DNA of 64,000 nucleotides from Cystobacter fuscus (GTDB taxonomy: Bacteria > Myxococcota > Myxococcia > Myxococcales > Myxococcaceae), in contig NZ_CP022098.1 of the NCBI RefSeq assembly GCF_002305875.1, positions 8,370,001 through 8,434,000 on the forward strand, read 5' to 3'. The notes beneath the pieces are model-generated. The model searched no databases. It worked only from the letters and a program-made list of their open reading frames with translations, and was not told the DNA's origin. This document shows, piece after piece, positions 1-64,000 of the stretch. A program made the position numbers and the translations under genes. Numbering within the stretch: position 1 is the first letter of the stretch; each line of letters begins with the position of its first letter.

Positions 1-1
1 G

Positions 2-1153
2 AGGTTCACCGGGACGGTCACCGACAAGCCCACCGACGAGGAACTGGAGCGCTTCGGGTTGAAGCCGCCTCAAGCCACCGTGTCCGCCCGGGCCTATGTG
101 CCGGATGCCCAGGGTGGTGGCGAGCAGGACGCCTCGCGCCAGCACTCGGTGACGTTCCACCTGGGGATCGAGAACGTCTTCGACGGCTCGATATACGTGC
201 GCCGGGAGGGAGACCCCCACGTGTACCTCGCCAACGGAGCGCTGCGCGTCATCCTCCTCAATGAAACCTCCGGGTGGAGGAGCCGTGACGTGTTCACCGT
301 GGAGGAGTCCTCGCTGCTGCGTATCGAGTTGAAGGGACGCAAGGACACCGTGGTGCTGGAGCGGGCCACCACCGCCAAGCCCTGGCAGATGACCCGACCG
401 ATGGTGATGCGCGCGGACCCCAAGCGCGTGGAGCGCATCTTCTCCGACTTGAAGCTCTACAAGGCCCTCGGCTTCCCGGAACCGGAATGGATGCCCCAGG
501 TGACGCGAGCGTTGGAGAAGCCCGCGGTGGTGGCCACCCTGGTGCCCAAGATCGGCGAGCCCATTCGCTTCCAGCTCGTGACGCTGAATGTGGGCGGCTT
601 CGAGCGGGCCTTCGTGCGGACCGAGGGCATGGCGGAGCCCATGCTGGCCCAGGTGGACGCCAATACCCTCAGGGTCCTGGATCCACCGCCCCTGGACTTC
701 AAGAGCAAGAAGGTGCTCGAGATGCAGGCCGGCGCGGTGGAGAAGCTCGTCATCCACCCGGGCGGACGCGGAGATCCCATCACCCTGGAGCGGACCCAGG
801 AGGATGGCCGTTGGGAGGTGCGCACTCCGGTCGTCGGCCGGGCCCGGCAATTCAAGATGGCCTCCCTGCTGAACTCCCTGGAGAAGCTCGAGGCGGAAGC
901 CGTGGTCGCCACCGGCGCGAAGCTCGCGGCGCGCCATGGCATCACCGACAGCTCCCGAGGAGTCACGCTGATGGATGGCACGGGCCAGGTGATCGCGCGG
1001 CTGCAAATTGGAAACCCCGTACCGGACAACGACCGCCGCACCTACGGGCGGGGCTCGTCCGAGGACATCTACGAGCTGAGCACCGCCGCGCTCGAGGCCC
1101 TGCCCCTGTCGCTGGAGGAGTTGCTGGATCGGGGACAGGGCAACGCGCCCTGA
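2..1153 (+). CDS. DUF4340-type protein, 5' end outside window
   Basis: The reading frame is open from base 2 to the TGA at 1151-1153, so the gene begins upstream; a TTG at 59 is only the first internal start-like codon. The visible part carries at least two repeats of the DUF4340 pattern: a W-x-M/V-x-x-P strand followed by a 'x-x-R-x-x-x-L-x-x-L-x-x-L' helix, near bases 390-470 and 810-890, each linked to an E-x-F/H-G-L/I turn. In many Proteobacteria DUF4340 proteins lie next to gliding-type (GldF/GldG) ABC transporter genes and are thought to be envelope proteins; the upstream context is not visible here. No catalytic motif is seen. The family call is from memory and moderately sure. Confidence 0.7.
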   Translation, partial: RFTGTVTDKPTDEELERFGLKPPQATVSARAYVPDAQGGGEQDASRQHSVTFHLGIENVFDGSIYVRREGDPHVYLANGALRVILLNETSGWRSRDVFTVEESSLLRIELKGRKDTVVLERATTAKPWQMTRPMVMRADPKRVERIFSDLKLYKALGFPEPEWMPQVTRALEKPAVVATLVPKIGEPIRFQLVTLNVGGFERAFVRTEGMAEPMLAQVDANTLRVLDPPPLDFKSKKVLEMQAGAVEKLVIHPGGRGDPITLERTQEDGRWEVRTPVVGRARQFKMASLLNSLEKLEAEAVVATGAKLAARHGITDSSRGVTLMDGTGQVIARLQIGNPVPDNDRRTYGRGSSEDIYELSTAALEALPLSLEELLDRGQGNAP

Positions 1154-1169
1154 GCAGGCGCGTGGGGCC

Positions 1170-1904
1170 TCACACCTCGAGCAGCAGGAAGCGCTGCTCG
1201 GGGTGCATCTTCGTCATGAGCGGCATCGCCACGTTGTAGACGGGGATGCCGCTCTTCGTCTTCGCCTGGGGCGCGCCATGGTGCGCGTGGCCATGGAAGA
1301 CCGCCTCCGCGCCGTAGTGGTCCACCGGCATCGCCAGCCGGCTGGTGCCCAGGAAGGGGCGGATCTCGATGTTCTCCCCCTCCAGCGTTTCCGGCACGGG
1401 GGCGTAGTGCATGATGACGACCTTCTTGGGCGTATCCAGGTGGCTGAGCGCCGCTTCCAGCTTGAGCGACTCGTGCACCGCCTCCTGGACGAAGGACTTC
1501 GTCTGCCCCTCGCCGAAGGCCTGCAGCGTGGCGTTGCCGAAGCCTCCACCGAAGCCCTTCACGCCCGCCACCCCCAGCACCTTCTCGAAGATGAAGTGGT
1601 CCCCGTCGAGGATGTGCACGCCGGCGCGTGACAGCTCGCCGCAGATCTCCTTGGCCTGGTTGTGCTCGTAGTCATGGTTGCCGAGCACCGCGGCCACCGG
1701 GACGCGCAGCGAGGACAGCTCCTCGGCGAGCACCTTGCCCTCCTCCACCATGCCGCGATCCGTCAGGTCCCCGCAGAGCACCAGCAGATCCGCCTCCGCG
1801 TTGATCTGCTTGACGAACTGGCGGAAGCGTCCGTGCTGATCATCCCGGCAATGGAGATCACCGACCGCCGCCAAGCGTATTTTCGAGTTCGCATCTCGCG
1901 CCAC
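1170..1904 (-). CDS. Calcineurin-like metallophosphoesterase
   Basis: A 244-residue cytoplasmic metallophosphoesterase. All motifs of the dimetal site are present in order: G-D-L-H (near residue 16), G-D-L-T-D-R (near 45), G-N-H-D (near 76), an M-H-Y-A-P histidine (near 165) and G-H-A-H-H (near 205). The GTG at 1904 is chosen as start because a GAAGGGGG ribosome-binding site lies 5-6 bases upstream; a longer in-frame start at 1949 lacks one and lies deeper inside the preceding gene. The gene overlaps the 3' end of the nucleotidyltransferase gene by 47 bases, so the two are probably co-transcribed and translationally coupled. The substrate cannot be told from sequence. Confidence 0.85.
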   Translation of the reverse strand: MARDANSKIRLAAVGDLHCRDDQHGRFRQFVKQINAEADLLVLCGDLTDRGMVEEGKVLAEELSSLRVPVAAVLGNHDYEHNQAKEICGELSRAGVHILDGDHFIFEKVLGVAGVKGFGGGFGNATLQAFGEGQTKSFVQEAVHESLKLEAALSHLDTPKKVVIMHYAPVPETLEGENIEIRPFLGTSRLAMPVDHYGAEAVFHGHAHHGAPQAKTKSGIPVYNVAMPLMTKMHPEQRFLLLEV

Positions 1905-2715
1905 GTGCGTCCCCCTTCTCTCGATCCCGCTCGTCCCAGGACTTGCCATCCCGGTAGCCCCAGTGATGGATGTCCACCATGTAGTTCACCTTGGAGATGA
2001 GCGTGCCGCGGCACAAGCGCTCCTGCCAGTTGCCCTCCTTGAGGGTGTCGAGCGTGCGCGACATGAGCTCCGTCATGAGCCAGGTGGGCACCAGGTCGCG
2101 CTCGCATGGGTAGGCGAAGCGGAACATCATCAGGTGGCTGAGCAACACCTCCCAGTACCGGTCGAAGCGGCGCAACAGCCGCGCCCAGTCCATGCCGTGC
2201 CCCATCTTGAGGATAAGGTGGTTGATGTCCGCGCCGTCGTAGCGCTCGCGCTCGGTGACGAAGGCCTTGGACCAGATGGTCTCCTCGGCGGGGGACACCA
2301 GACACTCGCGGCCGAACACCGGCGCCTTGCGCGCATGCTCGAACCACTCGTCGTCCACCGTGGCCACGCCGTTGCCCGAGGAGAAGATGAAGTCGACGAA
2401 GTACTCGCCCCGCCAGGCCTTGTAGAGCCAGGCCTCGTCCGTACGCTCGGTGCGCCAGCCGTCCTTCTCCAGGACGATCAGCGCCTGCTCCGCGTCGCGT
2501 TTGCGCGGAAACAGATCCAGATCCTTCGTGTCGCGGTAGATGCCCGTATAGGCGGAATAAGCGTAGGCCCCGCCCACCAGGAACGGTACGCCCGCGTCCA
2601 ACAGCACCTCGACGGCGCGCCCTCGCGTGTTGATTTCCTCGGGATGACGTTGTCGCTCGGCGAGCGAGGCGTCGATTCCCATCTCTCCTGGATGATTGGA
2701 GTCTCGCTTTTCCAT
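1858..2715 (-). CDS. Nucleotidyltransferase-fold protein
   Basis: A 285-residue protein with the N-terminal signature of small nucleotidyltransferases: G-G-x-A-Y-x-x-x-x-Y-T-G-x-x-R-x-T-K-D-L-D-L-F at residues 48-70, where the D-L-D pair would bind metal. The rest matches proteins annotated as 'nucleotidyltransferase family' in myxobacteria, and no partner antitoxin or HEPN gene is adjacent. The ATG at 2715 has no good ribosome-binding site, and an ATG at 2682 preceded by GGAGAG is an alternative. The last 15 codons lie within the start region of the metallophosphoesterase gene, which reads another frame. The cellular substrate is unknown. Confidence 0.7.
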   Translation of the reverse strand: MEKRDSNHPGEMGIDASLAERQRHPEEINTRGRAVEVLLDAGVPFLVGGAYAYSAYTGIYRDTKDLDLFPRKRDAEQALIVLEKDGWRTERTDEAWLYKAWRGEYFVDFIFSSGNGVATVDDEWFEHARKAPVFGRECLVSPAEETIWSKAFVTERERYDGADINHLILKMGHGMDWARLLRRFDRYWEVLLSHLMMFRFAYPCERDLVPTWLMTELMSRTLDTLKEGNWQERLCRGTLISKVNYMVDIHHWGYRDGKSWDERDREKGDARGARCELENTLGGGR

Positions 2716-3069
2716 GGGGGGAAGCTAGGAACGGGGCGGATCCCCGTCGAAATCGTCCCCAGGTCTGCTTGGAGGGCATGCAGGCGAGAGTCCAAGTCAT
2801 TGAAATCCTTGAGCTTTCATTTTTCGTCCGGGGTGCTTTCCGTTTTTCGGGGCCACGGTGTCACTTCCAGCGAACGAGCCGCGCGCACCCGAGGGCCGGG
2901 CAGACTTCGAGGGGAAACGCTCGTGACGAGAACCCACCCATGGCCGTGGCCGGAGACACCTCCGACCAAGGGCCCAGCAGCCACTCCCGCGGGGCACCTG
3001 GTCGCTCACGGTGAAGAGGATGGGGCGGGTAGGCTCGGACCTCCCCCCCGAGGCGAGACGAGGCAGTTC
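2716..3069. other. Intergenic region, divergent promoters expected
   Basis: This 354-base stretch separates two divergently transcribed operons. A short AT-richer patch at about 2800-2850 contains two similar T-run/CGGGG segments. I see no convincing -35/-10 pair, RNA gene or coding frame on either strand; open frames crossing it lack ribosome sites and family resemblance. Confidence 0.4.
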
Positions 3070-3609
3070 TTGGCAGTGACGACCCCAGCGGACCTGAAGG
3101 TCATCGACGGAGGCCAGCAGGACCGGCATGCCTTCCTGCATGAGCTGTACAAGACCTACGGTGGCAGCGTGTACGGGCGCTGCCGCTTTCTCTTGAAGGA
3201 CGCCACGAAGGCGGAGGACGCGGCGCAGGAGGTCTTCGTGCGCGTCCTGCGGCAATCGGAGTCGTTGCGCAGGGCGAACTCGCCCCTGGCGTGGTTGATG
3301 AAGGTCGCCACCCACCACTGCCTCAACCAACTGCGCGCGGAGCAGGCGCCGTGGCGTCGCTCGTTCGAGCGGGACGAGCGGGCACGTCCCGAGGGGGACG
3401 GAGGCGAGCGGCCCCTGGAGACGCGCAACCTGGTGCGCTCGCTCCTGTCCCGGGTGGACCCCGAGACCCAGGCGGCGGTGGTGCACTACTGGGTGGATGG
3501 AATGACGCTGGAAGAGGTGGCGGCGCTGTTGGGCCGCTCGGTGCCCACGGTGCGCAAGCGGCTGGAGGGCTTCGCGACCCTGACGAACGAGGAGCTGAAG
3601 GTGCCATGA
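3070..3609 (+). CDS. ECF-like sigma-70 family RNA polymerase sigma factor
   Basis: A 179-residue sigma factor with region 2 at residues 18-62 (H-E-L-Y-K-x-Y-G ... A-E-D-A-A-Q-E-V-F-V-R-V-L) and a region 4 helix-turn-helix at residues 135-172 (M-T-L-E-E-V-A-A-L-L-G ... V-R-K-R-L). The start is taken as TTG 3070, seven bases after a GAGG; GTG 3076 is an alternative. A long open frame continues upstream to 1963 but it antisenses the nucleotidyltransferase gene and has no family resemblance, so it is excluded. The stop codon overlaps the start of the anti-sigma gene (ATGA), the classic layout of a sigma/anti-sigma pair, so this factor probably controls its own operon. Confidence 0.85.
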   Translation: MAVTTPADLKVIDGGQQDRHAFLHELYKTYGGSVYGRCRFLLKDATKAEDAAQEVFVRVLRQSESLRRANSPLAWLMKVATHHCLNQLRAEQAPWRRSFERDERARPEGDGGERPLETRNLVRSLLSRVDPETQAAVVHYWVDGMTLEEVAALLGRSVPTVRKRLEGFATLTNEELKVP

Positions 3610-4355
3610 GCGCGCATCTGACGGAGTGGACGCTGCGGCGGCTGCGCGCCGGGGAGCTGCCCGGCGCGGAGGAGCAACAGGCCCGGAGCCATGTCGCCAC
3701 CTGCGCGGAGTGCCAGCGGGTGCTCCACGGCCTCGAGGAGGAACAGGCGCGCTTCGAGGCCCAGGTGCCCTTCGAGCGCTTCGCGGCCGGGGTCGCCCTG
3801 AAGGAGACGGAGAAGCCCGCCTCGCGGCCGCGCGTCAACGGCCTGGTGGTGGCGGTAGCGGCCCTGGTGCTGCTCACGGTGACGGTGCGTCCCTTCCTCG
3901 AGCCCGAGTCCGTCAACCGGCTCAAGGGCGATGGTGCCTCGGCGACCCTGCGCATCGGTGGCGAGGGCCCCCAGCGCGCCGTGCTCCCGGGGGACACGGA
4001 GACGGTGCTGCCGCACGAGCGGGTGCGGATCGGCTACACGGCGGGCCCCTACCCGTTCATCCTCGCCCTCTCGCTGGACGACACCGGGGAGGTCTCCCCG
4101 CTGTATGCCACCGAGGATCAGCGCAGCCTGCGCGTGGAGGCGGGAGGCGGACGGCACTGGCTGCCCGACAGCGTGCGCTTCACGGGGACGGGGAACGAGC
4201 GGGTGATGGTGCTGCTGTCCAACGAGCCCCTGGAGCTGGGCGCGGTGACGGCGCGAGCGCTTCGCGCCTGGGAGGAGGCGGGCAACCAGGTCTCGGCGAT
4301 GCGGCCCCTGGAGCTGGATGGGGAGGAAATCGACTGGGTGCTGCACAAGCCATGA
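3606..4355 (+). CDS. Zinc-binding anti-sigma factor with DUF4384-like periplasmic part
   Basis: A 249-residue membrane protein. The N-terminus has the ZAS-type metal site H29-x3-C33-x2-C36, which in the family binds zinc and holds the cognate sigma factor. A transmembrane segment follows at about residues 77-97. The rest, expected in the periplasm, resembles DUF4384: an I-G-Y strand, then 'P-F-I-L-A-L-S-L-D-D-T-G-E-V-S-P-L-Y'. The gene overlaps the sigma gene by 4 bases upstream and the caspase gene by 4 bases downstream, so the three are translated as a unit. I infer that it keeps the sigma factor inactive until an envelope signal arrives; the signal is unknown. Confidence 0.75.
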   Translation: MSAHLTEWTLRRLRAGELPGAEEQQARSHVATCAECQRVLHGLEEEQARFEAQVPFERFAAGVALKETEKPASRPRVNGLVVAVAALVLLTVTVRPFLEPESVNRLKGDGASATLRIGGEGPQRAVLPGDTETVLPHERVRIGYTAGPYPFILALSLDDTGEVSPLYATEDQRSLRVEAGGGRHWLPDSVRFTGTGNERVMVLLSNEPLELGAVTARALRAWEEAGNQVSAMRPLELDGEEIDWVLHKP

Positions 4356-5953
4356 GGCGTCTGGGCCTGTCCGCCTGGGGAGTGCTCCTGGGTCTGCTCC
4401 TGGCGAGCGCCGCGGGCGCCGTCCCCACGCGCCGCTTCGCGCTGGCGGCGGGCAATGACGAGGGGGGCGCGGGCACCCGGCCACTGCGCTTCGCGCGGCA
4501 GGATGCGCGGACGATGCTGGGCCTGCTGTCGCGGCTGGGCGGGGTGGCGCCCGGAGATTCGCGGCTGCTGCTGGACGAGGAGCCCGAGGACTTCCTGCGG
4601 GCGCTCGCCGAGGTGGAGGCCCAGGCACGGGTGGCGCGGGCCCGGGGCGAGCGCACCGAGCTCATCCTCTACTATTCGGGTCACGCGAAGGACGGCGCGC
4701 TGCGCATGGGAGAGGGGGTGCTGGAGCTGGAGGCGCTCAAGCGTCGGCTGGAGGCCTCGCCCGTGGACATCCGCATCGCCATCCTGGATGCGTGCCGCTC
4801 GGGGTCGCTCACCCGCACGAAGGGCGCCCGGCGCGCGCCCGCCTTCGCCATCGACACGGGCCTGGCCCAGACCGCCCGGGGGCTCGTCCTGCTCACCTCC
4901 AGCTCGGCGGACGAGGACTCCCAGGAGTCGGATCTGCTGGGGGGCAGCTACTTCACCCACCACCTCTTCAGCGGCCTGCTGGGGGACGCGGATCGCTCGG
5001 GGGACGGGCAGGTGACGCTCTTCGAGGCCTACTCCCATGCCTATGCGCGCACGGTGGCGGACACCGCCGACAGCGGCGCCGGAGCGCAGCACCCCTCCTT
5101 CAGCTATGACCTGTCGGGCCAGGGGGACCTGGTGCTGACGGACTTGCGTGGACACGACGAGGGCGTGCTGTTGCCGGGTGCCGCGCCCGCGGGCGCCTAT
5201 TACTTCGTGAGCCCCATGGGCCTGGTGGTCGCCGAGGTGGACAAGGCGGCGGACACCGAGCGCAGGCTCGCCCTGGCGCCGGGCCGCTACACGGTGAAGC
5301 GCAGACTGGCGGACCGGCTGCGCATCGGCGAGGCGGAGGTGCGTCGCGGGAGCACCACGGTGCTCGACGAGTCGAGCCTGCGCGACGCGCCCTTCTCGGA
5401 TGATCCGGTGAAGGGAGCGCCGTACCAGACGCGCACGCGGCACGCCTATTGGACGCTGGGGCTCAGCGGCGGCTACCACTCCTTCTTCGACACGCCCACG
5501 CGCGACAACCTCTTCCTCTCCACTCCGATGCTGGGGCTGGAGGCGAGCCTGCACCACTACTTCCACGAGGACTGGCGCTGGGACGTCGATCTGTCCTTCG
5601 GCTCGAGGCAGGCCACGCTGGCGCTGCCCACGCTGTCGGGGCCGCTCTACCGCTATTCGCTGCTCAACGTGGGCACGTCGTTCGTGCGCGAGTGGCCCCT
5701 GGGCCGCGCGAGTCCCTTCCTCGGCGCGCGTCTGGCCTACTCGGTCATGATTCGCGACTTCACGGACACGAGCCTGCCGACCCAGTTCTACGGGGTGGTC
5801 ACCCCCGGGTTGATGGCGGGCGTGCGCTGGCCGCTGACCCACCACATCGAACTCACCGGACGTGCCCGCGTCCATTACCTCCTCTACAACGTCGACGAGC
5901 CACGCTCCCTGGGCTACTGGGAACTCGGGGCACTCGTCACGTTCCGGCTGTGA
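4352..5953 (+). CDS. Caspase-like protease with C-terminal outer-membrane barrel-like domain
   Basis: A 533-residue exported protein. Residues 1-23 form a signal peptide (ending A-G-A). A caspase/metacaspase fold (Peptidase C14) follows, with the catalytic pair visible as Y-S-G-H111 and I-L-D-A-C148-R-S-G. An EF-hand-like loop at D214-E225 (D-x-S-x-D-G-x-V-x-x-x-E) may bind calcium. A PEGA-like stretch lies at about 275-345. From about residue 363 the protein alternates short amphipathic strands rich in Tyr, Phe and Gly and ends in V-T-F-R-L, as expected of an outer-membrane beta barrel. The barrel reading is inference. It starts four bases inside the anti-sigma gene. A caspase domain exported and tethered to the outer membrane is unusual; the substrate is unknown. 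Confidence 0.8.
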   Translation: MRRLGLSAWGVLLGLLLASAAGAVPTRRFALAAGNDEGGAGTRPLRFARQDARTMLGLLSRLGGVAPGDSRLLLDEEPEDFLRALAEVEAQARVARARGERTELILYYSGHAKDGALRMGEGVLELEALKRRLEASPVDIRIAILDACRSGSLTRTKGARRAPAFAIDTGLAQTARGLVLLTSSSADEDSQESDLLGGSYFTHHLFSGLLGDADRSGDGQVTLFEAYSHAYARTVADTADSGAGAQHPSFSYDLSGQGDLVLTDLRGHDEGVLLPGAAPAGAYYFVSPMGLVVAEVDKAADTERRLALAPGRYTVKRRLADRLRIGEAEVRRGSTTVLDESSLRDAPFSDDPVKGAPYQTRTRHAYWTLGLSGGYHSFFDTPTRDNLFLSTPMLGLEASLHHYFHEDWRWDVDLSFGSRQATLALPTLSGPLYRYSLLNVGTSFVREWPLGRASPFLGARLAYSVMIRDFTDTSLPTQFYGVVTPGLMAGVRWPLTHHIELTGRARVHYLLYNVDEPRSLGYWELGALVTFRL

Positions 5954-5967
5954 ATCGGGAGCGTGTC

Positions 5968-6942
5968 ATGCGAACCCTCTGGCTCTTGCTGTTGGGCTGT
6001 GCCACCAGCGCCTGTGTGGGCAACTTCTCCAACGACGACCTCGAGTTCCTCAACGCCCTGCCCGCGCGCGAGGATCTGATGGCCCGGCTGCCCGGAAGCG
6101 AGGCGCGCACCGGCGCGAGCGTCACGGGATGGCGCGTGGCCCCGCTCGCCCTGGCAGAGCCCTCCCCGTTCTATCGCAACACCCACGACGCCTCGGACAT
6201 CTTCAACGCGGGGCTGGATGCACTGCTGTCGCGCCTGGAGCTGATCCAGGCCGAGCCCCCGACGACGCGCGCCCTGGGCAAACGGACCTGGGGGCCCATG
6301 ACGCTCGACGTGTCCGGAACCCACGAGGTGCGTCTCCTGATGACCCGGACGGGCCGCGTCTTCGACTATCGGCTCGAGGTGCGGCGCACCGGCTCGGGCG
6401 ATGCGGGCTGGTGGACCTTCCTGGAGGGCATCTTCCAGGCGGACGGCGGCATGCGCCGGGGGGCGGGAGCGGTGCACCTTCAGCTCGGGGCGGCGGTCGC
6501 CAACGGCTTCGATCTGGGGTGGCTCTCGGAACAGGGGCAGGAGTGGCTCTCGACCCAGGAGCGGTTGGACATCGCCTATCAGACGCGCACGCTGCCCTTG
6601 CGCGTGGAGATGAACTTCGTCTCGGCCCAGGGGGGGCGGGAGTTCCGGTACACCTACCGCCAGCTGCCCGACGGACTCGGGGAGATGAGGTTCTTCCTCC
6701 GGGCGGACCTCCTGCCGGGCGAGCGGCGCGAGGACCTGTCCATCCTCAGCCGGTGGACGCGGGACGGCGCCGGGGTGGCCCGAGCGGAGGTGACGGGAGG
6801 GGACGTGACCGAGGGGCTCGAGGAGACCCAGGTGGAGTGCTGGGACACGGGCTTCCAGCTCACCTACCGCCAACGCAGTTGGAACGCGACCCCGGAAGGC
6901 GATGCCGGGTCCTGTCCGGACGTCTCCGCGCTGGGGCCCTGA
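5968..6942 (+). CDS. Putative lipoprotein of the caspase operon
   Basis: A 324-residue exported protein of unknown family. The N-terminus is a signal sequence with two possible lipobox cysteines (L-L-G-C at 11 and T-S-A-C at 16). No transmembrane segment follows. The ATG at 5968 is preceded by GGGAG six bases away; a GTG at 5950 overlapping the caspase stop is the alternative. It sits 14 bases after the caspase gene and is surely in the same operon, so it may be a partner or substrate of the exported caspase. Residues 100-250 look rich in beta strands. I cannot assign a function. Confidence 0.7.
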   Translation: MRTLWLLLLGCATSACVGNFSNDDLEFLNALPAREDLMARLPGSEARTGASVTGWRVAPLALAEPSPFYRNTHDASDIFNAGLDALLSRLELIQAEPPTTRALGKRTWGPMTLDVSGTHEVRLLMTRTGRVFDYRLEVRRTGSGDAGWWTFLEGIFQADGGMRRGAGAVHLQLGAAVANGFDLGWLSEQGQEWLSTQERLDIAYQTRTLPLRVEMNFVSAQGGREFRYTYRQLPDGLGEMRFFLRADLLPGERREDLSILSRWTRDGAGVARAEVTGGDVTEGLEETQVECWDTGFQLTYRQRSWNATPEGDAGSCPDVSALGP

Positions 6943-6951
6943 GGCCGCGGC

Positions 6952-8355
6952 TCACATGTCCTCCAGCTCCTTGCCCTTGGTCTCGCGGATGAAGAAGACG
7001 ACGAAGAGCAGCGAGGCCACCGCCGCCGCGGTGTACAGGCCGTAGGCGAGGCCCAACCCCGCCGTGCGCAGGCTGGGGAAGGTGGCGGAGACGACGAAGT
7101 TGGCGACCCACTGCGCGGCGCCGGCGAGCGCCAGGGCCTGGGCGCGGATGCGGTTGTTGAACATCTCCCCGAGCAGCACCCACACCACGGGACCCCACGA
7201 CAGGCCGAAGCAGAAGACGTAGAGGTTGGCGGCGATGAGGGCGATGGTGCCCGCGGAGCCCTGGAGCACGGGGGCGCCCGAGGCATCCAACGGCGCCGAG
7301 CCGAACACGAACGCCATCGTCCCGAGCGTCAGCATCATCCCCGCCGAGCCGATGAGGAGCAGGGGCTTGCGCCCGAAGCGATCCACCGTGGCGATGGCGA
7401 TGAACGTGGTGACGATGTTGGTGACGCTGGTGATGACGGTGATGACGAGCGAGTCCTTCTCCGAGAACCCCACCGCCTGCCAGAGGACGCTCGAGTAGTA
7501 GAAGATGACGTTGATGCCCACGAACTGCTGGAAGACCGACAGGCCGATGCCAATCCAGACGATGGGCAGCAGGCCGAAGCGTCCGCGCAGATCCTTGAAG
7601 CGGCCGCGCTCCTCCGAGGAGAGGGTGCGGCGGATCTCCACCATCTTCGCCTCGGCGCCGCGGCCCAGGACGGTGCGTAGCACGGTGAGCGCCCTGGCCT
7701 CGTCGCGCCTGGCGACGAGGTAGCGCGGGGACTCGGGAATCATCAGGGCGCCCACGCCATAGGCCATGGCGACGGGCAGCTCGGACAGGAGCATCCAGCG
7801 CCACGCGGCCAGCCCGAACCAGTAGGGGTTCTCCGCCGAGCCTGCCCCGGCGGCGATGCCGTAGTCGACGAGCAGCGCGGCGAAGATGCCCGTGACGATC
7901 GCCAGCTGCTGCAGCGAGCCGAGCCGGCCCCGGAGATGGGCGGGAGCGATCTCCGCGATGTAGGCGGGAGCGATGACGCTGGCGATGCCCACGGCGATGC
8001 CGCCCACCAGGCGCCACAGGCTCAAGTCCACGAGCCCGAAGGCGAGCCCCGAGCCCAGCGTGCTCACGGAGAAGAGGATGGAGGCCACCACCATCACCCG
8101 GATGCGTCCCAGACGGTCCGCCAGCTGACCGCCCGCGAACGCCCCCACGGCCGAGCCGATCAGCGCCGAGGACACGGTCAGGCCGATGGCGGTGTCACTG
8201 GCCTGGAAGGTGGACGCCAGGGCCCCCACGGCCCCATTGATGACGGACGTGTCGTAGCCGAACAGGAAGCCACCCAGGGCGGCCACCGAGGAGATCAAGA
8301 CCACCTTGGAGACGGACCCATCCGCCGCCATCGCGCCTTCGCGCACATGCCCCAT
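6952..8355 (-). CDS. Sugar-porter family MFS transporter
   Basis: A 467-residue, 12-helix inner-membrane transporter of the sugar porter family. Signature motifs are all visible: G-x-L-A-D-R-L-G-R (between helices 2 and 3), P-E-S-P-R-Y-L-V after helix 6, Q-Q-F-V-G-I-N-V-I-F-Y-Y-S in helix 7, D-R-F-G-R-K-P between helices 8 and 9, and E-T-K-G-K-E-L-E at the C-terminus. By family it should couple hexose or pentose uptake to protons. The ATG at 8355 lies seven bases after GGAGG and is preferred to the GTG at 8361. It converges on the caspase operon with a 9-base gap. The exact sugar is not determined. Confidence 0.9.
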   Translation of the reverse strand: MGHVREGAMAADGSVSKVVLISSVAALGGFLFGYDTSVINGAVGALASTFQASDTAIGLTVSSALIGSAVGAFAGGQLADRLGRIRVMVVASILFSVSTLGSGLAFGLVDLSLWRLVGGIAVGIASVIAPAYIAEIAPAHLRGRLGSLQQLAIVTGIFAALLVDYGIAAGAGSAENPYWFGLAAWRWMLLSELPVAMAYGVGALMIPESPRYLVARRDEARALTVLRTVLGRGAEAKMVEIRRTLSSEERGRFKDLRGRFGLLPIVWIGIGLSVFQQFVGINVIFYYSSVLWQAVGFSEKDSLVITVITSVTNIVTTFIAIATVDRFGRKPLLLIGSAGMMLTLGTMAFVFGSAPLDASGAPVLQGSAGTIALIAANLYVFCFGLSWGPVVWVLLGEMFNNRIRAQALALAGAAQWVANFVVSATFPSLRTAGLGLAYGLYTAAAVASLLFVVFFIRETKGKELEDM

Positions 8356-8532
8356 CCACACACCTCCCGGAACGCGCTCTCATCATCCGCACGCCGGGCA
8401 CCGAGTCATCCCTTCACGGCAGCGAGGGTGTCGGCCGTTGGAAAGAAGCCGCGACCGCAGTGTCGCCCACGGGCATTTCTGGGAGTCCGAGCAGGGGCCA
8501 CCCCGCCCGCCTGCCCTCCCCGGCATCCGTCC

Positions 8533-8561
8533 TTGACTCGGTGGGAGTCACTCTCTAGGTT
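8533..8561 (+). promoter_or_regulatory. Sigma-70-type promoter of rpoZ
   Basis: TTGACT at 8533-8538 and TAGGTT at 8556-8561 are separated by 17 bases, a good housekeeping promoter 41 bases upstream of the rpoZ start. Confidence 0.6.
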
Positions 8562-8602
8562 GGGTCTCTTCCCCTCGGTATTCAGCGAAGGACCCCTGTT
8601 CC

Positions 8603-8842
8603 ATGGCTCGCGTCACAGTCGAAGACTGCCTCCCCCTGGTCGACAACCGCTTCGCGCTCGTGCTGCTGGCGGCCAAGCGCGCCCGTCAGCTCATGGCCGG
8701 CGCCCGCCCCATCATCGACATCTCCAAGAACAAGCCGCCCGTGCTCTCGCTGCGCGAGGTGGCCACCGGCCGGGTGAAGTTCGATCGCGACGTGCGCGAG
8801 GCCCTCACCGGCAAGTACTCCAAGGAGCCCAAGGGCGCCTAG
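8603..8842 (+). CDS. rpoZ: RNA polymerase omega subunit
   Basis: A 79-residue protein with the omega signature: [10 protein letters not shown] at the N-terminus, then '[15 protein letters not shown]' and '[15 protein letters not shown]'. Omega helps assemble and stabilise the beta-prime subunit. Unlike in many bacteria it is not next to gmk or spoT here; the neighbours are a Nudix hydrolase and a sugar transporter. Its stop overlaps the 3' end of the Nudix gene by four bases in a tail-to-tail arrangement, so no separate terminator exists between them. Confidence 0.95.
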
Positions 8843-9318
8843 TCATCGCCCTGCTCCGGCGGTCGTCCGGAGACGGCGAGCGGGCTGCCCGCGCGCAGCA
8901 GCATCCGGGCCGCGCGCGCGGCGATGGCCTTCTCGCCCTTGTAGCCCAGCAACGAGGCCACGCGCACGAGCGGTACCCAGCGGGCCTCGTCCACCTCCAC
9001 CCGTTGTCCCGCGTGCTGGATGTCGCCGAGCACGCCCGAGTGATAGCGGAAGAGGAAGAAGTGGACGCGCTTGAAGATGCGCTGGCCGCGAAACTGGTAG
9101 ACGTAGCGGATCTCCCCCAGCGGCGCGACGAGCGTGGCCCGCAGGCCCGTCTCCTCCCACACCTCGCGCGTCGCGGTCTGCTCGGCGGACTCCCCGGGGT
9201 CCACGTGTCCCTTGGGCAGCGCCCACAGGGAGCGGCCATGGGGGCGGATGACGGCCACCTCCAGCTCTCCTGCCTGTTCTCGAACGACGATTCCTCCGGC
9301 GGAGGCCTCTCGGGGCAT
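8839..9318 (-). CDS. Nudix hydrolase
   Basis: A 159-residue Nudix (MutT-like) pyrophosphohydrolase. The full Nudix box is present at residues 37-59: [23 protein letters not shown], giving the metal-binding R-E-x-x-E-E. The N-terminus (A-S-A-G-G-I-V-V-R) and the phrase W-A-L-P-K-G-H resemble the AP4A hydrolase/diadenosine polyphosphate group, but the substrate is not certain. It is the last gene of a three-gene minus-strand run (10600 to 8839) with two unknown proteins. The start ATG at 9318 has only a weak ribosome site. Confidence 0.88.
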
Positions 9319-9351
9319 GACGCCACCGTAACCGATGAGCGCGCACCGCGG

Positions 9352-9990
9352 TCAGGAGACTTGCGCGAAGTGGCGCAACTTGGCTTCCGCGCCCAATCGG
9401 TACGCGTAACGCAAGTCCGACAACAGCCGCTCCAGCCGCCGGGACGCCACGTGCCCCATCAGCCGGGAGCAGAAGTTGCGCGACAGCCGGTTGGCCTCCC
9501 GGTAGCGCCAGCGCTCCTCCTCGGACAGTCGGCTCCGGTAGGACACCCGGTCGAACAGCCGCCAGCGCAGCTCCTCGGCCCATGTCCGCACGCCCGCTCC
9601 CCAGCGGTGCAGCAGGCACAGGACGAACTTGTCCACCTCCGCCTGCGCCTCCAGCTCCAGCAGGGACACGGTCCGCTCCTGGGTGGCCGTATGCGCCAGA
9701 TAGACGAAGTGGGAGACGCCCTCGGCGACCTGGCAGAAGCCGTCCAGCTCGCGCTCCAGGGCGTGGACGGGCGCGCCCGCGTAGGGCTCGAGCCGCCGCA
9801 GCAGCGCGGGGGCCAGATAGAGGGCGACCTCCACCTCCCCGTCCTCCTCGCGCACGAGGAGCTCCTCCTCGGAACGACCCGTGGAGCCCAGGAGGACGGC
9901 CGCCTCGGCGTCCACCAGGAAGACCTCCGCCCGGGCCTCGCAGGTGAGGCCATAGATGGCCTCCAGGTGGGCCTGCACACGGTCGATCAC
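9352..9990 (-). CDS. Conserved protein of unknown function
   Basis: A 212-residue soluble protein that I recognise only as a conserved myxobacterial hypothetical. The GTG at 9990 is chosen because it follows a GGGGG ribosome-like site and lies 16 bases after the stop of the upstream gene; the longer frame to 10122 overlaps that gene. Residues 35-60 are acidic (E-E-E-L-L-V-R-E-E-D-G-E-V-E-V), the middle is hydrophobic-helical, and the C-terminal third (residues 145-212) is strongly basic-aromatic with many Arg and Tyr. No enzyme motif or membrane segment is seen. It is probably co-transcribed with the gene at 10600-10007 and the Nudix hydrolase. Confidence 0.7.
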   Translation of the reverse strand: MIDRVQAHLEAIYGLTCEARAEVFLVDAEAAVLLGSTGRSEEELLVREEDGEVEVALYLAPALLRRLEPYAGAPVHALERELDGFCQVAEGVSHFVYLAHTATQERTVSLLELEAQAEVDKFVLCLLHRWGAGVRTWAEELRWRLFDRVSYRSRLSEEERWRYREANRLSRNFCSRLMGHVASRRLERLLSDLRYAYRLGAEAKLRHFAQVS

Positions 9991-10006
9991 GCGCCGACCC
10001 CCGGGC

Positions 10007-10600
10007 TCAGTTGGGCATCCCCTTGGGGCACACCAGGCCCGCGTCGACCAGGACGCGCTCCAGCCGATCATCCCCGGTGCGCACCCAGCTCTCGTACACC
10101 TTGAGGGCACCCGAGGGACCATTGCTCACCAGCCCCCGCGCCGCGATCTCCCCGAGCACCTCGACGAGCGCGCGGAAGCGGGCGCTCAGCTCGCGGTACA
10201 CGGCGGCGAAGCCCGCGGCCGGGGCCAGGTCGGCGAGCTGCCCGTACGCCGCCCCGCCCATCTGGATGTAGTAGTCCTGACCCACGGGCCCCTCGCGCAG
10301 CGCGCCCGAGAAGAAGCCCGCCTGATAGAGCGACACGTCGCCCAGCCGCCGCAGGGTCCGGATGCGCTCGTCCCGCTGCTGCTGGAGCGAGCGGTGATAC
10401 AGCACCGCCAGGGGCTCCTGCTCCGAGCGCCCGTCCTCTCCCTTGCTGAACAGCTTGTCGGACGATGCGAACTCCGCCAGCAGGTTCACCAGGTAGAACT
10501 CGGTCGTCTCCGCGACCGCGACCCGTTGGCGCCGGATGACCTCTTCCAGGAGCGTCTTGAAGAATTCCTTCAATGACGGGGACGTGACCAGTTGACTCAT
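10007..10600 (-). CDS. Conserved protein of unknown function
   Basis: A 197-residue, mainly helical soluble protein beginning M-S-Q-L-V-T-S-P-S. The ATG at 10600 has GGAGG nine bases upstream; codons further upstream are not supported. The N-terminal 40 residues (K-E-F-F-K-T-L-L-E-E-V-I-R-R-Q-R-V) look like an amphipathic helix, and the C-terminus carries no motif I know. It is the first gene of a three-gene minus-strand unit with the unknown protein at 9990-9352 and the Nudix hydrolase. Both unknown genes are probably functional partners, but I cannot say in what. Confidence 0.7.
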   Translation of the reverse strand: MSQLVTSPSLKEFFKTLLEEVIRRQRVAVAETTEFYLVNLLAEFASSDKLFSKGEDGRSEQEPLAVLYHRSLQQQRDERIRTLRRLGDVSLYQAGFFSGALREGPVGQDYYIQMGGAAYGQLADLAPAAGFAAVYRELSARFRALVEVLGEIAARGLVSNGPSGALKVYESWVRTGDDRLERVLVDAGLVCPKGMPN

Positions 10601-10854
10601 GGACGCTCGACCTCCCTTCCCACCCCCGGAAATCGCGGCGGGGGATTTACAGGTCAGAATACCAATGAGCCCGAAATGCCGCAAAGCGGCATCCAGTCAT
10701 TCCAAGGACTTACGTTGGCACTCCCCGGTGTCGACTGCCAGAAAGTCATCAGAGGAAGAAGCCCGGAGTACCGGAAATCCACTGGTGGACAATCCCGGGA
10801 AAACCGAGTCATCCCGGGTGGTTGCCACCTTTCCTGGCGCGGCGCCGGGCGCGC

Positions 10855-10882
10855 TTGACGGGTCGAGTCCCCTGGTTATTAT
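10855..10882 (+). promoter_or_regulatory. Sigma-70-type promoter of groESL
   Basis: TTGACG at 10855-10860 and TATTAT at 10877-10882 with a 16-base spacer. The start of transcription should fall around 10888-10892, just before the CIRCE element, so a repressor bound there would block initiation. Confidence 0.75.
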
Positions 10883-10898
10883 CCCGCGCGCTTGGCGG

Positions 10899-10925
10899 TT
10901 GGCACTCGTGAGGTGCGAGTGCTAA
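10899..10925 (+). promoter_or_regulatory. CIRCE operator (HrcA binding site)
   Basis: TTGGCACTC at 10899-10907 and GAGTGCTAA at 10917-10925 with a 9-base spacer. This equals the CIRCE consensus (TTAGCACTC-N9-GAGTGCTAA) with one mismatch. In known systems the HrcA repressor binds here and is released on heat shock, so groESL is expected to be HrcA-controlled. Confidence 0.93.
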
Positions 10926-11004
10926 TCGCCCGGGCCCCAAGCCCTTCATCCACCCCGTGGGCGTGCCGAATCCCCGGCTCGCCCCCCTTTCGAGGAGACC
11001 GACC

Positions 11005-11295
11005 ATGAAGATTCGTCCCCTGCAGGATCGTCTGATCATCAAGCGCGTGGCCGAGGAGAACAAGACCAAGGGCGGTCTGTTCATCCCCGACACCGCCAAG
11101 GAGAAGCCGCTCGAGGGCAAGGTGATCGCCGTCGGCAATGGCAAGGTGCTGGAGGATGGCAAGGTGCGCGCCATGGACATCAAGGCCGGCGACACCATCC
11201 TGTTCAGCAAGTACGCGGGCACCGAGATCAAGCTCGACGGTGAGGAGCACCTCATCCTCCGTGAGGAGGATGTGCTCGGCGTGATCGAGAAGTAA
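11005..11295 (+). CDS. groES: Co-chaperonin GroES
   Basis: A 96-residue GroES. It starts [10 protein letters not shown] and contains the mobile-loop region ([15 protein letters not shown] at residues 17-31) that contacts GroEL, and ends with [10 protein letters not shown]. GroES caps the GroEL cavity during ATP-driven folding. The ATG at 11005 follows CGAGGAGA, seven bases away. It is the first gene of the groESL operon, 42 bases before groEL, under the CIRCE/sigma-70 control region. Confidence 0.97.
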
Positions 11296-12993
<1,698 letters not shown>

Positions 12994-13047
12994 TTCCCTC
13001 CCGCGGCTCCCTGGGCGCGGCGTCCCCGCGCTCCGGGCTCCCCGCCA

Positions 13048-13088
13048 CGGCCCCTGGTTCCCTCGTGGAGCCAGGGGCCGTTCGCTTT
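13048..13088 (+). terminator. Terminator after groEL
   Basis: A perfect 10-base-pair stem (13048-13057 with 13071-13080, CGGCCCCTGG / CCAGGGGCCG) with a 13-base loop, followed by TTCGCTTT. It lies 55 bases after the groEL stop. Confidence 0.75.
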
Positions 13089-13173
13089 GCGGGGCCCGGG
13101 TGACCGCATGCCTGGATGGCACGGGAGCCGGCTCGCGATTAGTTTCAGCCCACAGACAACCAGGAGGACACAC

Positions 13174-13431
13174 GTGCAACCCGTGAAGATCTACACCACC
13201 ACCTACTGTGGCTACTGCGTCCGGGCGAAGGATCTCCTCAAGCGCAAGGGCGTCGCGTATGAGGAAGTGGACGTGACGGGTGACGACGACATGCGCTCGA
13301 AGCTGGTGGAGATGAGCGGCGGCCAGCGCACGGTGCCGCAGATCTTCATCGGCAGCACGCACGTCGGGGGCTACACCGACCTGGCCCAGCTGGACCGGGA
13401 CGGCAAGCTGGACCCCATGCTCCAGGCCTGA
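13174..13431 (+). CDS. grxC: Glutaredoxin (GrxC-type)
   Basis: An 85-residue class I glutaredoxin. The active site reads C-G-Y-C (residues 11-14), a variant of the usual C-P-Y-C. The cis-proline T-V-P-Q motif is at about residue 55, followed by I-F-I-G and the glutathione-binding G-G-Y-T-D. It reduces disulphides using glutathione in the cytoplasm. The GTG at 13174 is preferred because AGGAGG lies six bases upstream; longer frames have no such site. It is a single gene between groEL and a small unknown gene. Confidence 0.92.
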   Translation: MQPVKIYTTTYCGYCVRAKDLLKRKGVAYEEVDVTGDDDMRSKLVEMSGGQRTVPQIFIGSTHVGGYTDLAQLDRDGKLDPMLQA

Positions 13432-13542
13432 GTGGCGAGCGGGCGAGCGAGCCCCCACCCCCAGCAAGCATCTCGCCTCCCCCATGAGCAGGTTACCCCG
13501 AGCGATTTCCCACTCAGGGTTCTCACACAGGGGAGGTGGATG

Positions 13543-13947
13543 ATGGCCAAGGCTGGTGGAAAGTCCCCGGGTATCAAGGACGACGTCATCGGTGTGATCT
13601 ACCAACGGTTGCAGGCGGCATCGGACGTGGACCAGTACATCCAGGACGCCGAGCAACAGGGCGACCGGGAAGTGGTCGAGTTCCTGCGCGACTACCAGGA
13701 GTCCCAGAAGGACCTGGCCGAGCGCGCCAAGAACCTGCTCGGGGCCCGGATGGCGCGCAACGAGGCGCCGCGTGAGGCCCGCGTTCAGCCCGGCAAGAAG
13801 CTGGTGGTGGATGCCGAGCACCTGCGCAAGGGCGCCGGCTCACCCACCAACGCCCAGATGAAGTCGGGTGGGCAGGCGCAGGACGACATCGTGGACGAGC
13901 AGTCCAAGGAGTCGTTCCCGGCCAGTGACTCGCCCGCCAAGTACTAG
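13543..13947 (+). CDS. Small protein with ferritin-like N-terminus and E-S-F-P-A-S-D tail
   Basis: A 134-residue soluble protein. The first 70 residues form two predicted amphipathic helices (V-I-G-V-I-Y-Q-R-L-Q ... E-V-V-E-F-L-R-D-Y-Q-E-S-Q), resembling the ferritin-like DUF2383 type. The C-terminus holds K-E-S-F-P-A-S-D-S-P-A, a short motif seen at the end of many small proteins with no agreed function. ATG 13543 has GGAGG six bases upstream; the ATG three bases earlier is too close. It ends just before a strong hairpin, so it is probably transcribed alone. The function is unknown. Confidence 0.75.
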   Translation: MAKAGGKSPGIKDDVIGVIYQRLQAASDVDQYIQDAEQQGDREVVEFLRDYQESQKDLAERAKNLLGARMARNEAPREARVQPGKKLVVDAEHLRKGAGSPTNAQMKSGGQAQDDIVDEQSKESFPASDSPAKY

Positions 13948-13965
13948 CGGCCATGACGGAGACAA

Positions 13966-14008
13966 ACGGCCCGGGTACGCCCCGCGTGTCCGGGCCGTCG
14001 TGTGTTTG
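13966..14008 (+). terminator. Hairpin terminator after the E-S-F-P-A-S-D gene
   Basis: A 9-base-pair perfect stem (ACGGCCCGG 13966-13974, CCGGGCCGT 13990-13998) followed by CGTGTGTTT; it starts 19 bases after the stop codon. Confidence 0.55.
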
Positions 14009-14205
14009 GGCTCCCCGCTCTGGCGCCCTCCCCCTCCCGCCCCAGCTCCCACCCCGGGTGGAAATCTCCCGGGTGACTCGATTCTGCGTGGGCGGGCCGG
14101 AGCGCGAGACAAACGCTTGCTCCCTTCGGGAAGCCCTCGTAAACAGGAACTTCCGTGAAGCTGGCGGAGCCTCCTGCTCGCCGCGCGGATGGAGGGACCA
14201 CGCCC

Positions 14206-15585
<1,380 letters not shown>

Positions 15586-15622
15586 GGCCTCCGTTGTCCT
15601 GACCCCAACGGAGAACCTCCAC

Positions 15623-16843
15623 ATGATGCGCCGTATCGCCATCGCCTCCCTCCTCGCTTCGGCGGCCGCGGGCTGCGCCAGCACGCAGCAGGCCCAGACC
15701 CAGGGCCCCACCACGAAGGAAGAGCGGATGCGCATCAGCAACCAGCCGCCCTTCGACGTGTCGGTGTGCCAGACGCAGCTGCCCGCCCTGCCCCAACCCG
15801 CCAACCAGGGCGGCCTCGTGGGCGGCCTGCTCTTCGCCCGTCCCCAGGTGATGGAGTGCCTGGTGGATCCCAAGTCCCGCGGCGACGCGGAGACCACGCG
15901 CGTCGTCGTGAAGACGACCGTGAACGACCAGGGCGGCACGCACGCCGTCTCTGGCGAGAACCTCACCCCCGAGGGCATCGCGTGCGTGCAGAAGACGGTG
16001 GACACGCTCGTGCCGCTCACCGCCCTGGCCAAGGGCGCGCAGCCGGTGGAGTCCGAGAGCGTCTTCGTGCACGAGCACGGCAACAGCGCCAGCGTGAAGT
16101 TCGGCAACAACCCGGGCTCGGACTACTCGGGTGCCGTGCGGCTCGCCCAGCCCCAGTGGTGTGACTGCTACGCGGGCTTCACCACCGTGGCGCCCCCCAC
16201 GGTGCGCGCCAACATCACCCTGAAGAAGACCGCGACGACCGCGGCCGACATCACCTTCGATCCGGTGGGCACTCCCGAGGGCGAGCAGCTCGCCGCGTGC
16301 CTCAAGGGCAAGATGGCGGCGGTGCCGGCGAAGGTGGACGTGGACGAGCTGAAGTTCCCCTACCGCTTCGTCCACTTCAACTCGCGCGCCACCGAGCCCG
16401 CCGCGGATCTCCAGCCCGAGATGCGCTTCTTCCAGCTCGACCTGGTGCGCAACCAGCGCTCGGCCGACGCGGCCATCGCCTTCGGCCACCGCGCCAACGC
16501 CGCCGAGGTCTATGACGCCGTCGTCGCCCAGTACCAGAAGACCAAGGACTGGAAGCTGGTGGACGAGCTCAAGAGCAAGTGCAAGGTGCTCGTCGACTCT
16601 TCCCAGGCGTGGGTGAACGCCATCGACGCCCAGCTCAAGGTGGACCAGAGCACCCTGGGGCTCGCCCAGGAGCTCAAGGCCAAGGACGCGTCCTGGGCCG
16701 ACCTGGAGCCCAAGGCCCAGGAGGTCATCAACAACACCCAGCAGGACCTGGACAACGCCAAGAAGCGCCTCGAGGCCGACCAGGGCGCCTGCCCCAAGGA
16801 GACCCGGGAAGCCGCGCCCAAGAAGGACGCCAAGAAGAAGTAG
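15623..16843 (+). CDS. Putative lipoprotein with C-terminal coiled coil
   Basis: A 406-residue lipoprotein. Residues 1-18 form a signal sequence with lipobox A-A-A-G-C, acylated at about Cys18. The middle has several Cys and a W-C-D-C motif (about residue 182) in a beta-rich domain of unknown fold. Residues 280-390 are helical, rich in Lys, Glu and Ala with long hydrophobic spacing, probably a coiled coil, and the C-terminus is a Lys-rich tail. It lies 37 bases after the FHA regulator gene and may be read with it. I do not recognise a family with a known role. Confidence 0.7.
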   Translation: MMRRIAIASLLASAAAGCASTQQAQTQGPTTKEERMRISNQPPFDVSVCQTQLPALPQPANQGGLVGGLLFARPQVMECLVDPKSRGDAETTRVVVKTTVNDQGGTHAVSGENLTPEGIACVQKTVDTLVPLTALAKGAQPVESESVFVHEHGNSASVKFGNNPGSDYSGAVRLAQPQWCDCYAGFTTVAPPTVRANITLKKTATTAADITFDPVGTPEGEQLAACLKGKMAAVPAKVDVDELKFPYRFVHFNSRATEPAADLQPEMRFFQLDLVRNQRSADAAIAFGHRANAAEVYDAVVAQYQKTKDWKLVDELKSKCKVLVDSSQAWVNAIDAQLKVDQSTLGLAQELKAKDASWADLEPKAQEVINNTQQDLDNAKKRLEADQGACPKETREAAPKKDAKKK

Positions 16844-16880
16844 CCCCCGGCGCCTGAAGCACCCGAGGCCCTGAAGCACC

Positions 16881-16925
16881 GAAGGCGCGGCCCCTGGAAA
16901 CCCAGGAGCCGCGCCTTCTTCACTT
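16881..16925 (+). terminator. Rho-independent terminator
   Basis: A strong hairpin pairs GAAGGCGCGGC (16881-16891) with GCCGCGCCTTC (16908-16918), with further inner pairing, then TTCACTTT. It separates the lipoprotein gene from the convergent smc gene and can serve both strands. Confidence 0.75.
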
Positions 16926-16946
16926 TCCCGGGGACGCGGGCGGGGC

Positions 16947-19900
16947 TCAGGCCACGCTGGTGTTGTCGTTGGCCGCGGTGGCCTCGCGCAGCCGCACGCT
17001 CACCAGCTTGGAAATGCCGGGCTCCTCCATGGTGACGCCGTAGAGGGTGTCGGCCACTTCCATGGTGCGCTTGTTGTGGGTGATGAGGATGAACTGCGAC
17101 TGCTTGCTCATCTCCTTCACCATGTCGTTGTAGCGGCCCACGTTGCCCTCATCCAACGGGGCGTCGACCTCGTCCAGGAGGCAGAAGGGCGTGGGCTTGA
17201 TGAGGAAGATGGCGAAGATGAGCGCCACGGCCGTGAGCGCCTTCTCGCCGCCGGACAAGAGGTTCATGCTCTGCAGCTTCTTGCCGGGCGGCTGGGCGAC
17301 GATCTCCACGCCGGGCTCCGTCCCCTGCCCTTCCTGGGTGAGCACCAGGCTCGCCCGGCCTCCGCCGAACAGCCGCGGGAAGATGGCCTGGAACTTCTCG
17401 TTGACGATGTCGAACGTCTGCTTGAAGCGCTCCCGGCTCGACGCGTCGATGCGCCGGATGGCCTCCTGCAGCTTCTCCATCGACTCGCTCAGGTCCTTCT
17501 TCTGCGCGAGCAGGAACGCCGAGCGCTGGGTGAGCTCCTCGTGCTCGTCGATGGCGGTGAGGTTGATCTCCCCCATCTTCTCCACCTGGGCGCGCAGCTC
17601 CTTGAGCTCCTGCTCCGCCTCCTCGCTCAGCGAGGGCAGCAGGTGGTAGTGGTGCACCTCGTCGGGCAGCTCCACCGCGTGGCGCTCGCGCACCCCCGAC
17701 ACCAGGTGCTCCAGCTCCAGGGAGATCTCCCGCTCGCGCAGCGTCATCTGCGACAGGCCCTGGGTGAGCCCATCCAGCTTCGTGCGCAGCTCGCGCAGCG
17801 CCGCCTCCTGGTCCCGCACCTCGCCGGTGGCCGTGGCATGGGCCGCGCGCCGGCCCTCGAGTCCCTCCGTAGCGCCGCGCAGCGCCTCGGCCTTCTCGGC
17901 GCGCAGGGCTTCCGTCTCGCCGATGCGGCGGTTGAAGTCCTCCACGCGCGAGGCGCCCTCACGCACCGTGGACTCCAGCTTGCGCACCCGGCTGGCCATC
18001 TCCTCGCGCTGGGCGAGCAGGCTCTCCAGCTCCTTGCGCGCCGCATCGCCCCGCTCGCCGCCCGCGGCCACCTTCACCTTGAGGCTGGTGAGCTGTCCGG
18101 TGGCCGCGTCCGCGCGCTGCTTGAGCGACTCCAGCTCGCCCAGCAACTGCTTCACGCGCTCCTCACGCGCCTCGCGGTCCGTCTGGCCGTGCGCCACCTC
18201 GCCCCGGCTGTTCTCCTCCTCGTGCGCCAGGCCCTCGTACATGTGCGCGAGCTGGGTCTCCTCGGCGTCCACGGCGCGGATCCGATCGCGCACCCGCGCC
18301 AGGTCCTCGCTCGCCTTGTGGAGATCCTTCTCCTGGCTGGCCAGGCTCAGCTCCTCGGCGTGCTGGTTGCGCGAGAGCCCCTTGAGCACGTCCTCCGTGT
18401 CCCCCATCTGCTTCTGCAGGGTGTAGTGCCGGGTGAGGATCTCGTTGTAGCGCTCCTCCACCCGGGCCACCTCGATGGCCAGCTCGGCGATCTCCCGCTT
18501 CTTCTGCAGGGCCCCCACTGCGGCGCCCTCGCGCTCGCCACCGGTGATGGTGCCGTCCGCGCGGAACACCTCGCCGTCCAGGGTGACGAGCGTGCACACC
18601 TCGCGCTCGGCCTCCGCGTAGGCGCGCGCGCTCGCCAGGTCCTCCACGATGATCACGTCCCCGAGCAGCAGCCGCACCACGGGCAGCAGCGCCGGCTCAC
18701 ACGTCACCTCGTCCAGGGCGCGCGCGAGCACGCCCGGGCGGGAGCGGTCCGGTTGGATCTCGGGAGGGAGCCGCTCGGGGGGCGGCACGGGCAGGAAGCT
18801 GCCCCGGCCCTCGGCGGCGTCCTTGAGGTACTCCACCAACTCCACGCCCTTGGCGCGGCTCTCCACGACGACGTGCTGCAACCGCTCGCCGAGCACCGCC
18901 TCCACCGCGCGCTCGTAGCGCGGCGTGGTGGAGAGCACGTCCGCCACCAGGCCGAAGATGCCCTGGGTGCGTGCCTCCTCGCCCGCGCGCACCATCACCG
19001 CGCGCACACCCTTGTCGAAGCCCTCGTAGTCCTTCTGCAGCGCCTCCAGAGAGGCGAGCCGGGTGCGCTTGTCGCTCAGCTCCTCGCGCAGGCCGATGAC
19101 CTGGACCTCGTTCTCCGTGAACGCCTGGCGGGTGCGGCGCAGCGCCTCCTCCTCCTGGCCCCTGCGCTCGGCGATCTCGATCGACAGGTGGCGGCGATCC
19201 TCCACCTGGCGGGCCACTGACTGGCGCGCGTCCTCGAGCTGCTTCTCCTGCTCGCGCAAGCCATCCGCCTCGGCGCGGTTGCGCGCGCGGCGGGCCTCCA
19301 GGTCCGCCTTCTGGCGGGCGAGGTTGACGAGGTTGCTCTCGTGGTTGGCCAGGCGGCTGGCCACGGTGACGAGCGCGGCGCGCTCCTGCTCCAGCCGCAG
19401 GCCGATCTCCGCCTGCAACTGGCCCGCCCGGCGCAGCTCCTCCTGCGCCACCCGCATGGCCACCTCGTCCTCCTTCCACGAGCCGGCGATGTTGCTGAGC
19501 TCCGCCTCGCGCGAGCTCATGGTCTCGGCCAGCTCGGCCTGCCGGGCCTTGAGCGCCTGGAGATCCACCTCGGACTGGGCCACCCGGGCGCTCGTCTCCT
19601 CCAGGTCCTTCTGCCAGTAGGCCAGGTCCTGGTCCGCGCGCTGCACGGCGCTCTCCAGGGCGTGCACCTCGGCCGACAGCTTCTGCAACGCCTGGGTCTC
19701 CGCCTCGAGCCCCGCGCGACGCTCGGCGATGGCCGCCTCCTGCTCGCGCATCTTCTCCAGGCCCTCGCGCTCCTCGCCCACCACGCCGCCCAGCTTCTCC
19801 TGAAGCTGCTTGGCCTCGGCGTGCAGCGCCAGGAAGCGGTGCGAGGCGGAGTGCAGATCGATCTCGCGCATGCGCGCCTTGAGCTTGCGGTACTTCTCGG

Positions 19901-20546
19901 CCTTCTTCGCCTGGCGCGACAGGCTCTCCAGGCGGCGCTCCAGCTCGTTGGTGATGTCGGTGACGCGCAGCAGGTTGGCCTGGGTGGCCTCCAGCTTGCG
20001 CTCGGCGGCCTTGCGGCGCGACTTGTACTTGGTGACGCCCGCGGCCTCTTCAATCAGGTGGCGCCTGTCCTCGGGCTTGCTGGAGACGATGAGGCCCACG
20101 CGGCCCTGCTCGATGATGGAGTAGGCGCGCGTGCCCACGCCGGTGCCGAGGAACAACTCGGTGATGTCCAGCAGGCGGCAGGTCGTCTTGTTGATGAGGT
20201 ACTCGGACTCGCCGTTGCGGAAGAGCCGGCGGGTGACGGTCACCTCGGGGATGCCACCCAGGTGCGCGGGCAGCGTGTCCGTCTCGTCCACGTGGAAGGT
20301 GAGCGACACCTCGGCCATGGACAGGGGCGGCTTGGACTCCGAGCCGTTGAAGATGACGTCCTCCATGCCGCGGCCGCGCAGGTTCTTGGCGCTCTGCTCG
20401 CCCATCACCCAGCGGATGGAGTCCACCACGTTCGACTTGCCGCAGCCGTTGGGGCCGACGATGCCCGTGACGCCCTCATCGAACGAGAAGACGCTGCGCT
20501 CCATGAACGACTTGAAGCCGGTGATGTCCAGGCGCTTGATTCGCAT
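16947..20546 (-). CDS. smc: Chromosome segregation protein SMC
   Basis: A 1199-residue SMC protein, the usual length for bacterial SMC. The N-terminal head has M-R-I-K-R-L-D-I-T-G-F-K-S-F and Walker A G-P-N-G-C-G-K-S (31-38). Two long coiled coils flank the hinge (about 510-670, with the Gly-rich G-x-x-G-G-E at about 655). The C-terminal head has the signature L-L-S-G-G-E-K-A-L-T-A-V-A and Walker B C-L-L-D-E-V-D-A-P-L-D. SMC dimers with ScpA/ScpB organise and separate chromosomes. The start at 20546 is fixed by the conserved N-terminus. No scpA/scpB gene is in the window. Confidence 0.97.
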   Translation of the reverse strand: MRIKRLDITGFKSFMERSVFSFDEGVTGIVGPNGCGKSNVVDSIRWVMGEQSAKNLRGRGMEDVIFNGSESKPPLSMAEVSLTFHVDETDTLPAHLGGIPEVTVTRRLFRNGESEYLINKTTCRLLDITELFLGTGVGTRAYSIIEQGRVGLIVSSKPEDRRHLIEEAAGVTKYKSRRKAAERKLEATQANLLRVTDITNELERRLESLSRQAKKAEKYRKLKARMREIDLHSASHRFLALHAEAKQLQEKLGGVVGEEREGLEKMREQEAAIAERRAGLEAETQALQKLSAEVHALESAVQRADQDLAYWQKDLEETSARVAQSEVDLQALKARQAELAETMSSREAELSNIAGSWKEDEVAMRVAQEELRRAGQLQAEIGLRLEQERAALVTVASRLANHESNLVNLARQKADLEARRARNRAEADGLREQEKQLEDARQSVARQVEDRRHLSIEIAERRGQEEEALRRTRQAFTENEVQVIGLREELSDKRTRLASLEALQKDYEGFDKGVRAVMVRAGEEARTQGIFGLVADVLSTTPRYERAVEAVLGERLQHVVVESRAKGVELVEYLKDAAEGRGSFLPVPPPERLPPEIQPDRSRPGVLARALDEVTCEPALLPVVRLLLGDVIIVEDLASARAYAEAEREVCTLVTLDGEVFRADGTITGGEREGAAVGALQKKREIAELAIEVARVEERYNEILTRHYTLQKQMGDTEDVLKGLSRNQHAEELSLASQEKDLHKASEDLARVRDRIRAVDAEETQLAHMYEGLAHEEENSRGEVAHGQTDREAREERVKQLLGELESLKQRADAATGQLTSLKVKVAAGGERGDAARKELESLLAQREEMASRVRKLESTVREGASRVEDFNRRIGETEALRAEKAEALRGATEGLEGRRAAHATATGEVRDQEAALRELRTKLDGLTQGLSQMTLREREISLELEHLVSGVRERHAVELPDEVHHYHLLPSLSEEAEQELKELRAQVEKMGEINLTAIDEHEELTQRSAFLLAQKKDLSESMEKLQEAIRRIDASSRERFKQTFDIVNEKFQAIFPRLFGGGRASLVLTQEGQGTEPGVEIVAQPPGKKLQSMNLLSGGEKALTAVALIFAIFLIKPTPFCLLDEVDAPLDEGNVGRYNDMVKEMSKQSQFILITHNKRTMEVADTLYGVTMEEPGISKLVSVRLREATAANDNTSVA

Positions 20547-20909
20547 GAGGGAACGGGCTCCCGAGAAGAAGGTGCGGACGGACGAGAAACGGCGCCGAGG
20601 CCGAAAAATCGGCTCCGGAGCGATTTCGGACGAGTAGCACGCAAGTTTTCGACCGATCAAGCATGACGCCCGTCCAGCCCATGCATTCGCGTGGGCGGAC
20701 ACGGCCATCCCCACCCGCCAACCCAGGGGTTGTGGGAATGGGAACAGACGCTACCTTCCCTCCGCGCTTCCTGGAGGCATCCCTCGATCAAGGCCCTGCT
20801 CGCCCTCTCGCTCCACACGGGAGCGGTCTGCGAGGGTGTAGCACCCCCCTCTGACATGGCCGGGCCAGCCCCTGCCGGGGGGAGGCGGCGCGAGGGGCAC
20901 TACCAGGGC
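20547..20909. other. Intergenic region upstream of smc
   Basis: This 363-base gap lies between the start of smc and the stop of the next minus-strand gene. It holds an imperfect dyad at 20601-20629 (CCGAAAAATCG ... CGATTTCGG), possibly part of the smc leader, and a T-rich patch near 20640. I see no RNA gene or credible coding frame. Confidence 0.4.
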
Positions 20910-22250
20910 TCAGGCCTCGGGAGCCGCCGTCACCGGGGGCTTGGGGCTGGCCTGGGGCTCCACGGTCACCTTCACCACGCGGGGACCCTCGACCTCCTCC
21001 ACCTGGATGCGCCACATGTCCAGCTTGAGCACGTCGCCCTTGAGGGGAATGCGGCCCAGCCTCGCCATGAGGTAGCCGGCGATCGTCGTCACCTCGACGT
21101 CCTCGTCCTCCAGCTTGAACGACACGTCCAGCCGGTCCTCCAGGTCATCGAGCTGCGCCGAGCCGGGCAGCTCGAAGCGCCCACCGGGCAGCGAGCGCAC
21201 CTCGTCCACGCGCCGCCCCAGCTCGGCCACGTCGCCGACGATCTCCGCCACCACGTCCGCGATCGTCACCAGGCCCGAGGTGCCTCCGTGCTCGTCCACG
21301 ACGAGGGCCGTCTGCCGGCGCCGGCGGCGGAACTCGTTGAGCAGCTGCTCGAGCGTCACGTGCTCCGGCACGTACAGCACCGGCCGCTGCACCTGGGACA
21401 GGCTGCGCAGCTCGCCCCGGGACAGCAGGAAGAAGAGGTCCTTCACGTTCACCACCCCCTCCACCTCGTCCAGGTTGCCGCGGCACACCGGCAGCCACGT
21501 GTGGCCCGCCGCGCGCGCGTCCGCGACGCACTTGTCCAGGGGCTCCTCCATGTCGAGGAACTTCACCTGGTTGCGCGGCACCATCACCTGACGCGCCGTC
21601 TTCTGCGCCATCTCCAGCGAGCGCTCGAGCAGCTCGGCGCGCGCGGTGGTGATGGCGCCCGCCTCCGCGGAGCTGTGGAGGATGACGCGCAGCTCGTCCT
21701 CGTTGTGCGCGTCCTGGGACTCGTGCGCGGTGTGCATGCCAAACGCCTTGAGCACCCAGCCGGCCAGCGCGTTGAGCAACCAGATGGCCGGATAGAAGAC
21801 GAAGTAGAAGGCGCGCATGGGCAGCGCCACCGCGAGCGTCGTCGCCTCGGCGCGCTGGATGGCGAGGCTCTTGGGCGCCAGCTCCCCGAGCACGATGTGC
21901 AGGAAGGTGATGATGGCGAACGCGATGGCCACCGAAATCGAGTGCGCCAGCGCCGGCCCCGCCGCCTCGGGCACCACCTGGAGCAGCACGGGCTCCAGGA
22001 GGTGGGCGAACGCCGGCTCCCCGAGCCAGCCCAGCCCCAGCGACGCGAGGGTGATTCCGAACTGCGTGGCGGACAGGTACGCGTCCAGCTTGTCCACCAT
22101 CTTCATGGCGGTGGCCGACCCCGGCCGTCCGTCGTCCACCAACGCCTGCAGGCGCGTGGGGCGAATCTTCACGATGGCGAACTCGGTCGCCACGAAGAAG
22201 CCGTTGGCGAACACCAGCAGCAGCGCCAGGCCGAGGAAAACCCATTCCAT
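20910..22250 (-). CDS. CNNM/CorC-type membrane protein with CBS domains
   Basis: A 446-residue inner-membrane protein of the 'hemolysin family' (DUF21-CBS-CorC_HlyC). Residues 1-195 contain four hydrophobic helices of the DUF21/CNNM domain (starts M-E-W-V-F-L-G-L-A-L-L). Two CBS domains follow at about 220-345, including V-P-R-N-Q-V-K-F-L and the D-E-H-G-G-T-S-G-L-V-T linker. The CorC_HlyC C-terminal domain is at about 360-435. In this family CNNM proteins are linked to Mg2+ and Co2+ handling; 'hemolysin' is a historical name. It lies 53 bases after a TPR gene on the same strand. Confidence 0.9.
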   Translation of the reverse strand: MEWVFLGLALLLVFANGFFVATEFAIVKIRPTRLQALVDDGRPGSATAMKMVDKLDAYLSATQFGITLASLGLGWLGEPAFAHLLEPVLLQVVPEAAGPALAHSISVAIAFAIITFLHIVLGELAPKSLAIQRAEATTLAVALPMRAFYFVFYPAIWLLNALAGWVLKAFGMHTAHESQDAHNEDELRVILHSSAEAGAITTARAELLERSLEMAQKTARQVMVPRNQVKFLDMEEPLDKCVADARAAGHTWLPVCRGNLDEVEGVVNVKDLFFLLSRGELRSLSQVQRPVLYVPEHVTLEQLLNEFRRRRRQTALVVDEHGGTSGLVTIADVVAEIVGDVAELGRRVDEVRSLPGGRFELPGSAQLDDLEDRLDVSFKLEDEDVEVTTIAGYLMARLGRIPLKGDVLKLDMWRIQVEEVEGPRVVKVTVEPQASPKPPVTAAPEA

Positions 22251-22303
22251 GGTGGAAACTCAGGGGCTCGAAGAAGGGCCCTGGAAAGGGCTCGGGGGAG
22301 GGC

Positions 22304-23119
22304 TCAGAAGAGCGCCTCGAACCCGGGATCGCTCTTCAACGAGTCGAACATCGTATCCGTGGCGAGCCAACCCTGAACCTTGGCGCGATCGGCCGTCACG
22401 GCCTTTTGCAGGAAGGTCAACGCATCGGCCCGGCGGCCCCAGAGCGCGTAGAGCGCGGCCAGGTTGTAGTTGAGCAGCAAGTCGTCGGCGTTGAGCGCGC
22501 TCGCCTTCTCGTAGGAGCGCTCCGCCTCGGCGTAGAAGCCCTTCTGGGCGTAGCAGATGCCCAGGTCCAGGTGCGCCTCGAAGTTGTCGGCCTCCAGCCG
22601 CACCACTTCCTTGAGCTGGGTGATGGCCGAGCGGTAGTCGCCCTCGTCCATCAGCAGCGCGGCGAGCTCGTGCCGGGGGAAGGCGTCCTGGGGCTCCAGC
22701 TCGATGGCCGTCTGCAGCTCGCGCATGGCCTCCTCGATGCGCCCCTGGTCCGCGTAGGTGAGGCCCAGGTTGAGGTGCGCGTCCGGGTACTCCGGATCCA
22801 GCTCGATCGCCTCGCGGTACTCCACCACGGCCATCTCGTCGGCGTGCGTGGAGAGGAAGCAGGCGAGGTTGTAGTGCGCGGTGGGGCTGTCCGGCTCCAG
22901 CTTCAGCGCGGTGAGGTACTCGCCCAGCGCCTCGCGATAGAGCTTCTTCTCGGCGTAGACGGTGGCGAGGTTGTCGTGGGCATGAGCGGAGTCGGGATCG
23001 AGATCGATCGCCTTCTTGAACTCCTTGATGGCCTCGTCCAGCCACCCGCGATCCGCCAACTCGATGCCACGTGAGTTGTGCTCGTCGGAGAGAGCGATGT
23101 TGTCCTTTTCCCGGGCCAT
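22304..23119 (-). CDS. TPR-repeat protein
   Basis: A 271-residue soluble protein made of about seven tandem tetratricopeptide repeats from residue 9 to 240. Each has the A-x-x-x-L-G/A ... Y-x-x-A ... P/D pattern (for example L-D-P-D-S-A-H-A-H-D-N-L-A-T-V-Y-A-E). No catalytic domain, signal peptide or membrane helix is present. TPR proteins of this size act as adaptors in protein assemblies; the partner is unknown. It is followed, 53 bases downstream, by the CNNM-type gene and may be co-transcribed with it. Confidence 0.88.
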   Translation of the reverse strand: MAREKDNIALSDEHNSRGIELADRGWLDEAIKEFKKAIDLDPDSAHAHDNLATVYAEKKLYREALGEYLTALKLEPDSPTAHYNLACFLSTHADEMAVVEYREAIELDPEYPDAHLNLGLTYADQGRIEEAMRELQTAIELEPQDAFPRHELAALLMDEGDYRSAITQLKEVVRLEADNFEAHLDLGICYAQKGFYAEAERSYEKASALNADDLLLNYNLAALYALWGRRADALTFLQKAVTADRAKVQGWLATDTMFDSLKSDPGFEALF

Positions 23120-23304
23120 GAACTCGCGAAATCAATCTACGCGCCGCCATTTTCACGGCGCAAGCAAGAGCCATCCCTCCCGGTGAGTGCCTGGAGGGTC
23201 CTATCCTGGGAAGACGTAATGACCAGCTCCCCAGGGATCCAGCGCGCGGGGTGGGGAATGCTTGCCCCCTCCCCTTCGGACCAGGGGAGGAGGCGTGCGG
23301 CGAA

Positions 23305-23409
23305 CTACTTGCGGCGCTCGCGGGCGCGGCGGCGCTTGAGGGCCGCCTTCTTCGAACCAGCGCGGTTGGACAGCTTCTTCTTGCTGCGATTTCCCTTCTG
23401 GGCAGGCAT
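23305..23409 (-). CDS. Small, very basic 34-residue protein
   Basis: A short frame of 34 codons encodes [14 protein letters not shown] then an [18 protein letters not shown] tail: about half of its residues are Lys or Arg. Such composition suggests a nucleic-acid or ribosome partner, but this is inference. An ATG in the middle of a longer frame (23562) is taken as the start because the upstream residues look random and a weak GGAG sits ten bases before it. It is divergent from prfA. A spurious frame cannot be excluded. Confidence 0.5.
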
Positions 23410-23564
23410 CTTCTTGGTACTCCGTTTCGGCGGAATGGAGCCGCACGGACAGGCGGCGAACCGCCCTTTTTTCACGCTCCGGGACCGGAAGTCCACGGAA
23501 TTTCTTGGCCCCGTCCGGCCTTGCCAGGGGCCAGACAACGGGGCACAACCCCGAGCCCACACCG

Positions 23565-24652
<1,088 letters not shown>

Positions 24653-24656
<4 letters not shown>

Positions 24657-25534
24657 GCGAGGAGATCTGGACCATCCGCCGGGTCCTCACCTGGACGGCG
24701 CAGCACTTCGAGAAGCGGGGCGTGGACGCGCCCCGGCTCACCGCCGAGGTACTGCTCGCCCACGTGTTGAAGACGACGCGCGTGCGCCTGTACGTGGACC
24801 TGGACCGGCCGCTGGAGAAGGAGGAGCTGGCCGCCTTCAAGGCGCTCATCGCGCGGCGCATGGCGGGCGAGCCCACCCAGTACCTCACCGGCGTGCGCGA
24901 GTTCTACAACCGCCCCTTCAAGGTGGACGCGCGCGTGCTCATCCCCCGGCCCGAGACGGAACTCCTGGTGGAGGCCGCCCTGCACGCGCTGCCCAAGGAC
25001 GGCCCCGGCACCGCGCTGGACGTGTGCACGGGCTCGGGCTGCATCGCCATCAGCCTCGCGGCCGAGCGGCCCCAGGCCACCGTGCTCGCCACGGACCTGT
25101 CCCCGGACGCCTGCGCGCTCGCGCGGGAGAACGCCCAGGCCCTGGGCGTGGCGGACCGGGTGAACGTGCTGCACGGCAGCCTCTTCACCCCCCTGCCCCC
25201 GGACGCGCGCTTCCAGGTGGTGGTGTCCAACCCGCCCTACATCGCCACGGGGGAGATTCCGGGCCTGTCGGCCGAGGTGCGCCGCGAGCCCCGGATGGCG
25301 CTCGACGGGGGGCCGGATGGTCTCGCGCTGCTGCGCCAGGTGATCGAAGGGGCCCGCCGCGTCCTCGTGCCTGGCGGGCTGCTTGCAATGGAAATCGGCG
25401 AAACACAGGGCCCCGCCGTGCAGGCCCTCCTCCAGGCCGCGGGCTACGACAACGCGCGGGTGGAGAAGGATCTGGAGCGGCGGGATCGCCTCGCTTTCGG
25501 GACACAACCCGTGGCCAACCAGCCACGGGGGTGA
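24653..25534 (+). CDS. prmC: Release-factor glutamine methyltransferase
   Basis: A 293-residue N5-glutamine methyltransferase (HemK/PrmC). It methylates the Gln of the G-G-Q motif of release factors, using SAM. The catalytic N-P-P-Y motif is in V-V-S-N-P-P-Y-I-A, and the SAM site is [13 protein letters not shown]. The N-terminal helical domain that docks on RF1 spans about residues 1-85. It overlaps prfA by four bases upstream and is 12 bases before murA, so all three are probably one operon. Confidence 0.97.
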
Positions 25535-25546
25535 GAGACGGGACAG

Positions 25547-26812
25547 ATGGACAAGATCGTCGTGAAGGGTGGTCACCCCCTCAAGGGTGAGGTGACCGTG
25601 TCGGGCGCGAAGAACGCGGCGCTGCCCATCCTCGCCTCGGCGCTGCTCGCGGACGGCAAGAGCGTCTACCGCAACGTGCCGGACCTGGCGGACGTGACCA
25701 CCATGCTCAAGGTGCTCGGCACCATGGGCTGTGGGACCGGGCGGCTGACGGGCGAGCGCTCGGACGTGTGCGAGGTGTCCGTCGAGGGGGCCATCCACCC
25801 CGAGGCGCCGTATGACCTGGTGAAGACGATGCGCGCCTCGGTGCTGGTGCTCGGCCCGCTGGTGGCCCGCTTCGGCCGGGCGCGCGTGTCCATGCCGGGC
25901 GGGTGTGCCATCGGGGCGCGCCCCATCGATCAGCACCTCAAGGGCCTCAAGGCCCTGGGCGCGGACATCCACCTCACCGAGGGCTACGTCGAGGCGACGG
26001 CGAAGCGCCTGAGGGGCGGCACCGTCAACTTCGACGTCATCACCGTGACGGGCACGGAGAACGTGATGATGGCGGCGGTGCTCGCCCAGGGCCGCAGCGT
26101 GCTGGAGAACTGCGCGCGCGAGCCCGAGGTGGAGGAGCTCGCCCGGGTGCTCAACAAGATGGGGGCGCGCATCCAGGGCGCGGGCACCTCCGTCATCACC
26201 ATCGACGGGGTGGACGGCCTCAATCCCGTGGAGCACGCCATCCTCCCGGATCGCATCGAGGCGGGCACGCTCATGGTGGCCGCCGCCATCACTGGCGGTG
26301 ACGTGCTGGTCCGGCGCGTGGTGACCGAGCACCTGGAGCCCGTCATCCTCAAGCTGCGCGAGACGGGCTGTACCCTGACGACCGAGGAGGGAGGAATCCG
26401 GGTGAAGGCCCCCTCGGTCATCCACTCGGTGGACGTGAAGACGGCCGAGCACCCGGGCTTCCCCACGGACATGCAGGCCCAGCTCATGGGGCTGATGACG
26501 GTGGCCGACGGCACCTCGGTCATCTCCGAGCGCATCTTCGAGAACCGCTTCATGCACGTGCCGGAGCTGCACCGCATGGGGGCGGACATCACCATCCAGG
26601 GGCATACGGCGGTGGTGAAGGGGGTGCGCAGCCTCTCGGGCGCTCCCGTCATGGCCACGGACTTGAGGGCCAGCGCCTCGCTGGTCCTGGCGGGTCTCCG
26701 GGCCGAGGGCAAGACGGAGGTCCAGCGCATCTACCACCTGGATCGCGGCTACGAGCGCTTGGAGCGCAAGCTGCGTGACCTGGGAGCGGACATCGCCCGG
26801 GTCAAGGCCTGA
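25547..26812 (+). CDS. murA: UDP-N-acetylglucosamine 1-carboxyvinyltransferase
   Basis: A 421-residue MurA, the first committed step of peptidoglycan synthesis: transfer of enolpyruvate from PEP to UDP-GlcNAc. K22 and N23 of the substrate site lie in S-G-A-K-N-A-A-L-P. The catalytic cysteine is C120 in [12 protein letters not shown], so the enzyme should be sensitive to fosfomycin. Length and both repeated inside-out alpha/beta lobes match the family. It follows prmC closely. Confidence 0.97.
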
Positions 26813-26980
26813 GCCCCGGGGGGTAGACCGAGGGTTGGGTGCGTGAACACAATGCGGGGGTTGGGTTGCATCTCAAAAATCATGCGACCTATCATTCCCA
26901 GAACGCCCGGGGGCCCACCGTGACCCGGACCGCACCCCCCACGGGAGCTCGGCTCCCCCAACAGGAGAAAGATCCACCCC

Positions 26981-27370
26981 ATGAATTGCCCCGGTTGCAG
27001 CGTCGAGATGGTTGATCTCGAAGGGGACCACGAGACGTTGCGCAAGTGTGGAGATTGCGGCGGACTCTGGATTGACGTCGCGGATCTCAACCGGATCCTG
27101 CTCCACAACAACCTGCCTGGACTCGAGAGCCAGGGAGGCAAGGTCGACGCGAACGCGCTCACGGGCCAGTGCCCCGAGTGCCAGGTGGATCTCGTCCGGG
27201 TCGACGGCGGAGACCGTCAGCATCCGCTGAGCTATGACACCTGCGAGTCGTGTGGCGGCATGTTCCTCGAGTCGGAGTTCGCCGACGCCACCGACGCCAA
27301 GGTCGCCGAGCAGGAGATCATCGACTTCTTCCGGCACTTCAACGCCAAGAAGAAGACCGCCGCCGGCTGA
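26981..27370 (+). CDS. Double zinc-ribbon protein (zf-TFIIB type)
   Basis: A 129-residue protein with two zinc ribbons of the zf-TFIIB family. Ribbon one is C3-P-x-C6 ... C23-x2-C26-G-G-L-W; ribbon two is C-P-E-C (about 66-69) ... C-E-S-C-G-G-M-F (about 88-95). The C-terminus is Lys-rich. The family is widespread and its function is not established; nucleic-acid or protein contact is the common guess. ATG 26981 is preceded by AGGAG. It is probably a single gene after murA. Confidence 0.88.
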   Translation: MNCPGCSVEMVDLEGDHETLRKCGDCGGLWIDVADLNRILLHNNLPGLESQGGKVDANALTGQCPECQVDLVRVDGGDRQHPLSYDTCESCGGMFLESEFADATDAKVAEQEIIDFFRHFNAKKKTAAG

Positions 27371-27561
27371 GCCCCTCGCGCTCCGAGCCCTCTTCCGTCT
27401 CGCCCTACCGGGCTCCCGTCCACCCGACGGGCCCGAAAACGACCCCTCGTGCCTTCACTCGTCCCTCCGCCGGGATGAAAGCGTCGGCCCGCCTGTTGGC
27501 GGACCTTGACACCCGGGCACCAGGGGATTGAGTAGGCAGGCGAATGCCAAGAGGGAACGGA

Positions 27562-29466
27562 ATGCGACGTCTGGGTGGGGTGTGGCTGTGCCTGTTGCTG
27601 GCCGGCTGCCCGAATGGCTGCTCGAACAAGGAGGTTTCGGTTCCCGACGCGGGTCCCGTGGTCACCGGACCCGATCAGCTCGAGGAGAAGGAACCCGATG
27701 ATCGGCCCGAGCAGGCCCTCACCCTCGCCCGCGACGCGACGGTGAGCGCCAGCCTCGGCGCGGATCCGTCCAAGCCCGACGAGGACTGGTATCGGCTCGC
27801 TCCGAGTACCCCGCGCGTGGCGGACGTGAGCGTCTCCGGCATTCCCGGCGGAGACGTGGTGCTGGAGGTGTACGACGCGCCCGGCGTGCGCAGCGCCAAC
27901 CTCAACAGCGCCGGCGTGGGCAAGCCCGAGCGCTACCCCAACCTCTTCGTCGAGGGCGAGCGCTGGGTGCGCGTGGCCTCGGCCCGCAAGGGCACGGGCG
28001 GCGCCTACACCCTCGAGGTGCGCTACCACGTCCCCGAGGACGGCGTGGAGCGCGAGCCCAATGATCGGGCCGTGGACGCCACGCCCCTACAGTTGGGCCA
28101 GACGGTGGCGGGCTTCATCGGCCACGCGGGAGACGAGGACTGGTACCGGCTGGAGCTGCCCGAGACGGCCCAGGCCACTCCCGCCCCGGACGTGAACGAC
28201 GCCGGGAGCGCGCCCACGGCTCCGGCCCCGACGGCGCCCACCCCCGGTGAGACTGGCGTGCCGCCCACCGAGCCCGCTCCGGGACAGCCCGCGGAGCCCT
28301 CGGGAGAGGACCCGTCCGCCACCGCCCAGCAGGAGCCCCCGCCGAGCGAGCCGCTCCAGGTCCCCATCCCCCTTCCCCTCCCGAACCAGCCCGCCCCCGT
28401 GCCGGAAGAGCCTCCCGCGGTGGCGCTGAAGATCGATCTGGTGGGAGTGGAGGGCGTGCGCACGGAGCTGTCGGTCCTCACGGCCGCCGAGGCACCCCTG
28501 TTCACCACCAAGAGCATCGAGGGGGAGGGCCTGTCGCTGCGCAACGTGGGGGCCCGGGCGACCGATCGCGTGGTGTACCTGGTCGTGAAGAGCGGCTGGA
28601 GCGGGACGGGCAAGGACGCGAAGCGGGGCTTCAACACCGAGAAGGCCTACTCGCTCACGGTGACCCTGGAGGAAGCCGGGGCCAACGCGGAGCTGGAGCC
28701 CAACGACGAGCTGTACAAGGCCACCGCCCTGCCGCTCGCGGGCTACAAGGAGGGCTTCCTCTCGCCCAAGGGTGATGTGGACAACTTCGTCCTGAAGACG
28801 GCCGAGCCGGTGCTCGCCCGGGTGGAGCTGTCGGGTGTGGAGCGCGTGGACGTGGAACTGTCCGTCATCCAACCCCCCGAGGGCGAGGGCCAGAAGGAGA
28901 CGGTGCTCCAGCGCGCCAACGATGGAGCCATCAAGGAGCCCGAGCGCCTCAACAACGTGGCCTGTAGCGGCACCTGCTACTTCCGGGTGCAGGGGGCCTC
29001 GCGCAAGCAGGATGGCAAGTGGGTGCGCGACTACGAGAACGCGGAGCAGCCCTACCGCATCTCCATCACCACCGTGCCCGACGATGGCAGCCAGGAGCGT
29101 GAGCCGAACAACAGCGCGGACCGCGCCACCGAGCTGACCCTCGGCAAGGCGGTGCGCGGCACCGTCTATCCGCTCAAGGACGTGGACTACTACCGGTTGG
29201 ACTTGTCGGACCGGCCGGTGCGCACGCCCATCCGGGCCACGCTGCTGGGCATCCTCAAGGTCGACGTGGGTCTGTACCTGCACCGCCTGGGCGAGGACGG
29301 CAAGCTGTCGCTCGTGCAGACGTCCGATCGCGCCAAGGGCGACCAGGCCGAGACCATCCGCTACAGCGCCGAGCCGGGTGTCTACGTGTTGGAGGTGCGC
29401 GACGCGCGCAATCGTGAGGCCAACTTCCAGGATGCCTACCAACTCACTGTCGAGGAGGGCGAGTAG
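27562..29466 (+). CDS. Large lipoprotein with PPC-like repeats
   Basis: A 634-residue lipoprotein. Residues 1-16 are a signal sequence with lipobox L-L-A-G-C16. About four beta-sandwich units, each preceded by 'E-x-E-P-N/D-D/N-x-x-x-x-A-T/L' and containing D-E-D-W-Y-R-L or D-V-D-Y-Y-R-L, look like bacterial pre-peptidase C-terminal (PPC) domains. A Pro-, Thr- and Ala-rich linker lies at about residues 210-285. No catalytic motif is present. The ATG at 27562 follows AGAGGGA; the one at 27544 is an alternative that adds six residues. It probably sits at the cell surface; the role is unknown. Confidence 0.8.
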   Translation: MRRLGGVWLCLLLAGCPNGCSNKEVSVPDAGPVVTGPDQLEEKEPDDRPEQALTLARDATVSASLGADPSKPDEDWYRLAPSTPRVADVSVSGIPGGDVVLEVYDAPGVRSANLNSAGVGKPERYPNLFVEGERWVRVASARKGTGGAYTLEVRYHVPEDGVEREPNDRAVDATPLQLGQTVAGFIGHAGDEDWYRLELPETAQATPAPDVNDAGSAPTAPAPTAPTPGETGVPPTEPAPGQPAEPSGEDPSATAQQEPPPSEPLQVPIPLPLPNQPAPVPEEPPAVALKIDLVGVEGVRTELSVLTAAEAPLFTTKSIEGEGLSLRNVGARATDRVVYLVVKSGWSGTGKDAKRGFNTEKAYSLTVTLEEAGANAELEPNDELYKATALPLAGYKEGFLSPKGDVDNFVLKTAEPVLARVELSGVERVDVELSVIQPPEGEGQKETVLQRANDGAIKEPERLNNVACSGTCYFRVQGASRKQDGKWVRDYENAEQPYRISITTVPDDGSQEREPNNSADRATELTLGKAVRGTVYPLKDVDYYRLDLSDRPVRTPIRATLLGILKVDVGLYLHRLGEDGKLSLVQTSDRAKGDQAETIRYSAEPGVYVLEVRDARNREANFQDAYQLTVEEGE

Positions 29467-29486
29467 CGGCCCCGCAAGAGATCTCG

Positions 29487-29515
29487 TTGACAAGCAGCGA
29501 TGGGCCTTCTACTTT
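29487..29515 (+). promoter_or_regulatory. Sigma-70-type promoter of tRNA-Gly
   Basis: TTGACA at 29487-29492 and TACTTT at 29510-29515 with a 17-base spacer; the first tRNA base is 17 bases further on. Confidence 0.75.
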
Positions 29516-29531
29516 CCCCCTCGCTCGCCGC

Positions 29532-29604
29532 GCGGTGGTAGCTCAGCTGGTAGAGCACGAGCTTCCCAAGCTCGGGGTCGCCGGTTCGAACCCGGTCCGC
29601 CGCT
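29532..29604 (+). tRNA. tRNA-Gly, anticodon CCC
   Basis: The cloverleaf folds cleanly: acceptor GCGGTGG / CCGCCGC (one G-U), D-arm GCTC / GAGC, anticodon arm CGAGC-TTCCCAA-GCTCG with anticodon CCC at 29565-29567, a 5-base variable loop, and T-arm GCCGG-TTCGAAC-CCGGT. The discriminator base is T, as in most bacterial glycine tRNAs. CCA is not encoded. It is a single-gene unit with its own promoter and terminator, reading GGG codons. Confidence 0.96.
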
Positions 29605-29606
29605 CT

Positions 29607-29662
29607 GAAGGGCCTGGAACCGCTGGAGAAGTCCTCCAGAGGTTCCAGGCCCTTCGCCTTTT
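29607..29662 (+). terminator. Rho-independent terminator of tRNA-Gly
   Basis: A 15-base-pair perfect outer stem (29607-29621 with 29641-29655) with a second inner stem, followed by GCCTTTT. It begins three bases after the tRNA. Confidence 0.92.
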
Positions 29663-29713
29663 CGGACCACGAGCGACCTTGACTGAACGTCCTTTCAGAC
29701 CCACCCTGAGTGG

Positions 29714-30751
29714 GTGAAGCCGCGTCCCGTCTCCAATCCGCCCAACCCCTGGGACACCACCGCCGTGGAGTACCTGGAGGAGATTCCTCCCACGAAGCTG
29801 GAGGTGCTCGAGGACCACAGCCGCGAGGTGCTCGGGCGCAACGACAGCCCCGACGTGGGCTTCACCTGGAGCGTCAACCCGTACCGCGGCTGCCTCCATG
29901 CCTGCGCGTACTGCTACGCCCGGCCCTACCACGAGTACCTCGGCTTCGGCGCCGGCACCGACTTCGAGACGAAGCTCGTGGTGAAACCCCGCGCCGCGCA
30001 GCTCCTGCGCGACGCCTTCGAGCGCAAGAGCTGGAAGGGCGAGACGGTCGCCTTCAGTGGCGTCACCGACTGCTACCAGCCCATCGAGGCCTCGCTCCGC
30101 CTCACGCGTGCCTGCCTGGAAGTGTGCGCCGAGTACCGCAACCCCGTGGGCATCATCACCAAGGGGCCCCTCATCGAGCGCGACCTGGACGTGCTCCAGA
30201 CGCTCGCCCAGCAGGCCCGACTGACGGTGGCCATCACCCTGCCCTTCCATGACGAGGCCGTGGCGCACGCCATGGAGCCCTATGTGGCCTCACCCCGGCG
30301 GCGCCTGCGCACCATCGAGCGGCTGGCCTCCGCGGGCATCTCCGTGTGCGTGGCCGTCGCCCCCCTCATCCCCGGGCTCAACGACGAGGACATGGTGCGC
30401 GTGCTCACCGCGGCGAAGGAAGCGGGCGCGACCCGGGCCTTCTCCACCCTGCTGCGCCTGCCCGGCCCCGTGCAGGGCATCTTCGAGCAGCGTCTGCGCG
30501 AGAAGCTCCCCCTGCGCGCCGAGCGCGTCCTGCACCGCATCCGCGAGACGCGCGGTGGCGAGCTCAACGACTCGCGCTTCCGCGTCCGCATGCGTGGGGA
30601 GGGCCTCTACGCGGAGACCCTCCACCAGCTCTTCTCCTCCACCGCGCGCCGTCTGGGCCTGAGGACGAGCGAGCCCATGGAGGCGGACAGCGACAAGGAG
30701 AGCCCCTTTCGCCGCCCCATGAAGTCCGGCACCCAGCTCAGCTTCTTCTGA
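29714..30751 (+). CDS. Radical SAM protein (PA0069/SplB-like family)
   Basis: A 345-residue radical SAM protein. The iron-sulphur cluster motif reads C-L-H-A-C-A-Y-C-Y (C-x3-C-x2-C, residues 60-67) within N-P-Y-R-G-C-L-H-A-C-A-Y-C-Y-A-R-P. The rest, with F-E-T-K-L-V-V-K-P, I-T-K-G-P-L-I-E-R-D and G-L-N-D-E-D, matches the SplB-like PA0069/Rv2578c family; the substrate is unknown. The start is a GTG at 29714 with no strong ribosome site, just after the tRNA terminator. It converges on the M13 peptidase gene with a 26-base gap. Confidence 0.87.
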   Translation: MKPRPVSNPPNPWDTTAVEYLEEIPPTKLEVLEDHSREVLGRNDSPDVGFTWSVNPYRGCLHACAYCYARPYHEYLGFGAGTDFETKLVVKPRAAQLLRDAFERKSWKGETVAFSGVTDCYQPIEASLRLTRACLEVCAEYRNPVGIITKGPLIERDLDVLQTLAQQARLTVAITLPFHDEAVAHAMEPYVASPRRRLRTIERLASAGISVCVAVAPLIPGLNDEDMVRVLTAAKEAGATRAFSTLLRLPGPVQGIFEQRLREKLPLRAERVLHRIRETRGGELNDSRFRVRMRGEGLYAETLHQLFSSTARRLGLRTSEPMEADSDKESPFRRPMKSGTQLSFF

Positions 30752-30777
30752 GCGTCCCGCCGGACCCGCCCGAGCGC

Positions 30778-32871
30778 CTACCAGACCTCACAGCGCTGCG
30801 CCGCGGGACGCACCATCTTCGCGTCCGCCTTGCACTGGAAGGCCTTCTGGAACTCGGACAGGTTGCCCACCGGCCCGTTCACCCGCCAGTACGGCGGCGA
30901 GTGCGGATCCACCACCGCGAGCTGCCGCGCGTAGGCGTCCCGGTACTTCGAGCACCAGGACTGCGCGTAGGAGAGGAAGAACTGCTGGCTCGGCGTGTAG
31001 CGCGAGCCCTCCGCCTTCTTCGCGGCCTCGGGATCCTTCGCCAGCCAGGCCTCCATGGCCGCGTGGGCCAGCTTCAGCCCGCCCAGGTCCGCCACGTTCT
31101 CGCCCAGCGTCAGCGCCCCGTTCACCTTCACGTCGTCGAGCACCGTGTAGTTGTCGTACTGCTCTTTCACGCACGCCACGCGCTCGCGGAAGGCCTTGTC
31201 CGAGGCCGGCGTCCACCAGTCGCGCAGGTTGCCCTCGGCGTCATACTGCCGGCCCTCGTCGTCGAAGCCGTGGGTGATTTCGTGGCCCACCACCATGCCC
31301 ATGGCCCCGAAGTTCACCGGCATCGTGGCCTCCCGGTCGAAGAACGGCGGCTGGAGGATGCCCGCCGGGAAGACGATCTCGTTGAAGGGCGGGTTGTAGT
31401 AGGCGTTCACCGTGGGCGGAGACATCAGCCACTCCTCCTTGTCCACCGGCTTGCCAATCTTGGCGATCTGCCACGCCTGCTCGAAGGCGTTCGCGCCCAT
31501 GATCGAGTGCAGGAACGACTCGCGATCCACCTTCATCGCGCCGTAGTCGCGCCACTTGTCCGGGTAGCCGATCTTGTTGACGATCTTGCGCACCTTCACC
31601 AGCGCCTGCTCGCGCGTGGGCGCGTCCATCCACGCCAGCGTGTCCAGGTTGCGCTCGAAGGCCTTCTCGAGTTCCTGCACCATCTGCAGCGTGGTCGTCT
31701 TGCCGTCCGCGCCGAACGTGCGCTCGATGAAGGGCTGCGCCAGCGCCTCGCCCAGCGCCATGTTGGTGAAGCGCACGCACTTCTTCCAGCGCACCACGTC
31801 CTCCTTCGCGCCCGTCAGGTTCTGCGAGAAGCGGAAGCGCTCGTCCTGGAAGGCCTTGGGCAGCGCCGGCACCACGCTCGACACGTAGTTCCACGTCAGG
31901 TACGGCGCCCACGCCGCCGCCGGCATCGTCTTCGCCAGCCGCTCCACCTCCTTGAAGAACGGTGGGTGCGACACGTTGAGCGCCTGCACGCTCCCGGCCC
32001 CCGCGGCCTTGAAGTACTCGTCCCACGGGAAGCCCGGTGCCTCTGCCTTCAGGCCCTTGCGCTCGAGGCGGTGGTAGAGACTCTTCGGCTCGCGGCGCTC
32101 CACGCGCGACATCGACGCCTTGGCGAGCGCCGTCTCCACCTCCAGCACCGACGCCGCGCTCTTCGCCGCGGTCTCGGCCGGCTCGCCCAGCAGCACGAAG
32201 GTGTTCTTCACGTACTCGGTGTAGGCGTCACGCAGCGCCTTCGACTTCTCGTCGTCCTTCAAATAGTAGTCCCGGTCCGGCAGGCCCAGACCGCCCTGGT
32301 CCACCTCGCCGATCATCTGGCTGGCGTCCTTGAAGTCGGTGTTGGCGCCCATCCGGAAGAGCGGGAACACGTTCTGCGCGTGCAGCGTGCCCACCACCCG
32401 CGCCAGGTCCTTCGCGTTCTTCACCGTCAGCTTCGCCAGCTCCGCCTTGAGCACCGGCAGCGACGCCTCCAGCTTCGCCTCATCCATGCAGGAGCCGTAG
32501 AAGTCCCCCAGCTTCTGCGCGGAGGCGAGCCCCTCGGGCGCCTTGCCCTTGGACGCGCCCTCGAGGATCTCCCGGAGGATCTCCTCGTTGCGCGCCGAGA
32601 TGGCATCGAAGCCGCGCGACCAGCGGGGGCGATCCGCGGGGATCTCCGTGTTCTTCACCCAGTTGCCGCATGCGAACTCGTAGAAGTCCTCGCAGGGGTT
32701 GGCCTGCTCGTTCATCGAGGCCAGATCCAGACCTGGGGAGAGCGGACGGGACTCGGCGGGGGGCTGGGGCTGCGTCGCGGGCGTGGCGGGCGAGGGGGGC
32801 GTGGGCGCGGGCTCCGCCGTCTTGCAAGCGGACGCCACAAGACAACATGCGGCGAGCAATGCCTTCTTCAT
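30778..32871 (-). CDS. M13-family zinc metallopeptidase, lipoprotein
   Basis: A 697-residue neprilysin/PepO-type peptidase. The zinc site is H-E-I-T-H around residue 529, with the third ligand in E-N-V-A-D about 60 residues later; G-F-D-D-E-G-R and the C-W in the C-terminal region also fit M13. The N-terminus M-K-K-A-L-L-A-A-C-C-L-V-A-S-A-C is a lipoprotein signal (about Cys16), followed by a Pro-rich linker, so the enzyme should be anchored to the membrane and face the periplasm or outside. The ATG at 32871 has GGAG upstream; the ATG at 32886 is less likely. M13 enzymes cut short peptides. Confidence 0.93.
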   Translation of the reverse strand: MKKALLAACCLVASACKTAEPAPTPPSPATPATQPQPPAESRPLSPGLDLASMNEQANPCEDFYEFACGNWVKNTEIPADRPRWSRGFDAISARNEEILREILEGASKGKAPEGLASAQKLGDFYGSCMDEAKLEASLPVLKAELAKLTVKNAKDLARVVGTLHAQNVFPLFRMGANTDFKDASQMIGEVDQGGLGLPDRDYYLKDDEKSKALRDAYTEYVKNTFVLLGEPAETAAKSAASVLEVETALAKASMSRVERREPKSLYHRLERKGLKAEAPGFPWDEYFKAAGAGSVQALNVSHPPFFKEVERLAKTMPAAAWAPYLTWNYVSSVVPALPKAFQDERFRFSQNLTGAKEDVVRWKKCVRFTNMALGEALAQPFIERTFGADGKTTTLQMVQELEKAFERNLDTLAWMDAPTREQALVKVRKIVNKIGYPDKWRDYGAMKVDRESFLHSIMGANAFEQAWQIAKIGKPVDKEEWLMSPPTVNAYYNPPFNEIVFPAGILQPPFFDREATMPVNFGAMGMVVGHEITHGFDDEGRQYDAEGNLRDWWTPASDKAFRERVACVKEQYDNYTVLDDVKVNGALTLGENVADLGGLKLAHAAMEAWLAKDPEAAKKAEGSRYTPSQQFFLSYAQSWCSKYRDAYARQLAVVDPHSPPYWRVNGPVGNLSEFQKAFQCKADAKMVRPAAQRCEVW

Positions 32872-33001
32872 CCAGTCGTTCTCCATGTGGGGTGTGAGGC
32901 AGCGCGCACCCTATCCGGCCACGGGCACGCGCGCCTCAACCTCGTACGGGAGGGCCACCCTCACGCCCTTCCCGTTGCACGACCCCCGACATGGAGTCCT
33001 G

Positions 33002-33562
33002 CTACTCCTTGCCCAACATCCCGTCCTTGACACCGCCGTCGACCGGGTTGTTGCCGAGCCACACCGAGAAGAGCGCGTCGGCGAAGTCCTTGCCCTCCAC
33101 CGAGATCTTCTGTCCCGCCCTGCTCTCGATGGTGGTGCCCTGGCCGGGCACGTACGTGAGCAGCAGCTCGTCGCCCTTCTTCAGGTCCGGAATGGCCGAG
33201 GTGAAGGTGTCCAGCCGCTGCTGGAGCGAGGGCAGCTTGTCCTTCGCGTTCTTCTTGAAGCCATCCACGATGGCCTCGGAGATCGTCTTCTTGTCCAGGT
33301 CGCGCAGCATCGACATCCGCACGCGCTTGAGCTGCTCCGAGCCGATGGCCTGGGCGCCCTCGCGCGAGGGGTTCTGCAGGTAGAGGCCGGCGGCGTACAC
33401 GTTGAAGACGAGCTTCTTGCGCAGGCCCACCCCGTTGAGCTTCAGCTCCTTGCCCTCGACGGACACCGTGTCGGGAAATGCCACCCCCGCCACGTCCTTG
33501 GCGGCGGCGGGCAGCGCGAGTACGGCGGTCAACAACACGGCACACAGCGTGGTGTTCTTCAT
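33002..33562 (-). CDS. Secreted chalcone-isomerase-like protein
   Basis: A 186-residue protein with a signal peptide (residues 1-21, ending A-L-P-A-A-A-K) followed by a chalcone isomerase-fold domain (Chalcone_3 type): V-F-N-V-Y-A-A-G-L-Y-L at about 52-62 and D-A-L-F-S-V-W-L-G-N-N-P at the end. Bacterial members are not flavonoid enzymes; they are thought to bind fatty acids or other lipids. Located between the M13 peptidase and serC on the same strand, with gaps of about 130 and 33 bases. Confidence 0.85.
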   Translation of the reverse strand: MKNTTLCAVLLTAVLALPAAAKDVAGVAFPDTVSVEGKELKLNGVGLRKKLVFNVYAAGLYLQNPSREGAQAIGSEQLKRVRMSMLRDLDKKTISEAIVDGFKKNAKDKLPSLQQRLDTFTSAIPDLKKGDELLLTYVPGQGTTIESRAGQKISVEGKDFADALFSVWLGNNPVDGGVKDGMLGKE

Positions 33563-33595
33563 GACCTCTCCTGTGGAAGGGGTGGGGGGGCCACC

Positions 33596-34684
33596 CTAGC
33601 CTTTCTTCCGGGCGAACTCCTCCAGGAAGGACACCAGGGCGCGCACGTCGTCCACCGACACCGCGTTGTACAGGGAGGCGCGGATGCCCCCGCAGATGCG
33701 GTGTCCCTTGAGGCCCACCATGCCCGCCTTCTTCGCCTCGGAGACGAACGCGGCGTCCAGCTCCGGGGTGGGCAGGTGGAAGACCACGTTCATGAAGGAG
33801 CGCGACTCGCGCTCCACGGGCGCGCGGTAGAAGCCCGCGTTCGCGTCCAGGGCGCGGTAGAGCAGCTCGCCCTTCTGCCGGTTGCGCGCCTCCAGCCCCG
33901 CGAGCCCGCCCTGCGCCTTCATCCACGCGAGCACGTTGCGGCACAGGTAGATGGCCAGCGTGGGGGGCGTGTTGTAGAGCGAGTTGTTCTCCGCGTGGAG
34001 GGAGTAGCGGAAGATCTTCGGGATGTCCCGGCGGCCCTGGGCGATGAAGTCCTTGCGCGCGATGGCGATGAGCACGCCCGAGGGCCCCAGGTTCTTCTGC
34101 GCCCCCGCGTAGAGGAAGGCGAAGCGGCTCACGTCCATGGGCTTCCACATGAAGTCCGAGCTCATGTCCGCGATGAGCGGCACGCTGCCCACCTCGGGCC
34201 AGGTGTGCCACTGGGTGCCGTAGATGGTGTTGTTGCTCGTCAGGTGGACGTACGCCGCCCGGGGATCCAACTGGAGCTCCTCCTGGCGGGGCACGCGCAC
34301 GTAGCGCTTGTCCGGGCCCACGGTGGTGGCGGCGATGCGCGCCTGACCCACGATGCGCGCCTCGTCATAGGCCTTCTCGCTCCACACCCCCGTCATCAGG
34401 TAGTCCGCGCTCGTGCCCGGGTGCAGGAAGTTCATCGGCACCTGGGCGAACTGCTGCGACGCGCCCCCCGTGAGGAAGAGCACCTGGTGGGTGTCCGGAA
34501 TGCCCAGCAGCTCGGTGAGCAGGGAGATGGTCTCGTCGTGGACCGCCTCGTACTCCTTGCCCCGGTGGCTGTGCTCCATCACGGACATGCCCGAGCCCTG
34601 GAAGTCGATCAGCTCGTCGCGCGCTCGCTCGAGCGCGGGCAGGGGCAGCCCCGCGGGGCCGGGATTGAAGTTGATGACGCGCAT
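33596..34684 (-). CDS. serC: Phosphoserine aminotransferase
   Basis: A 362-residue class V aminotransferase. It makes 3-phosphoserine (and, by family, 4-phosphohydroxythreonine for vitamin B6) using pyridoxal phosphate. The start [11 protein letters not shown], the loop E-H-S-H-R-G-K-E-Y and the PLP lysine K197 in [10 protein letters not shown] are typical. It is the last gene of the run that begins with the RiPP-type locus, after a 77-base gap, and may be independently expressed. Confidence 0.96.
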
Positions 34685-34761
34685 GGCTGGGTCCTCTCAC
34701 TGGGAAAACAACGCGCGGCCATTCTGCCCAACGCCTCCGCCAGGGGAAGCGCGAAGCGCCC

Positions 34762-35478
34762 TCAGGGCGCCAGGACGAGACCGTCGGCCACCCGGGTGTC
34801 CACGGCGGCACGGATGACCGCCTCCTCCACGCCCGTCGCCTCCGCCACCTGATGGGGCTCCAGCCCCTCCACCGCCATTTTCAACACCAACAACGAGCGC
34901 TCCTCGGCCTCCAGGTACATCGTCACCAGGCGCTCCGGGTGACGCCAGAGCAGCGCCAGCTCCTGTCCGGGCTCCGGCCGCTGCCCTCCCCCGGCCCGCA
35001 TGAACGCGCACAGCCGGAAGGGATGCTCCAACATCATCAGCGTCGGATTCACCGTCAGGCGCTCCACGCGCGCGGGCACGGGCTCCATCGACGTGTACAC
35101 CGCGAAGTCCGTCCACTCGAAGCGCGCCAGCGCGGGCAGGAAGTCCGGCAGCCCCCGAGCCCCCGCCTCGTCCGCGAGGAAGCCGGCGAAGCCCTCGCCC
35201 AGGCGGTTCATCTCGAAGGGCCGGTGAGGACGCGAGGCACCGTAGGCCCGCACCAGCTCCGCCCAGAGCGCCGGCTCCACGCATCCACGCACCCGCGGGT
35301 AGAGCTTGTCCAGGGTGGCCTCGCCATGGTGGCGCACCATCTGGCCATAGAGCGCCACGCGCGAGCGCGGCGCGTCCCAGCCCGGGTGCGTCGAGTACAG
35401 CCGCTCGAGCGCCTCCGGCCCCGGGTCCGTGAAGTACGCCTCCATCGACTCGAAGAAGCCACGCAGTCCCGGTTTCAT
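34762..35478 (-). CDS. DUF2063 / HvfC-BufC-type partner protein
   Basis: A 238-residue soluble protein that begins M-K-P-G-L-R-G-F-F-E-S-M-E-A-Y-F-T, the usual N-terminus of DUF2063 proteins. That domain forms a recognition partner for the DUF692 (MNIO) enzyme in HvfABC and bufferin loci and helps bring in the precursor peptide. The remaining residues (95-238) form a second, less conserved helical domain. Its ATG overlaps the stop of the DUF692 gene (ATGA) and follows GGGGGTGG, which argues for strict co-expression. It is not a DNA-binding protein in spite of the old Pfam title. Confidence 0.82.
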   Translation of the reverse strand: MKPGLRGFFESMEAYFTDPGPEALERLYSTHPGWDAPRSRVALYGQMVRHHGEATLDKLYPRVRGCVEPALWAELVRAYGASRPHRPFEMNRLGEGFAGFLADEAGARGLPDFLPALARFEWTDFAVYTSMEPVPARVERLTVNPTLMMLEHPFRLCAFMRAGGGQRPEPGQELALLWRHPERLVTMYLEAEERSLLVLKMAVEGLEPHQVAEATGVEEAVIRAAVDTRVADGLVLAP

Positions 35479-36320
35479 CGCGCCACCCCCTGGAGGAGCG
35501 CCCGCGCCCGATCCGCCTCGTCCAGCACCGCCTCCAGCGAGGGGATGTCCTGATCCCATTCGATCAACGTCGGCACCGGCCCGGTGCGCTCGAGCACGTA
35601 GCGGTAGAGCGACCACACCTCATCGCAGACGGGTGCCCCATGCGTGTCGATGAGGACGTCGGGCCGCCGCTCGTGCCCCGCGAGGTGGATCTGCCCCACG
35701 CGCTCCAGCGGCAGCGCGTCCACGAAGGCGCGCGGCTCATAGCCATGGTTGCACGCGTTCACGTACACGTTGTTCACGTCCAGCAAGAGGCCGCAGTCGG
35801 CCTCCTCGGCCACGTGCCGCAGGAAGTCCGCCTCCGCCAGGGTGCCGCCGGGCATGCGCGCGTAGTAGCTCGGGTTCTCCAGCAGGAAGGGCCGGCCCAC
35901 GCGCGCCTGCACCTCGCGCACCCGCGGCGCCACGTGCTCCACCGCCTCGGGCGAGAAGGGCAGCGGCAGCAGATCGTAGAGGTAGGCTCCCCCCAGCCGC
36001 GCGTAGCAGAGGTGATCCGAGAAGAAGGGCGCGTCCAGCCGCTCCACCAGCGCCTGGAGCCCGGCGAGGTAGGCCTCGTCCAGTGGCTCCGGACCGCCCA
36101 CGTTCAGCGCCACCCCATGCGGCAACACCGGCCAGCGCTCGCGGCACGCGTCCAGCGCACGCTGTGGACGGCCGCCGAGCGTGAGGAAGTTCTCCGGGAC
36201 GATCTCCACCCAATCCAGCGCACGGGGGGTCTCCGGCAGCCGCGCATAGAACTCGCGCCGCAGCCCGATTCCCACCCCGAGCGGCTCGCCGCCCCACCTT
36301 CGCGCGTGTGCCACCGGCAT
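35475..36320 (-). CDS. DUF692 (MNIO) iron enzyme, HvfB/BufB-type
   Basis: A 281-residue TIM-barrel enzyme of the multinuclear non-heme iron oxidative family. Probable iron ligands are visible in order: S-D-H-L-C-Y, L-L-E-N-P-S-Y-Y, L-L-D-V-N-N-V-Y-V-N, Q-I-H-L-A-G-H-E, I-D-T-H-G-A-P-V and L-I-E-W-D. In characterised members this enzyme converts cysteines of a small precursor peptide into oxazolone/thioamide or similar copper-binding groups. The ATG at 36320 follows GGAG by six bases. It lies 109 bases after the precursor gene and overlaps the DUF2063 gene by four bases. Confidence 0.9.
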   Translation of the reverse strand: MPVAHARRWGGEPLGVGIGLRREFYARLPETPRALDWVEIVPENFLTLGGRPQRALDACRERWPVLPHGVALNVGGPEPLDEAYLAGLQALVERLDAPFFSDHLCYARLGGAYLYDLLPLPFSPEAVEHVAPRVREVQARVGRPFLLENPSYYARMPGGTLAEADFLRHVAEEADCGLLLDVNNVYVNACNHGYEPRAFVDALPLERVGQIHLAGHERRPDVLIDTHGAPVCDEVWSLYRYVLERTGPVPTLIEWDQDIPSLEAVLDEADRARALLQGVAR

Positions 36321-36382
36321 GTCGGCTCCTCGCAGAAAAGACACGGGCGGCGGGAAGAAAAGCCCCACCGCCCGGGAGACAA

Positions 36383-36400
36383 CCCCCGGAGCACCGGGGG
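36383..36400 (-). terminator. Hairpin between precursor and modifying genes
   Basis: A perfect CCCCCGG / CCGGGGG stem with a 4-base loop sits about 30 bases after the precursor stop on the minus strand and is followed by a short T-rich stretch. It could act as a partial terminator, giving more precursor than enzyme, a layout common in RiPP operons. Confidence 0.5.
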
Positions 36401-36429
36401 CCATCCTTGAAGGAAGGCTTCTTCGACGG

Positions 36430-36687
36430 CTACTTCTTGCCACCACAGCCGTTGGCGCCGCAGCCGCCCGAGCCACAGCTGTGCTCACTGGACTTCTCGG
36501 TCGAGGGCGTCGCGGTGCCCTCGGCGGCGGGGGCGGTGGAGGACTCGGCGGGGACGGCGCTGGCCGCGTGAGCGCTCGTGCTCTCCTGCTCGGCCGGAGC
36601 GGCCGCGGTCTTGGCGGTCGCACAGCCGGTCGCGAGCGTGCCGAGGGAGAGGGAGCCCACGAGGGCGGTCAGGGTCTTGAGGTTCAT
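36430..36687 (-). CDS. Small Cys-rich precursor-like protein (putative RiPP of the DUF692 locus)
   Basis: An 85-residue exported protein. Residues 1-22 look like a lipoprotein signal (G-T-L-A-T-G-C22). A Ser-, Ala- and Thr-rich linker follows (23-68). The last 15 residues hold three cysteines in H-S-C71-G-S-G-G-C76-G-A-N-G-C81-G-G-K-K, resembling the Cys-Gly core of HvfA/BufA peptides but without their E-G-K-C-G repeats. The ATG at 36687 follows AAAGGA. The next two genes encode the DUF692 enzyme and its partner, which strongly suggests this is their substrate and that the mature form binds copper or another metal. Modification itself cannot be seen in DNA. Confidence 0.78.
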   Translation of the reverse strand: MNLKTLTALVGSLSLGTLATGCATAKTAAAPAEQESTSAHAASAVPAESSTAPAAEGTATPSTEKSSEHSCGSGGCGANGCGGKK

Positions 36688-37122
36688 GGCGTTTCCTTTC
36701 AGGGGTCGGGCCGGGGTCGGATGCACCTGGCGGAGAACTCCCCTCGCCCGGAGACGAAGGGAGCCCGCGCCACCATACGCCCGGCGCCCGATGGGGTTAC
36801 ACCGGGGAGAACACGGCTTTGGGAATTCCATGCCCGTGCGACGCCCACCCTCTCGGGAGTTGCTGGGTTTTCCGCCTCCCTGTCCAGGTGGCGGTAAACG
36901 AGGTGAATGGAATTTGACAGCCCGCCCGCTCCCTTGGACCCCAGTCCATGGAGCCCAAAAACCCCCTGTTGAATCAATGGCTTGGAATGTCGAAAACGGG
37001 CGAGGCGTCTGCCTTGAGGGACTCCCGGAGCCTCGGGAGTCCGGGATATTTTCTCCGAAAACGCCGATTGCAAATCAGTAAACGCGCTCGCACAGTTCGA
37101 GGAACGGAGGAGCCGGCGGGCC
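36688..37122. other. Divergent intergenic region, RiPP locus / ScfR-type regulator
   Basis: This 435-base gap lies between the start of the precursor gene and that of the XRE regulator. It must hold both promoters. An AT-rich patch at 36910-36990 and the hairpin and TTGCAAA-type palindrome near 37019-37076 are listed separately. I see no open frame with family resemblance. Confidence 0.45.
37019..37053 (+). promoter_or_regulatory. Leader hairpin of the ScfR-type regulator gene
   Basis: GGACTCCCG (37019-37027) pairs perfectly with CGGGAGTCC (37034-37042), followed by GGGATATTTTCT. No plus-strand gene ends just before it, so it may be an attenuator or an operator in the leader. An imperfect palindrome GATTGCAAATC at 37066-37076 resembles TTTGCAAA-type sites bound by RamB-like members of this regulator family. 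Confidence 0.4.
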
Positions 37123-38685
37123 ATGGGCGCCGGCCCAGAGATGGCGATGAACGAGAACGCACTGAACGCCAACGTGGGACTGAAGCTGCGCGGCCTGCGG
37201 CTCGCCCGGAACATCAAGCAGACGGACGCGGCGAAGGATCTGGGGGTGTCCCCGGCGTACTTGAACCTCATCGAGAAGGGCAAGCGCGTCATGCCCTTCC
37301 CGCTCTTGTGGAAGGCGCTGCGCTACTTCGATCAGGATCCCGAGCAGTTCATGTCCACGCTGGGTGAGGGCCGGGTGGACGAGGCGCTCGCCAAGCTGCT
37401 GGACGAGCCGCTGCTCAAGAGCCTCGACATCGACTCCGAGTCCCTGCAGAGCCTGTCGGCGGAGCCGAAGCTGGCCGGCACGGTGGCGGCGCTCTTCAAC
37501 CTCTACAAGAACACGCGCACGCAGTTGGAGAACGTGCTCGCGCAGCTCAACTCCGAGGAGCGCTCGCGCATGAACGCGGCGCCGGGCAGCTCGGAGGGGC
37601 CGCGCTTCGACTACTCCCCGTTCGACGAGGTGAGCGACTTCCTCGAGTCGCACCACAACTACTTCCCCGAGTTGGAGGAGCAGGCCGAGGCGCTGCGGCG
37701 CGACTTCAAGCTCGGGCGCCTGCTGTCGAGCCCCCAGCTCGTCCCCATGCTGGAAGAGCGCTTCGGCTACCGCGTGCGCCTGGAGGCCGCCTCCAGCGGC
37801 TCCTCGGTGGTGCGCCGCCTGGATCCGGACAACCAGGAGCTCATCCTCTCGCCGGACCTGACCGAGCAGCCCCTCAAGTTCCAGCTCGCCGCCTCCATCG
37901 GCCTGCTGATGTTGGATCAGGAGAAGCTGGTGGAGCGCATCGTGGGCGCGGTGCGCACCCGGCACGCGGAGACGCTGCGGCTCATCAAGGTGAACCTGGC
38001 CAACTACTTCGCCGGCGCGCTGATGCTGCCCTACGGGGAGTTCTTCAAGGAGGTGGAGCGCACACGCTACGACGTGGAGCTGCTGTCCAACCTCTTCGGC
38101 ACCACGTACGAGACGGTGGCGCACCGGCTGTGCAACCTGTCGGACCCCAAGCGCCGCGGCCTGCCCTTCCACTTCCTGCGCGCGGACATCGCCGGCAACA
38201 TCTCCAAGCGCTACAGCGGCACCGGCATCAAGTTCGCCACCGGCGGGGGCTCGTGCGGCAAGTGGGCCGTGCACCTGGCCTTCCTCAACCCGTCGCAGAT
38301 CACCCGGCAGTACTCGATGATGCCGGACGGCACGTCCTACTTCTGCTTCGCCAAGGTGCAGTTGCAGCCCATCGAGGGCTCCATCGTGCGCGGCACGGCC
38401 TACTCCATCGGCCTGGGCACGCACGCGGAGAACGCCAAGTACCTGGCGTACGGGTTGCCCACCACGGACCTGCGCAAGGACGCCGTCCCCAGCGGCATCT
38501 CCTGCCGCTTCTGCGAGCGCACCGACTGCAACCAGCGCGCGGCCGCCAGCTACCGCTTCGCCTTCTCCTTCGACGAGTACACCAAGAAGGACTGCTTCTT
38601 CTCGCCCCTGCTGGTCCACGAGGCCGGCCGTGCGGAATCGCTGGACAAGGCGCCGCGCCGCCGTAACAAGGCCGAGGAAAACTAG
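37123..38685 (+). CDS. XRE-type regulator of the short-chain acyl-responsive (ScfR/RamB-like) family
   Basis: A 520-residue transcriptional regulator. An XRE helix-turn-helix lies at about residues 19-75 (L-K-L-R-G-L-R-L-A-R ... Q-T-D-A-A-K-D-L-G-V-S-P-A-Y-L-N-L-I-E-K-G-K-R). The middle is an ImmA/IrrE-like domain in which the usual H-E-x-x-H is not seen. The C-terminal DUF2083 part contains the Cys cluster C-R-F-C-E-R-T-D-C-N-Q-R-A at about 464-476. Members such as RamB sense acyl-CoAs and control glyoxylate or methylcitrate genes. The start may be ATG 37123, 37141 or 37147; the first has GGAGG ten bases upstream. Confidence 0.85.
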   Translation: MGAGPEMAMNENALNANVGLKLRGLRLARNIKQTDAAKDLGVSPAYLNLIEKGKRVMPFPLLWKALRYFDQDPEQFMSTLGEGRVDEALAKLLDEPLLKSLDIDSESLQSLSAEPKLAGTVAALFNLYKNTRTQLENVLAQLNSEERSRMNAAPGSSEGPRFDYSPFDEVSDFLESHHNYFPELEEQAEALRRDFKLGRLLSSPQLVPMLEERFGYRVRLEAASSGSSVVRRLDPDNQELILSPDLTEQPLKFQLAASIGLLMLDQEKLVERIVGAVRTRHAETLRLIKVNLANYFAGALMLPYGEFFKEVERTRYDVELLSNLFGTTYETVAHRLCNLSDPKRRGLPFHFLRADIAGNISKRYSGTGIKFATGGGSCGKWAVHLAFLNPSQITRQYSMMPDGTSYFCFAKVQLQPIEGSIVRGTAYSIGLGTHAENAKYLAYGLPTTDLRKDAVPSGISCRFCERTDCNQRAAASYRFAFSFDEYTKKDCFFSPLLVHEAGRAESLDKAPRRRNKAEEN

Positions 38686-38699
38686 CCCCCCCGCCCTCC

Positions 38700-39575
38700 A
38701 TGAATCACCACGACACCGAACGCGCCCACATCCTCCAAGCCATCCAAGACCAGCGCAACGCGCTCGCCGTGACGCGCATCACCGGAGACCCGGCGGAGAC
38801 GGGCCGGGGACTCGTCCACCTGGCCGAGCTGCACGGCATGCTGGAGGAGCACGCCGAGAGCCGCCGCCACTACGAGGAGGCCCTGGGCTTCTTCCAGACG
38901 GCGGGGGACAAGGAGGGCCAGGCCCAGGTGCTCTTCGGGCTCGGGGTGGCACGCGCCCACTTCGGGGATCACCGGGGCGCCGTGGAGCACATCGCCCAGG
39001 CCACGCTGCTCTTCAACGGCCTGAAGGATCAGGAGAACGAGGCGCTGTGCCGGGCGGCCATCGGAGAGTCGCTGCGAGCGATTGGCCAGCCCAAGGGCGC
39101 CGAGGAGAAGTTCCAGGAGGCGCTGCTGCTCTACCGGCAGGCGAAGAACGGGCCCCGGGTGGCCCGGCTGCTGTTGGACATCGGCGACATCCGCATGGAG
39201 GCGGGCGAGTACGAGGCCGCGCGCAAGCGCTTCGCCGAGTCGCTGCAGGTGCTGCGCAAGGAGCCGGAAATCGACATGGAGGCCCTGGCGCTGTGCGAGC
39301 TGCTGCTGGGCGAGGCCGAGGGACTCCTGGGCAACCACGAGGCGGCGCGGCCCCACCTCCAGCAGGCCGCGGAGCTGTACTCGCAACTGCACGACCATGC
39401 CTACGAGTCGCGGGCGCGGTGGGATTTGAGCATCGCGTGCACCTTCATGCAGGACTGGAAGGGCGCGCGGACCGAGCTCGAGACGGTCATCCCGCTCTTC
39501 GAGCACCAGGGCCGCGGAGAAGACGTGGCCAAGGCCCGCAAGGTGCTCGCCCATTTCGACTCGCGCGGGGTGTAG
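38700..39575 (+). CDS. TPR-repeat protein
   Basis: A 291-residue soluble protein with about six TPR repeats covering residues 30-285 (for example L-A-E-L-H-G-M-L-E-E-H-A-E-S-R-R-H-Y-E-E). It begins M-N-H-H-D-T-E-R-A-H-I-L-Q-A-I. No other domain is present. It lies 14 bases after the XRE regulator and is probably co-transcribed, so it could act with it. It has no strong ribosome site. Confidence 0.85.
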   Translation: MNHHDTERAHILQAIQDQRNALAVTRITGDPAETGRGLVHLAELHGMLEEHAESRRHYEEALGFFQTAGDKEGQAQVLFGLGVARAHFGDHRGAVEHIAQATLLFNGLKDQENEALCRAAIGESLRAIGQPKGAEEKFQEALLLYRQAKNGPRVARLLLDIGDIRMEAGEYEAARKRFAESLQVLRKEPEIDMEALALCELLLGEAEGLLGNHEAARPHLQQAAELYSQLHDHAYESRARWDLSIACTFMQDWKGARTELETVIPLFEHQGRGEDVAKARKVLAHFDSRGV

Positions 39576-39594
39576 GGCCCCGGGCGGAGCGGCC

Positions 39595-39626
39595 TGTGCT
39601 CACCACCCACTCGAGTGGTGAGCACA
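39595..39626 (+). terminator. Strong hairpin after the TPR gene
   Basis: TGTGCTCACCAC (39595-39606) and GTGGTGAGCACA (39615-39626) form a perfect 12-base-pair stem with an 8-base loop, about 20 bases after the stop. No T-run follows, so it may terminate poorly alone. Confidence 0.55.
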
Positions 39627-39682
39627 CCCAGGCTAGAAATCCGAACCCATGTCATTTCTGAGAATACAGTCCGGACATCGGA

Positions 39683-39732
39683 ATGACATACAATCACAAT
39701 TTTGACACCAACTCCGTCTTTGAAATCCTGCG
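39683..39732 (+). pseudogene. 5' fragment of a gene split by the IS element
   Basis: Seventeen codons (M-T-Y-N-H-N-F-D-T-N-S-V-F-E-I-L-R) run into the IS element. They continue in frame after the second copy of the target duplication (41001 onward), so the intact gene would encode about 132 residues. The ribosome site before ATG 39683 is weak. Confidence 0.7.
39725..39732. repeat. Target-site duplication, left copy
   Basis: ATCCTGCG is repeated directly at 40993-41000, flanking the IS element; because of the T/A at the repeat ends, the true duplication may be 7 or 8 bases. Confidence 0.85.
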
Positions 39733-40992
39733 TCTGACCCATCCCCTCATATTGGGCCGAGAAATTCCTGAAAAACTGGCTGTTCACGTAACAGCGAAGC
39801 GAATCGCTTCATCAACGGGACGAGCTGCTCCTCCGGCATCATCGGGATGGCTTGGTAATACTCACAGCCCTGCCGGAAGAGTGAGTAGGTGCGCGTCTTC
39901 ACTGTGTTGGCTTTGAGGTAGCGCTCCATCCCCAAGCTCTCCCCCGCCGCCCCCAGCAGCGTCAGCAATGCGCAGGCCAGCGCGCTCACCAACAGCAGCC
40001 GGTCCCGCCTCTCCGTCGAGCGGACCCTCACCGACGACAGGCCCATTCCAAAACGCAAGTCCTTCATGTCGCGGAATGTTTCCTCCGTTCGAAACCTCTT
40101 GCCATACAGCCCCACCACGAAGGCCGCCGTCGCTTCTTTCAAGCTCGTCGCCAGGCACCACGCCTCCTTCATTCCCTTCTGCTTCACGCACACCACAGCT
40201 CCCACGGGCGCTTCGTCCTGGGTGACTCGCGCTCCCACCATGCGCACCGCCCGGCCCGATTCGGGCACCCACTCGCCCGCGCTCTTCTTCTCTCCCGTCT
40301 CATCCATCACTTGAATGCACTGACGGAAGCGCACCACGTAGTCAAACTTCAGTTGCTCGAGCAGCGCATAGAACTTCTGGTCTCCAAAGCCCCGGTCGGC
40401 CAGTAGTGTGAGCCGCACCCGCTCGGGCACCACCTGCCGCAGTCGATTGAGTACGAAATCCTCAACGTCATTGCGCATCCCCTCCAAGGCGGACTTCTCC
40501 ACCGTGAGCCAGACCAGGGGCGTCGTGCGTCCATGGCTCGCCACCAACGACGCCACCAGCGTTGTCTGCCCATCCGCATCGAAGTCCGTCCAGTCCAGCG
40601 CCACCAGTGCCTCGCTTCTCTGTCCCAAGGCAAAGGGCACCCACTGTGCGAACAGCGCCCAGACATCAATCCCTTGGTTGGACAAGAGCCGGTCCACCTG
40701 CTTCACCCCATGCTTGCTCTTGGTGCCTCGCGCCCACGCCAGGGCTTTGCCAATGAGATGAACCCCCAGGCTGGCAGCGTGAATGACACCCAGGACCGCG
40801 TAGGCCAGGGACAACACGCGCTTGGCGTGCAGGTCTTCTTCGAAGAGGGACTCCAGAAAGGTATGCACCTGCTGGTCATCAAGGCGAGGCTTACGCATGA
40901 CCGCAGAAGTAAGCATGCGGGTCCTACTTCTCGCACTACTCGGCCTACGCGGCGCTCCCTTGCTCGCCTGTTAAAATGAGGGGATGGCTCAG
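39733..40992 (-). mobile_element. IS4-family insertion sequence (about 1.26 kb)
   Basis: The element has terminal inverted repeats of about 17-18 bases with one mismatch: TCTGACCCATCCCCTCAT on the left (39733-39750) and its complement on the right (ending about 40993). An 8-base target duplication, ATCCTGCG, flanks it. It carries one transposase gene, whose stop codon lies in the left repeat. Both ends and the duplication are intact, so insertion is recent and the element should be complete. It interrupts a small gene. Confidence 0.9.
39747..40916 (-). CDS. IS4-family DDE transposase
   Basis: A 389-residue transposase (383 if it starts at the ATG at 40898). The DDE residues are visible: D-W-T-D-F-D, D-R-G-F-G-D, and the Y-x2-R-x3-E-x6-K (YREK) signature in Y-G-K-R-F-R-T-E-E-T-F-R-D-M-K. 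These residues cut and join DNA at the element ends. The stop codon TGA (39747-39749) lies within the left inverted repeat. No frameshift or truncation is seen, so the enzyme is probably active. Confidence 0.93.
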   Translation of the reverse strand: MLTSAVMRKPRLDDQQVHTFLESLFEEDLHAKRVLSLAYAVLGVIHAASLGVHLIGKALAWARGTKSKHGVKQVDRLLSNQGIDVWALFAQWVPFALGQRSEALVALDWTDFDADGQTTLVASLVASHGRTTPLVWLTVEKSALEGMRNDVEDFVLNRLRQVVPERVRLTLLADRGFGDQKFYALLEQLKFDYVVRFRQCIQVMDETGEKKSAGEWVPESGRAVRMVGARVTQDEAPVGAVVCVKQKGMKEAWCLATSLKEATAAFVVGLYGKRFRTEETFRDMKDLRFGMGLSSVRVRSTERRDRLLLVSALACALLTLLGAAGESLGMERYLKANTVKTRTYSLFRQGCEYYQAIPMMPEEQLVPLMKRFASLLREQPVFQEFLGPI

Positions 40993-41349
40993 ATCCTGCG
41001 TACCATCAACGAAAGGTATCCAGAGGGATCTCCTGAAGACGAAGCACTCCGAATCGCCGCAGTGGCTCTTGTCTACGTTCGCGAAACCCAGAAATTGGAT
41101 GACTATCGCGAGTTCTTTCGATCGTTCTACACTCCAGCCATTGACTACGTCGTCATTTCCCAAACGTTCTCGACGAGAGAAGAAGCCGACATATGGCTGG
41201 CAGGTGGAACGGCAAGGGACGGAGATCTCGTCAGGATCGCGGGGCAAGGCTTCCAAGTCATGCCGCAGCGAAAAGGAACGGGACTCCGATTCATCAGGAT
41301 GCCCCTGCCCGAAGAACTGATGAAGAACAATCCTCCAGCGTCTGAGTAG
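40984..41349 (+). pseudogene. 3' part of the IS-disrupted gene; unknown protein
   Basis: The first native codon after the target duplication is at about 41001; from there 115 residues (T-I-N-E-R-Y-P-E-G ... M-K-N-N-P-P-A-S-E) continue in the same frame as the 39683 fragment. The right end of the IS element supplies an ATG (40984), so a 121-residue version that starts M-A-Q-I-L-R-T-I-N could still be made. The family is not recognised; its lower GC than the neighbours and its place next to the toxin island suggest a role in that island, possibly an immunity protein, but this is a guess. Confidence 0.65.
40993..41000. repeat. Target-site duplication, right copy
   Basis: ATCCTGCG, identical to 39725-39732. 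Together the two copies mark the exact insertion point of the IS element. Confidence 0.85.
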
Positions 41350-41563
41350 AAGCGCCCAACAAAACCGCATATTGGCCTGCGACAACTCGCCCCTGAATCA
41401 CGTCCGGGTCTCCGATGCCATCCAGGGACCCACTGTCATCTTCGTGACAGAGCCTCCTCGCCGAGGGCCGCAAGGTGCTCCCCACCCTTGTCCTCCATTC
41501 ACTCCGAGTATCGGATACGCTCCCGTTTTTACTCGACTATCCGGTAACACGGGGAGCAGCGGA

Positions 41564-44197
41564 ATGAGCGGCACGGAGTGGCCAGCGGAGGAGGAAGGCG
41601 CCTTCGAGTCCTCCGAGAAGACGGTGACGGTGTCCGAGGAGCGGCCCAGGTCCATCCCGCGCGAGGTGCCCGCATCGGGCACGACGCTGGCCGGGCGCTA
41701 CACCGTGCTGCAACCGCTCGGCGAGGGCGGCATGAGCCTCGTCCTCGCCGCCTATGATGCCCAGCTCGACCGGCGCGTGGCCCTCAAGCTGCTGCGCGCT
41801 CGCACCGAGCCGGAGGACGATGCCCGCTCGGAACTGCGCATGGTGCGCGAGGCCCAGGCCATGGCCCGCCTCAACCACCCCAACGTCGTGGCCGTCTACG
41901 ACTCGGGCCGACTGGAGGATGACTCGTTCTTCATCGCCATGGAGTACGTCGAGGGACAGACGCTGCGCCAATGGATGCAGGAGCAGCCCCGCCCCTGGCG
42001 CGAGGTGCTGGACTCCTTCCTCGCCGCGGGGCACGGACTCGCCGCCGCTCACGAGGCCGGTCTCATCCACCGCGACTTCAAACCCGACAACGTGCTCGTC
42101 GGCCGCGACGGACGCGTGCGCGTGACGGACTTCGGCGTGGCGCGCACCCAGACCCTCGTCGAAGCGCCCCCACCCTCTACCGCGCGGCCGGGCGCCTGGG
42201 ACGCCGAGCTCACCCTCGCCGGCTATGTCGTGGGGACCCCCCGCTTCCTCGCCCCCGAAATCCTGCGCGGCGCCCCGGCCGACGCACGCGGCGATGTCTA
42301 CTCCTTCTGCATGGCCCTCTACGAGGCGCTCTGCGACCAGCCCGTCTTCGTGGGCGACACGGACGTCGAGCGCACCCGGGCCCGCTTCGAGGGCCGCATC
42401 AACCCCCCTCCCGCGCACCTGCCCGCGTGGGTGATGCGCTCCGTGCTCCAGGGCCTGTCCGTCGATCCCCAGCAGCGCCCCGCCTCCATGTCCACGCTCC
42501 TCAAGGCCCTGTCGGATGATCCCGACGTCCGGCGCCGCGAGCGGCTGAGCCGACTCGTCCGGGTCTCGGCCGGACTGGGACTGGCGGCGCTGGCCGCCGG
42601 GGGATGGATGCAGCAGCGCGACGAGGGGCCGGAGTGCGCCCACCTCGAGCGAGAACTCGCGGGCGTCTGGGACGACTCCGTGCGGCAGCGGGTGCGGCGG
42701 GCGTTGGAAGGCACGAACCTGGACTACGCGCCCGCCACCGCCGACCGCGTGTTCCAGACGCTGGAGGGCTACACCCGCACCTGGACGCGGATGCGCACCG
42801 AGGCGTGCGAGGAGGCGCGCGACCAGGCCGGAGAGCCGCGAAGCCTGGCGGTGCTGAAGGAGTACTGCCTGGAGCGAGCACACGGCCGGTTGCGCGCGCT
42901 CACCGGGTTGCTCGGCCGGGGCTCGGACGCGGAGCTGCTGCCCCGCGCCGTGGAGGCCGCCCAGGGCCTGCCTCCGCTCGAGTACTGCGCGGACGCCCGG
43001 GTGCTCACGGCCGCCGTGCCGCCCCCGGAGAATCCCCAGGTGCGCGCCCGGGCCGAGTCCCTCCAGAACGAGGTGGACAAGCTGGAGGCGTTCTACGAGT
43101 CGGGCAAGTATGCCGAGGGCATCGCGTTCGGCGAGGCGCTGCTGCCCCGGGTGACCGAGGTGCCCTACCTCCCGCTGCGCGCGCGGGCCCAGTACCAGCT
43201 CGCCCAGAACCTGGAGGGCGCCGGGGAGTTCAAGCGCGCCGAGGCCCGCGTCCGCGAGGCGATTCCCCTGGCCGCCGAGGGCCGGGATGACGCGCTGCAC
43301 GCCCGGGCCTGGGGCCTGTTGACATTGCTGGTGGGCGATCGGCAGGGCCGCTACCAGGAGGCGGAGGGCCTGGCGCTGATCACCTCCGCGGTCGCGTCGC
43401 GCACCGAGGACGCCCTGGCCCGCGCCGAGGCCCTCAACGCCCTGGGCACCTTGTGGATGAGCGATGGCCACTACGACGAGGCCCAGTCCTGCTTCGAGCG
43501 CGCGCTCGCGCTGTGGCAACAGGTCCGCGGGCCCCGGCACCCCTACATCGCGGGCTTCCACAGCAACCTCGGCACCGCCCTGCTCCAACGGGGCGCCTAT
43601 GCGGAGGCCCTGAAGCACATCGAGGGCGCCCAGGCGCTCTGGGAGGACGTGCTGGGCCCCGAGCATCCCTATCTGGTCCACGCCCTCATCAGCCGGGGCA
43701 TGGTGCTCTGGAAGCTGGAGCGGCCCGAGGAGGCACTCATCCCCCTGGAGCGGGCACTCGCCCTCATCGACAAGCAACTGGGACCCGAGCATCCCTTCCG
43801 CACCGCTCCCCTGACCCTGCTGGGCTCCGTACTGGCGGACCTGGGACGCTACCCGGAAGCCGAAGAGCGGCAGCAACAGGCGCTGGCGCTCAAGGAGAAG
43901 CTCCTGGGAGCCGAGCACCCCAGCATCGCCGACTCCCTGCTCGGCCTGGGTCACCTGCGACGGATCCAGGGCCGAGCCGCCGAGGCCAGCCCCCTGCTCG
44001 AGCGCGCCCTGACACGGGCGCAGGAGTCCACCCGCGCCGAGGTGCAATTCGAGCTGGCCCAGACGCTCTGGAGCCTCGGGACCGCCCCCACGCGCGCCCG
44101 GGAGCTGGCCACCGAGGCCCACGCCTACTGGCGGCGGCTCGGGCATCCCGAGAAGGCCCGGACGGAGCAGTGGCTCGCCACGCACACCCACCCTTGA
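41564..44197 (+). CDS. Ser/Thr protein kinase with TPR C-terminus
   Basis: An 877-residue Hanks-type kinase. The kinase domain is at residues 45-320: glycine loop L-G-E-G-G-M-S-L-V (52-60), lysine K75, catalytic H-R-D (169-171), magnesium D-F-G (189-191). A transmembrane helix lies near residue 340 (A-G-L-G-L-A-A-L-A-A-G-G-W). The outside part (about 500-860) is built of TPR repeats of the Kinesin-light-chain type (A-L-x-x-W ... L-G-P-E-H-P), probably a ligand or protein-binding sensor. The ATG at 41564 has GGGAG seven bases upstream. It heads an operon with two PH-domain genes. Confidence 0.95.
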   Translation: MSGTEWPAEEEGAFESSEKTVTVSEERPRSIPREVPASGTTLAGRYTVLQPLGEGGMSLVLAAYDAQLDRRVALKLLRARTEPEDDARSELRMVREAQAMARLNHPNVVAVYDSGRLEDDSFFIAMEYVEGQTLRQWMQEQPRPWREVLDSFLAAGHGLAAAHEAGLIHRDFKPDNVLVGRDGRVRVTDFGVARTQTLVEAPPPSTARPGAWDAELTLAGYVVGTPRFLAPEILRGAPADARGDVYSFCMALYEALCDQPVFVGDTDVERTRARFEGRINPPPAHLPAWVMRSVLQGLSVDPQQRPASMSTLLKALSDDPDVRRRERLSRLVRVSAGLGLAALAAGGWMQQRDEGPECAHLERELAGVWDDSVRQRVRRALEGTNLDYAPATADRVFQTLEGYTRTWTRMRTEACEEARDQAGEPRSLAVLKEYCLERAHGRLRALTGLLGRGSDAELLPRAVEAAQGLPPLEYCADARVLTAAVPPPENPQVRARAESLQNEVDKLEAFYESGKYAEGIAFGEALLPRVTEVPYLPLRARAQYQLAQNLEGAGEFKRAEARVREAIPLAAEGRDDALHARAWGLLTLLVGDRQGRYQEAEGLALITSAVASRTEDALARAEALNALGTLWMSDGHYDEAQSCFERALALWQQVRGPRHPYIAGFHSNLGTALLQRGAYAEALKHIEGAQALWEDVLGPEHPYLVHALISRGMVLWKLERPEEALIPLERALALIDKQLGPEHPFRTAPLTLLGSVLADLGRYPEAEERQQQALALKEKLLGAEHPSIADSLLGLGHLRRIQGRAAEASPLLERALTRAQESTRAEVQFELAQTLWSLGTAPTRARELATEAHAYWRRLGHPEKARTEQWLATHTHP

Positions 44198-44219
44198 GGA
44201 GAGGTACGCTCGCCGGACG

Positions 44220-44765
44220 ATGGCTCCAGCCTCCCCTCCTCCTTTCGATCCGCGCGGCCTCACCCGGCCCGCCCCCGTGCTGCTGCGCTACTACACCCTC
44301 GTATCGTTGGCCGCGCTGGCGGCCTTTCCCATCGCCTGGCTCGTGAGCTTCTTCCGGTACGAGACGCTCAAGTACTCGTTCGGCGAGGACGGGGTGTCGA
44401 TGAGCTGGGGCATCCTGTTCCGGCGGGAGATCCACCTCACCTACCGGCGCATCCAGGACATCCACGTCACCCGGAACATCCTCCAGCGATGGATGGGACT
44501 GGCCACCGTCAGCATCCAGACCGCCAGCGGCAGCGCGACCCCCGAGATGCAGATCGAGGGCATCCTCGAGTTCGAACAGCTGCGCGACTTCCTCTACACG
44601 AAGATGCGCGGCGCCCGGGGACTCGCCGAGCCCGCCGCCCCGCCCGCTCTCGCGGGTGCTCCCGCGGAGCCCTCGGATGAAGCCCTGGTCCTGCTGCGGC
44701 GCATCGCGGCGGACCTGGCGGTCATCGCCGGGTCCCCCTCGTCCCGGGAGGATTCTTCCTCATGA
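44220..44765 (+). CDS. Bacterial PH-domain membrane protein (YdbS/YdbT-like)
   Basis: A 181-residue protein. Two hydrophobic segments lie within residues 22-45 (L-V-S-L-A-A-L-A-A-F-P-I-A-W-L). A bacterial PH (bPH2) domain is at about 50-135: L-K-Y-S-F-G-E-D-G-V-S-M-S-W-G-I-L-F-R-R-E, then the typical Y-R-R-I-Q-D-I-H-V and R-W-M-G-L-A-T-V. The C-terminal 50 residues are polar. The ATG lies 22 bases after the kinase stop. Its last codons overlap the next gene (ATGA). Confidence 0.8.
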   Translation: MAPASPPPFDPRGLTRPAPVLLRYYTLVSLAALAAFPIAWLVSFFRYETLKYSFGEDGVSMSWGILFRREIHLTYRRIQDIHVTRNILQRWMGLATVSIQTASGSATPEMQIEGILEFEQLRDFLYTKMRGARGLAEPAAPPALAGAPAEPSDEALVLLRRIAADLAVIAGSPSSREDSSS

Positions 44766-45505
44766 AAGCGCCGCTCACGAGGCAAGCCTCCGCGTGGGTG
44801 TACCAGGGCGTCTGGGCCGTGTTGACGGAGCTGTTCCGCGTGCCACGCCAGCCGCCGACCCTTCCCAGCAACCAGGTCGTGGCAATGCGCCCGTGCGACG
44901 GCTGGCTGCTCTACCGCAAGGTGGGCTTCTGGCTCGGCCTGCTCGCAACGGTGCTCCCGATGACCGCGGTGGGCCTCGTCATCCTCATCGCCCGCCCGAT
45001 CCTGGCGGTGGCGGTGCTCGTGCCCGTGTTCGCCGTCGTCCTCGTCATGAGCCTCGCCAGCTATGTGTCCATCTACCTGGGCTATGACACCACCTGGTAC
45101 GTCCTGTCGGACCGCTCCCTGCGCATCCGGCGCGGCGTGTGGACGATCCACGAGACCACCATCACCTTCGAGAACGTCCAGAACGTGAAGATCACCCAGG
45201 GTCCACTCCAGCGGCTCTTCGGCTTCTCGGATCTGGTGATCGAGACGGCCGGAGGCGGAGGCAGCGGCCCTCACCAACAGCTCGAGCACACCAGCCATGT
45301 CGGACTGATCCAGGGGGTCGAATCCCCCACGGACCTGCGAGAGCAGATCATGACGCGGGTGCGAGCCTCCCGCTCGACGGGGCTGGGTGACGAGCACGAC
45401 ACGGAGCTGCACCCGGCCAGCCCATCTCCGAGCTGGACCCCCGCGCACCTGGAGGCCCTGAGGGAGATCGCCGCCCACGTGGCGCGGCTGCGTGCCCGCT
45501 CGTGA
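44762..45505 (+). CDS. Bacterial PH-domain membrane protein
   Basis: A 247-residue inner-membrane protein. Two transmembrane helices fill residues 60-100, then a bPH2 domain (about 110-190): Y-V-L-S-D-R-S-L-R-I-R-R-G-V-W, E-N-V-Q-N-V-K-I-T-Q-G-P-L-Q-R-L-F-G. It is a sister of the preceding gene, overlaps it by four bases, and the two probably form a heteromeric membrane complex. In other bacteria this protein family is linked to envelope stress or membrane assembly. Regulation by the kinase upstream is possible but not shown. Confidence 0.8.
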   Translation: MKAPLTRQASAWVYQGVWAVLTELFRVPRQPPTLPSNQVVAMRPCDGWLLYRKVGFWLGLLATVLPMTAVGLVILIARPILAVAVLVPVFAVVLVMSLASYVSIYLGYDTTWYVLSDRSLRIRRGVWTIHETTITFENVQNVKITQGPLQRLFGFSDLVIETAGGGGSGPHQQLEHTSHVGLIQGVESPTDLREQIMTRVRASRSTGLGDEHDTELHPASPSPSWTPAHLEALREIAAHVARLRARS

Positions 45506-45535
45506 CGAATCGAACCCGACAGGCTCCTCCAAGAC

Positions 45536-45556
45536 AGTTGACTCCAGAGGTCAACT
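45536..45556 (+). promoter_or_regulatory. Inverted repeat before the gene at 45587
   Basis: AGTTGAC (45536-45542) and GTCAACT (45550-45556) form a 7-base inverted repeat with a 7-base spacer, 30 bases before the next start. It could be an operator or part of a promoter (TTGAC). Confidence 0.45.
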
Positions 45557-45586
45557 CCGCTTGCCTACGCGGCAAAGGAGCGGAAC

Positions 45587-46390
45587 ATGGCGGATGAGAA
45601 ACACTGGACGCATGACAGGTTGGGCGCGTTCTACCTGGGCGCGAGACATGACGATCTGGGACCGGGCCTGGGGCGCCTTTACGAGGCCTGGCAGGAGGGC
45701 ACGGGGGCGCCGGTACTCCTGTTGCAACCTAGCACGAACGTGAACTGGCAACCCGAGGGGCCCCTGCGCGTCCAGCTCACCTTCGACCCGAAGTGGTCCA
45801 CCGTGACCGTGAAGGTGGAAGAGGCTCCCGCGCCACCCGATCTCTCGGATGTGGCCAACATCCTCGTGCTGACCACTGCGGCGATCACACGCGTGGAAGA
45901 CAACCCCCAGGTGCGAGCCCATGTTGCCTCCAAACCCAGACCGCACGCGATGCCATCGGCGCCACCTCCGACGGCCCGGGAGTCACGCTTCGGACGTGGG
46001 TTGGCGCTCGCGGCGCTCGTCGTGCTCTCGCTGGGGCTCGGTGTCTGGCTTTGCTCCGAGCGCGATTCCATCGACCCGAGACACGCATCCCCCGCCACGG
46101 CGACCAAGGGAATGCCCTCGCCAGAGGCGACGAACATGGGCAGCTCGACGATCCCGGGCGAAACGGCCATCGCCTATCCCATGCCCAGCAAGCCCTTTCG
46201 GAATCAATCAACCGCGCCCTGCTATCCCCAACTCGATGAGGTGGAGATCAACGGGGGATGCTGGTTCACGGTGGAACGACGTCCTCCCTGTCTGAAGGAC
46301 GTCCAGGCCGAGTACAAGGGCAAGTGCTATCTACCCATCTCGAAGGATCGGGACCGGGGAGGCAAGCCAGCACAGTCCATCGAGCCCTGA
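45587..46390 (+). CDS. Membrane protein with conserved Cys-rich C-terminus
   Basis: A 267-residue protein of unknown function. The cytoplasmic part (1-130) contains a W-H/T-H-D-R-L-G-A-F-Y-L motif and a V-Q-L-T-F-D-P strand. A transmembrane helix is near 142-160 (L-A-L-A-A-L-V-V-L-S-L-G-L-G-V-W-L). The outside C-terminus has C-Y-P-Q-L-D-E-V-E-I-N-G-G-C-W-F-T-V and P-P-C ... G-K-C-Y-L-P-I, a Cys pattern I have seen after some myxobacterial kinases. Its last 33 codons belong to a 104-base direct repeat that recurs 1.67 kb downstream. ATG 45587 follows AAAGGAGCG. Confidence 0.65.
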   Translation: MADEKHWTHDRLGAFYLGARHDDLGPGLGRLYEAWQEGTGAPVLLLQPSTNVNWQPEGPLRVQLTFDPKWSTVTVKVEEAPAPPDLSDVANILVLTTAAITRVEDNPQVRAHVASKPRPHAMPSAPPPTARESRFGRGLALAALVVLSLGLGVWLCSERDSIDPRHASPATATKGMPSPEATNMGSSTIPGETAIAYPMPSKPFRNQSTAPCYPQLDEVEINGGCWFTVERRPPCLKDVQAEYKGKCYLPISKDRDRGGKPAQSIEP

Positions 46391-46395
46391 GCTGA
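46292..46395. repeat. 104-base direct repeat, copy 1
   Basis: Bases 46292-46395 (the 3' end of the gene at 45587 plus its stop) match 47963-48066 base for base. The two copies flank the ART-like toxin and its partner. Confidence 0.9.
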
Positions 46396-46412
46396 AGCGA
46401 GCAACTGGCCCC

Positions 46413-47423
46413 TTGGCACCAGCGATGGCGTCCCAGATCCTTGTACGAATCTACTCCCCGGCGTGTGATTCTCAGCTAGATGTGTTGCAGCCTCAATCCC
46501 GCTCGCACCTGTCAGCAGTCCTCTCCCGTGTTCACATTCTTGCCATCTCTCTACTCTTGATGGCTCTTCTGCAACCTCTTTCCGCGTCTGCGAGAGAAAA
46601 GCCCACCCCAACGGTGGGACAAATGGAACGAGCCAAGGAGTGTGACAATTGCTGTGGCCGTCACGTGTGTCCGGTTCCCGTACCGGACCAGGAACGTCCC
46701 ATCACCACGAGTAGCGCCGAGAACCGCACTGGAGGCCAAGGAAGAGTTGTCGTACCTGTCTCAGGAGAGCCGAGGGGGAGACAACATCCGGATCGCATCT
46801 CCGCGGGTGAGCTGATGGAGATGCCGGCTGAGGAGCGACGTTCCTTCATGAATGAGAACGCTCCTTACTCGAGGGTGGAGAACTTCGGCACGGACGAATT
46901 GGATGACGCTCGGGATCAGTTCAATGGCCAGTATCTCCAGGGCATGGCTGGAGTCGTAAGCGTTCTGGAAATGGCGATTGGCAATGGGGTGAACTCATCC
47001 ACCAAGGGTGTATCCGCTGCTGTTGCATCCAAGATAGGAGCGAACAATGCCTCAACGAGAATGGGGCAGACCTTCTTCCATGGTACCGACATCGACAGCG
47101 CGAGACGACTACTGCGAGGCGAGACATTGGACGCCGCCAAGGCCATGGCAAAGAAGCTCGATGGACCCGCTGGGTTCTACCTCACGGACAGCTATGATGC
47201 GGCGGCCTATTACTACGCTGCACGAAGAAGTCCCGGGGGCGTTCTTGAGTATACCCTCTCGACGGAGGCCACGAAAAGCCTCACGGCAGCAGGAGCCAAA
47301 TTCGGCCAGACCCCACTCGGCAATATGCATGACTTGGGAAACGAGTTCTTTATTCCAATCCAAGCCTTCGAGTTATTCAACGAACTGCGGCAGGCAGGTC
47401 AGATTGTGGTGAGGCCCAGATGA
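46413..47423 (+). CDS. ADP-ribosyltransferase-like toxin
   Basis: A protein of 336 residues from ATG 46413 (336 codons; a start at 46425 or 46482 would also fit, because ribosome sites are poor). A hydrophobic export signal ends near residue 60 (L-S-A-S-A). A Cys-rich segment follows. The C-terminus (about 218-336) reads T-F-F-H-G-T (H223), G-F-Y-L-T-D (Y256) and N-E-F-F-I-P (E311), the H-Y-E order of ADP-ribosyltransferase and DUF3990-type toxins. The protein has lower GC than its neighbours. The next gene overlaps by four bases, as in toxin/immunity pairs. The toxic role is inferred, not shown. Confidence 0.65.
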   Translation: MAPAMASQILVRIYSPACDSQLDVLQPQSRSHLSAVLSRVHILAISLLLMALLQPLSASAREKPTPTVGQMERAKECDNCCGRHVCPVPVPDQERPITTSSAENRTGGQGRVVVPVSGEPRGRQHPDRISAGELMEMPAEERRSFMNENAPYSRVENFGTDELDDARDQFNGQYLQGMAGVVSVLEMAIGNGVNSSTKGVSAAVASKIGANNASTRMGQTFFHGTDIDSARRLLRGETLDAAKAMAKKLDGPAGFYLTDSYDAAAYYYAARRSPGGVLEYTLSTEATKSLTAAGAKFGQTPLGNMHDLGNEFFIPIQAFELFNELRQAGQIVVRPR

Positions 47424-47857
47424 GCGACGAATTTACCCTTATTGACGATCCGGTTGCCGCTGTCAGGGCCAGGCCCTCGATATTCCTAGGCGGGGAACCG
47501 TCACCGGAAAGAGCCATGAGCGCGATTGTCACCGAGGCCATCCTGGTCACCTCGGGTCCCGTGACGGCGCTTCGTCGGGACAGGTGGTGGGTCATCTATT
47601 CTCCTCTGGATTGGTTCGGCGAGTATTCAGAGAAGATTGATGAGCTTTTTGGCCGGATTGTCCCCTTCCCGGAAGGTGGGCGAAACAGCAGCCGAGCAGA
47701 GATTGTACTGACGGCTTTTGCCTCAAGCGTCGTGACGGCATCGGCCACCCGAGTGCAGTGGATCAAAAAAAGAGACATCGCTTCTGTCGACCCCACCGCA
47801 GCGTGGGTTCAGCAATCCCAGCCACTTGGGCGCCTGGTCGCATTCCTGTGGGAGTAA
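47420..47857 (+). CDS. Putative immunity protein of the ART-like toxin
   Basis: A 145-residue soluble protein whose start overlaps the toxin stop (ATGA). It begins M-S-D-E-F-T-L-I-D-D-P and has a hydrophobic core with two Trp-rich strands (R-W-W-V-I-Y-S-P-L-D-W-F). It lacks a signal peptide, fits the size of cytoplasmic immunity proteins and has no other family that I recognise. Position, overlap and lower GC shared with the toxin are the reasons for the call. Confidence 0.55.
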   Translation: MSDEFTLIDDPVAAVRARPSIFLGGEPSPERAMSAIVTEAILVTSGPVTALRRDRWWVIYSPLDWFGEYSEKIDELFGRIVPFPEGGRNSSRAEIVLTAFASSVVTASATRVQWIKKRDIASVDPTAAWVQQSQPLGRLVAFLWE

Positions 47858-47874
47858 GACGGGACGCACTCTTC

Positions 47875-47902
47875 CTTCGTTCCATGGACTTCGTTCCATG
47901 GA
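47875..47902. repeat. Tandem 14-base repeat
   Basis: CTTCGTTCCATGGA occurs twice in tandem (47875-47888, 47889-47902), 18 bases after the putative immunity gene and 60 bases before the second 104-base repeat. Confidence 0.7.
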
Positions 47903-47962
47903 CACACTACCTTCCATGTAGCCAACCTTATTGGGTGTGTCCACAAAGCCGGGGCACGTTCA

Positions 47963-48066
47963 CTGAAGGACGTCCAGGCCGAGTACAAGGGCAAGTGCTA
48001 TCTACCCATCTCGAAGGATCGGGACCGGGGAGGCAAGCCAGCACAGTCCATCGAGCCCTGAGCTGA
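47963..48066. repeat. 104-base direct repeat, copy 2
   Basis: Identical to 46292-46395. It contains the last 33 codons and stop of the gene at 45587 without the rest of that gene, so it is a relic left by duplication or by insertion of the toxin module. Confidence 0.9.
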
Positions 48067-48090
48067 CGACCATTTCAAATGGTGCCGGTC

Positions 48091-48840
48091 TCAAGAGACA
48101 GCTCGCCCGCCGATCTCCGGGAAGCGCTCGTAGGCCCGCTTCAGCGCGTCCAAGTGGGCGGGGTTATCCAGGTCGAGCGGCTCATCGGTGAGCCGGACAA
48201 CCCACCCGCCCGTCGCGGTACGCCGTGCGCGTGACAGCAGCTCCGCGTCGCGGGCCGGGTCCGGAAACCCGATGGCTTCCGCGGCTGCGGCCGACCAGTA
48301 GTTCAGCCACCCCAAGCAATGCGGAATCTCGGGCGAGCGGATGTCCTCGGGAAGCTTGAGCACTGGCAGTTCCCGGGGCGGAACTCCCGGCTTGCGTACC
48401 GGATCCCTCGTTTGCCGCGAGATCTCCACGCCCGCACGGAACGGCGTCGCATGACCCCAGTATGCGCGTGCACCCTCTGACACCCCCTCCAACACATCCA
48501 CTGCCGCCGTGATGCCGGCTGCATCCAGTGGCAGTTGCGCGTCTACGTCGAGCAGTGCATGGCCCCCTGGCCCTGTCTCTGCGGGTGATTCCAATCCAAA
48601 GATTGTCACGGGGTGGCTCTCATCGTTGTTGCAGATGATTGGAAAGCCTCCACGTCTGATCGCCTGAGCGAGCCACGCATCACGATGAGGCAGGGCCACG
48701 AGCTGTCTATCTTCAGAGATAGTCCACTCCAAGCGTATGCCGGGGAGCGTACGTTCCAGTCCATGGACAATGGCCAGGGGGCGTTTGCCATCACTCACGA
48801 GCGCAGGCGCGTAGACCTTGATGTTAAGGGTGTTCTTCAT
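48091..48840 (-). CDS. DUF5953-like putative immunity protein B
   Basis: A 249-residue soluble protein. The N-terminal two thirds (V-Y-A-P-A-L-V, G-L-E-R-T-L-P-G-I-R-L-E-W) are similar but not identical to those of the protein at 49976-50734. The last 80 residues (E-I-P-H-C-L-G-W-L-N-Y-W ... E-I-G-G-R-A-V-S) are nearly identical. It starts 17 bases before the toxin stop, so it is translationally coupled to it. I recall the family as DUF5953, myxobacterial; the immunity role rests on position and on the pattern of divergence. Confidence 0.65.
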   Translation of the reverse strand: MKNTLNIKVYAPALVSDGKRPLAIVHGLERTLPGIRLEWTISEDRQLVALPHRDAWLAQAIRRGGFPIICNNDESHPVTIFGLESPAETGPGGHALLDVDAQLPLDAAGITAAVDVLEGVSEGARAYWGHATPFRAGVEISRQTRDPVRKPGVPPRELPVLKLPEDIRSPEIPHCLGWLNYWSAAAAEAIGFPDPARDAELLSRARRTATGGWVVRLTDEPLDLDNPAHLDALKRAYERFPEIGGRAVS

Positions 48841-49855
48841 CATGGGGCTCTCGACACCACGGCATGAGGACAACAGTGAGACGGCGCTCCGCGAGTTCCA
48901 GCATCTCTTTGTGAGCCAAGGTCCGCACACCGATGACAAATTGGTACCCACAGGCTGCTGCCAGGGCTCGCTCGTGCAGCCCTTCCTCCACCTGCTTTTG
49001 AAGCTCCATTCGCTGAATATAAGGATTATACGTTTCGATGGCGGTGGTTTTCACCTCCCACAGCGTGCGCACGGCGAGTTGCAGCGCGTCGAAGTGCTTC
49101 CCATTCACGAGCACATCCCAGCCGGGGAAGCTGTTGTTCGGAATCCTGTCGGCGCACTTGTTGTGCGGGTCATTTCCGCCCAGGTGCGGCACCGGAATGG
49201 GCTTGCATCTCGGGTCGTCTTCCTCCACGAGGGCGGACGCGGGCTGCTTCTGCGGCGAGGGCTCCCGAGCCGGTGCTTTCGCCGCACGAGGCTGAGCCTC
49301 GAGCTCCGCCATGAGCTGCCACGAGGCCTCCGAGACATCCCGCAGCCGTGCCTCGAACTCCCGTTGAGCGTCGACCCAGGGCGGGCGGCTGTCAGCCTCC
49401 GGTCCGGCGGTACTGGAGGGCCAGAGCAGGACGAGGGCCACGAGCACCGGGCCCACCCTGGAGAGCGCTAAAGGGGTTTCACTTGCGCGCCCAGCCTGGG
49501 CGAGGCCCTCGGCTCTGCTCACCACCTCGGCGGCTTGCCCGCTCGTCCTCGCGGCGCGCGAGAAGCGCTCGAAGGCCCATTCCGCCGCGGTGAGCTTGCG
49601 GTCCAACTGTTCCCACTGACGCGGCTCGATGTCTTTGCGCGCCCGAGACAACAACGCCCTGGCCTGGTCCAGGTCCGCCTTTCCAATCCGCGACCCTTGC
49701 GGCGCCGGCTCCATCGGCGCGGAAACGAGCTGGATGCGCGGGCCCGAAGTGGGCGTCGACGCGACGGAGTAGGGCCGTGGCACCGACCTCGGAGCGGGTG
49801 CGCTCGCGCAGGCGGTGAGCAGCAGCAGCAGCGCACTCCAGGTTTGCAAGCGCAT
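48824..49855 (-). CDS. Lipoprotein nuclease-type toxin B (SitA-like)
   Basis: A 343-residue lipoprotein with lipobox L-T-A-C16, a helical region (58-125), one internal hydrophobic segment (about 135-150), and a C-terminal domain from 210. That domain has the PD-(D/E)xK nuclease layout: F-D256-A-L-Q-L ... L-W-E267-V-K269, with a conserved K-C-A-D-R-I-P-N-N-S-F-P-G stretch before it. I recall it as DUF6310. Lipoprotein toxins followed by an immunity gene are typical of SitA/SitI, delivered between myxobacteria by outer-membrane exchange; that link is inference. The ATG at 49855 has GGAGG eight bases upstream. Residues 1-225 are almost the same as in toxin A. Confidence 0.72.
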   Translation of the reverse strand: MRLQTWSALLLLLTACASAPAPRSVPRPYSVASTPTSGPRIQLVSAPMEPAPQGSRIGKADLDQARALLSRARKDIEPRQWEQLDRKLTAAEWAFERFSRAARTSGQAAEVVSRAEGLAQAGRASETPLALSRVGPVLVALVLLWPSSTAGPEADSRPPWVDAQREFEARLRDVSEASWQLMAELEAQPRAAKAPAREPSPQKQPASALVEEDDPRCKPIPVPHLGGNDPHNKCADRIPNNSFPGWDVLVNGKHFDALQLAVRTLWEVKTTAIETYNPYIQRMELQKQVEEGLHERALAAACGYQFVIGVRTLAHKEMLELAERRLTVVLMPWCREPHDEEHP

Positions 49856-49975
49856 CGACACGTCCTCCCGTCCAGCGTGGGTGCCGCGGGCCTGGCCTGA
49901 CCTCCTTTGGAGTATGCCAGCACAGTCCCGCTCGCCGGGCCTTGCGTGTGGGGCGGCCTCAGAATGGTGTCGGTC

Positions 49976-50734
49976 TCAAGAGACAGCTCGCCCGCCGATC
50001 TCCGGGAAGCGCTCGTAGGCCCGCTTCAGCGCGTCCAAGTGGGCGGGGTTGTCCAGGTCGAGCGGCTCATCGGTGAGCCGGACAACCCACCCGCCCGTCG
50101 CGGTACGCCGTGCGCGTGACAGCAGCTCCGCATCGCGAGCCGAGTCCGGGAACCCGATGGCTTCCGCGGCTGCGGCCGACCAGTAGTTCAGCCACCCGAG
50201 GTAATGGGGAATCTCAGGCGTAGGGTTGTACCGTGGGAGTTTGAGCGAGGGCAATCCGTGGGGTGGAACATGCGGCTCATCACCTGGGCGGCGAAACTGC
50301 TGGGCCACTATCTGACCATGGCCGTTTGGCGACGCATGCCCCCAAACCGCGCGCGCGCCCTCCCCTATAGCATCCAGCACATCCGCTGCCGCTGCGACGC
50401 CGGCTGCGTCCAGTGGTAGCGACGCATGGACTTCAAAGCGCGGCGGACTCCCCATGGCAAGACCGCTTGGGTTTTCCCATCCGGTCAGCGTCACGGGGCG
50501 GCTTTCGTCATCGTTGCAAAGGAATGGAAATCCACCGTCTGTCCTGTCTGCCGCAACCCATTCGTCGCGGTGAGTCAATGCAATGAAGCTTCCCTTTTCA
50601 GAAAGGGTCCACGCCAGCCGCAAACCGGGCAGTGCGCGCTCCATTCCATGAACCACGGCAAGCGGGCGCCCATCGTCGCCCACGAGCGCAGGCGCGTAAA
50701 CGGCAAGGGTGAGGGAGCTTGGTGTGGCTGTCAT
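49976..50734 (-). CDS. DUF5953-like putative immunity protein A
   Basis: A 252-residue soluble protein, the sister of the one at 48091-48840. It begins M-T-A-T-P-S-S-L-T-L-A-V-Y-A-P-A-L-V-G. Its first 170 residues differ from the sister at many sites, while its last 80 (from E-I-P-H-Y-L-G-W-L-N-Y-W) differ at about three. The ATG at 50734 directly follows the toxin stop (50735-50737) with no gap. No signal peptide, so it should act in the cytoplasm. Immunity is inferred from pairing and position. Confidence 0.65.
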   Translation of the reverse strand: MTATPSSLTLAVYAPALVGDDGRPLAVVHGMERALPGLRLAWTLSEKGSFIALTHRDEWVAADRTDGGFPFLCNDDESRPVTLTGWENPSGLAMGSPPRFEVHASLPLDAAGVAAAADVLDAIGEGARAVWGHASPNGHGQIVAQQFRRPGDEPHVPPHGLPSLKLPRYNPTPEIPHYLGWLNYWSAAAAEAIGFPDSARDAELLSRARRTATGGWVVRLTDEPLDLDNPAHLDALKRAYERFPEIGGRAVS

Positions 50735-51739
50735 TCAACACCAATCCATGATAACGATTGTGAGTTCAGGGTCTAGCTCAAGCAGCGCGGCTTTGTGTGC
50801 GGCGCTCCGCACACCAACGGCAAAGTTGTACCCACATGCTTCTGCGAGTCTTTTCTCGCGCTGCATTTCCGGCAACTTCATTTTGGCAAAGAACCTCTGA
50901 GAATGAGACGAGTGTATGTCGAAATCATCCGTCTTGACTTCCCACAACGTACGCGTGGCCAGTTGCAGCGCATCGAAGTTCTTCCCATTCACATATACAT
51001 CCCCGCCAGGGAAGCTATTGTTCGGCATCTTGTCGGCGCATTTGTTGTGCGGGTCATGCCCGCCGAAGTGGCGCGGCAATGGGATGGGCTTGCATCTCGG
51101 GTCGTCTTCCTCCACGAGGGCGGACGCGGGCTGCTTCTGCGGCGAGGGCTCCCGAGCCGGTGCTTTCGCCGCACGAGGCTGAGCCTCGAGCCCCGCCATG
51201 AGCTGCCGCGAGGACGCCGAGACGTCCCGCAGCCGTGCCTCGAACTCCCGTTGAGCGTCGACCCAGGGCGGGCGGCTGTCAGCCTCCGGTCCGGCGGTGT
51301 TGGAGGGCCAGAGCAGGACGAGGGCCACGAGCACCGGGCCTACCCTGGAGAGCGCCAAAGGGGTTTCACTTGCGCGCCCAACCTGGGCGAGACCCTCGGC
51401 TCTGCGCACCACCTCGGCGGCTTGCCCGCTCGTCCTCGCGGCGCGCGAGAAGCGCTCGAAGGCCCGTTCCGCCGCGGTGAGCTTACGGTCCAACTGTTCC
51501 CACTGACGCGGCTCCAAGTCCTCGCGAGCCCGAGACAACAACGCCCTGGCCTGGTCCAAGTCCTCCTTTCCAATCCGCGACCCTTGCGGCGCCGGCTCCA
51601 TCGGCGCGGAAACGAGCCGGATGCGCGGGCCCGAAGTGGGCGTCGACGCGACGACGTGAGGCCGTGGCACCGACCTCGGAGCGGGTGCGCTCGCGCAGGC
51701 GGTGAGCAGCAGCAGAGCACTCCAGGTTTGCAAGCGCAT
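50735..51739 (-). CDS. Lipoprotein nuclease-type toxin A (SitA-like)
   Basis: A 334-residue sister of toxin B with the same lipobox (L-T-A-C15), internal hydrophobic segment and PD-(D/E)xK-like site (F-D-A-L-Q ... L-W-E-V-K). After T of W-E-V-K-T the two proteins diverge (D-D-F-D-I-H-S-S here), and the last 65 residues are only distantly alike, which is where toxin specificity would be set. The ATG at 51739 is preceded by GGA in a GC-rich leader; a GTG six bases earlier is less likely. The toxic role is inferred. Confidence 0.72.
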   Translation of the reverse strand: MRLQTWSALLLLTACASAPAPRSVPRPHVVASTPTSGPRIRLVSAPMEPAPQGSRIGKEDLDQARALLSRAREDLEPRQWEQLDRKLTAAERAFERFSRAARTSGQAAEVVRRAEGLAQVGRASETPLALSRVGPVLVALVLLWPSNTAGPEADSRPPWVDAQREFEARLRDVSASSRQLMAGLEAQPRAAKAPAREPSPQKQPASALVEEDDPRCKPIPLPRHFGGHDPHNKCADKMPNNSFPGGDVYVNGKNFDALQLATRTLWEVKTDDFDIHSSHSQRFFAKMKLPEMQREKRLAEACGYNFAVGVRSAAHKAALLELDPELTIVIMDWC

Positions 51740-51919
51740 CGTCACGTCCTTCCAGCGAGGGTGCCGCGAGCCTGGCCTGACCTCCTTTGAAGTATGCCAG
51801 CACAGTCCCGCTCGCTGGGCCTTGCGTGTGGGGCGGCCTCAGGCTCAGGTCGTCGGACGCAACCTTCCAGTGGCGGGTGCGATGATGTCAGAACCACCCC
51901 CTTTCCCCGGAAGACCGCG

Positions 51920-52816
51920 ATGACTCAGCACGTCACGAATCGACCTTCCCCAATGCCCGTCGCGCCCAGGACGCCCGCCCCGGCGGCCGGGGTCGACGTG
52001 TCCAAGGACTCGCGCTTCTCCTCGGACTTCAAGCGCTGGCTGCAGGCGAACGGCTACGGCAAGTACGACTTCGCCCAGGGGGATGTCCCCTCCTTCGGCG
52101 GCCGGGACAGCGCGGGCGAGAAGCTCACCCGCGAGCCCGTCATCTTCATCCACGGCAACTCCGACAGCGCCGCCGGCTGGGAGGAGTCCATCGAGGGCTT
52201 CGCCGCCCAGGGCTACAAGCCCTCGGAGATGTACGCCATGACCTGGGGACCCCAGGATCCACGGCTCGCCAGCCAGCAGCACCACTCCCGGCACTACGAG
52301 GAGGAGGTGCGTGCCTTCATCCAGGCCGTCCAGGAGTACACCGGCGCGCGCAAGGTGGATGTCATCGGCCACTCCATGGGTGTCACCCTGGCCCGCAAGG
52401 CCATCCAGGGCGGCCCGGGATATGACCCCTACGGCGGCGACCACTTCGACCTCGGCGCTCCGCTCACCGGCCGCGTGGACACCTTCGTGGGCATCGCTGG
52501 CGCCAACCACGGCCTGGCATCGGCCCTGCTCACGGGCAACCTGGTGCCCACCACCAACCTGGAGACGGGTCTGCACCCCTTCTCCAAGTTCCTGAGCGAC
52601 ATCAACGCCACGGAGCACGACGAGGGCGACCACGTCTACAGCATCTGGTCCCAGGCCGATGAGATCCTCGGCGTGGGGATCGCCGGGAGCACCGGCCCCA
52701 TCCCCGGACAGGAGGGCCAGAAGGTCTTCACCTCCTATCCCCATGGCCACATGGGCTCACGCGACCTGAGCGTGGAGACGCAGCTCGCGATGATCACCGA
52801 GCACGAGGTCCGCTGA
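51920..52816 (+). CDS. Lipase (class 2, alpha/beta hydrolase)
   Basis: A 298-residue hydrolase. The oxyanion H-G motif is in V-I-F-I-H-G-N-S-D, and the nucleophile elbow is G-H-S-M-G. The acid and histidine of the triad are likely in the C-terminal part (Q-A-D-E-I ... P-H-G-H-M). The fold and length fit PF01674, a lipase group with disulphide-free members. The N-terminus up to about residue 25 is Pro/Ala-rich, not a clear signal peptide. ATG 51920 follows CGGAAG. It is close to but transcribed away from the toxin island. Confidence 0.85.
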   Translation: MTQHVTNRPSPMPVAPRTPAPAAGVDVSKDSRFSSDFKRWLQANGYGKYDFAQGDVPSFGGRDSAGEKLTREPVIFIHGNSDSAAGWEESIEGFAAQGYKPSEMYAMTWGPQDPRLASQQHHSRHYEEEVRAFIQAVQEYTGARKVDVIGHSMGVTLARKAIQGGPGYDPYGGDHFDLGAPLTGRVDTFVGIAGANHGLASALLTGNLVPTTNLETGLHPFSKFLSDINATEHDEGDHVYSIWSQADEILGVGIAGSTGPIPGQEGQKVFTSYPHGHMGSRDLSVETQLAMITEHEVR

Positions 52817-52979
52817 GTCCGCACCCAACGGCTCGCCTCTACGTGTCGAACGTGGCCATCCCGCCCATCCAGAACCCGGAGCCCTGATTCGAGGCGAGAA
52901 GTTCTGATCGTCAGCCTTGTTTCGAAAGGGGCGGGTGCAATAGTCTCCGCGCGCCTGCATCCGCGGAGGGGTTGTCCAC

Positions 52980-53741
52980 ATGAAATTGCTGAGCCAACTT
53001 GTCGCCCTGGCGCTGTGCCTCGTAACCACCCTTGTCGAGGCTCGGACGTTCGAGGAGATCAAGAAGGACGGCAAGATCATCGTCGCCTCCGAAGGCGGTT
53101 TCCCTCCCTTCAACTACTTCCAGGGCCCGACGCTCACGGGCTTCGAGATCGAGCTCGCGGAGGCGCTGGCCAAGAAGATGGGTGTGAAGATCGAGTGGCG
53201 CGCCCTCGCGTTCGATGCGCTCCTCGCCGGCCTGCGCCAGGATCGCTGGGATATGGTGATCGCGTCGTTTGGCGTCACTCCCGTGCGAGCCAAGGCCGTC
53301 TCCTTCACCAATCCCCACTACTGTTCGGGCGGGGTGATCGTCGCGAAGAACCCGGCCATCCGAAAGACAGAGGATCTCGCCGACAAGGTGGTGGCGGTGC
53401 AGACGGGCACCACCTATCTGGAGAACGTCCAGAAGCTCGCGAAGGTGAAGGAGGTGAAGAACTTCCCGAAGGATACCGACGCGCGCGCCGCGCTCGTCAG
53501 TGGTCGCGTGGATGCGTGGGTGACGGACAAGTTCGTCGCCAAGGCCGCCCTGGCGGCGGCCCCCTCCGCGGGCCTGACGATTGGCGACTTCGTGTTCATC
53601 GAGCACATCGCCCCCGCGGTGAAGAAGGGCAACACCTCGCTCGTGGAGGCCATCAACAAGGCCCTCCAGGAAGTCATGGCCGACGGCACGTACGAGGCGC
53701 TCTCCAAGAAGTACTTCAACGAAGATATCCGCTGCCGGTGA
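52980..53741 (+). CDS. Amino-acid ABC transporter substrate-binding protein
   Basis: A 253-residue periplasmic binding protein (SBP_bac_3). Residues 1-21 are a signal peptide. The typical G-G-F-P-P-F-N-Y, T-G-F-E-I-E-L-A-E-A-L-A and D-M-V-I-A-S-F-G-V-T-P-x-R motifs are present, the latter including the Arg that binds the amino-acid carboxylate. It starts the importer operon with the permease and ATPase genes that follow. Polar or basic amino acids are possible substrates. Confidence 0.93.
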   Translation: MKLLSQLVALALCLVTTLVEARTFEEIKKDGKIIVASEGGFPPFNYFQGPTLTGFEIELAEALAKKMGVKIEWRALAFDALLAGLRQDRWDMVIASFGVTPVRAKAVSFTNPHYCSGGVIVAKNPAIRKTEDLADKVVAVQTGTTYLENVQKLAKVKEVKNFPKDTDARAALVSGRVDAWVTDKFVAKAALAAAPSAGLTIGDFVFIEHIAPAVKKGNTSLVEAINKALQEVMADGTYEALSKKYFNEDIRCR

Positions 53742-53781
53742 GCGCTCGCCGCGACGACATCACTCCGCGCCGGACGCCTCA

Positions 53782-54567
53782 ATGAACGGTCTTCTCTCTG
53801 TCTGGCCCCAGGCCTGGACGCGCCAACAGCGCAGCAACGCCACCATTGTCCTGGCGGTCGTCGTCCTGGTGGCGTTCTTGTGGCTCCTCGCCATCCCCCT
53901 CGCGCTGGTGCCCGAGCCCATCGGCCCCGCCGCGCAGGAGTTCGCGGAAGGCGCGCGCGTCACCGTGCAGCTGACGCTCGTCTCGGGGCTGGTCGGCGTC
54001 GTGCTCGGCGTGCTCGCCGCCCTGGCGAAGCTGGCGCCCTTCCCGCCGCTGCGCTGGGTGGCCGGGCTCTACATCTGGGTGATCCGCGGCACACCGCTGC
54101 TCGTGCAGGTGCTGTTCGTGTTCCTCGCCCTGCCGATGCTCATCCCCGGAATCCAGCTCTCGGACTTCAACTCGGCGGCCGCGGCGCTCGCGGTGAACGT
54201 GGGGGCCTATAACGCCGAGGCGCTCCGGGCCGGCATCCTCGCGGTTCCCAAGGGGCAGACCGAGGCGGCCCGGTCCCTGGGCCTGTCGCCCGCGCAGACC
54301 TTCCTCCACATCGTGTTCCCGCAGAGCTTCAAGATCGCGCTGCCGCCCCTGGTGAACAACCTGGTGGCGCTGCTCAAGGACTCCTCGCTGGCGTATGTCA
54401 TCGGCGTCGTGGAGCTGTCCAACATCGGCAACCGGGTGCAGGCCGCCACGTTCCAGCCCGTGCCGGTGTTCATCGCGACGGCGTGCATCTACCTCTTCCT
54501 CACGACCGTGCTGACCCAGATCTCGGGTGCCATCGAACAGCGGCTCGACATCGAGCAGCGGTCCTGA
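53782..54567 (+). CDS. Amino-acid ABC transporter permease
   Basis: A 261-residue inner-membrane permease of the HisM/GlnP family. About five transmembrane helices and the ATPase-contacting EAA loop (E-A-A-R-S-L-G-L-S-P-A-Q-T-F, residues 160-173) are clear. The N-terminal helix is preceded by a charged segment. It follows the binding-protein gene by 40 bases and precedes the ATPase gene by 10 bases. Only one permease gene is present, so the pore is probably a homodimer. Confidence 0.93.
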   Translation: MNGLLSVWPQAWTRQQRSNATIVLAVVVLVAFLWLLAIPLALVPEPIGPAAQEFAEGARVTVQLTLVSGLVGVVLGVLAALAKLAPFPPLRWVAGLYIWVIRGTPLLVQVLFVFLALPMLIPGIQLSDFNSAAAALAVNVGAYNAEALRAGILAVPKGQTEAARSLGLSPAQTFLHIVFPQSFKIALPPLVNNLVALLKDSSLAYVIGVVELSNIGNRVQAATFQPVPVFIATACIYLFLTTVLTQISGAIEQRLDIEQRS

Positions 54568-54577
54568 GGCCCCACGC

Positions 54578-55354
54578 ATGAACATGCCGCCCGCCCAGCC
54601 TCCCCCCACCGCCTCGCAACAAACGCCGCTCATCACCGTGGAGGGTGTGAACAAACACTTCGGCGCCGCGCATGTCCTGCGCGATGTCTCCACCCGCTTC
54701 CACGCGGGCGAGGTCGCGGTCATCATCGGTGCCTCCGGCTCCGGGAAGTCGACGTTCCTGCGCACGCTCAACCGGCTCGAGAAGCACGACTCCGGACGAA
54801 TCGTGGTGAATGGCATCGAGCTGAATGACAGCGTGAAGAACCTCGATGCCATCCGCCGCGAGGTGGGCATGGTGTTCCAGCAGTTCAATCTGTTCCCGCA
54901 CCTCACCGTGATGGAGAACATCACGCTCGCGCCACGCCGCGTCCGCAAGACTCCACGCCAGGACGCCCAGCGCGCGGCGCTCGAGCTGCTCGACCGCGTG
55001 GGCCTGAAGGACCACGCGACCAAATACCCGCACCAGCTCTCGGGCGGTCAGCAGCAGCGTGTGGCCATCGCGCGCTCGTTGGCGATGCAACCGAAAATCC
55101 TGCTCTTCGACGAGCCCACCAGCGCCCTCGACCCCGAGATGATCAACGAGGTGCTGGACGTGATGAAGGACATCGCCCGCTCGGGCATGACGATGATCGT
55201 CGTCACGCACGAGATGCGTTTCGCCCGTGACGTCGGTGATCGGATCCTGTTCTTCGATCAGGGCAGCCTGCTTCAGGAGGCGCCTCCCGACGAGTTCTTT
55301 GACAGACAACAAAACGAGCGGATCCGGGGATTCCTGGGACAGCTCGCGCATTAA
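54578..55354 (+). CDS. Amino-acid ABC transporter ATP-binding protein
   Basis: A 258-residue ATPase of the GlnQ/HisP family. Walker A is G-A-S-G-S-G-K-S-T (about 54-62), the signature is L-S-G-G-Q-Q-Q-R, Walker B is L-L-F-D-E-P-T-S-A-L-D, and the switch H is in V-V-T-H-E-M. ATG 54578 is used; ATG 54584 is an alternative. Third gene of the importer operon. Confidence 0.96.
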   Translation: MNMPPAQPPPTASQQTPLITVEGVNKHFGAAHVLRDVSTRFHAGEVAVIIGASGSGKSTFLRTLNRLEKHDSGRIVVNGIELNDSVKNLDAIRREVGMVFQQFNLFPHLTVMENITLAPRRVRKTPRQDAQRAALELLDRVGLKDHATKYPHQLSGGQQQRVAIARSLAMQPKILLFDEPTSALDPEMINEVLDVMKDIARSGMTMIVVTHEMRFARDVGDRILFFDQGSLLQEAPPDEFFDRQQNERIRGFLGQLAH

Positions 55355-55399
55355 CAGCGCGGACAGCGCGGTCGTATTGGCTCCGAGGAGATGAAAGAC

Positions 55400-56818
55400 A
55401 TGAGGATGCGTCGGACGTTCGGAGGGTTCTCCACCGCGGTCCTGCTGTTGGGCTCCGCCGCCCCAGCCGCCGAGCAGGCACAGCAAGAGCCGCGGCCATC
55501 GGACGTCGAGGCACTGCGCGAGGAGCTGAAGCGGCTTCGCGAGGAGTTGGACGCCCTCAAGGCGGCACGGCCCGAGACCACCTCGGAGGAGCGGCTCGAC
55601 GCCATCGAGGTGAAACAAGAGGACGCGGTCGTCTCGGGTGACATCCCCGGCTCCTTCCGCGTGCCCGGCACGGACATCTCGATGCGGTTCTACGGCTGGG
55701 CGGAGCTGAACTGGATTCACGACTTCCAGGGCGACAACTCCGACATCGACTACGCGACGTTCTCCCCGTACGTGCCGCTCGAGGGCACGCCCGGGGGGAA
55801 CCGCAAGAACCGCGACTTCGTCCACGCCCGCACGTCCCGGGTGGGGCTCCAGGCGGGCATGCCCACCCGCTTTGGCGTCCTCGAGGTGAAGGTCGAAGGT
55901 GACTTCAACAACGAGCCGCGCACCGGCGACACCGCGCAGTACGGCTCACCCCGGAACGTCATCACGCAGCAGCTGACGAGCAGCTACGGCTTCCGCCTGC
56001 GTCATGCGTACGGCCAGTTCGGCGGACTGCTCATCGGTCAGACCTGGTCCACCTTCATGGACATCGACAACTACCCCGAGACCGTGGACTTCAACGGCCC
56101 CGTGGGCGCGACCATCATCCGCCAACCGCAGATCCGCTACGCCTACGTCACCCAGTCGTTGGGCACCTTCACCGCCGCGCTCGAGAACTCGTCGAGCTAT
56201 GTGCTCGACGAGGAGGGCGCCGTGATGGCCTCGAGCCTGTCTCGCATGCCCGACTTCATCGTGCGCTGGGACAAGAGCTTCCAGTGGGGTGCGCTGAGCG
56301 CGCGCGCCGTGACGCAGGAGCTGCGCGTCAAGGATGGCGAGGAGGTGAACGCGATCCGGCGCGGCTGGGGCGCCGCGGTCAGCGGGCTCGTGAAGGTGCG
56401 CGGCAGCGACATCTTCACCTTCGGCGTGACAGGGGGTAAGGGCGTGGGGCGCTACCTCAACTACTCCGAGGGCGCCCTCTACGAGACGGAAGCCAATCGG
56501 ATCCGGCTCGAGAAGGCCATCGGCTTCCTCGTCGGCTACCAGTTCAAGCCCACCGACTGGCTGCGCTTCAACGTGGTCTACGGCATGGCGCGCCACTTCG
56601 ACGATGATTTCACCGAGCTCGCCGTGTCGACGGGGCTCGACAGTGGCCGCTTCGGCATCAACCGCTTCGTCCATCAGGCCAACTTCGGCCCCATCTTCAC
56701 GCCGATGAAGAACGTCGACCTGGGACTCGAGGCGAGCCTGGCCGAACGCCAGACGCTCGCCGGGGAGAAGGGCTATATGACGCGCCTGAACTTCCTGGCC
56801 CGGTACTACATCAACTGA
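55400..56818 (+). CDS. DcaP-like outer-membrane porin
   Basis: A 472-residue porin. After a signal peptide (about 1-24) comes a short coiled coil (V-E-A-L-R-E-E-L-K-R-L-R-E-E-L), as in DcaP-type trimeric porins, then a barrel rich in Tyr, Phe and Gly. The last residues A-R-Y-Y-I-N are not the classical C-terminal Phe. ATG 55400 is nine bases after GAGGAG; ATG 55391 directly abuts that site and is less likely. DcaP proteins admit acidic small molecules; placing it 45 bases after the ABC ATPase gene suggests that it is the outer-membrane route of the same substrate. Confidence 0.85.
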   Translation: MRMRRTFGGFSTAVLLLGSAAPAAEQAQQEPRPSDVEALREELKRLREELDALKAARPETTSEERLDAIEVKQEDAVVSGDIPGSFRVPGTDISMRFYGWAELNWIHDFQGDNSDIDYATFSPYVPLEGTPGGNRKNRDFVHARTSRVGLQAGMPTRFGVLEVKVEGDFNNEPRTGDTAQYGSPRNVITQQLTSSYGFRLRHAYGQFGGLLIGQTWSTFMDIDNYPETVDFNGPVGATIIRQPQIRYAYVTQSLGTFTAALENSSSYVLDEEGAVMASSLSRMPDFIVRWDKSFQWGALSARAVTQELRVKDGEEVNAIRRGWGAAVSGLVKVRGSDIFTFGVTGGKGVGRYLNYSEGALYETEANRIRLEKAIGFLVGYQFKPTDWLRFNVVYGMARHFDDDFTELAVSTGLDSGRFGINRFVHQANFGPIFTPMKNVDLGLEASLAERQTLAGEKGYMTRLNFLARYYIN

Positions 56819-56836
56819 GCGACAGGTGCCGGCCTC

Positions 56837-56862
56837 GGCGGCGGGCCGCTCGACCCGCCGCC
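56837..56862 (+). terminator. Bidirectional hairpin between the porin and glycosidase-like genes
   Basis: GGCGGCGGG (56837-56845) pairs perfectly with CCCGCCGCC (56854-56862), 8-base loop. It lies between two convergent genes. No T-run follows. Confidence 0.6.
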
Positions 56863-56872
56863 CTCGCCTCGG

Positions 56873-58222
56873 TCAAGGCAGCATGGCCTTGTAAGTGGTG
56901 TAGTAATGCACGGCGTATCCCGCGTAACCGGGCGAAGCCGCGTAATAAGCGTTCACCTTCGCCAACTCCGCGTTCATGAAGGCTTCGCCTTCCTGATAGA
57001 AGGTGACGTATTCCGGATCGCCGGGCACGTCGTATGTCTCCACGCCGAGCACCACCTTCTTGCCGAGAGTCCTGCCGTAGGCGATTTCGTTGGCGCCGTT
57101 CTGGATGATGCCGTCCACGCCTTCCGCGTAATCGCGATAGTCCATGAGCGTGACATAATCCATGGCGTCCAGGATATGTTTGTACAACTCCTTGGCTGTG
57201 CCGACGTAGGTGATCGTCACCGTCTCGTACCAGAACGGGATGTCGCCCGAGTAGGTCATCGGCGAACCGCCACTGCGCAGCAGCCCGACGGACTTGCGCG
57301 CCAGATCGACATAATCGGAGCCGAGTGACTGCTTGTTCGTTTCCCAGTCTGGCAGCGTATGCGGCTCGTTGTCGTGATGAATGCCGTCGAACCGCTCATT
57401 CGCCGCCGAAGCGTCGTTATAGCTCATCACCTGCCGGATGCGTTCGAGCGGGTAGCCATGATTCGCACTGCGCACCCAGTCGGATTGACCGTCGAGCGCT
57501 TCGACGCGGATGCCGTTCGCATGAGCGAGCGCGATCAACGCGCGATAGCGGTCCGGATAGGTGACCAGGGCGTTCCCCGTGTAGAGATACAGCAGATTGA
57601 CGCCCTTCGTCAGGCTGAAGCTGATCATCTCGCCGCGCTTCGCGGCGGTGGCTGTATCCGCCAGATCCCATACCCACATTGCCTTCACGCCGTTGGGCAG
57701 GTCGTTCAATACGGACGACAAGGAGATATCGTCGGTATAGGCATACCCGCCGACGTTCGGATTCTTGTAGATATAAATCTGGATCTTCGCGGTGCCGGGA
57801 ACGGTCGTGAAGGCGAGCGACTTCTTCGTGTAACTGCCTCCGTCGAAGCGGAGTTCGAACTTGCCGTTCGGCAGTTTCGCGCCGTTCGCGTCCATCAGAT
57901 CGACGCCGATGATCGCGATTTCGTTGCCGTGGCTGACCGCTCCACTTCCGCTCAAGACGTAGTTTCCGTTCGGACCAACGCCTTCGACGATCTGGCCAGC
58001 GCCGCTTTCGCCGGGTCCCATCCGGGCGGCTTTCGCGCCGCCGCCTACCGGACTCGTGACGACGCTCACGCCTCCCCAGTTCGTCCATCCGCTCAGGTTC
58101 TGTTCGAAGCCGGGATTGACGGTGAGATTCGCTCCCGCCGCTCTCGTCTCCGTCGGCGTGAAGCCGACGATCCCTCCGACGAGAAAAACCAAGGTCATCA
58201 TCGCTTCTGCGCGTTTGGACAT
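56873..58222 (-). CDS. Secreted glycosidase-like protein with N-terminal carbohydrate-binding domain
   Basis: A 449-residue exported protein. Residues 1-28 are a signal peptide (ends T-R-A-A-G). Residues 32-170 form a beta-sandwich like carbohydrate-binding modules (N-P-G-F-E ... L-S-G-W-T-N-W-G; T-D-D-I-S-L). The C-terminal part (180-449) looks like a TIM barrel, with D-G-I-H-H-D-N-E-P-H and V-T-L-M-D-Y-R-D possibly in the active site; I cannot place the exact glycoside hydrolase family. GC and codon use are clearly lower than in neighbours, which suggests acquisition from a Firmicute such as Paenibacillus. Confidence 0.75.
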   Translation of the reverse strand: MSKRAEAMMTLVFLVGGIVGFTPTETRAAGANLTVNPGFEQNLSGWTNWGGVSVVTSPVGGGAKAARMGPGESGAGQIVEGVGPNGNYVLSGSGAVSHGNEIAIIGVDLMDANGAKLPNGKFELRFDGGSYTKKSLAFTTVPGTAKIQIYIYKNPNVGGYAYTDDISLSSVLNDLPNGVKAMWVWDLADTATAAKRGEMISFSLTKGVNLLYLYTGNALVTYPDRYRALIALAHANGIRVEALDGQSDWVRSANHGYPLERIRQVMSYNDASAANERFDGIHHDNEPHTLPDWETNKQSLGSDYVDLARKSVGLLRSGGSPMTYSGDIPFWYETVTITYVGTAKELYKHILDAMDYVTLMDYRDYAEGVDGIIQNGANEIAYGRTLGKKVVLGVETYDVPGDPEYVTFYQEGEAFMNAELAKVNAYYAASPGYAGYAVHYYTTYKAMLP

Positions 58223-58334
58223 GATTCGCTCACCTCATGGGCTGCATTGCCGAGACGTGTGCCGAAGACGGTGGTGTGGCCGTCCTGATGGAGCACGGCG
58301 TTGTAGGCAAGCGCCCCGCCCGGCGTCCCGAGTC

Positions 58335-59411
58335 TCAGGCGCCCGCGAAGCGCACCTGGGCCTTGCTCATGACGTACCCGACCGCCATCAGATGCCAGGC
58401 CACCTGATCGATGTGGGCGTACTGCTGCGGATCCTCGCGCAGGGCGGCGGTGGCCTGCTCCAGCGAAACCCCAAGGGCGGTGGCCTCGGCCTGGATGACC
58501 TCTTGCACCTTGGCCGGAGTGAGGGTGACGCCGTCGCGCGCGCAGATGGCGCTCAGCGCCAGGCCGATGCGCAGCCGCTGCCGGGCCGCGGCCCGGGTGG
58601 GCTCGTCACTCAGCCACGTCTGCAGCGACTCCTCCTGCTGCTTCACGGTGAACTTGAGGTCGGTCACGGCGCGGCCCTCGCTCGAGCCCCAGCGGCGGCG
58701 GACCTCCTCGTCGACGAGCGCCTCGGGGATGTCCACCTTCGTGCGGGCGGCCACCTCATCGAGCACCATCTCCTGCGCCCGGAGTTGCAGCAACCGCACG
58801 GTCACCTCCTCCAACTCCTTCAACACGGCACGCGTCGCCGCCTCCACCGTGTTCCCCCGACCAAAGGCCCTGAGGAACTCCGGGCTCGACGGATCCGGGT
58901 ACTTCACCTCGCGCGCGGCCTGGAGCTGGACGGCGAAGCGCGCGAGCTGACCGCGCAGCGCCTCGACGGGGTAGTCCTCGCCCAGGGTGATGTTCACCAG
59001 CACGTTCTCCCCCGGCAGGTGCCCCACCAGCTCCTCGTACAGGCCAGGCAGCAGGGGGGAGGGCGCCAGCGGAATCCAGGCATCGGCGCGCACGCTGAAG
59101 GGAATGAGGCGGCCGTTCGAATACCCCACGATGTTGACCAGCACCTCATCGCCCCAGGCAATGGGCTCGGTGCGCGAACGCATGCGCTCGGTGGCGTACG
59201 CACGTGCCAGTTCCTGGAAGCGCTCCTGGATCTGCTGGGCGGTGATGGGCTCCGGGGCGGGCACGGTGACGGAGAGGCCCTCCAGGGAAGGCGCGGTCAC
59301 CGGAGGCAGCTCCACCGAACCGCCCTTCTCGGCCTTTCGCGCCAGCGACATGGACATTGGAAACGCGAAGGGCTTCTTGGTGGGCAGAGCGGATTTCTGG
59401 TTCGGGTCCAT
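58335..59411 (-). CDS. Trigger-factor-like chaperone/peptidyl-prolyl isomerase
   Basis: A 358-residue protein with the middle and C-terminal parts of a trigger factor: an FKBP-like segment at about 83-155 (G-D-E-V-L-V-N-I-V-G-Y ... P-G-L-Y-E-E-L-V-G) and a long helical arm at about 185-340. The N-terminal ribosome-binding domain with its G-F-R-x-G-x-x-P signature is not present; instead there is a short Pro-rich leader. It is thus a paralogue, not the housekeeping Tig. It lies 31 bases downstream of the repeat-rich gene at 61197-59443 on the same strand and may be its dedicated chaperone. Confidence 0.72.
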   Translation of the reverse strand: MDPNQKSALPTKKPFAFPMSMSLARKAEKGGSVELPPVTAPSLEGLSVTVPAPEPITAQQIQERFQELARAYATERMRSRTEPIAWGDEVLVNIVGYSNGRLIPFSVRADAWIPLAPSPLLPGLYEELVGHLPGENVLVNITLGEDYPVEALRGQLARFAVQLQAAREVKYPDPSSPEFLRAFGRGNTVEAATRAVLKELEEVTVRLLQLRAQEMVLDEVAARTKVDIPEALVDEEVRRRWGSSEGRAVTDLKFTVKQQEESLQTWLSDEPTRAAARQRLRIGLALSAICARDGVTLTPAKVQEVIQAEATALGVSLEQATAALREDPQQYAHIDQVAWHLMAVGYVMSKAQVRFAGA

Positions 59412-59442
59412 GAAGGCTCTTTTCGAGGCGGGAGGCTACCGC

Positions 59443-61197
59443 TCAACCGCCGACGCGCGGACTGTGGCCATGGGACGAACCCCCGACCGAACCCGAGAAC
59501 TTCTCCACGAGGGGAGCCGCCATGCTACTGATGGCGGCGGCGGTGGCTCCGGCCTGCGACAAGACGGGGATGTTGGTGGCGGCGGCGATGGAGCCCATGG
59601 CGGTGATGCCCGAGTTGAGCTTCTGACCCAGGGTCGCGTTGGGGCTCATGAAGGTCTTCGCGGCATTGGCGGCGTCCATGCCCGCCATGACGATGTTGAG
59701 GCCCGGAGCGAAACGCCCGGCCGCCTTCGCCAGGGCACCACTGCCGCCCTGGAGGAGACCCGCCAGCATGCTCGCGTTGCCGAGCAGCGCATGACCCGCC
59801 TCGAAGGCGGAGGAAGCCGAGTGAGCCAGATTCGTCGGATGTGAATGGGACGCGGCATGGGTCGCCCCGTGCTCCACCGCGCTGTGGTGTCCGTAGCCCG
59901 GGGTTTGGTGCGTCCCCTCGAAACCGTGCGACGCATGCGACGCATGCGTCGAACCGCCGCCCGTCAGGATCGAGGCGAGATGGTTCACGCTCCCCATCAG
60001 ACTGGAGGCGAGATGGGTCCCTTGGACCGCCATATCGGCGAAGTTGGCCGCGTGGCTCAGGCCGTTCAGCGCGCTCGTGGCGAGCTGGTTCAGGTTCGCC
60101 AGAGTGCTGGGCTTCCCCGTGGAGGTGGCATGGGCCGTGGCAGGGGGCTTCCCCGTGGTCTCGGGAGGCTTCGCCGTGGGGGCGCCCTGGGCCGTGGTAG
60201 GCGGCTTCCCCGTGGTCTCAGGAGGCTTCCCTGTGGTCTCGGGAGGCTTCGCCGTAGGGGCGCCCTGGGCCGTGGTAGGCGGCTTCCCCGTGGTCTCAGG
60301 AGGCTTCGCCGTAGGGGCGCCCTGGGCCGTGGTAGGCGGCTTCGCCGTGGTCTCGGGAGGCTTCGTCGTGGTCTCGGGAGGCTTCGCCGTGGTCTCGGGA
60401 GGCTTCGCCGTGGGGGCGCCCTGGGCCGTGGTAGGCGGCTTCGCCGTGGTCTCGGGAGGCTTCGCCGTGGTCTCGGGAGGCTTCGTCGTGGTCTCGGGAG
60501 GCTTCGCCGTGGGGGCGCCCTGGGCCGTGGTAGGCGGCTTCGCCGTGGTCTCGGGAGGCTTCGCCGTGGTCTCGGGAGGCTTCGCCGTGGGGGCGCCCTG
60601 GGCCGTGGTAGGCGGCTTCGCCGTGGTCTCGGGAGGCTTCGCCGTGGTCTCGGGAGGCTTCGCCGTGGGGGCGCCCTGGGCCGTGGTAGGCGGCTTCGCC
60701 GTGGTCTCGGGAGGCTTCGCCGTGGGGGCGCCCTGGGCCGTGGTAGGCGGCTTCGCCGTGGTCTCGGGAGGCTTCACCGTGGAGGCGCCCTGGGCCGTGG
60801 CAGGGGGCTTATCCGCCTCCTGGGCCTGCGCGAGGGCATGCTGGAAGCTCCCATGAACGGTCGAGGGATGCACCGTTCCGCTCGTGCCTCCGGAGCCGCT
60901 CAGGGCCTGGGCCACTTGCGCCGAGTTGGTGGTGGGCTTTTCCATCGCACTATCCAGGCGGCTCGGCTTGCTTTGAGCGGCCTGGGTGCTTGCCACGGTC
61001 GGTTTCCCACTGGAAGCCGCCTGTGCCGCCGTGCCCGTGGGCTTCGTCGAGGCTCCTCCCGTCGGCTTCGTGGTCTCGGAGGTGCCCGGCTTGTTCGCCG
61101 TTGGCTTCGCGGACGCGGGGGTGGTCGGCTTCCCCGCCGTCGTCGTGGGCCTGGGCGGCAGCTGGGGGGGCCGAGAAGTGGGAGCACGAACGGGCAT
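59443..61197 (-). CDS. Pro/Thr repeat protein with hydrophobic Ala-Gly C-terminus
   Basis: A 584-residue protein of unknown function. Residues 1-129 are Pro-, Thr- and Lys-rich. From K130 to about 361 there are eight perfect K-P-P-T-T-A-Q-G-A-P-T-A blocks mixed with sixteen K-P-P-E-T-T-A/T/G blocks. The part from 362 has Ala/Gly-rich helices (L-N-Q-L-A-T-S-A-L-N-G-L; G-R-F-A-P-G-L-N-I-V-M-A-G-M-D) around a His-rich segment (about 425-465, H-A-S-H-A-S-H-G ... H-G-H). It resembles the carrier part of large secreted proteins or toxins. The partner gene is a trigger-factor-like chaperone. Confidence 0.7.
   Translation of the reverse strand: MPVRAPTSRPPQLPPRPTTTAGKPTTPASAKPTANKPGTSETTKPTGGASTKPTGTAAQAASSGKPTVASTQAAQSKPSRLDSAMEKPTTNSAQVAQALSGSGGTSGTVHPSTVHGSFQHALAQAQEADKPPATAQGASTVKPPETTAKPPTTAQGAPTAKPPETTAKPPTTAQGAPTAKPPETTAKPPETTAKPPTTAQGAPTAKPPETTAKPPETTAKPPTTAQGAPTAKPPETTTKPPETTAKPPETTAKPPTTAQGAPTAKPPETTAKPPETTTKPPETTAKPPTTAQGAPTAKPPETTGKPPTTAQGAPTAKPPETTGKPPETTGKPPTTAQGAPTAKPPETTGKPPATAHATSTGKPSTLANLNQLATSALNGLSHAANFADMAVQGTHLASSLMGSVNHLASILTGGGSTHASHASHGFEGTHQTPGYGHHSAVEHGATHAASHSHPTNLAHSASSAFEAGHALLGNASMLAGLLQGGSGALAKAAGRFAPGLNIVMAGMDAANAAKTFMSPNATLGQKLNSGITAMGSIAAATNIPVLSQAGATAAAISSMAAPLVEKFSGSVGGSSHGHSPRVGG
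60115..60810 (-). repeat. In-frame 21- and 36-base tandem repeats
   Basis: About 700 bases of modular repeats inside the gene at 59443. The units encode 7-residue K-P-P-E-T-T-x (16 copies) and 12-residue K-P-P-T-T-A-Q-G-A-P-T-A (8 copies), with degenerate first and last units. Such DNA expands and contracts by slippage, so copy number should vary between strains. Confidence 0.85.
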
Positions 61198-61490
61198 GGG
61201 AGCAACCTGAGGGCGAGAGCGATTTCGCTCGGATGACCAGGAAAATACGTCCTCCTGGTATCGGGAAACAAAGGATTAAGGATTATCGTGTCCCACCTCG
61301 GGAAGTTGCTGTCTCACATGCAAGGCTTTTGCCAACTCATGAGAAAACGAGGTGTCCCGCTTACCTGGCTGCACCGCGAGCGGATCGACCCGACCGGCGA
61401 AGTCTGGCTTTGGGACACCGCGACGGGAGCCTTGCTGTACCGCCAGTCCCTGGACATGCCCTTCACCTGGAGTGAGGACGCTGGGGGACG

Positions 61491-62396
61491 TCAGCGCGAG
61501 CGCCAGGCCAGCTCCTTGGCTGCCTCGATGAAGAGGCGCAGAGGCTGCGAGCGCTGGGCGCGGCTGGGGTAGTAGAGGAAGAAGCCAGGCACGGTGGGCG
61601 CGTAGTCCTCCAGCACCCGCACGAGGCGTCCGGAATGCAGATGCTCCTGGATGGCTGGCTCCAGGGTGTACGCCAGCCCCACCCCTTCGGCGGCGAGCGC
61701 CACGCCGGTCATCTCGTCGTTGGTGGCGACACCGCCGTGCACCGGGACGCGCCAGGTCCTGCTTCCGCGCTCCAGCTCCCAGGCATAGGGAGTCCCGGTC
61801 GTCTGTGAGCGCAGGACGATGCATTCGTGCCGGAGCAGGTCCTCGGGGCGCGCTGGGTGGCCGTGCTTCTCGAGGTAGGCCGGTGCACCCACCACCACGA
61901 AGCGGAAGGCGTCCGTCAGGCGCACCTGCACCATGTCGCGCTCGATGGTCTCGCTCAGGCGCACGCCGGCGTCGTAGCCCTCCGCGACGATGTCGACGAG
62001 GCGCTGTTCGACGACGACGTCCACCTCCACGCGGGGGTACCGCGCCCGGAATGCTGGCAGCACGGGCGCGATGAGGAGGGGCACCGCCGCTCGTGGCACG
62101 GACAGCTTCAGCCGTCCGACGGCCTCCCCGGGCTGGGCCGCGGCCCCGTGGAGGGCGGCAGCGGCTTGGGCAAGACCTGGACCGGCCTCCTCCACCAGCC
62201 GCCGCCCCGCGTCCGTCAGGGCCACGCTGCGCGAGGTGCGGTTGAGCAGGACCACGCTCAGCTGCTCCTCCAGCTGCCGCACCGACTGGCTCACGGCGGC
62301 CGTGGAGACGCCGAGCTCGCGCGCCGCCCCCCGGAAGCTCTGGAGACGCGCGACGGCAAGGAACACGTGGAGCTGCTGGAAGAGGACCGTCTTCAT
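61491..62396 (-). CDS. LysR-type transcriptional regulator
   Basis: A 301-residue LysR regulator. The winged helix-turn-helix is at residues 3-61 (Q-L-H-V-F-L-A-V-A-R ... G-V-S-T-A-A-V-S-Q-S-V-R-Q-L-E). The effector-binding domain follows at about 90-295. The ATG at 62396 is chosen by the conserved N-terminus, with GGAGG ten bases upstream. It is divergent from the MFS gene with 244 bases between, so it probably controls that gene and itself. Confidence 0.93.
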   Translation of the reverse strand: MKTVLFQQLHVFLAVARLQSFRGAARELGVSTAAVSQSVRQLEEQLSVVLLNRTSRSVALTDAGRRLVEEAGPGLAQAAAALHGAAAQPGEAVGRLKLSVPRAAVPLLIAPVLPAFRARYPRVEVDVVVEQRLVDIVAEGYDAGVRLSETIERDMVQVRLTDAFRFVVVGAPAYLEKHGHPARPEDLLRHECIVLRSQTTGTPYAWELERGSRTWRVPVHGGVATNDEMTGVALAAEGVGLAYTLEPAIQEHLHSGRLVRVLEDYAPTVPGFFLYYPSRAQRSQPLRLFIEAAKELAWRSR

Positions 62397-62640
62397 TGCG
62401 GTGATTCCTCCGAAGTGCCGGTCGGGAGTGCCGTGACGGCCCTGCGCACGAGTATGGCCACTTTCGGCAAATAGCCGGGCCACCATCAACCCCTGCTTAA
62501 CGGCCCGTTCGCTCCTCGCCGTCTGGTGCCCGAAGGGCGCGCCGCGTAATCCTTTCACCGTGCCCTGCTGCTCCAGCGAGCACGACGCGCAGGGCACTTG
62601 CCCACCCCGCAAGGCTCTCGACACAACCTGAGAGAGAATC

Positions 62641-63885
62641 ATGTCCATCCCACTCGCCGGCGCGCCCGTGGCGCCGGCCCCGCGCTCCGCGTCATGGGGC
62701 GCCGTATTCGCGCTCACCCTGTGCGTCTCGACGCTCGTCGCGTCCGAGTTCATGCCGGTGAGCCTCCTGACGCCCATCGCGTCGGACCTCCACCTGAGCG
62801 AAGGCCGCGCCGGCCAGGCGATTGCCGTGTCCGGCCTCTTCGCCGTGCTGACGAGCCTCTTCATCGCGTCCGCGGCCAGGTCCGTCGACCGCCGGAAGCT
62901 GCTCCTCGGCCTCACCGGCGTGATGCTGGCTTCGGGCCTCGTGACCGCCCTGGCGCCGAGCTTCACCGTGCTCATGCTGGGCCGTGCACTCATCGGCATC
63001 GTCATCGGCGGCTTCTGGTCGTTGTCGGCGGCCACCGTCATGCGGCTGGTCCCCGAGGGCGACGTGCCGCGTGCGCTCGCCGTGCTGAACGGTGGCAACG
63101 CGCTGGCCACCACCATCGCGGCGCCGCTCGGCAGCTTCCTGGGCCAGTACATCGGGTGGCGTGGTGCGTTCTTCGCGGTCGTTCCTCTCGCGGCCATCAC
63201 CCTCGTGTGGCAGTTCTTCACCTTGCCCCCCATGCCCACGGAGCGCGCCGCTCCGCCTCCGAGCACGTTCGCCCTCCTTCGACGCCCCAAGGCGCTGTGG
63301 GGCATCCTGGCGGTCACGCTCTTCTTCATGGGCCAGTTCGCCCTCTTCACGTACCTGCGTCCCTTCCTGGAGACGGTCACGCGGGTCGGGGTGTCCACCC
63401 TCTCGCTGGTCCTGTTGGGGATGGGCACCGCGGGGCTCCTGGGCACGTATCTCATCGGGTTCCTCGTGGCCAGGCGGCTGTCCGCGGTGCTCATCGCCGC
63501 GCCGGTGGCCATGGCCGTCATCGCGGTCGCGCTCGTCGTCTTCGGCCGGTCCCTCGCGGCAACGGCCGTCCTCCTCGTGGGGTGGGGGCTCATCGGCACG
63601 GCGGCGCCGGTCGCGTGGTGGACGTGGCTCAGCCGCACGCTGCCGCGCGACGCGGAGGCTGGCGGCGGCCTCATGGTCGCGGCCATTCAGCTCGCCATCA
63701 CGGTTGGCGCCTCGCTCGGGGGGCTGCTGTTCGACCGGAGCGGCTACCAGAGCACGTTCGTGGTGAGCGCCGCACTGCTCGGAGCAGCGGCCCTCCTGGC
63801 CATCCGGGCGTCGAGGGATGCCTGCGTTGGCGATGCCGAGGTCCACATGGCGTCGCTGAAGAGCGCCTCCTGGAGGAAGGCGTGA
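62641..63885 (+). CDS. NepI-like MFS efflux transporter
   Basis: A 414-residue, 12-helix drug/metabolite exporter. It strongly resembles E. coli NepI (purine ribonucleoside efflux) over its length: E-F-M-P-V-S-L-L-T-P-I-A, D-R-R-K-L-L-L (loop 2-3), G-R-A-L-I-G-I-V-I-G-G-F-W-S-L-S-A and A-P-L-G-S-F-L-G. The substrate may differ. It is divergent from a LysR gene, its likely regulator. The ATG at 62641 follows GAGAGA. Confidence 0.9.
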   Translation: MSIPLAGAPVAPAPRSASWGAVFALTLCVSTLVASEFMPVSLLTPIASDLHLSEGRAGQAIAVSGLFAVLTSLFIASAARSVDRRKLLLGLTGVMLASGLVTALAPSFTVLMLGRALIGIVIGGFWSLSAATVMRLVPEGDVPRALAVLNGGNALATTIAAPLGSFLGQYIGWRGAFFAVVPLAAITLVWQFFTLPPMPTERAAPPPSTFALLRRPKALWGILAVTLFFMGQFALFTYLRPFLETVTRVGVSTLSLVLLGMGTAGLLGTYLIGFLVARRLSAVLIAAPVAMAVIAVALVVFGRSLAATAVLLVGWGLIGTAAPVAWWTWLSRTLPRDAEAGGGLMVAAIQLAITVGASLGGLLFDRSGYQSTFVVSAALLGAAALLAIRASRDACVGDAEVHMASLKSASWRKA

Positions 63886-63982
63886 AGGCCCACCGTCAAC
63901 GAGCGCTGAACGGCCCGTTCACGTTCGACGCGTAGCCCCCGGCGGAGCCGGGCGGTACCACTTGAACCTCACCCCCACAAGG

Positions 63983-64000
63983 ATGAAGACGATGAAGAAA
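63983..64000 (+). CDS. Start of a further gene, truncated at the window end
   Basis: ATG at 63983 (or 63992) begins M-K-T-M-K-K, a typical start of an exported protein, after a CAAGG site. The rest is outside the window. Confidence 0.3.

Follow-up and report, generated by a model that had tools for sequence, protein, structure and literature searches.

The Cystobacter fuscus operon described here probably encodes a sigma switch that works across the cell envelope, in which an exported caspase would be the activating site-1 protease of the anti-sigma factor encoded beside it. The operon consists of four genes on the + strand, coding for an ECF sigma factor, a zinc anti-sigma factor, an exported caspase-barrel protein and a lipoprotein, and it lies in a window of 64,000 nucleotides (the whole stretch of DNA that was analysed). 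The architecture, the caspase active site, the predicted S1 acids, two R-x-K-G sites, a promoter and the conserved gene order are read from the sequence; cleavage, the order of cleavage, localisation and the signal are what we infer. Signal peptides and membrane helices were called from simple hydropathy. The features are as follows.

2837..2862, + strand: conserved bipartite promoter TTTC-N17-GTGTC (predicted), 5' of the operon's first gene
3076..3609, + strand: ECF sigma factor, 177 aa (Sigma70_r2 E 1.5e-14, Sigma70_r4_2 E 2.5e-8; GTG start assumed)
3606..4355, + strand: zinc anti-sigma factor (zf-HC2) with one membrane helix and a DUF4384-like periplasmic domain, 249 aa
3918..3929, + strand: R105-L-K107-G108, proposed site-1 cleavage site K107/G108, just outside the membrane helix
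4352..5953, + strand: exported caspase with a C-terminal outer-membrane barrel (predicted), 533 aa (Peptidase_C14 E 6.8e-7, over the cut-off)
4421..5146, + strand: caspase domain, residues 24-265, with H111 and C148 and the predicted S1 acids D51, D146 and E192
4814..4825, + strand: R155-T-K157-G158, proposed self-processing or pseudosubstrate site in a flexible loop after the catalytic Cys
4991..5026, + strand: EF-hand-like loop, residues 214-225; D214, D218 and E225 invariant in 51 orthologs
5147..5401, + strand: beta-rich linker domain, residues about 266-350 (AF2 strands)
5447..5950, + strand: eight-stranded outer-membrane beta-barrel (predicted), residues 366-533 (AF2 strands 366-532)
5968..6942, + strand: downstream lipoprotein, 324 aa, predicted to be lipidated at Cys16; C16 invariant in 47/47 sequences

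A sequence-only reading of the window had proposed an operon of this composition, and Pfam matches, AF2 strands and the lipoprotein signal bear it out. It had also postulated 4-base overlaps between the genes. Two of these are present, as ATGA at 3606-3609 and 4352-4355; the third junction depends on the start chosen for the lipoprotein, as GTG 5950 gives a GTGA overlap and ATG 5968 leaves a 14-bp gap. The ATG start yields a clean lipoprotein signal. A survey of 76 named relatives found the gene order conserved and not scattered: the sigma and anti-sigma genes lie 5' of the caspase gene in all 69 that have enough upstream sequence, and the same order is seen in named loci of Archangium, Myxococcus, Corallococcus, Hyalangium and Anaeromyxobacter, among others. 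Since the order recurs across named genera the arrangement is not due to chance.

The proposed sigma factor matches both Sigma70_r2 and Sigma70_r4_2; there is no region 3 family among its Pfam matches, and the presence of regions 2 and 4 is as for an ECF sigma. Upstream of the first operon gene GTGTC occurs in 33/33 de-duplicated sequences (5-mer shuffle maximum 25) and TTTC-N17-GTGT in 25 of the 33, where the best bipartite word in shuffles reached 5. The pattern has one match in the window against 0.24 expected, and in one genome (G048) it is missing at the operon even with one mismatch allowed. The promoter looks nearly private to the operon, which appears to be its main target, and a conserved, near-private promoter in this position implies positive feedback. 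It is presumably the operon's own sigma factor that uses it.

The anti-sigma factor matches zf-HC2 with E 0.0015, just under the Pfam cut-off, with H29, C33 and C36 as zinc residues. In 49 orthologs C33 and C36 of this HxxxCxxC motif are invariant and H29 is kept in at least 90%. With the single hydrophobic helix this agrees with the zinc anti-sigma factor claimed earlier, for which binding and inhibition of sigma are predicted. The DUF4384-like part, also claimed earlier, holds for the orthologs, 31/49 of which match at E 0.1 (best E 8.7e-6); the window protein has no match at this threshold, and Pfam DUF4384 has none at 0.01 in the Cystobacter fuscus genome. In the proposed cleavage site K107 is invariant and R105 and G108 are conserved in at least 90% of the 49 orthologs, and in the domain that follows no column is conserved in 90% of 36 sequences.

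The caspase was expected to be a secreted caspase-like protease with C148 as its catalytic Cys. Peptidase_C14 matches all 51 aligned orthologs at E 0.1, the AF2 model (pLDDT 82, pTM 0.61) has a caspase fold with Z about 20, and H111, C148, D51, D146 and E192 are invariant in 51/51, so that the His/Cys dyad is in place and proteolytic activity is predicted. In a wider set H111, C148, D51 and E192 are found in 48/48 caspases and D146 in 43/48, being absent from five. The residues that give MALT1 its P1-Arg specificity are described as Asp365, Asp462 and Glu500, with Asp95 and Asp211 as partial counterparts in TbMCA2 (PMC4357240). In a profile alignment D51 and D146 fall on the metacaspase equivalents, and E192 corresponds to Glu500 by position only; the S1 pocket would thus be acidic like that of MALT1, and specificity for Arg/Lys is predicted. 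The protein resembles MALT1 and the metacaspases in its fold and its acidic S1 residues and differs from them in being exported and fused to a predicted outer-membrane barrel. A hydropathic export signal is present in 81/87 caspases, which supports the predicted export.

The EF-hand-like loop of the earlier reading is found at residues 214-225, which fit the pattern; when 30 relatives are combined in a profile, this stretch is matched by calcium-binding EF-hand proteins of the PDB (best E 1.9e-6). PEGA is found in 5/83 related C-terminal parts. The stretch of about 100 residues that links protease and barrel looks short for a caspase anchored in the outer membrane to reach a site at the inner membrane, which speaks against the main reading. 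The barrel proposed earlier is predicted as eight strands at the C-terminus, with pLDDT from 75 to 97 when taken by blocks of ten, and no soluble C-terminal domain is predicted. At E 0.1 the orthologs match the outer-membrane profiles Opacity porin (11/51, best 1.6e-5) and OMP_b-brl (8/51, best 1.3e-6), and the window protein's own barrel matches neither; the family profile matches the outer membrane protein NspA with E 1.7e-4. The membrane location is a prediction of model and profiles. Opa and NspA barrels have eight strands, and the C-terminal domain resembles them in profile and strand count; here the barrel is fused behind a protease. The lipoprotein has a model with an all-beta fold and one long helix (AF2 pLDDT 89.6, pTM 0.84). 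At E 1 it matches none of the families in Pfam, NCBIfam or PADLOC, and it has no PDB match at E <= 0.001; the best Foldseek E is 0.035, and the best Z with VIA-align, 9.5, is near the level of unrelated matches.

The proposal that the caspase cuts its anti-sigma factor draws on a [K/R]-G site just outside the anti-sigma membrane helix. The motif was first noticed in a discovery set of 47 loci, 41 with sigma, from which L145 was dropped. Here [KR]G is present in 40/40 caspase partners, or 40/42 when counted by rows, both misses being second sigma genes that are not caspase partners. A second, phylum-wide set of 40 loci was hand-picked among the matches listed; 34 had a sigma, L214 was dropped, and [KR]G is found in 32/33 rows from 17 genomes of other families. 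The site is missing in L225 and lies 31 residues outside the membrane in L223; its distance from the inner membrane is mostly 7-24 residues. KG is the commonest of the 400 dipeptides in the juxtamembrane stretch in both sets, and a chance dipeptide was rejected because KG occurs in 34/42 and 27/33 rows as against shuffle means of 7.6 and 6.6 (maxima 15 and 14).

As controls we used 40 ECF loci from two genomes. A sigma was found in 33; 10 of these were excluded because of a short tail or more than one helix, and another 9 lacked any helix-bearing candidate, which left 14 usable. [KR]G is present in 2/14 of these caspase-free controls, some of which show no clear helix or two, so that not all need be anti-sigma factors. 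The difference from the second set has a Fisher p of 2e-8, a value without phylogenetic correction since the rows share ancestry. An earlier control set, 19 zf-HC2 proteins from the window's own genome, has RG in L165 and L180 and KG in L174 within 45 residues after the helix, and RG near the ends of that stretch in L171, L177 and L179; it is weak because many of its proteins resemble kinases rather than anti-sigma factors. A further ten domains of anti-sigma type, chosen apart from the caspases already listed, cannot serve as controls: six turned out to have a caspase, and these six also have [KR]G. Two others without sigma (L185 and L186) lack it, and in L183 and L184 sigma and site are present with no caspase within about 4 kb. 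Sites of this kind in the absence of a caspase (L183, L184, L165, L174, L180 and the two controls) count against the main reading, as do L225 and L223, the five caspases without D146 and the G048 promoter.

These counts bear on the idea that the caspase is only an output. Sigma would then be freed by some other protease, the [K/R]-G site would serve another, trypsin-like protease, and the caspase would have envelope or foreign proteins as its targets or would take part in developmental lysis. The operon is apparently the main target of its own promoter, so its products must do something, and myxobacteria undergo developmental cell death, in which a part for metacaspases is suggested (PMC3501461). 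Against this, [K/R]-G goes with the sigma/caspase loci, whereas it does not go with other proteins linked to ECF sigmas in two of the same genomes, the same motif recurs within the caspase, and the operon contains no known death gene; we consider the idea unlikely.

The site could also be structural, marking where the periplasmic domain's first strand has its edge, without any proteolysis. It stands directly before that strand, and in 21/21 sigma-linked loci KG falls 20-45 residues ahead of the point where the Pfam DUF4384 match starts, at a nearly fixed spacing of 23-30 residues, which speaks for such a role. In unlinked DUF4384 loci, however, KG is found there in 0/9, and with R allowed the comparison is 21/21 against 2/9; in other spans of the unlinked loci [KR]G occurs in 1/9 at 18-40 residues, and within 60 residues KG occurs in 1/9 and [KR]G in 5/9, against 21/21 in the linked ones. 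KG thus does not belong to the DUF4384 domain itself, as judged from these counts. Moreover the anti-sigma site has switched between K and R five times or more on the tree, the following domain is otherwise variable and the same motif occurs in an unrelated caspase loop. A purely structural role is therefore quite improbable.

The motif inside the caspase lies in residues 150-174, which are modelled with pLDDT <50, and R155, K157 and G158 are invariant in 51 orthologs. [KR]G is found in this loop in 62/73 sigma-linked caspases (shuffle mean 7.2, maximum 17) and slightly later in 5. A subfamily that partly lacks the loop motif has KG in an N-terminal linker in 9/9, compared with 1/53 and 0/11, and the motif is in either the active-site loop or the N-terminal linker in 72/73 caspases. 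Pairing of K and R between the anti-sigma and caspase sites (54 KK, 7 RR, 3 RK, 2 KR; Fisher p 5e-6) was rejected as evidence of co-switching, since the tree shows a single change at the caspase site. Pairing at P3 (p 1.5e-4) was likewise set aside: of 7 independent pairs an average of 2 changed the same way and 0.1 the opposite way, which is too few.

The switch that we favour would work in the following way. The anti-sigma factor would hold the ECF sigma at the inner membrane, and the exported caspase would be anchored in the outer membrane by its barrel with the protease domain in the periplasm. A signal, for which the barrel, the EF-hand loop or lipoproteins are candidate receivers, would activate the caspase, perhaps after processing at its own R155-T-K157/G158. 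The active caspase would cut the anti-sigma factor after K107 in R-x-K/G, beside the inner membrane, and general intramembrane and cytoplasmic proteases would complete its removal. The freed sigma would mainly transcribe its own operon to give more caspase, lipoprotein and sigma, which would make the switch self-amplifying. Envelope sensing is a possible role of the operon.

A wider version, which we put forward only tentatively, makes caspases a phylum-wide class of site-1 proteases for ECF anti-sigma factors, with one R-x-K/G code for their own release or processing and for the substrate. The barrel forms would be sentinels of outer-membrane biogenesis with positive feedback: failed assembly of barrel or lipoprotein, or an outer-membrane signal, would leave or set the caspase free near the inner membrane.

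In most discussions bacterial caspases figure as death enzymes, and the sequence-only reading had suggested an envelope or self/non-self death system. An outer-membrane caspase in a signal-responsive operon would suit such a role. Defence genes are usually patchy in their spread; here the gene order is conserved in named relatives and caspase matches, paralogs included, occur in 132/145 genomes of the order. With PADLOC the operon genes give only a 0.0063 match to mads_1, over the helix-turn-helix of sigma, which is not meaningful. The activation logic points to signalling, the sequence placing the caspase upstream of sigma, and the suggestion found no support; we regard it as very improbable.

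DegS belongs to the serine proteases and sits in the inner membrane, and the Csx29/Csx30/CASP-sigma system is cytoplasmic. The switch proposed here resembles the DegS pathway in that a first periplasmic cut in a membrane anti-sigma factor frees an ECF sigma, and the type III-E CRISPR system in that a CHAT protease cuts the inhibitor of a sigma factor (both as outlined in PMC10028731). It differs from the former in that the proposed site-1 protease is an operon-encoded caspase fold tied to the outer membrane, and from the latter in that Csx29 is activated by RNA and has another substrate, whereas the present caspase is exported and its partner is a membrane anti-sigma factor. FoxA/FoxR/FoxI likewise combines an outer-membrane barrel protein, an inner-membrane anti-sigma factor and an ECF sigma, and its site-1 protease is described as still unknown (PMC11637429). 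Here there is no TonB-dependent receptor (no Pfam match to one with a signalling domain among the operon genes, and a barrel of eight strands), and the barrel protein itself carries the protease. For ECF54, control by neighbouring proteases, including CHAT caspase-type ones, has been proposed from gene context (PMC8999054). The likeness lies in an ECF sigma with neighbouring, partly caspase-like proteases; that proposal covers sigmas without an anti-sigma factor, whereas here one is present and bears the putative cut site.

Operons joining sigma-70 factors and metacaspases are already in print, for Myxococcus xanthus, Anaeromyxobacter, Haliangium, Sorangium, Ralstonia and Fibrobacter (Asplund-Samuelsson 2012, PMC3501461); in M. 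xanthus four of five metacaspases are in sigma-linked operons. These are of the same class as the present operon, with a sigma factor adjoining a metacaspase. The main text of that paper does not use the words anti-sigma, barrel or periplasm and is not known to give an activation mechanism or cleavage motif. A caspase cutting an anti-sigma factor was not found in the literature searched on caspases with sigma or anti-sigma, a search that covered mainly open-access papers.

To our knowledge the substrates of most bacterial caspases are unknown. If the proposal is true, a large and widespread group of Myxococcota caspases gains a substrate (the neighbouring anti-sigma factor), a cut site (R-x-K/G) and an output (its own operon), and the role of bacterial caspases would become testable with one point mutant. 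It would also provide a new route from an outer-membrane signal to transcription, and hint at the type of enzyme to be expected where sigma/anti-sigma pathways still miss their site-1 protease.

The four genes that the sequence-only reading had assigned to a sigma/anti-sigma operon were borne out, with their coordinates, by the gene calls in the window:

3076-3609, ECF sigma factor, Pfam Sigma70_r2 and r4_2
3606-4355, anti-sigma factor, Pfam zf-HC2 slightly below the cut-off
4352-5953, caspase, Pfam Peptidase_C14 above the cut-off
5968-6942, lipoprotein, no Pfam match

The genome is a single contig of 12.35 Mb; among named organisms the search placed Archangium species closest, at 79% protein identity. 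In NCBIfam the EACC1-associated caspase model was matched below its threshold, and PADLOC gave no meaningful match on the operon genes. The same genome encodes four other Peptidase_C14 proteins, at 2.25, 4.17, 4.18 and 6.58 Mb (loci L119-L121; open frames of 697-1844 amino acids), none of which matches the profile of the sigma-linked caspase; no sigma of the operon type was found in the stretches around them. An ordinary GroES/GroEL pair was identified by eye at window 10957-12993.

The gene order is conserved. Scanning the genome collection with a pattern yielded 76 named operon loci, and in 69 of these the sigma gene lies upstream of the caspase gene, always together with the anti-sigma gene; in the remaining seven the caspase frame begins less than about 300 bases from a contig end. 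The downstream lipoprotein is present in 66 loci. Seven of the other ten reach a contig edge, one (L087) matches inside the caspase open frame, and two divergent loci (L112 and L113) lack the gene. The sigma/anti-sigma junction is an in-frame xTGA start/stop overlap in 60 of the 76 loci and the anti-sigma/caspase junction in 61. A fifth gene, coding for another member of this lipoprotein family (alignment A4), is found directly upstream of sigma in 59 of the 76. The window has no such frame 5' of sigma, and it is also absent at the second operon copy of this genome (L115, 5.04 Mb) and in two close congeners; a copy in this genome stands unlinked, at 10,403,748-10,404,728 (L272:4743-5834). In two other genomes (G073 and G074) the best copy lies on a different contig from the orthologous operon. 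The same operon, at 69% identity, is in a public record under the name Comamonas sp. KCTC 72670, a title that is probably wrong. One locus (L183) has an orphan sigma/anti-sigma pair with no caspase within about 4 kb, and a TAG is reported in its open frame.

Upstream of the first operon gene a motif, TTTCnGTTTT...GCnGTGTCcat, was found. The core TTTC-N17-GTGT occurs in 25 of 33 de-duplicated upstream sequences, and the best shuffled bipartite word reached 5. The window copy stands where relatives carry the upstream lipoprotein gene:

2837-2862, promoter motif, 213 bases 5' of the sigma GTG

In four whole genomes the 13-base form has three exact matches, all at the operon (G000, G043, G101); the operon of the fourth, G048, has no match at either zero or one mismatch. 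Allowing one mismatch adds a site at the second operon copy of this genome, and seven other sites appear in the four genomes against five for a reversed-pattern control, so that the pattern reveals no wider regulon, although weaker sites could escape it.

Across 49 orthologs of the anti-sigma factor nothing is invariant apart from the two zinc cysteines, two alanines in the membrane helix and K107; the last sits in N-R-x-K-G directly after this helix. Of 42 caspase loci from eight genomes, the neighbouring anti-sigma could be extracted for 35, and in these its first KG (33) or RG (2) lies 8-24 residues past the helix. In the domain behind the site no alignment column reaches 90% conservation across 36 sequences. 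A fixed rule, [KR]G within residues 4-36 after the helix in the gene following sigma, was then applied identically to three sets. The discovery set (47 loci, sigma present at 41, L145 dropped out) gave [KR]G in 40 of 42 rows and in all 40 caspase partners, the two misses being second sigma genes. In a second set, drawn from 17 genomes of further families throughout the phylum (40 loci, sigma present at 34, L214 dropped out), it was found in 32 of 33, at positions 7-31. Caspase-free ECF loci from two genomes (40 fetched, of which 33 had sigma and 14 could be used) served as control and gave RG in 2 of 14 and KG in none. In both caspase sets KG is the commonest of the 400 dipeptides.

As the K-G site might belong to the DUF4384 fold, 30 loci were drawn by Pfam DUF4384 alone. 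In all 21 sigma-adjacent ones a KG precedes the Pfam match by 23-30 residues (with an additional KG in L291 and L303); in the stretch 20-45 residues ahead of the domain no KG occurs in any of the nine loci with no sigma, and RG occurs in two.

The caspase carries the same motif. In 62 of 73 caspase/anti-sigma pairs a [KR]G lies 9-13 residues past the first letter of D-x-C, compared with a mean of 7.2 and a maximum of 17 in shuffled controls; it comes slightly later in five and is absent in six. The commonest letters are T-R-x-K-G-G in the caspase and x-R-x-K-G-G in the anti-sigma; mapped on the caspase tree, K and R have been exchanged there five times or more. Five of the six caspases lacking the loop motif belong to a second barrel subfamily, in which A-x-C replaces D-x-C:

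L127-L130, L150, L217, L218, L224, L228, caspase-barrel proteins with an A-x-C active site

In all nine the N-terminal linker has a KG past the hydrophobic signal core (the other groups score 1 of 53 and 0 of 11), mostly behind a lipoprotein-like N-terminus and shortly past the likely lipidated cysteine. Loop and linker counts together place the motif in one of two positions in 72 of the 73 caspases, and we infer that the caspase may be processed or released at its own [KR]G. Caspases whose loop has R-G form a clade in which a C-terminal hydrophobic helix replaces the barrel in 7 of 11:

L187, L219-L223, L225, R-G-clade caspases ending in a hydrophobic helix

This suggests anchoring in the inner membrane, which would place the protease next to its substrate. 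At three loci (L188, L189 and L190, the last at about 885-892 kb in this genome) a divergent sigma/anti-sigma pair faces a caspase encoded on the other strand; the anti-sigma contains R-G, as part of R-K-G in L189, and the loop of the caspase contains S-R-G.

H111, C148, D51, D146 and E192 are invariant in 51 caspase orthologs, as are R155, K157 and G158 of the loop. The AlphaFold model (pLDDT 82, pTM 0.61) has the caspase domain, then a linker of beta structure and finally eight strands at the C-terminus, and its caspase part finds caspases and MALT1 at Z of about 20. The family profile matches metacaspase-1, and a profile match supports the EF-hand-like loop which had been proposed earlier. 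According to an excerpt of PMC4357240, arginine specificity of MALT1 at P1 is due to Asp365, Asp462 and Glu500, and the pocket of TbMCA2 includes Asp95 and Asp211. D51 and D146 fall on the metacaspase positions in the profile alignment and E192 is equated with Glu500 by position only; the Lys/Arg specificity of the caspase is therefore only predicted. As to location, hydropathy indicates an export signal in 81 of 87 caspases, a few of these 87 being without sigma linkage. The C-terminal part of the profile matches the outer-membrane protein NspA (E 1.7e-4). With Pfam at E 0.1, 11 of the 51 orthologs match Opacity porin and 8 match OMP_b-brl. From their last residues we read many caspase C-termini as resembling outer-membrane barrels, although OMP_b-brl is recognised by Pfam in just 5 of 83.

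The sequence gives us the components, the motif pair, a predicted specificity and the promoter, and their best reading is a switch operated by caspase cleavage of the anti-sigma, of which we infer the cleavage, the trigger and the location. A signal would activate the caspase, which would cut the anti-sigma at K107|G108; this would release sigma, and the free sigma would give more caspase and lipoprotein. The main difficulty is distance, since a domain tethered in the outer membrane must reach a site close beside the inner one. Such contact is not impossible, because in cell-surface signalling, as described in an excerpt of PMC11637429, a domain of the outer-membrane receptor contacts an inner-membrane anti-sigma. 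Alternatively, processing or failed barrel assembly might set the protease free.

Operons with sigma and metacaspase were already noted in 2012 (PMC3501461, in excerpt). Passages of a review (PMC8999054) mention proteolytic control proposed for ECF54 sigma factors on the basis of neighbouring proteases, CHAT proteins among them; unlike the system described here, ECF54 sigma factors have no anti-sigma. In type III-E CRISPR, according to part of PMC10028731, a caspase-type protease cuts a sigma inhibitor. In the papers that our literature search covered we found no description of anti-sigma cleavage by an exported caspase. The cleavage proposed here would thus be a new form of regulated anti-sigma proteolysis.
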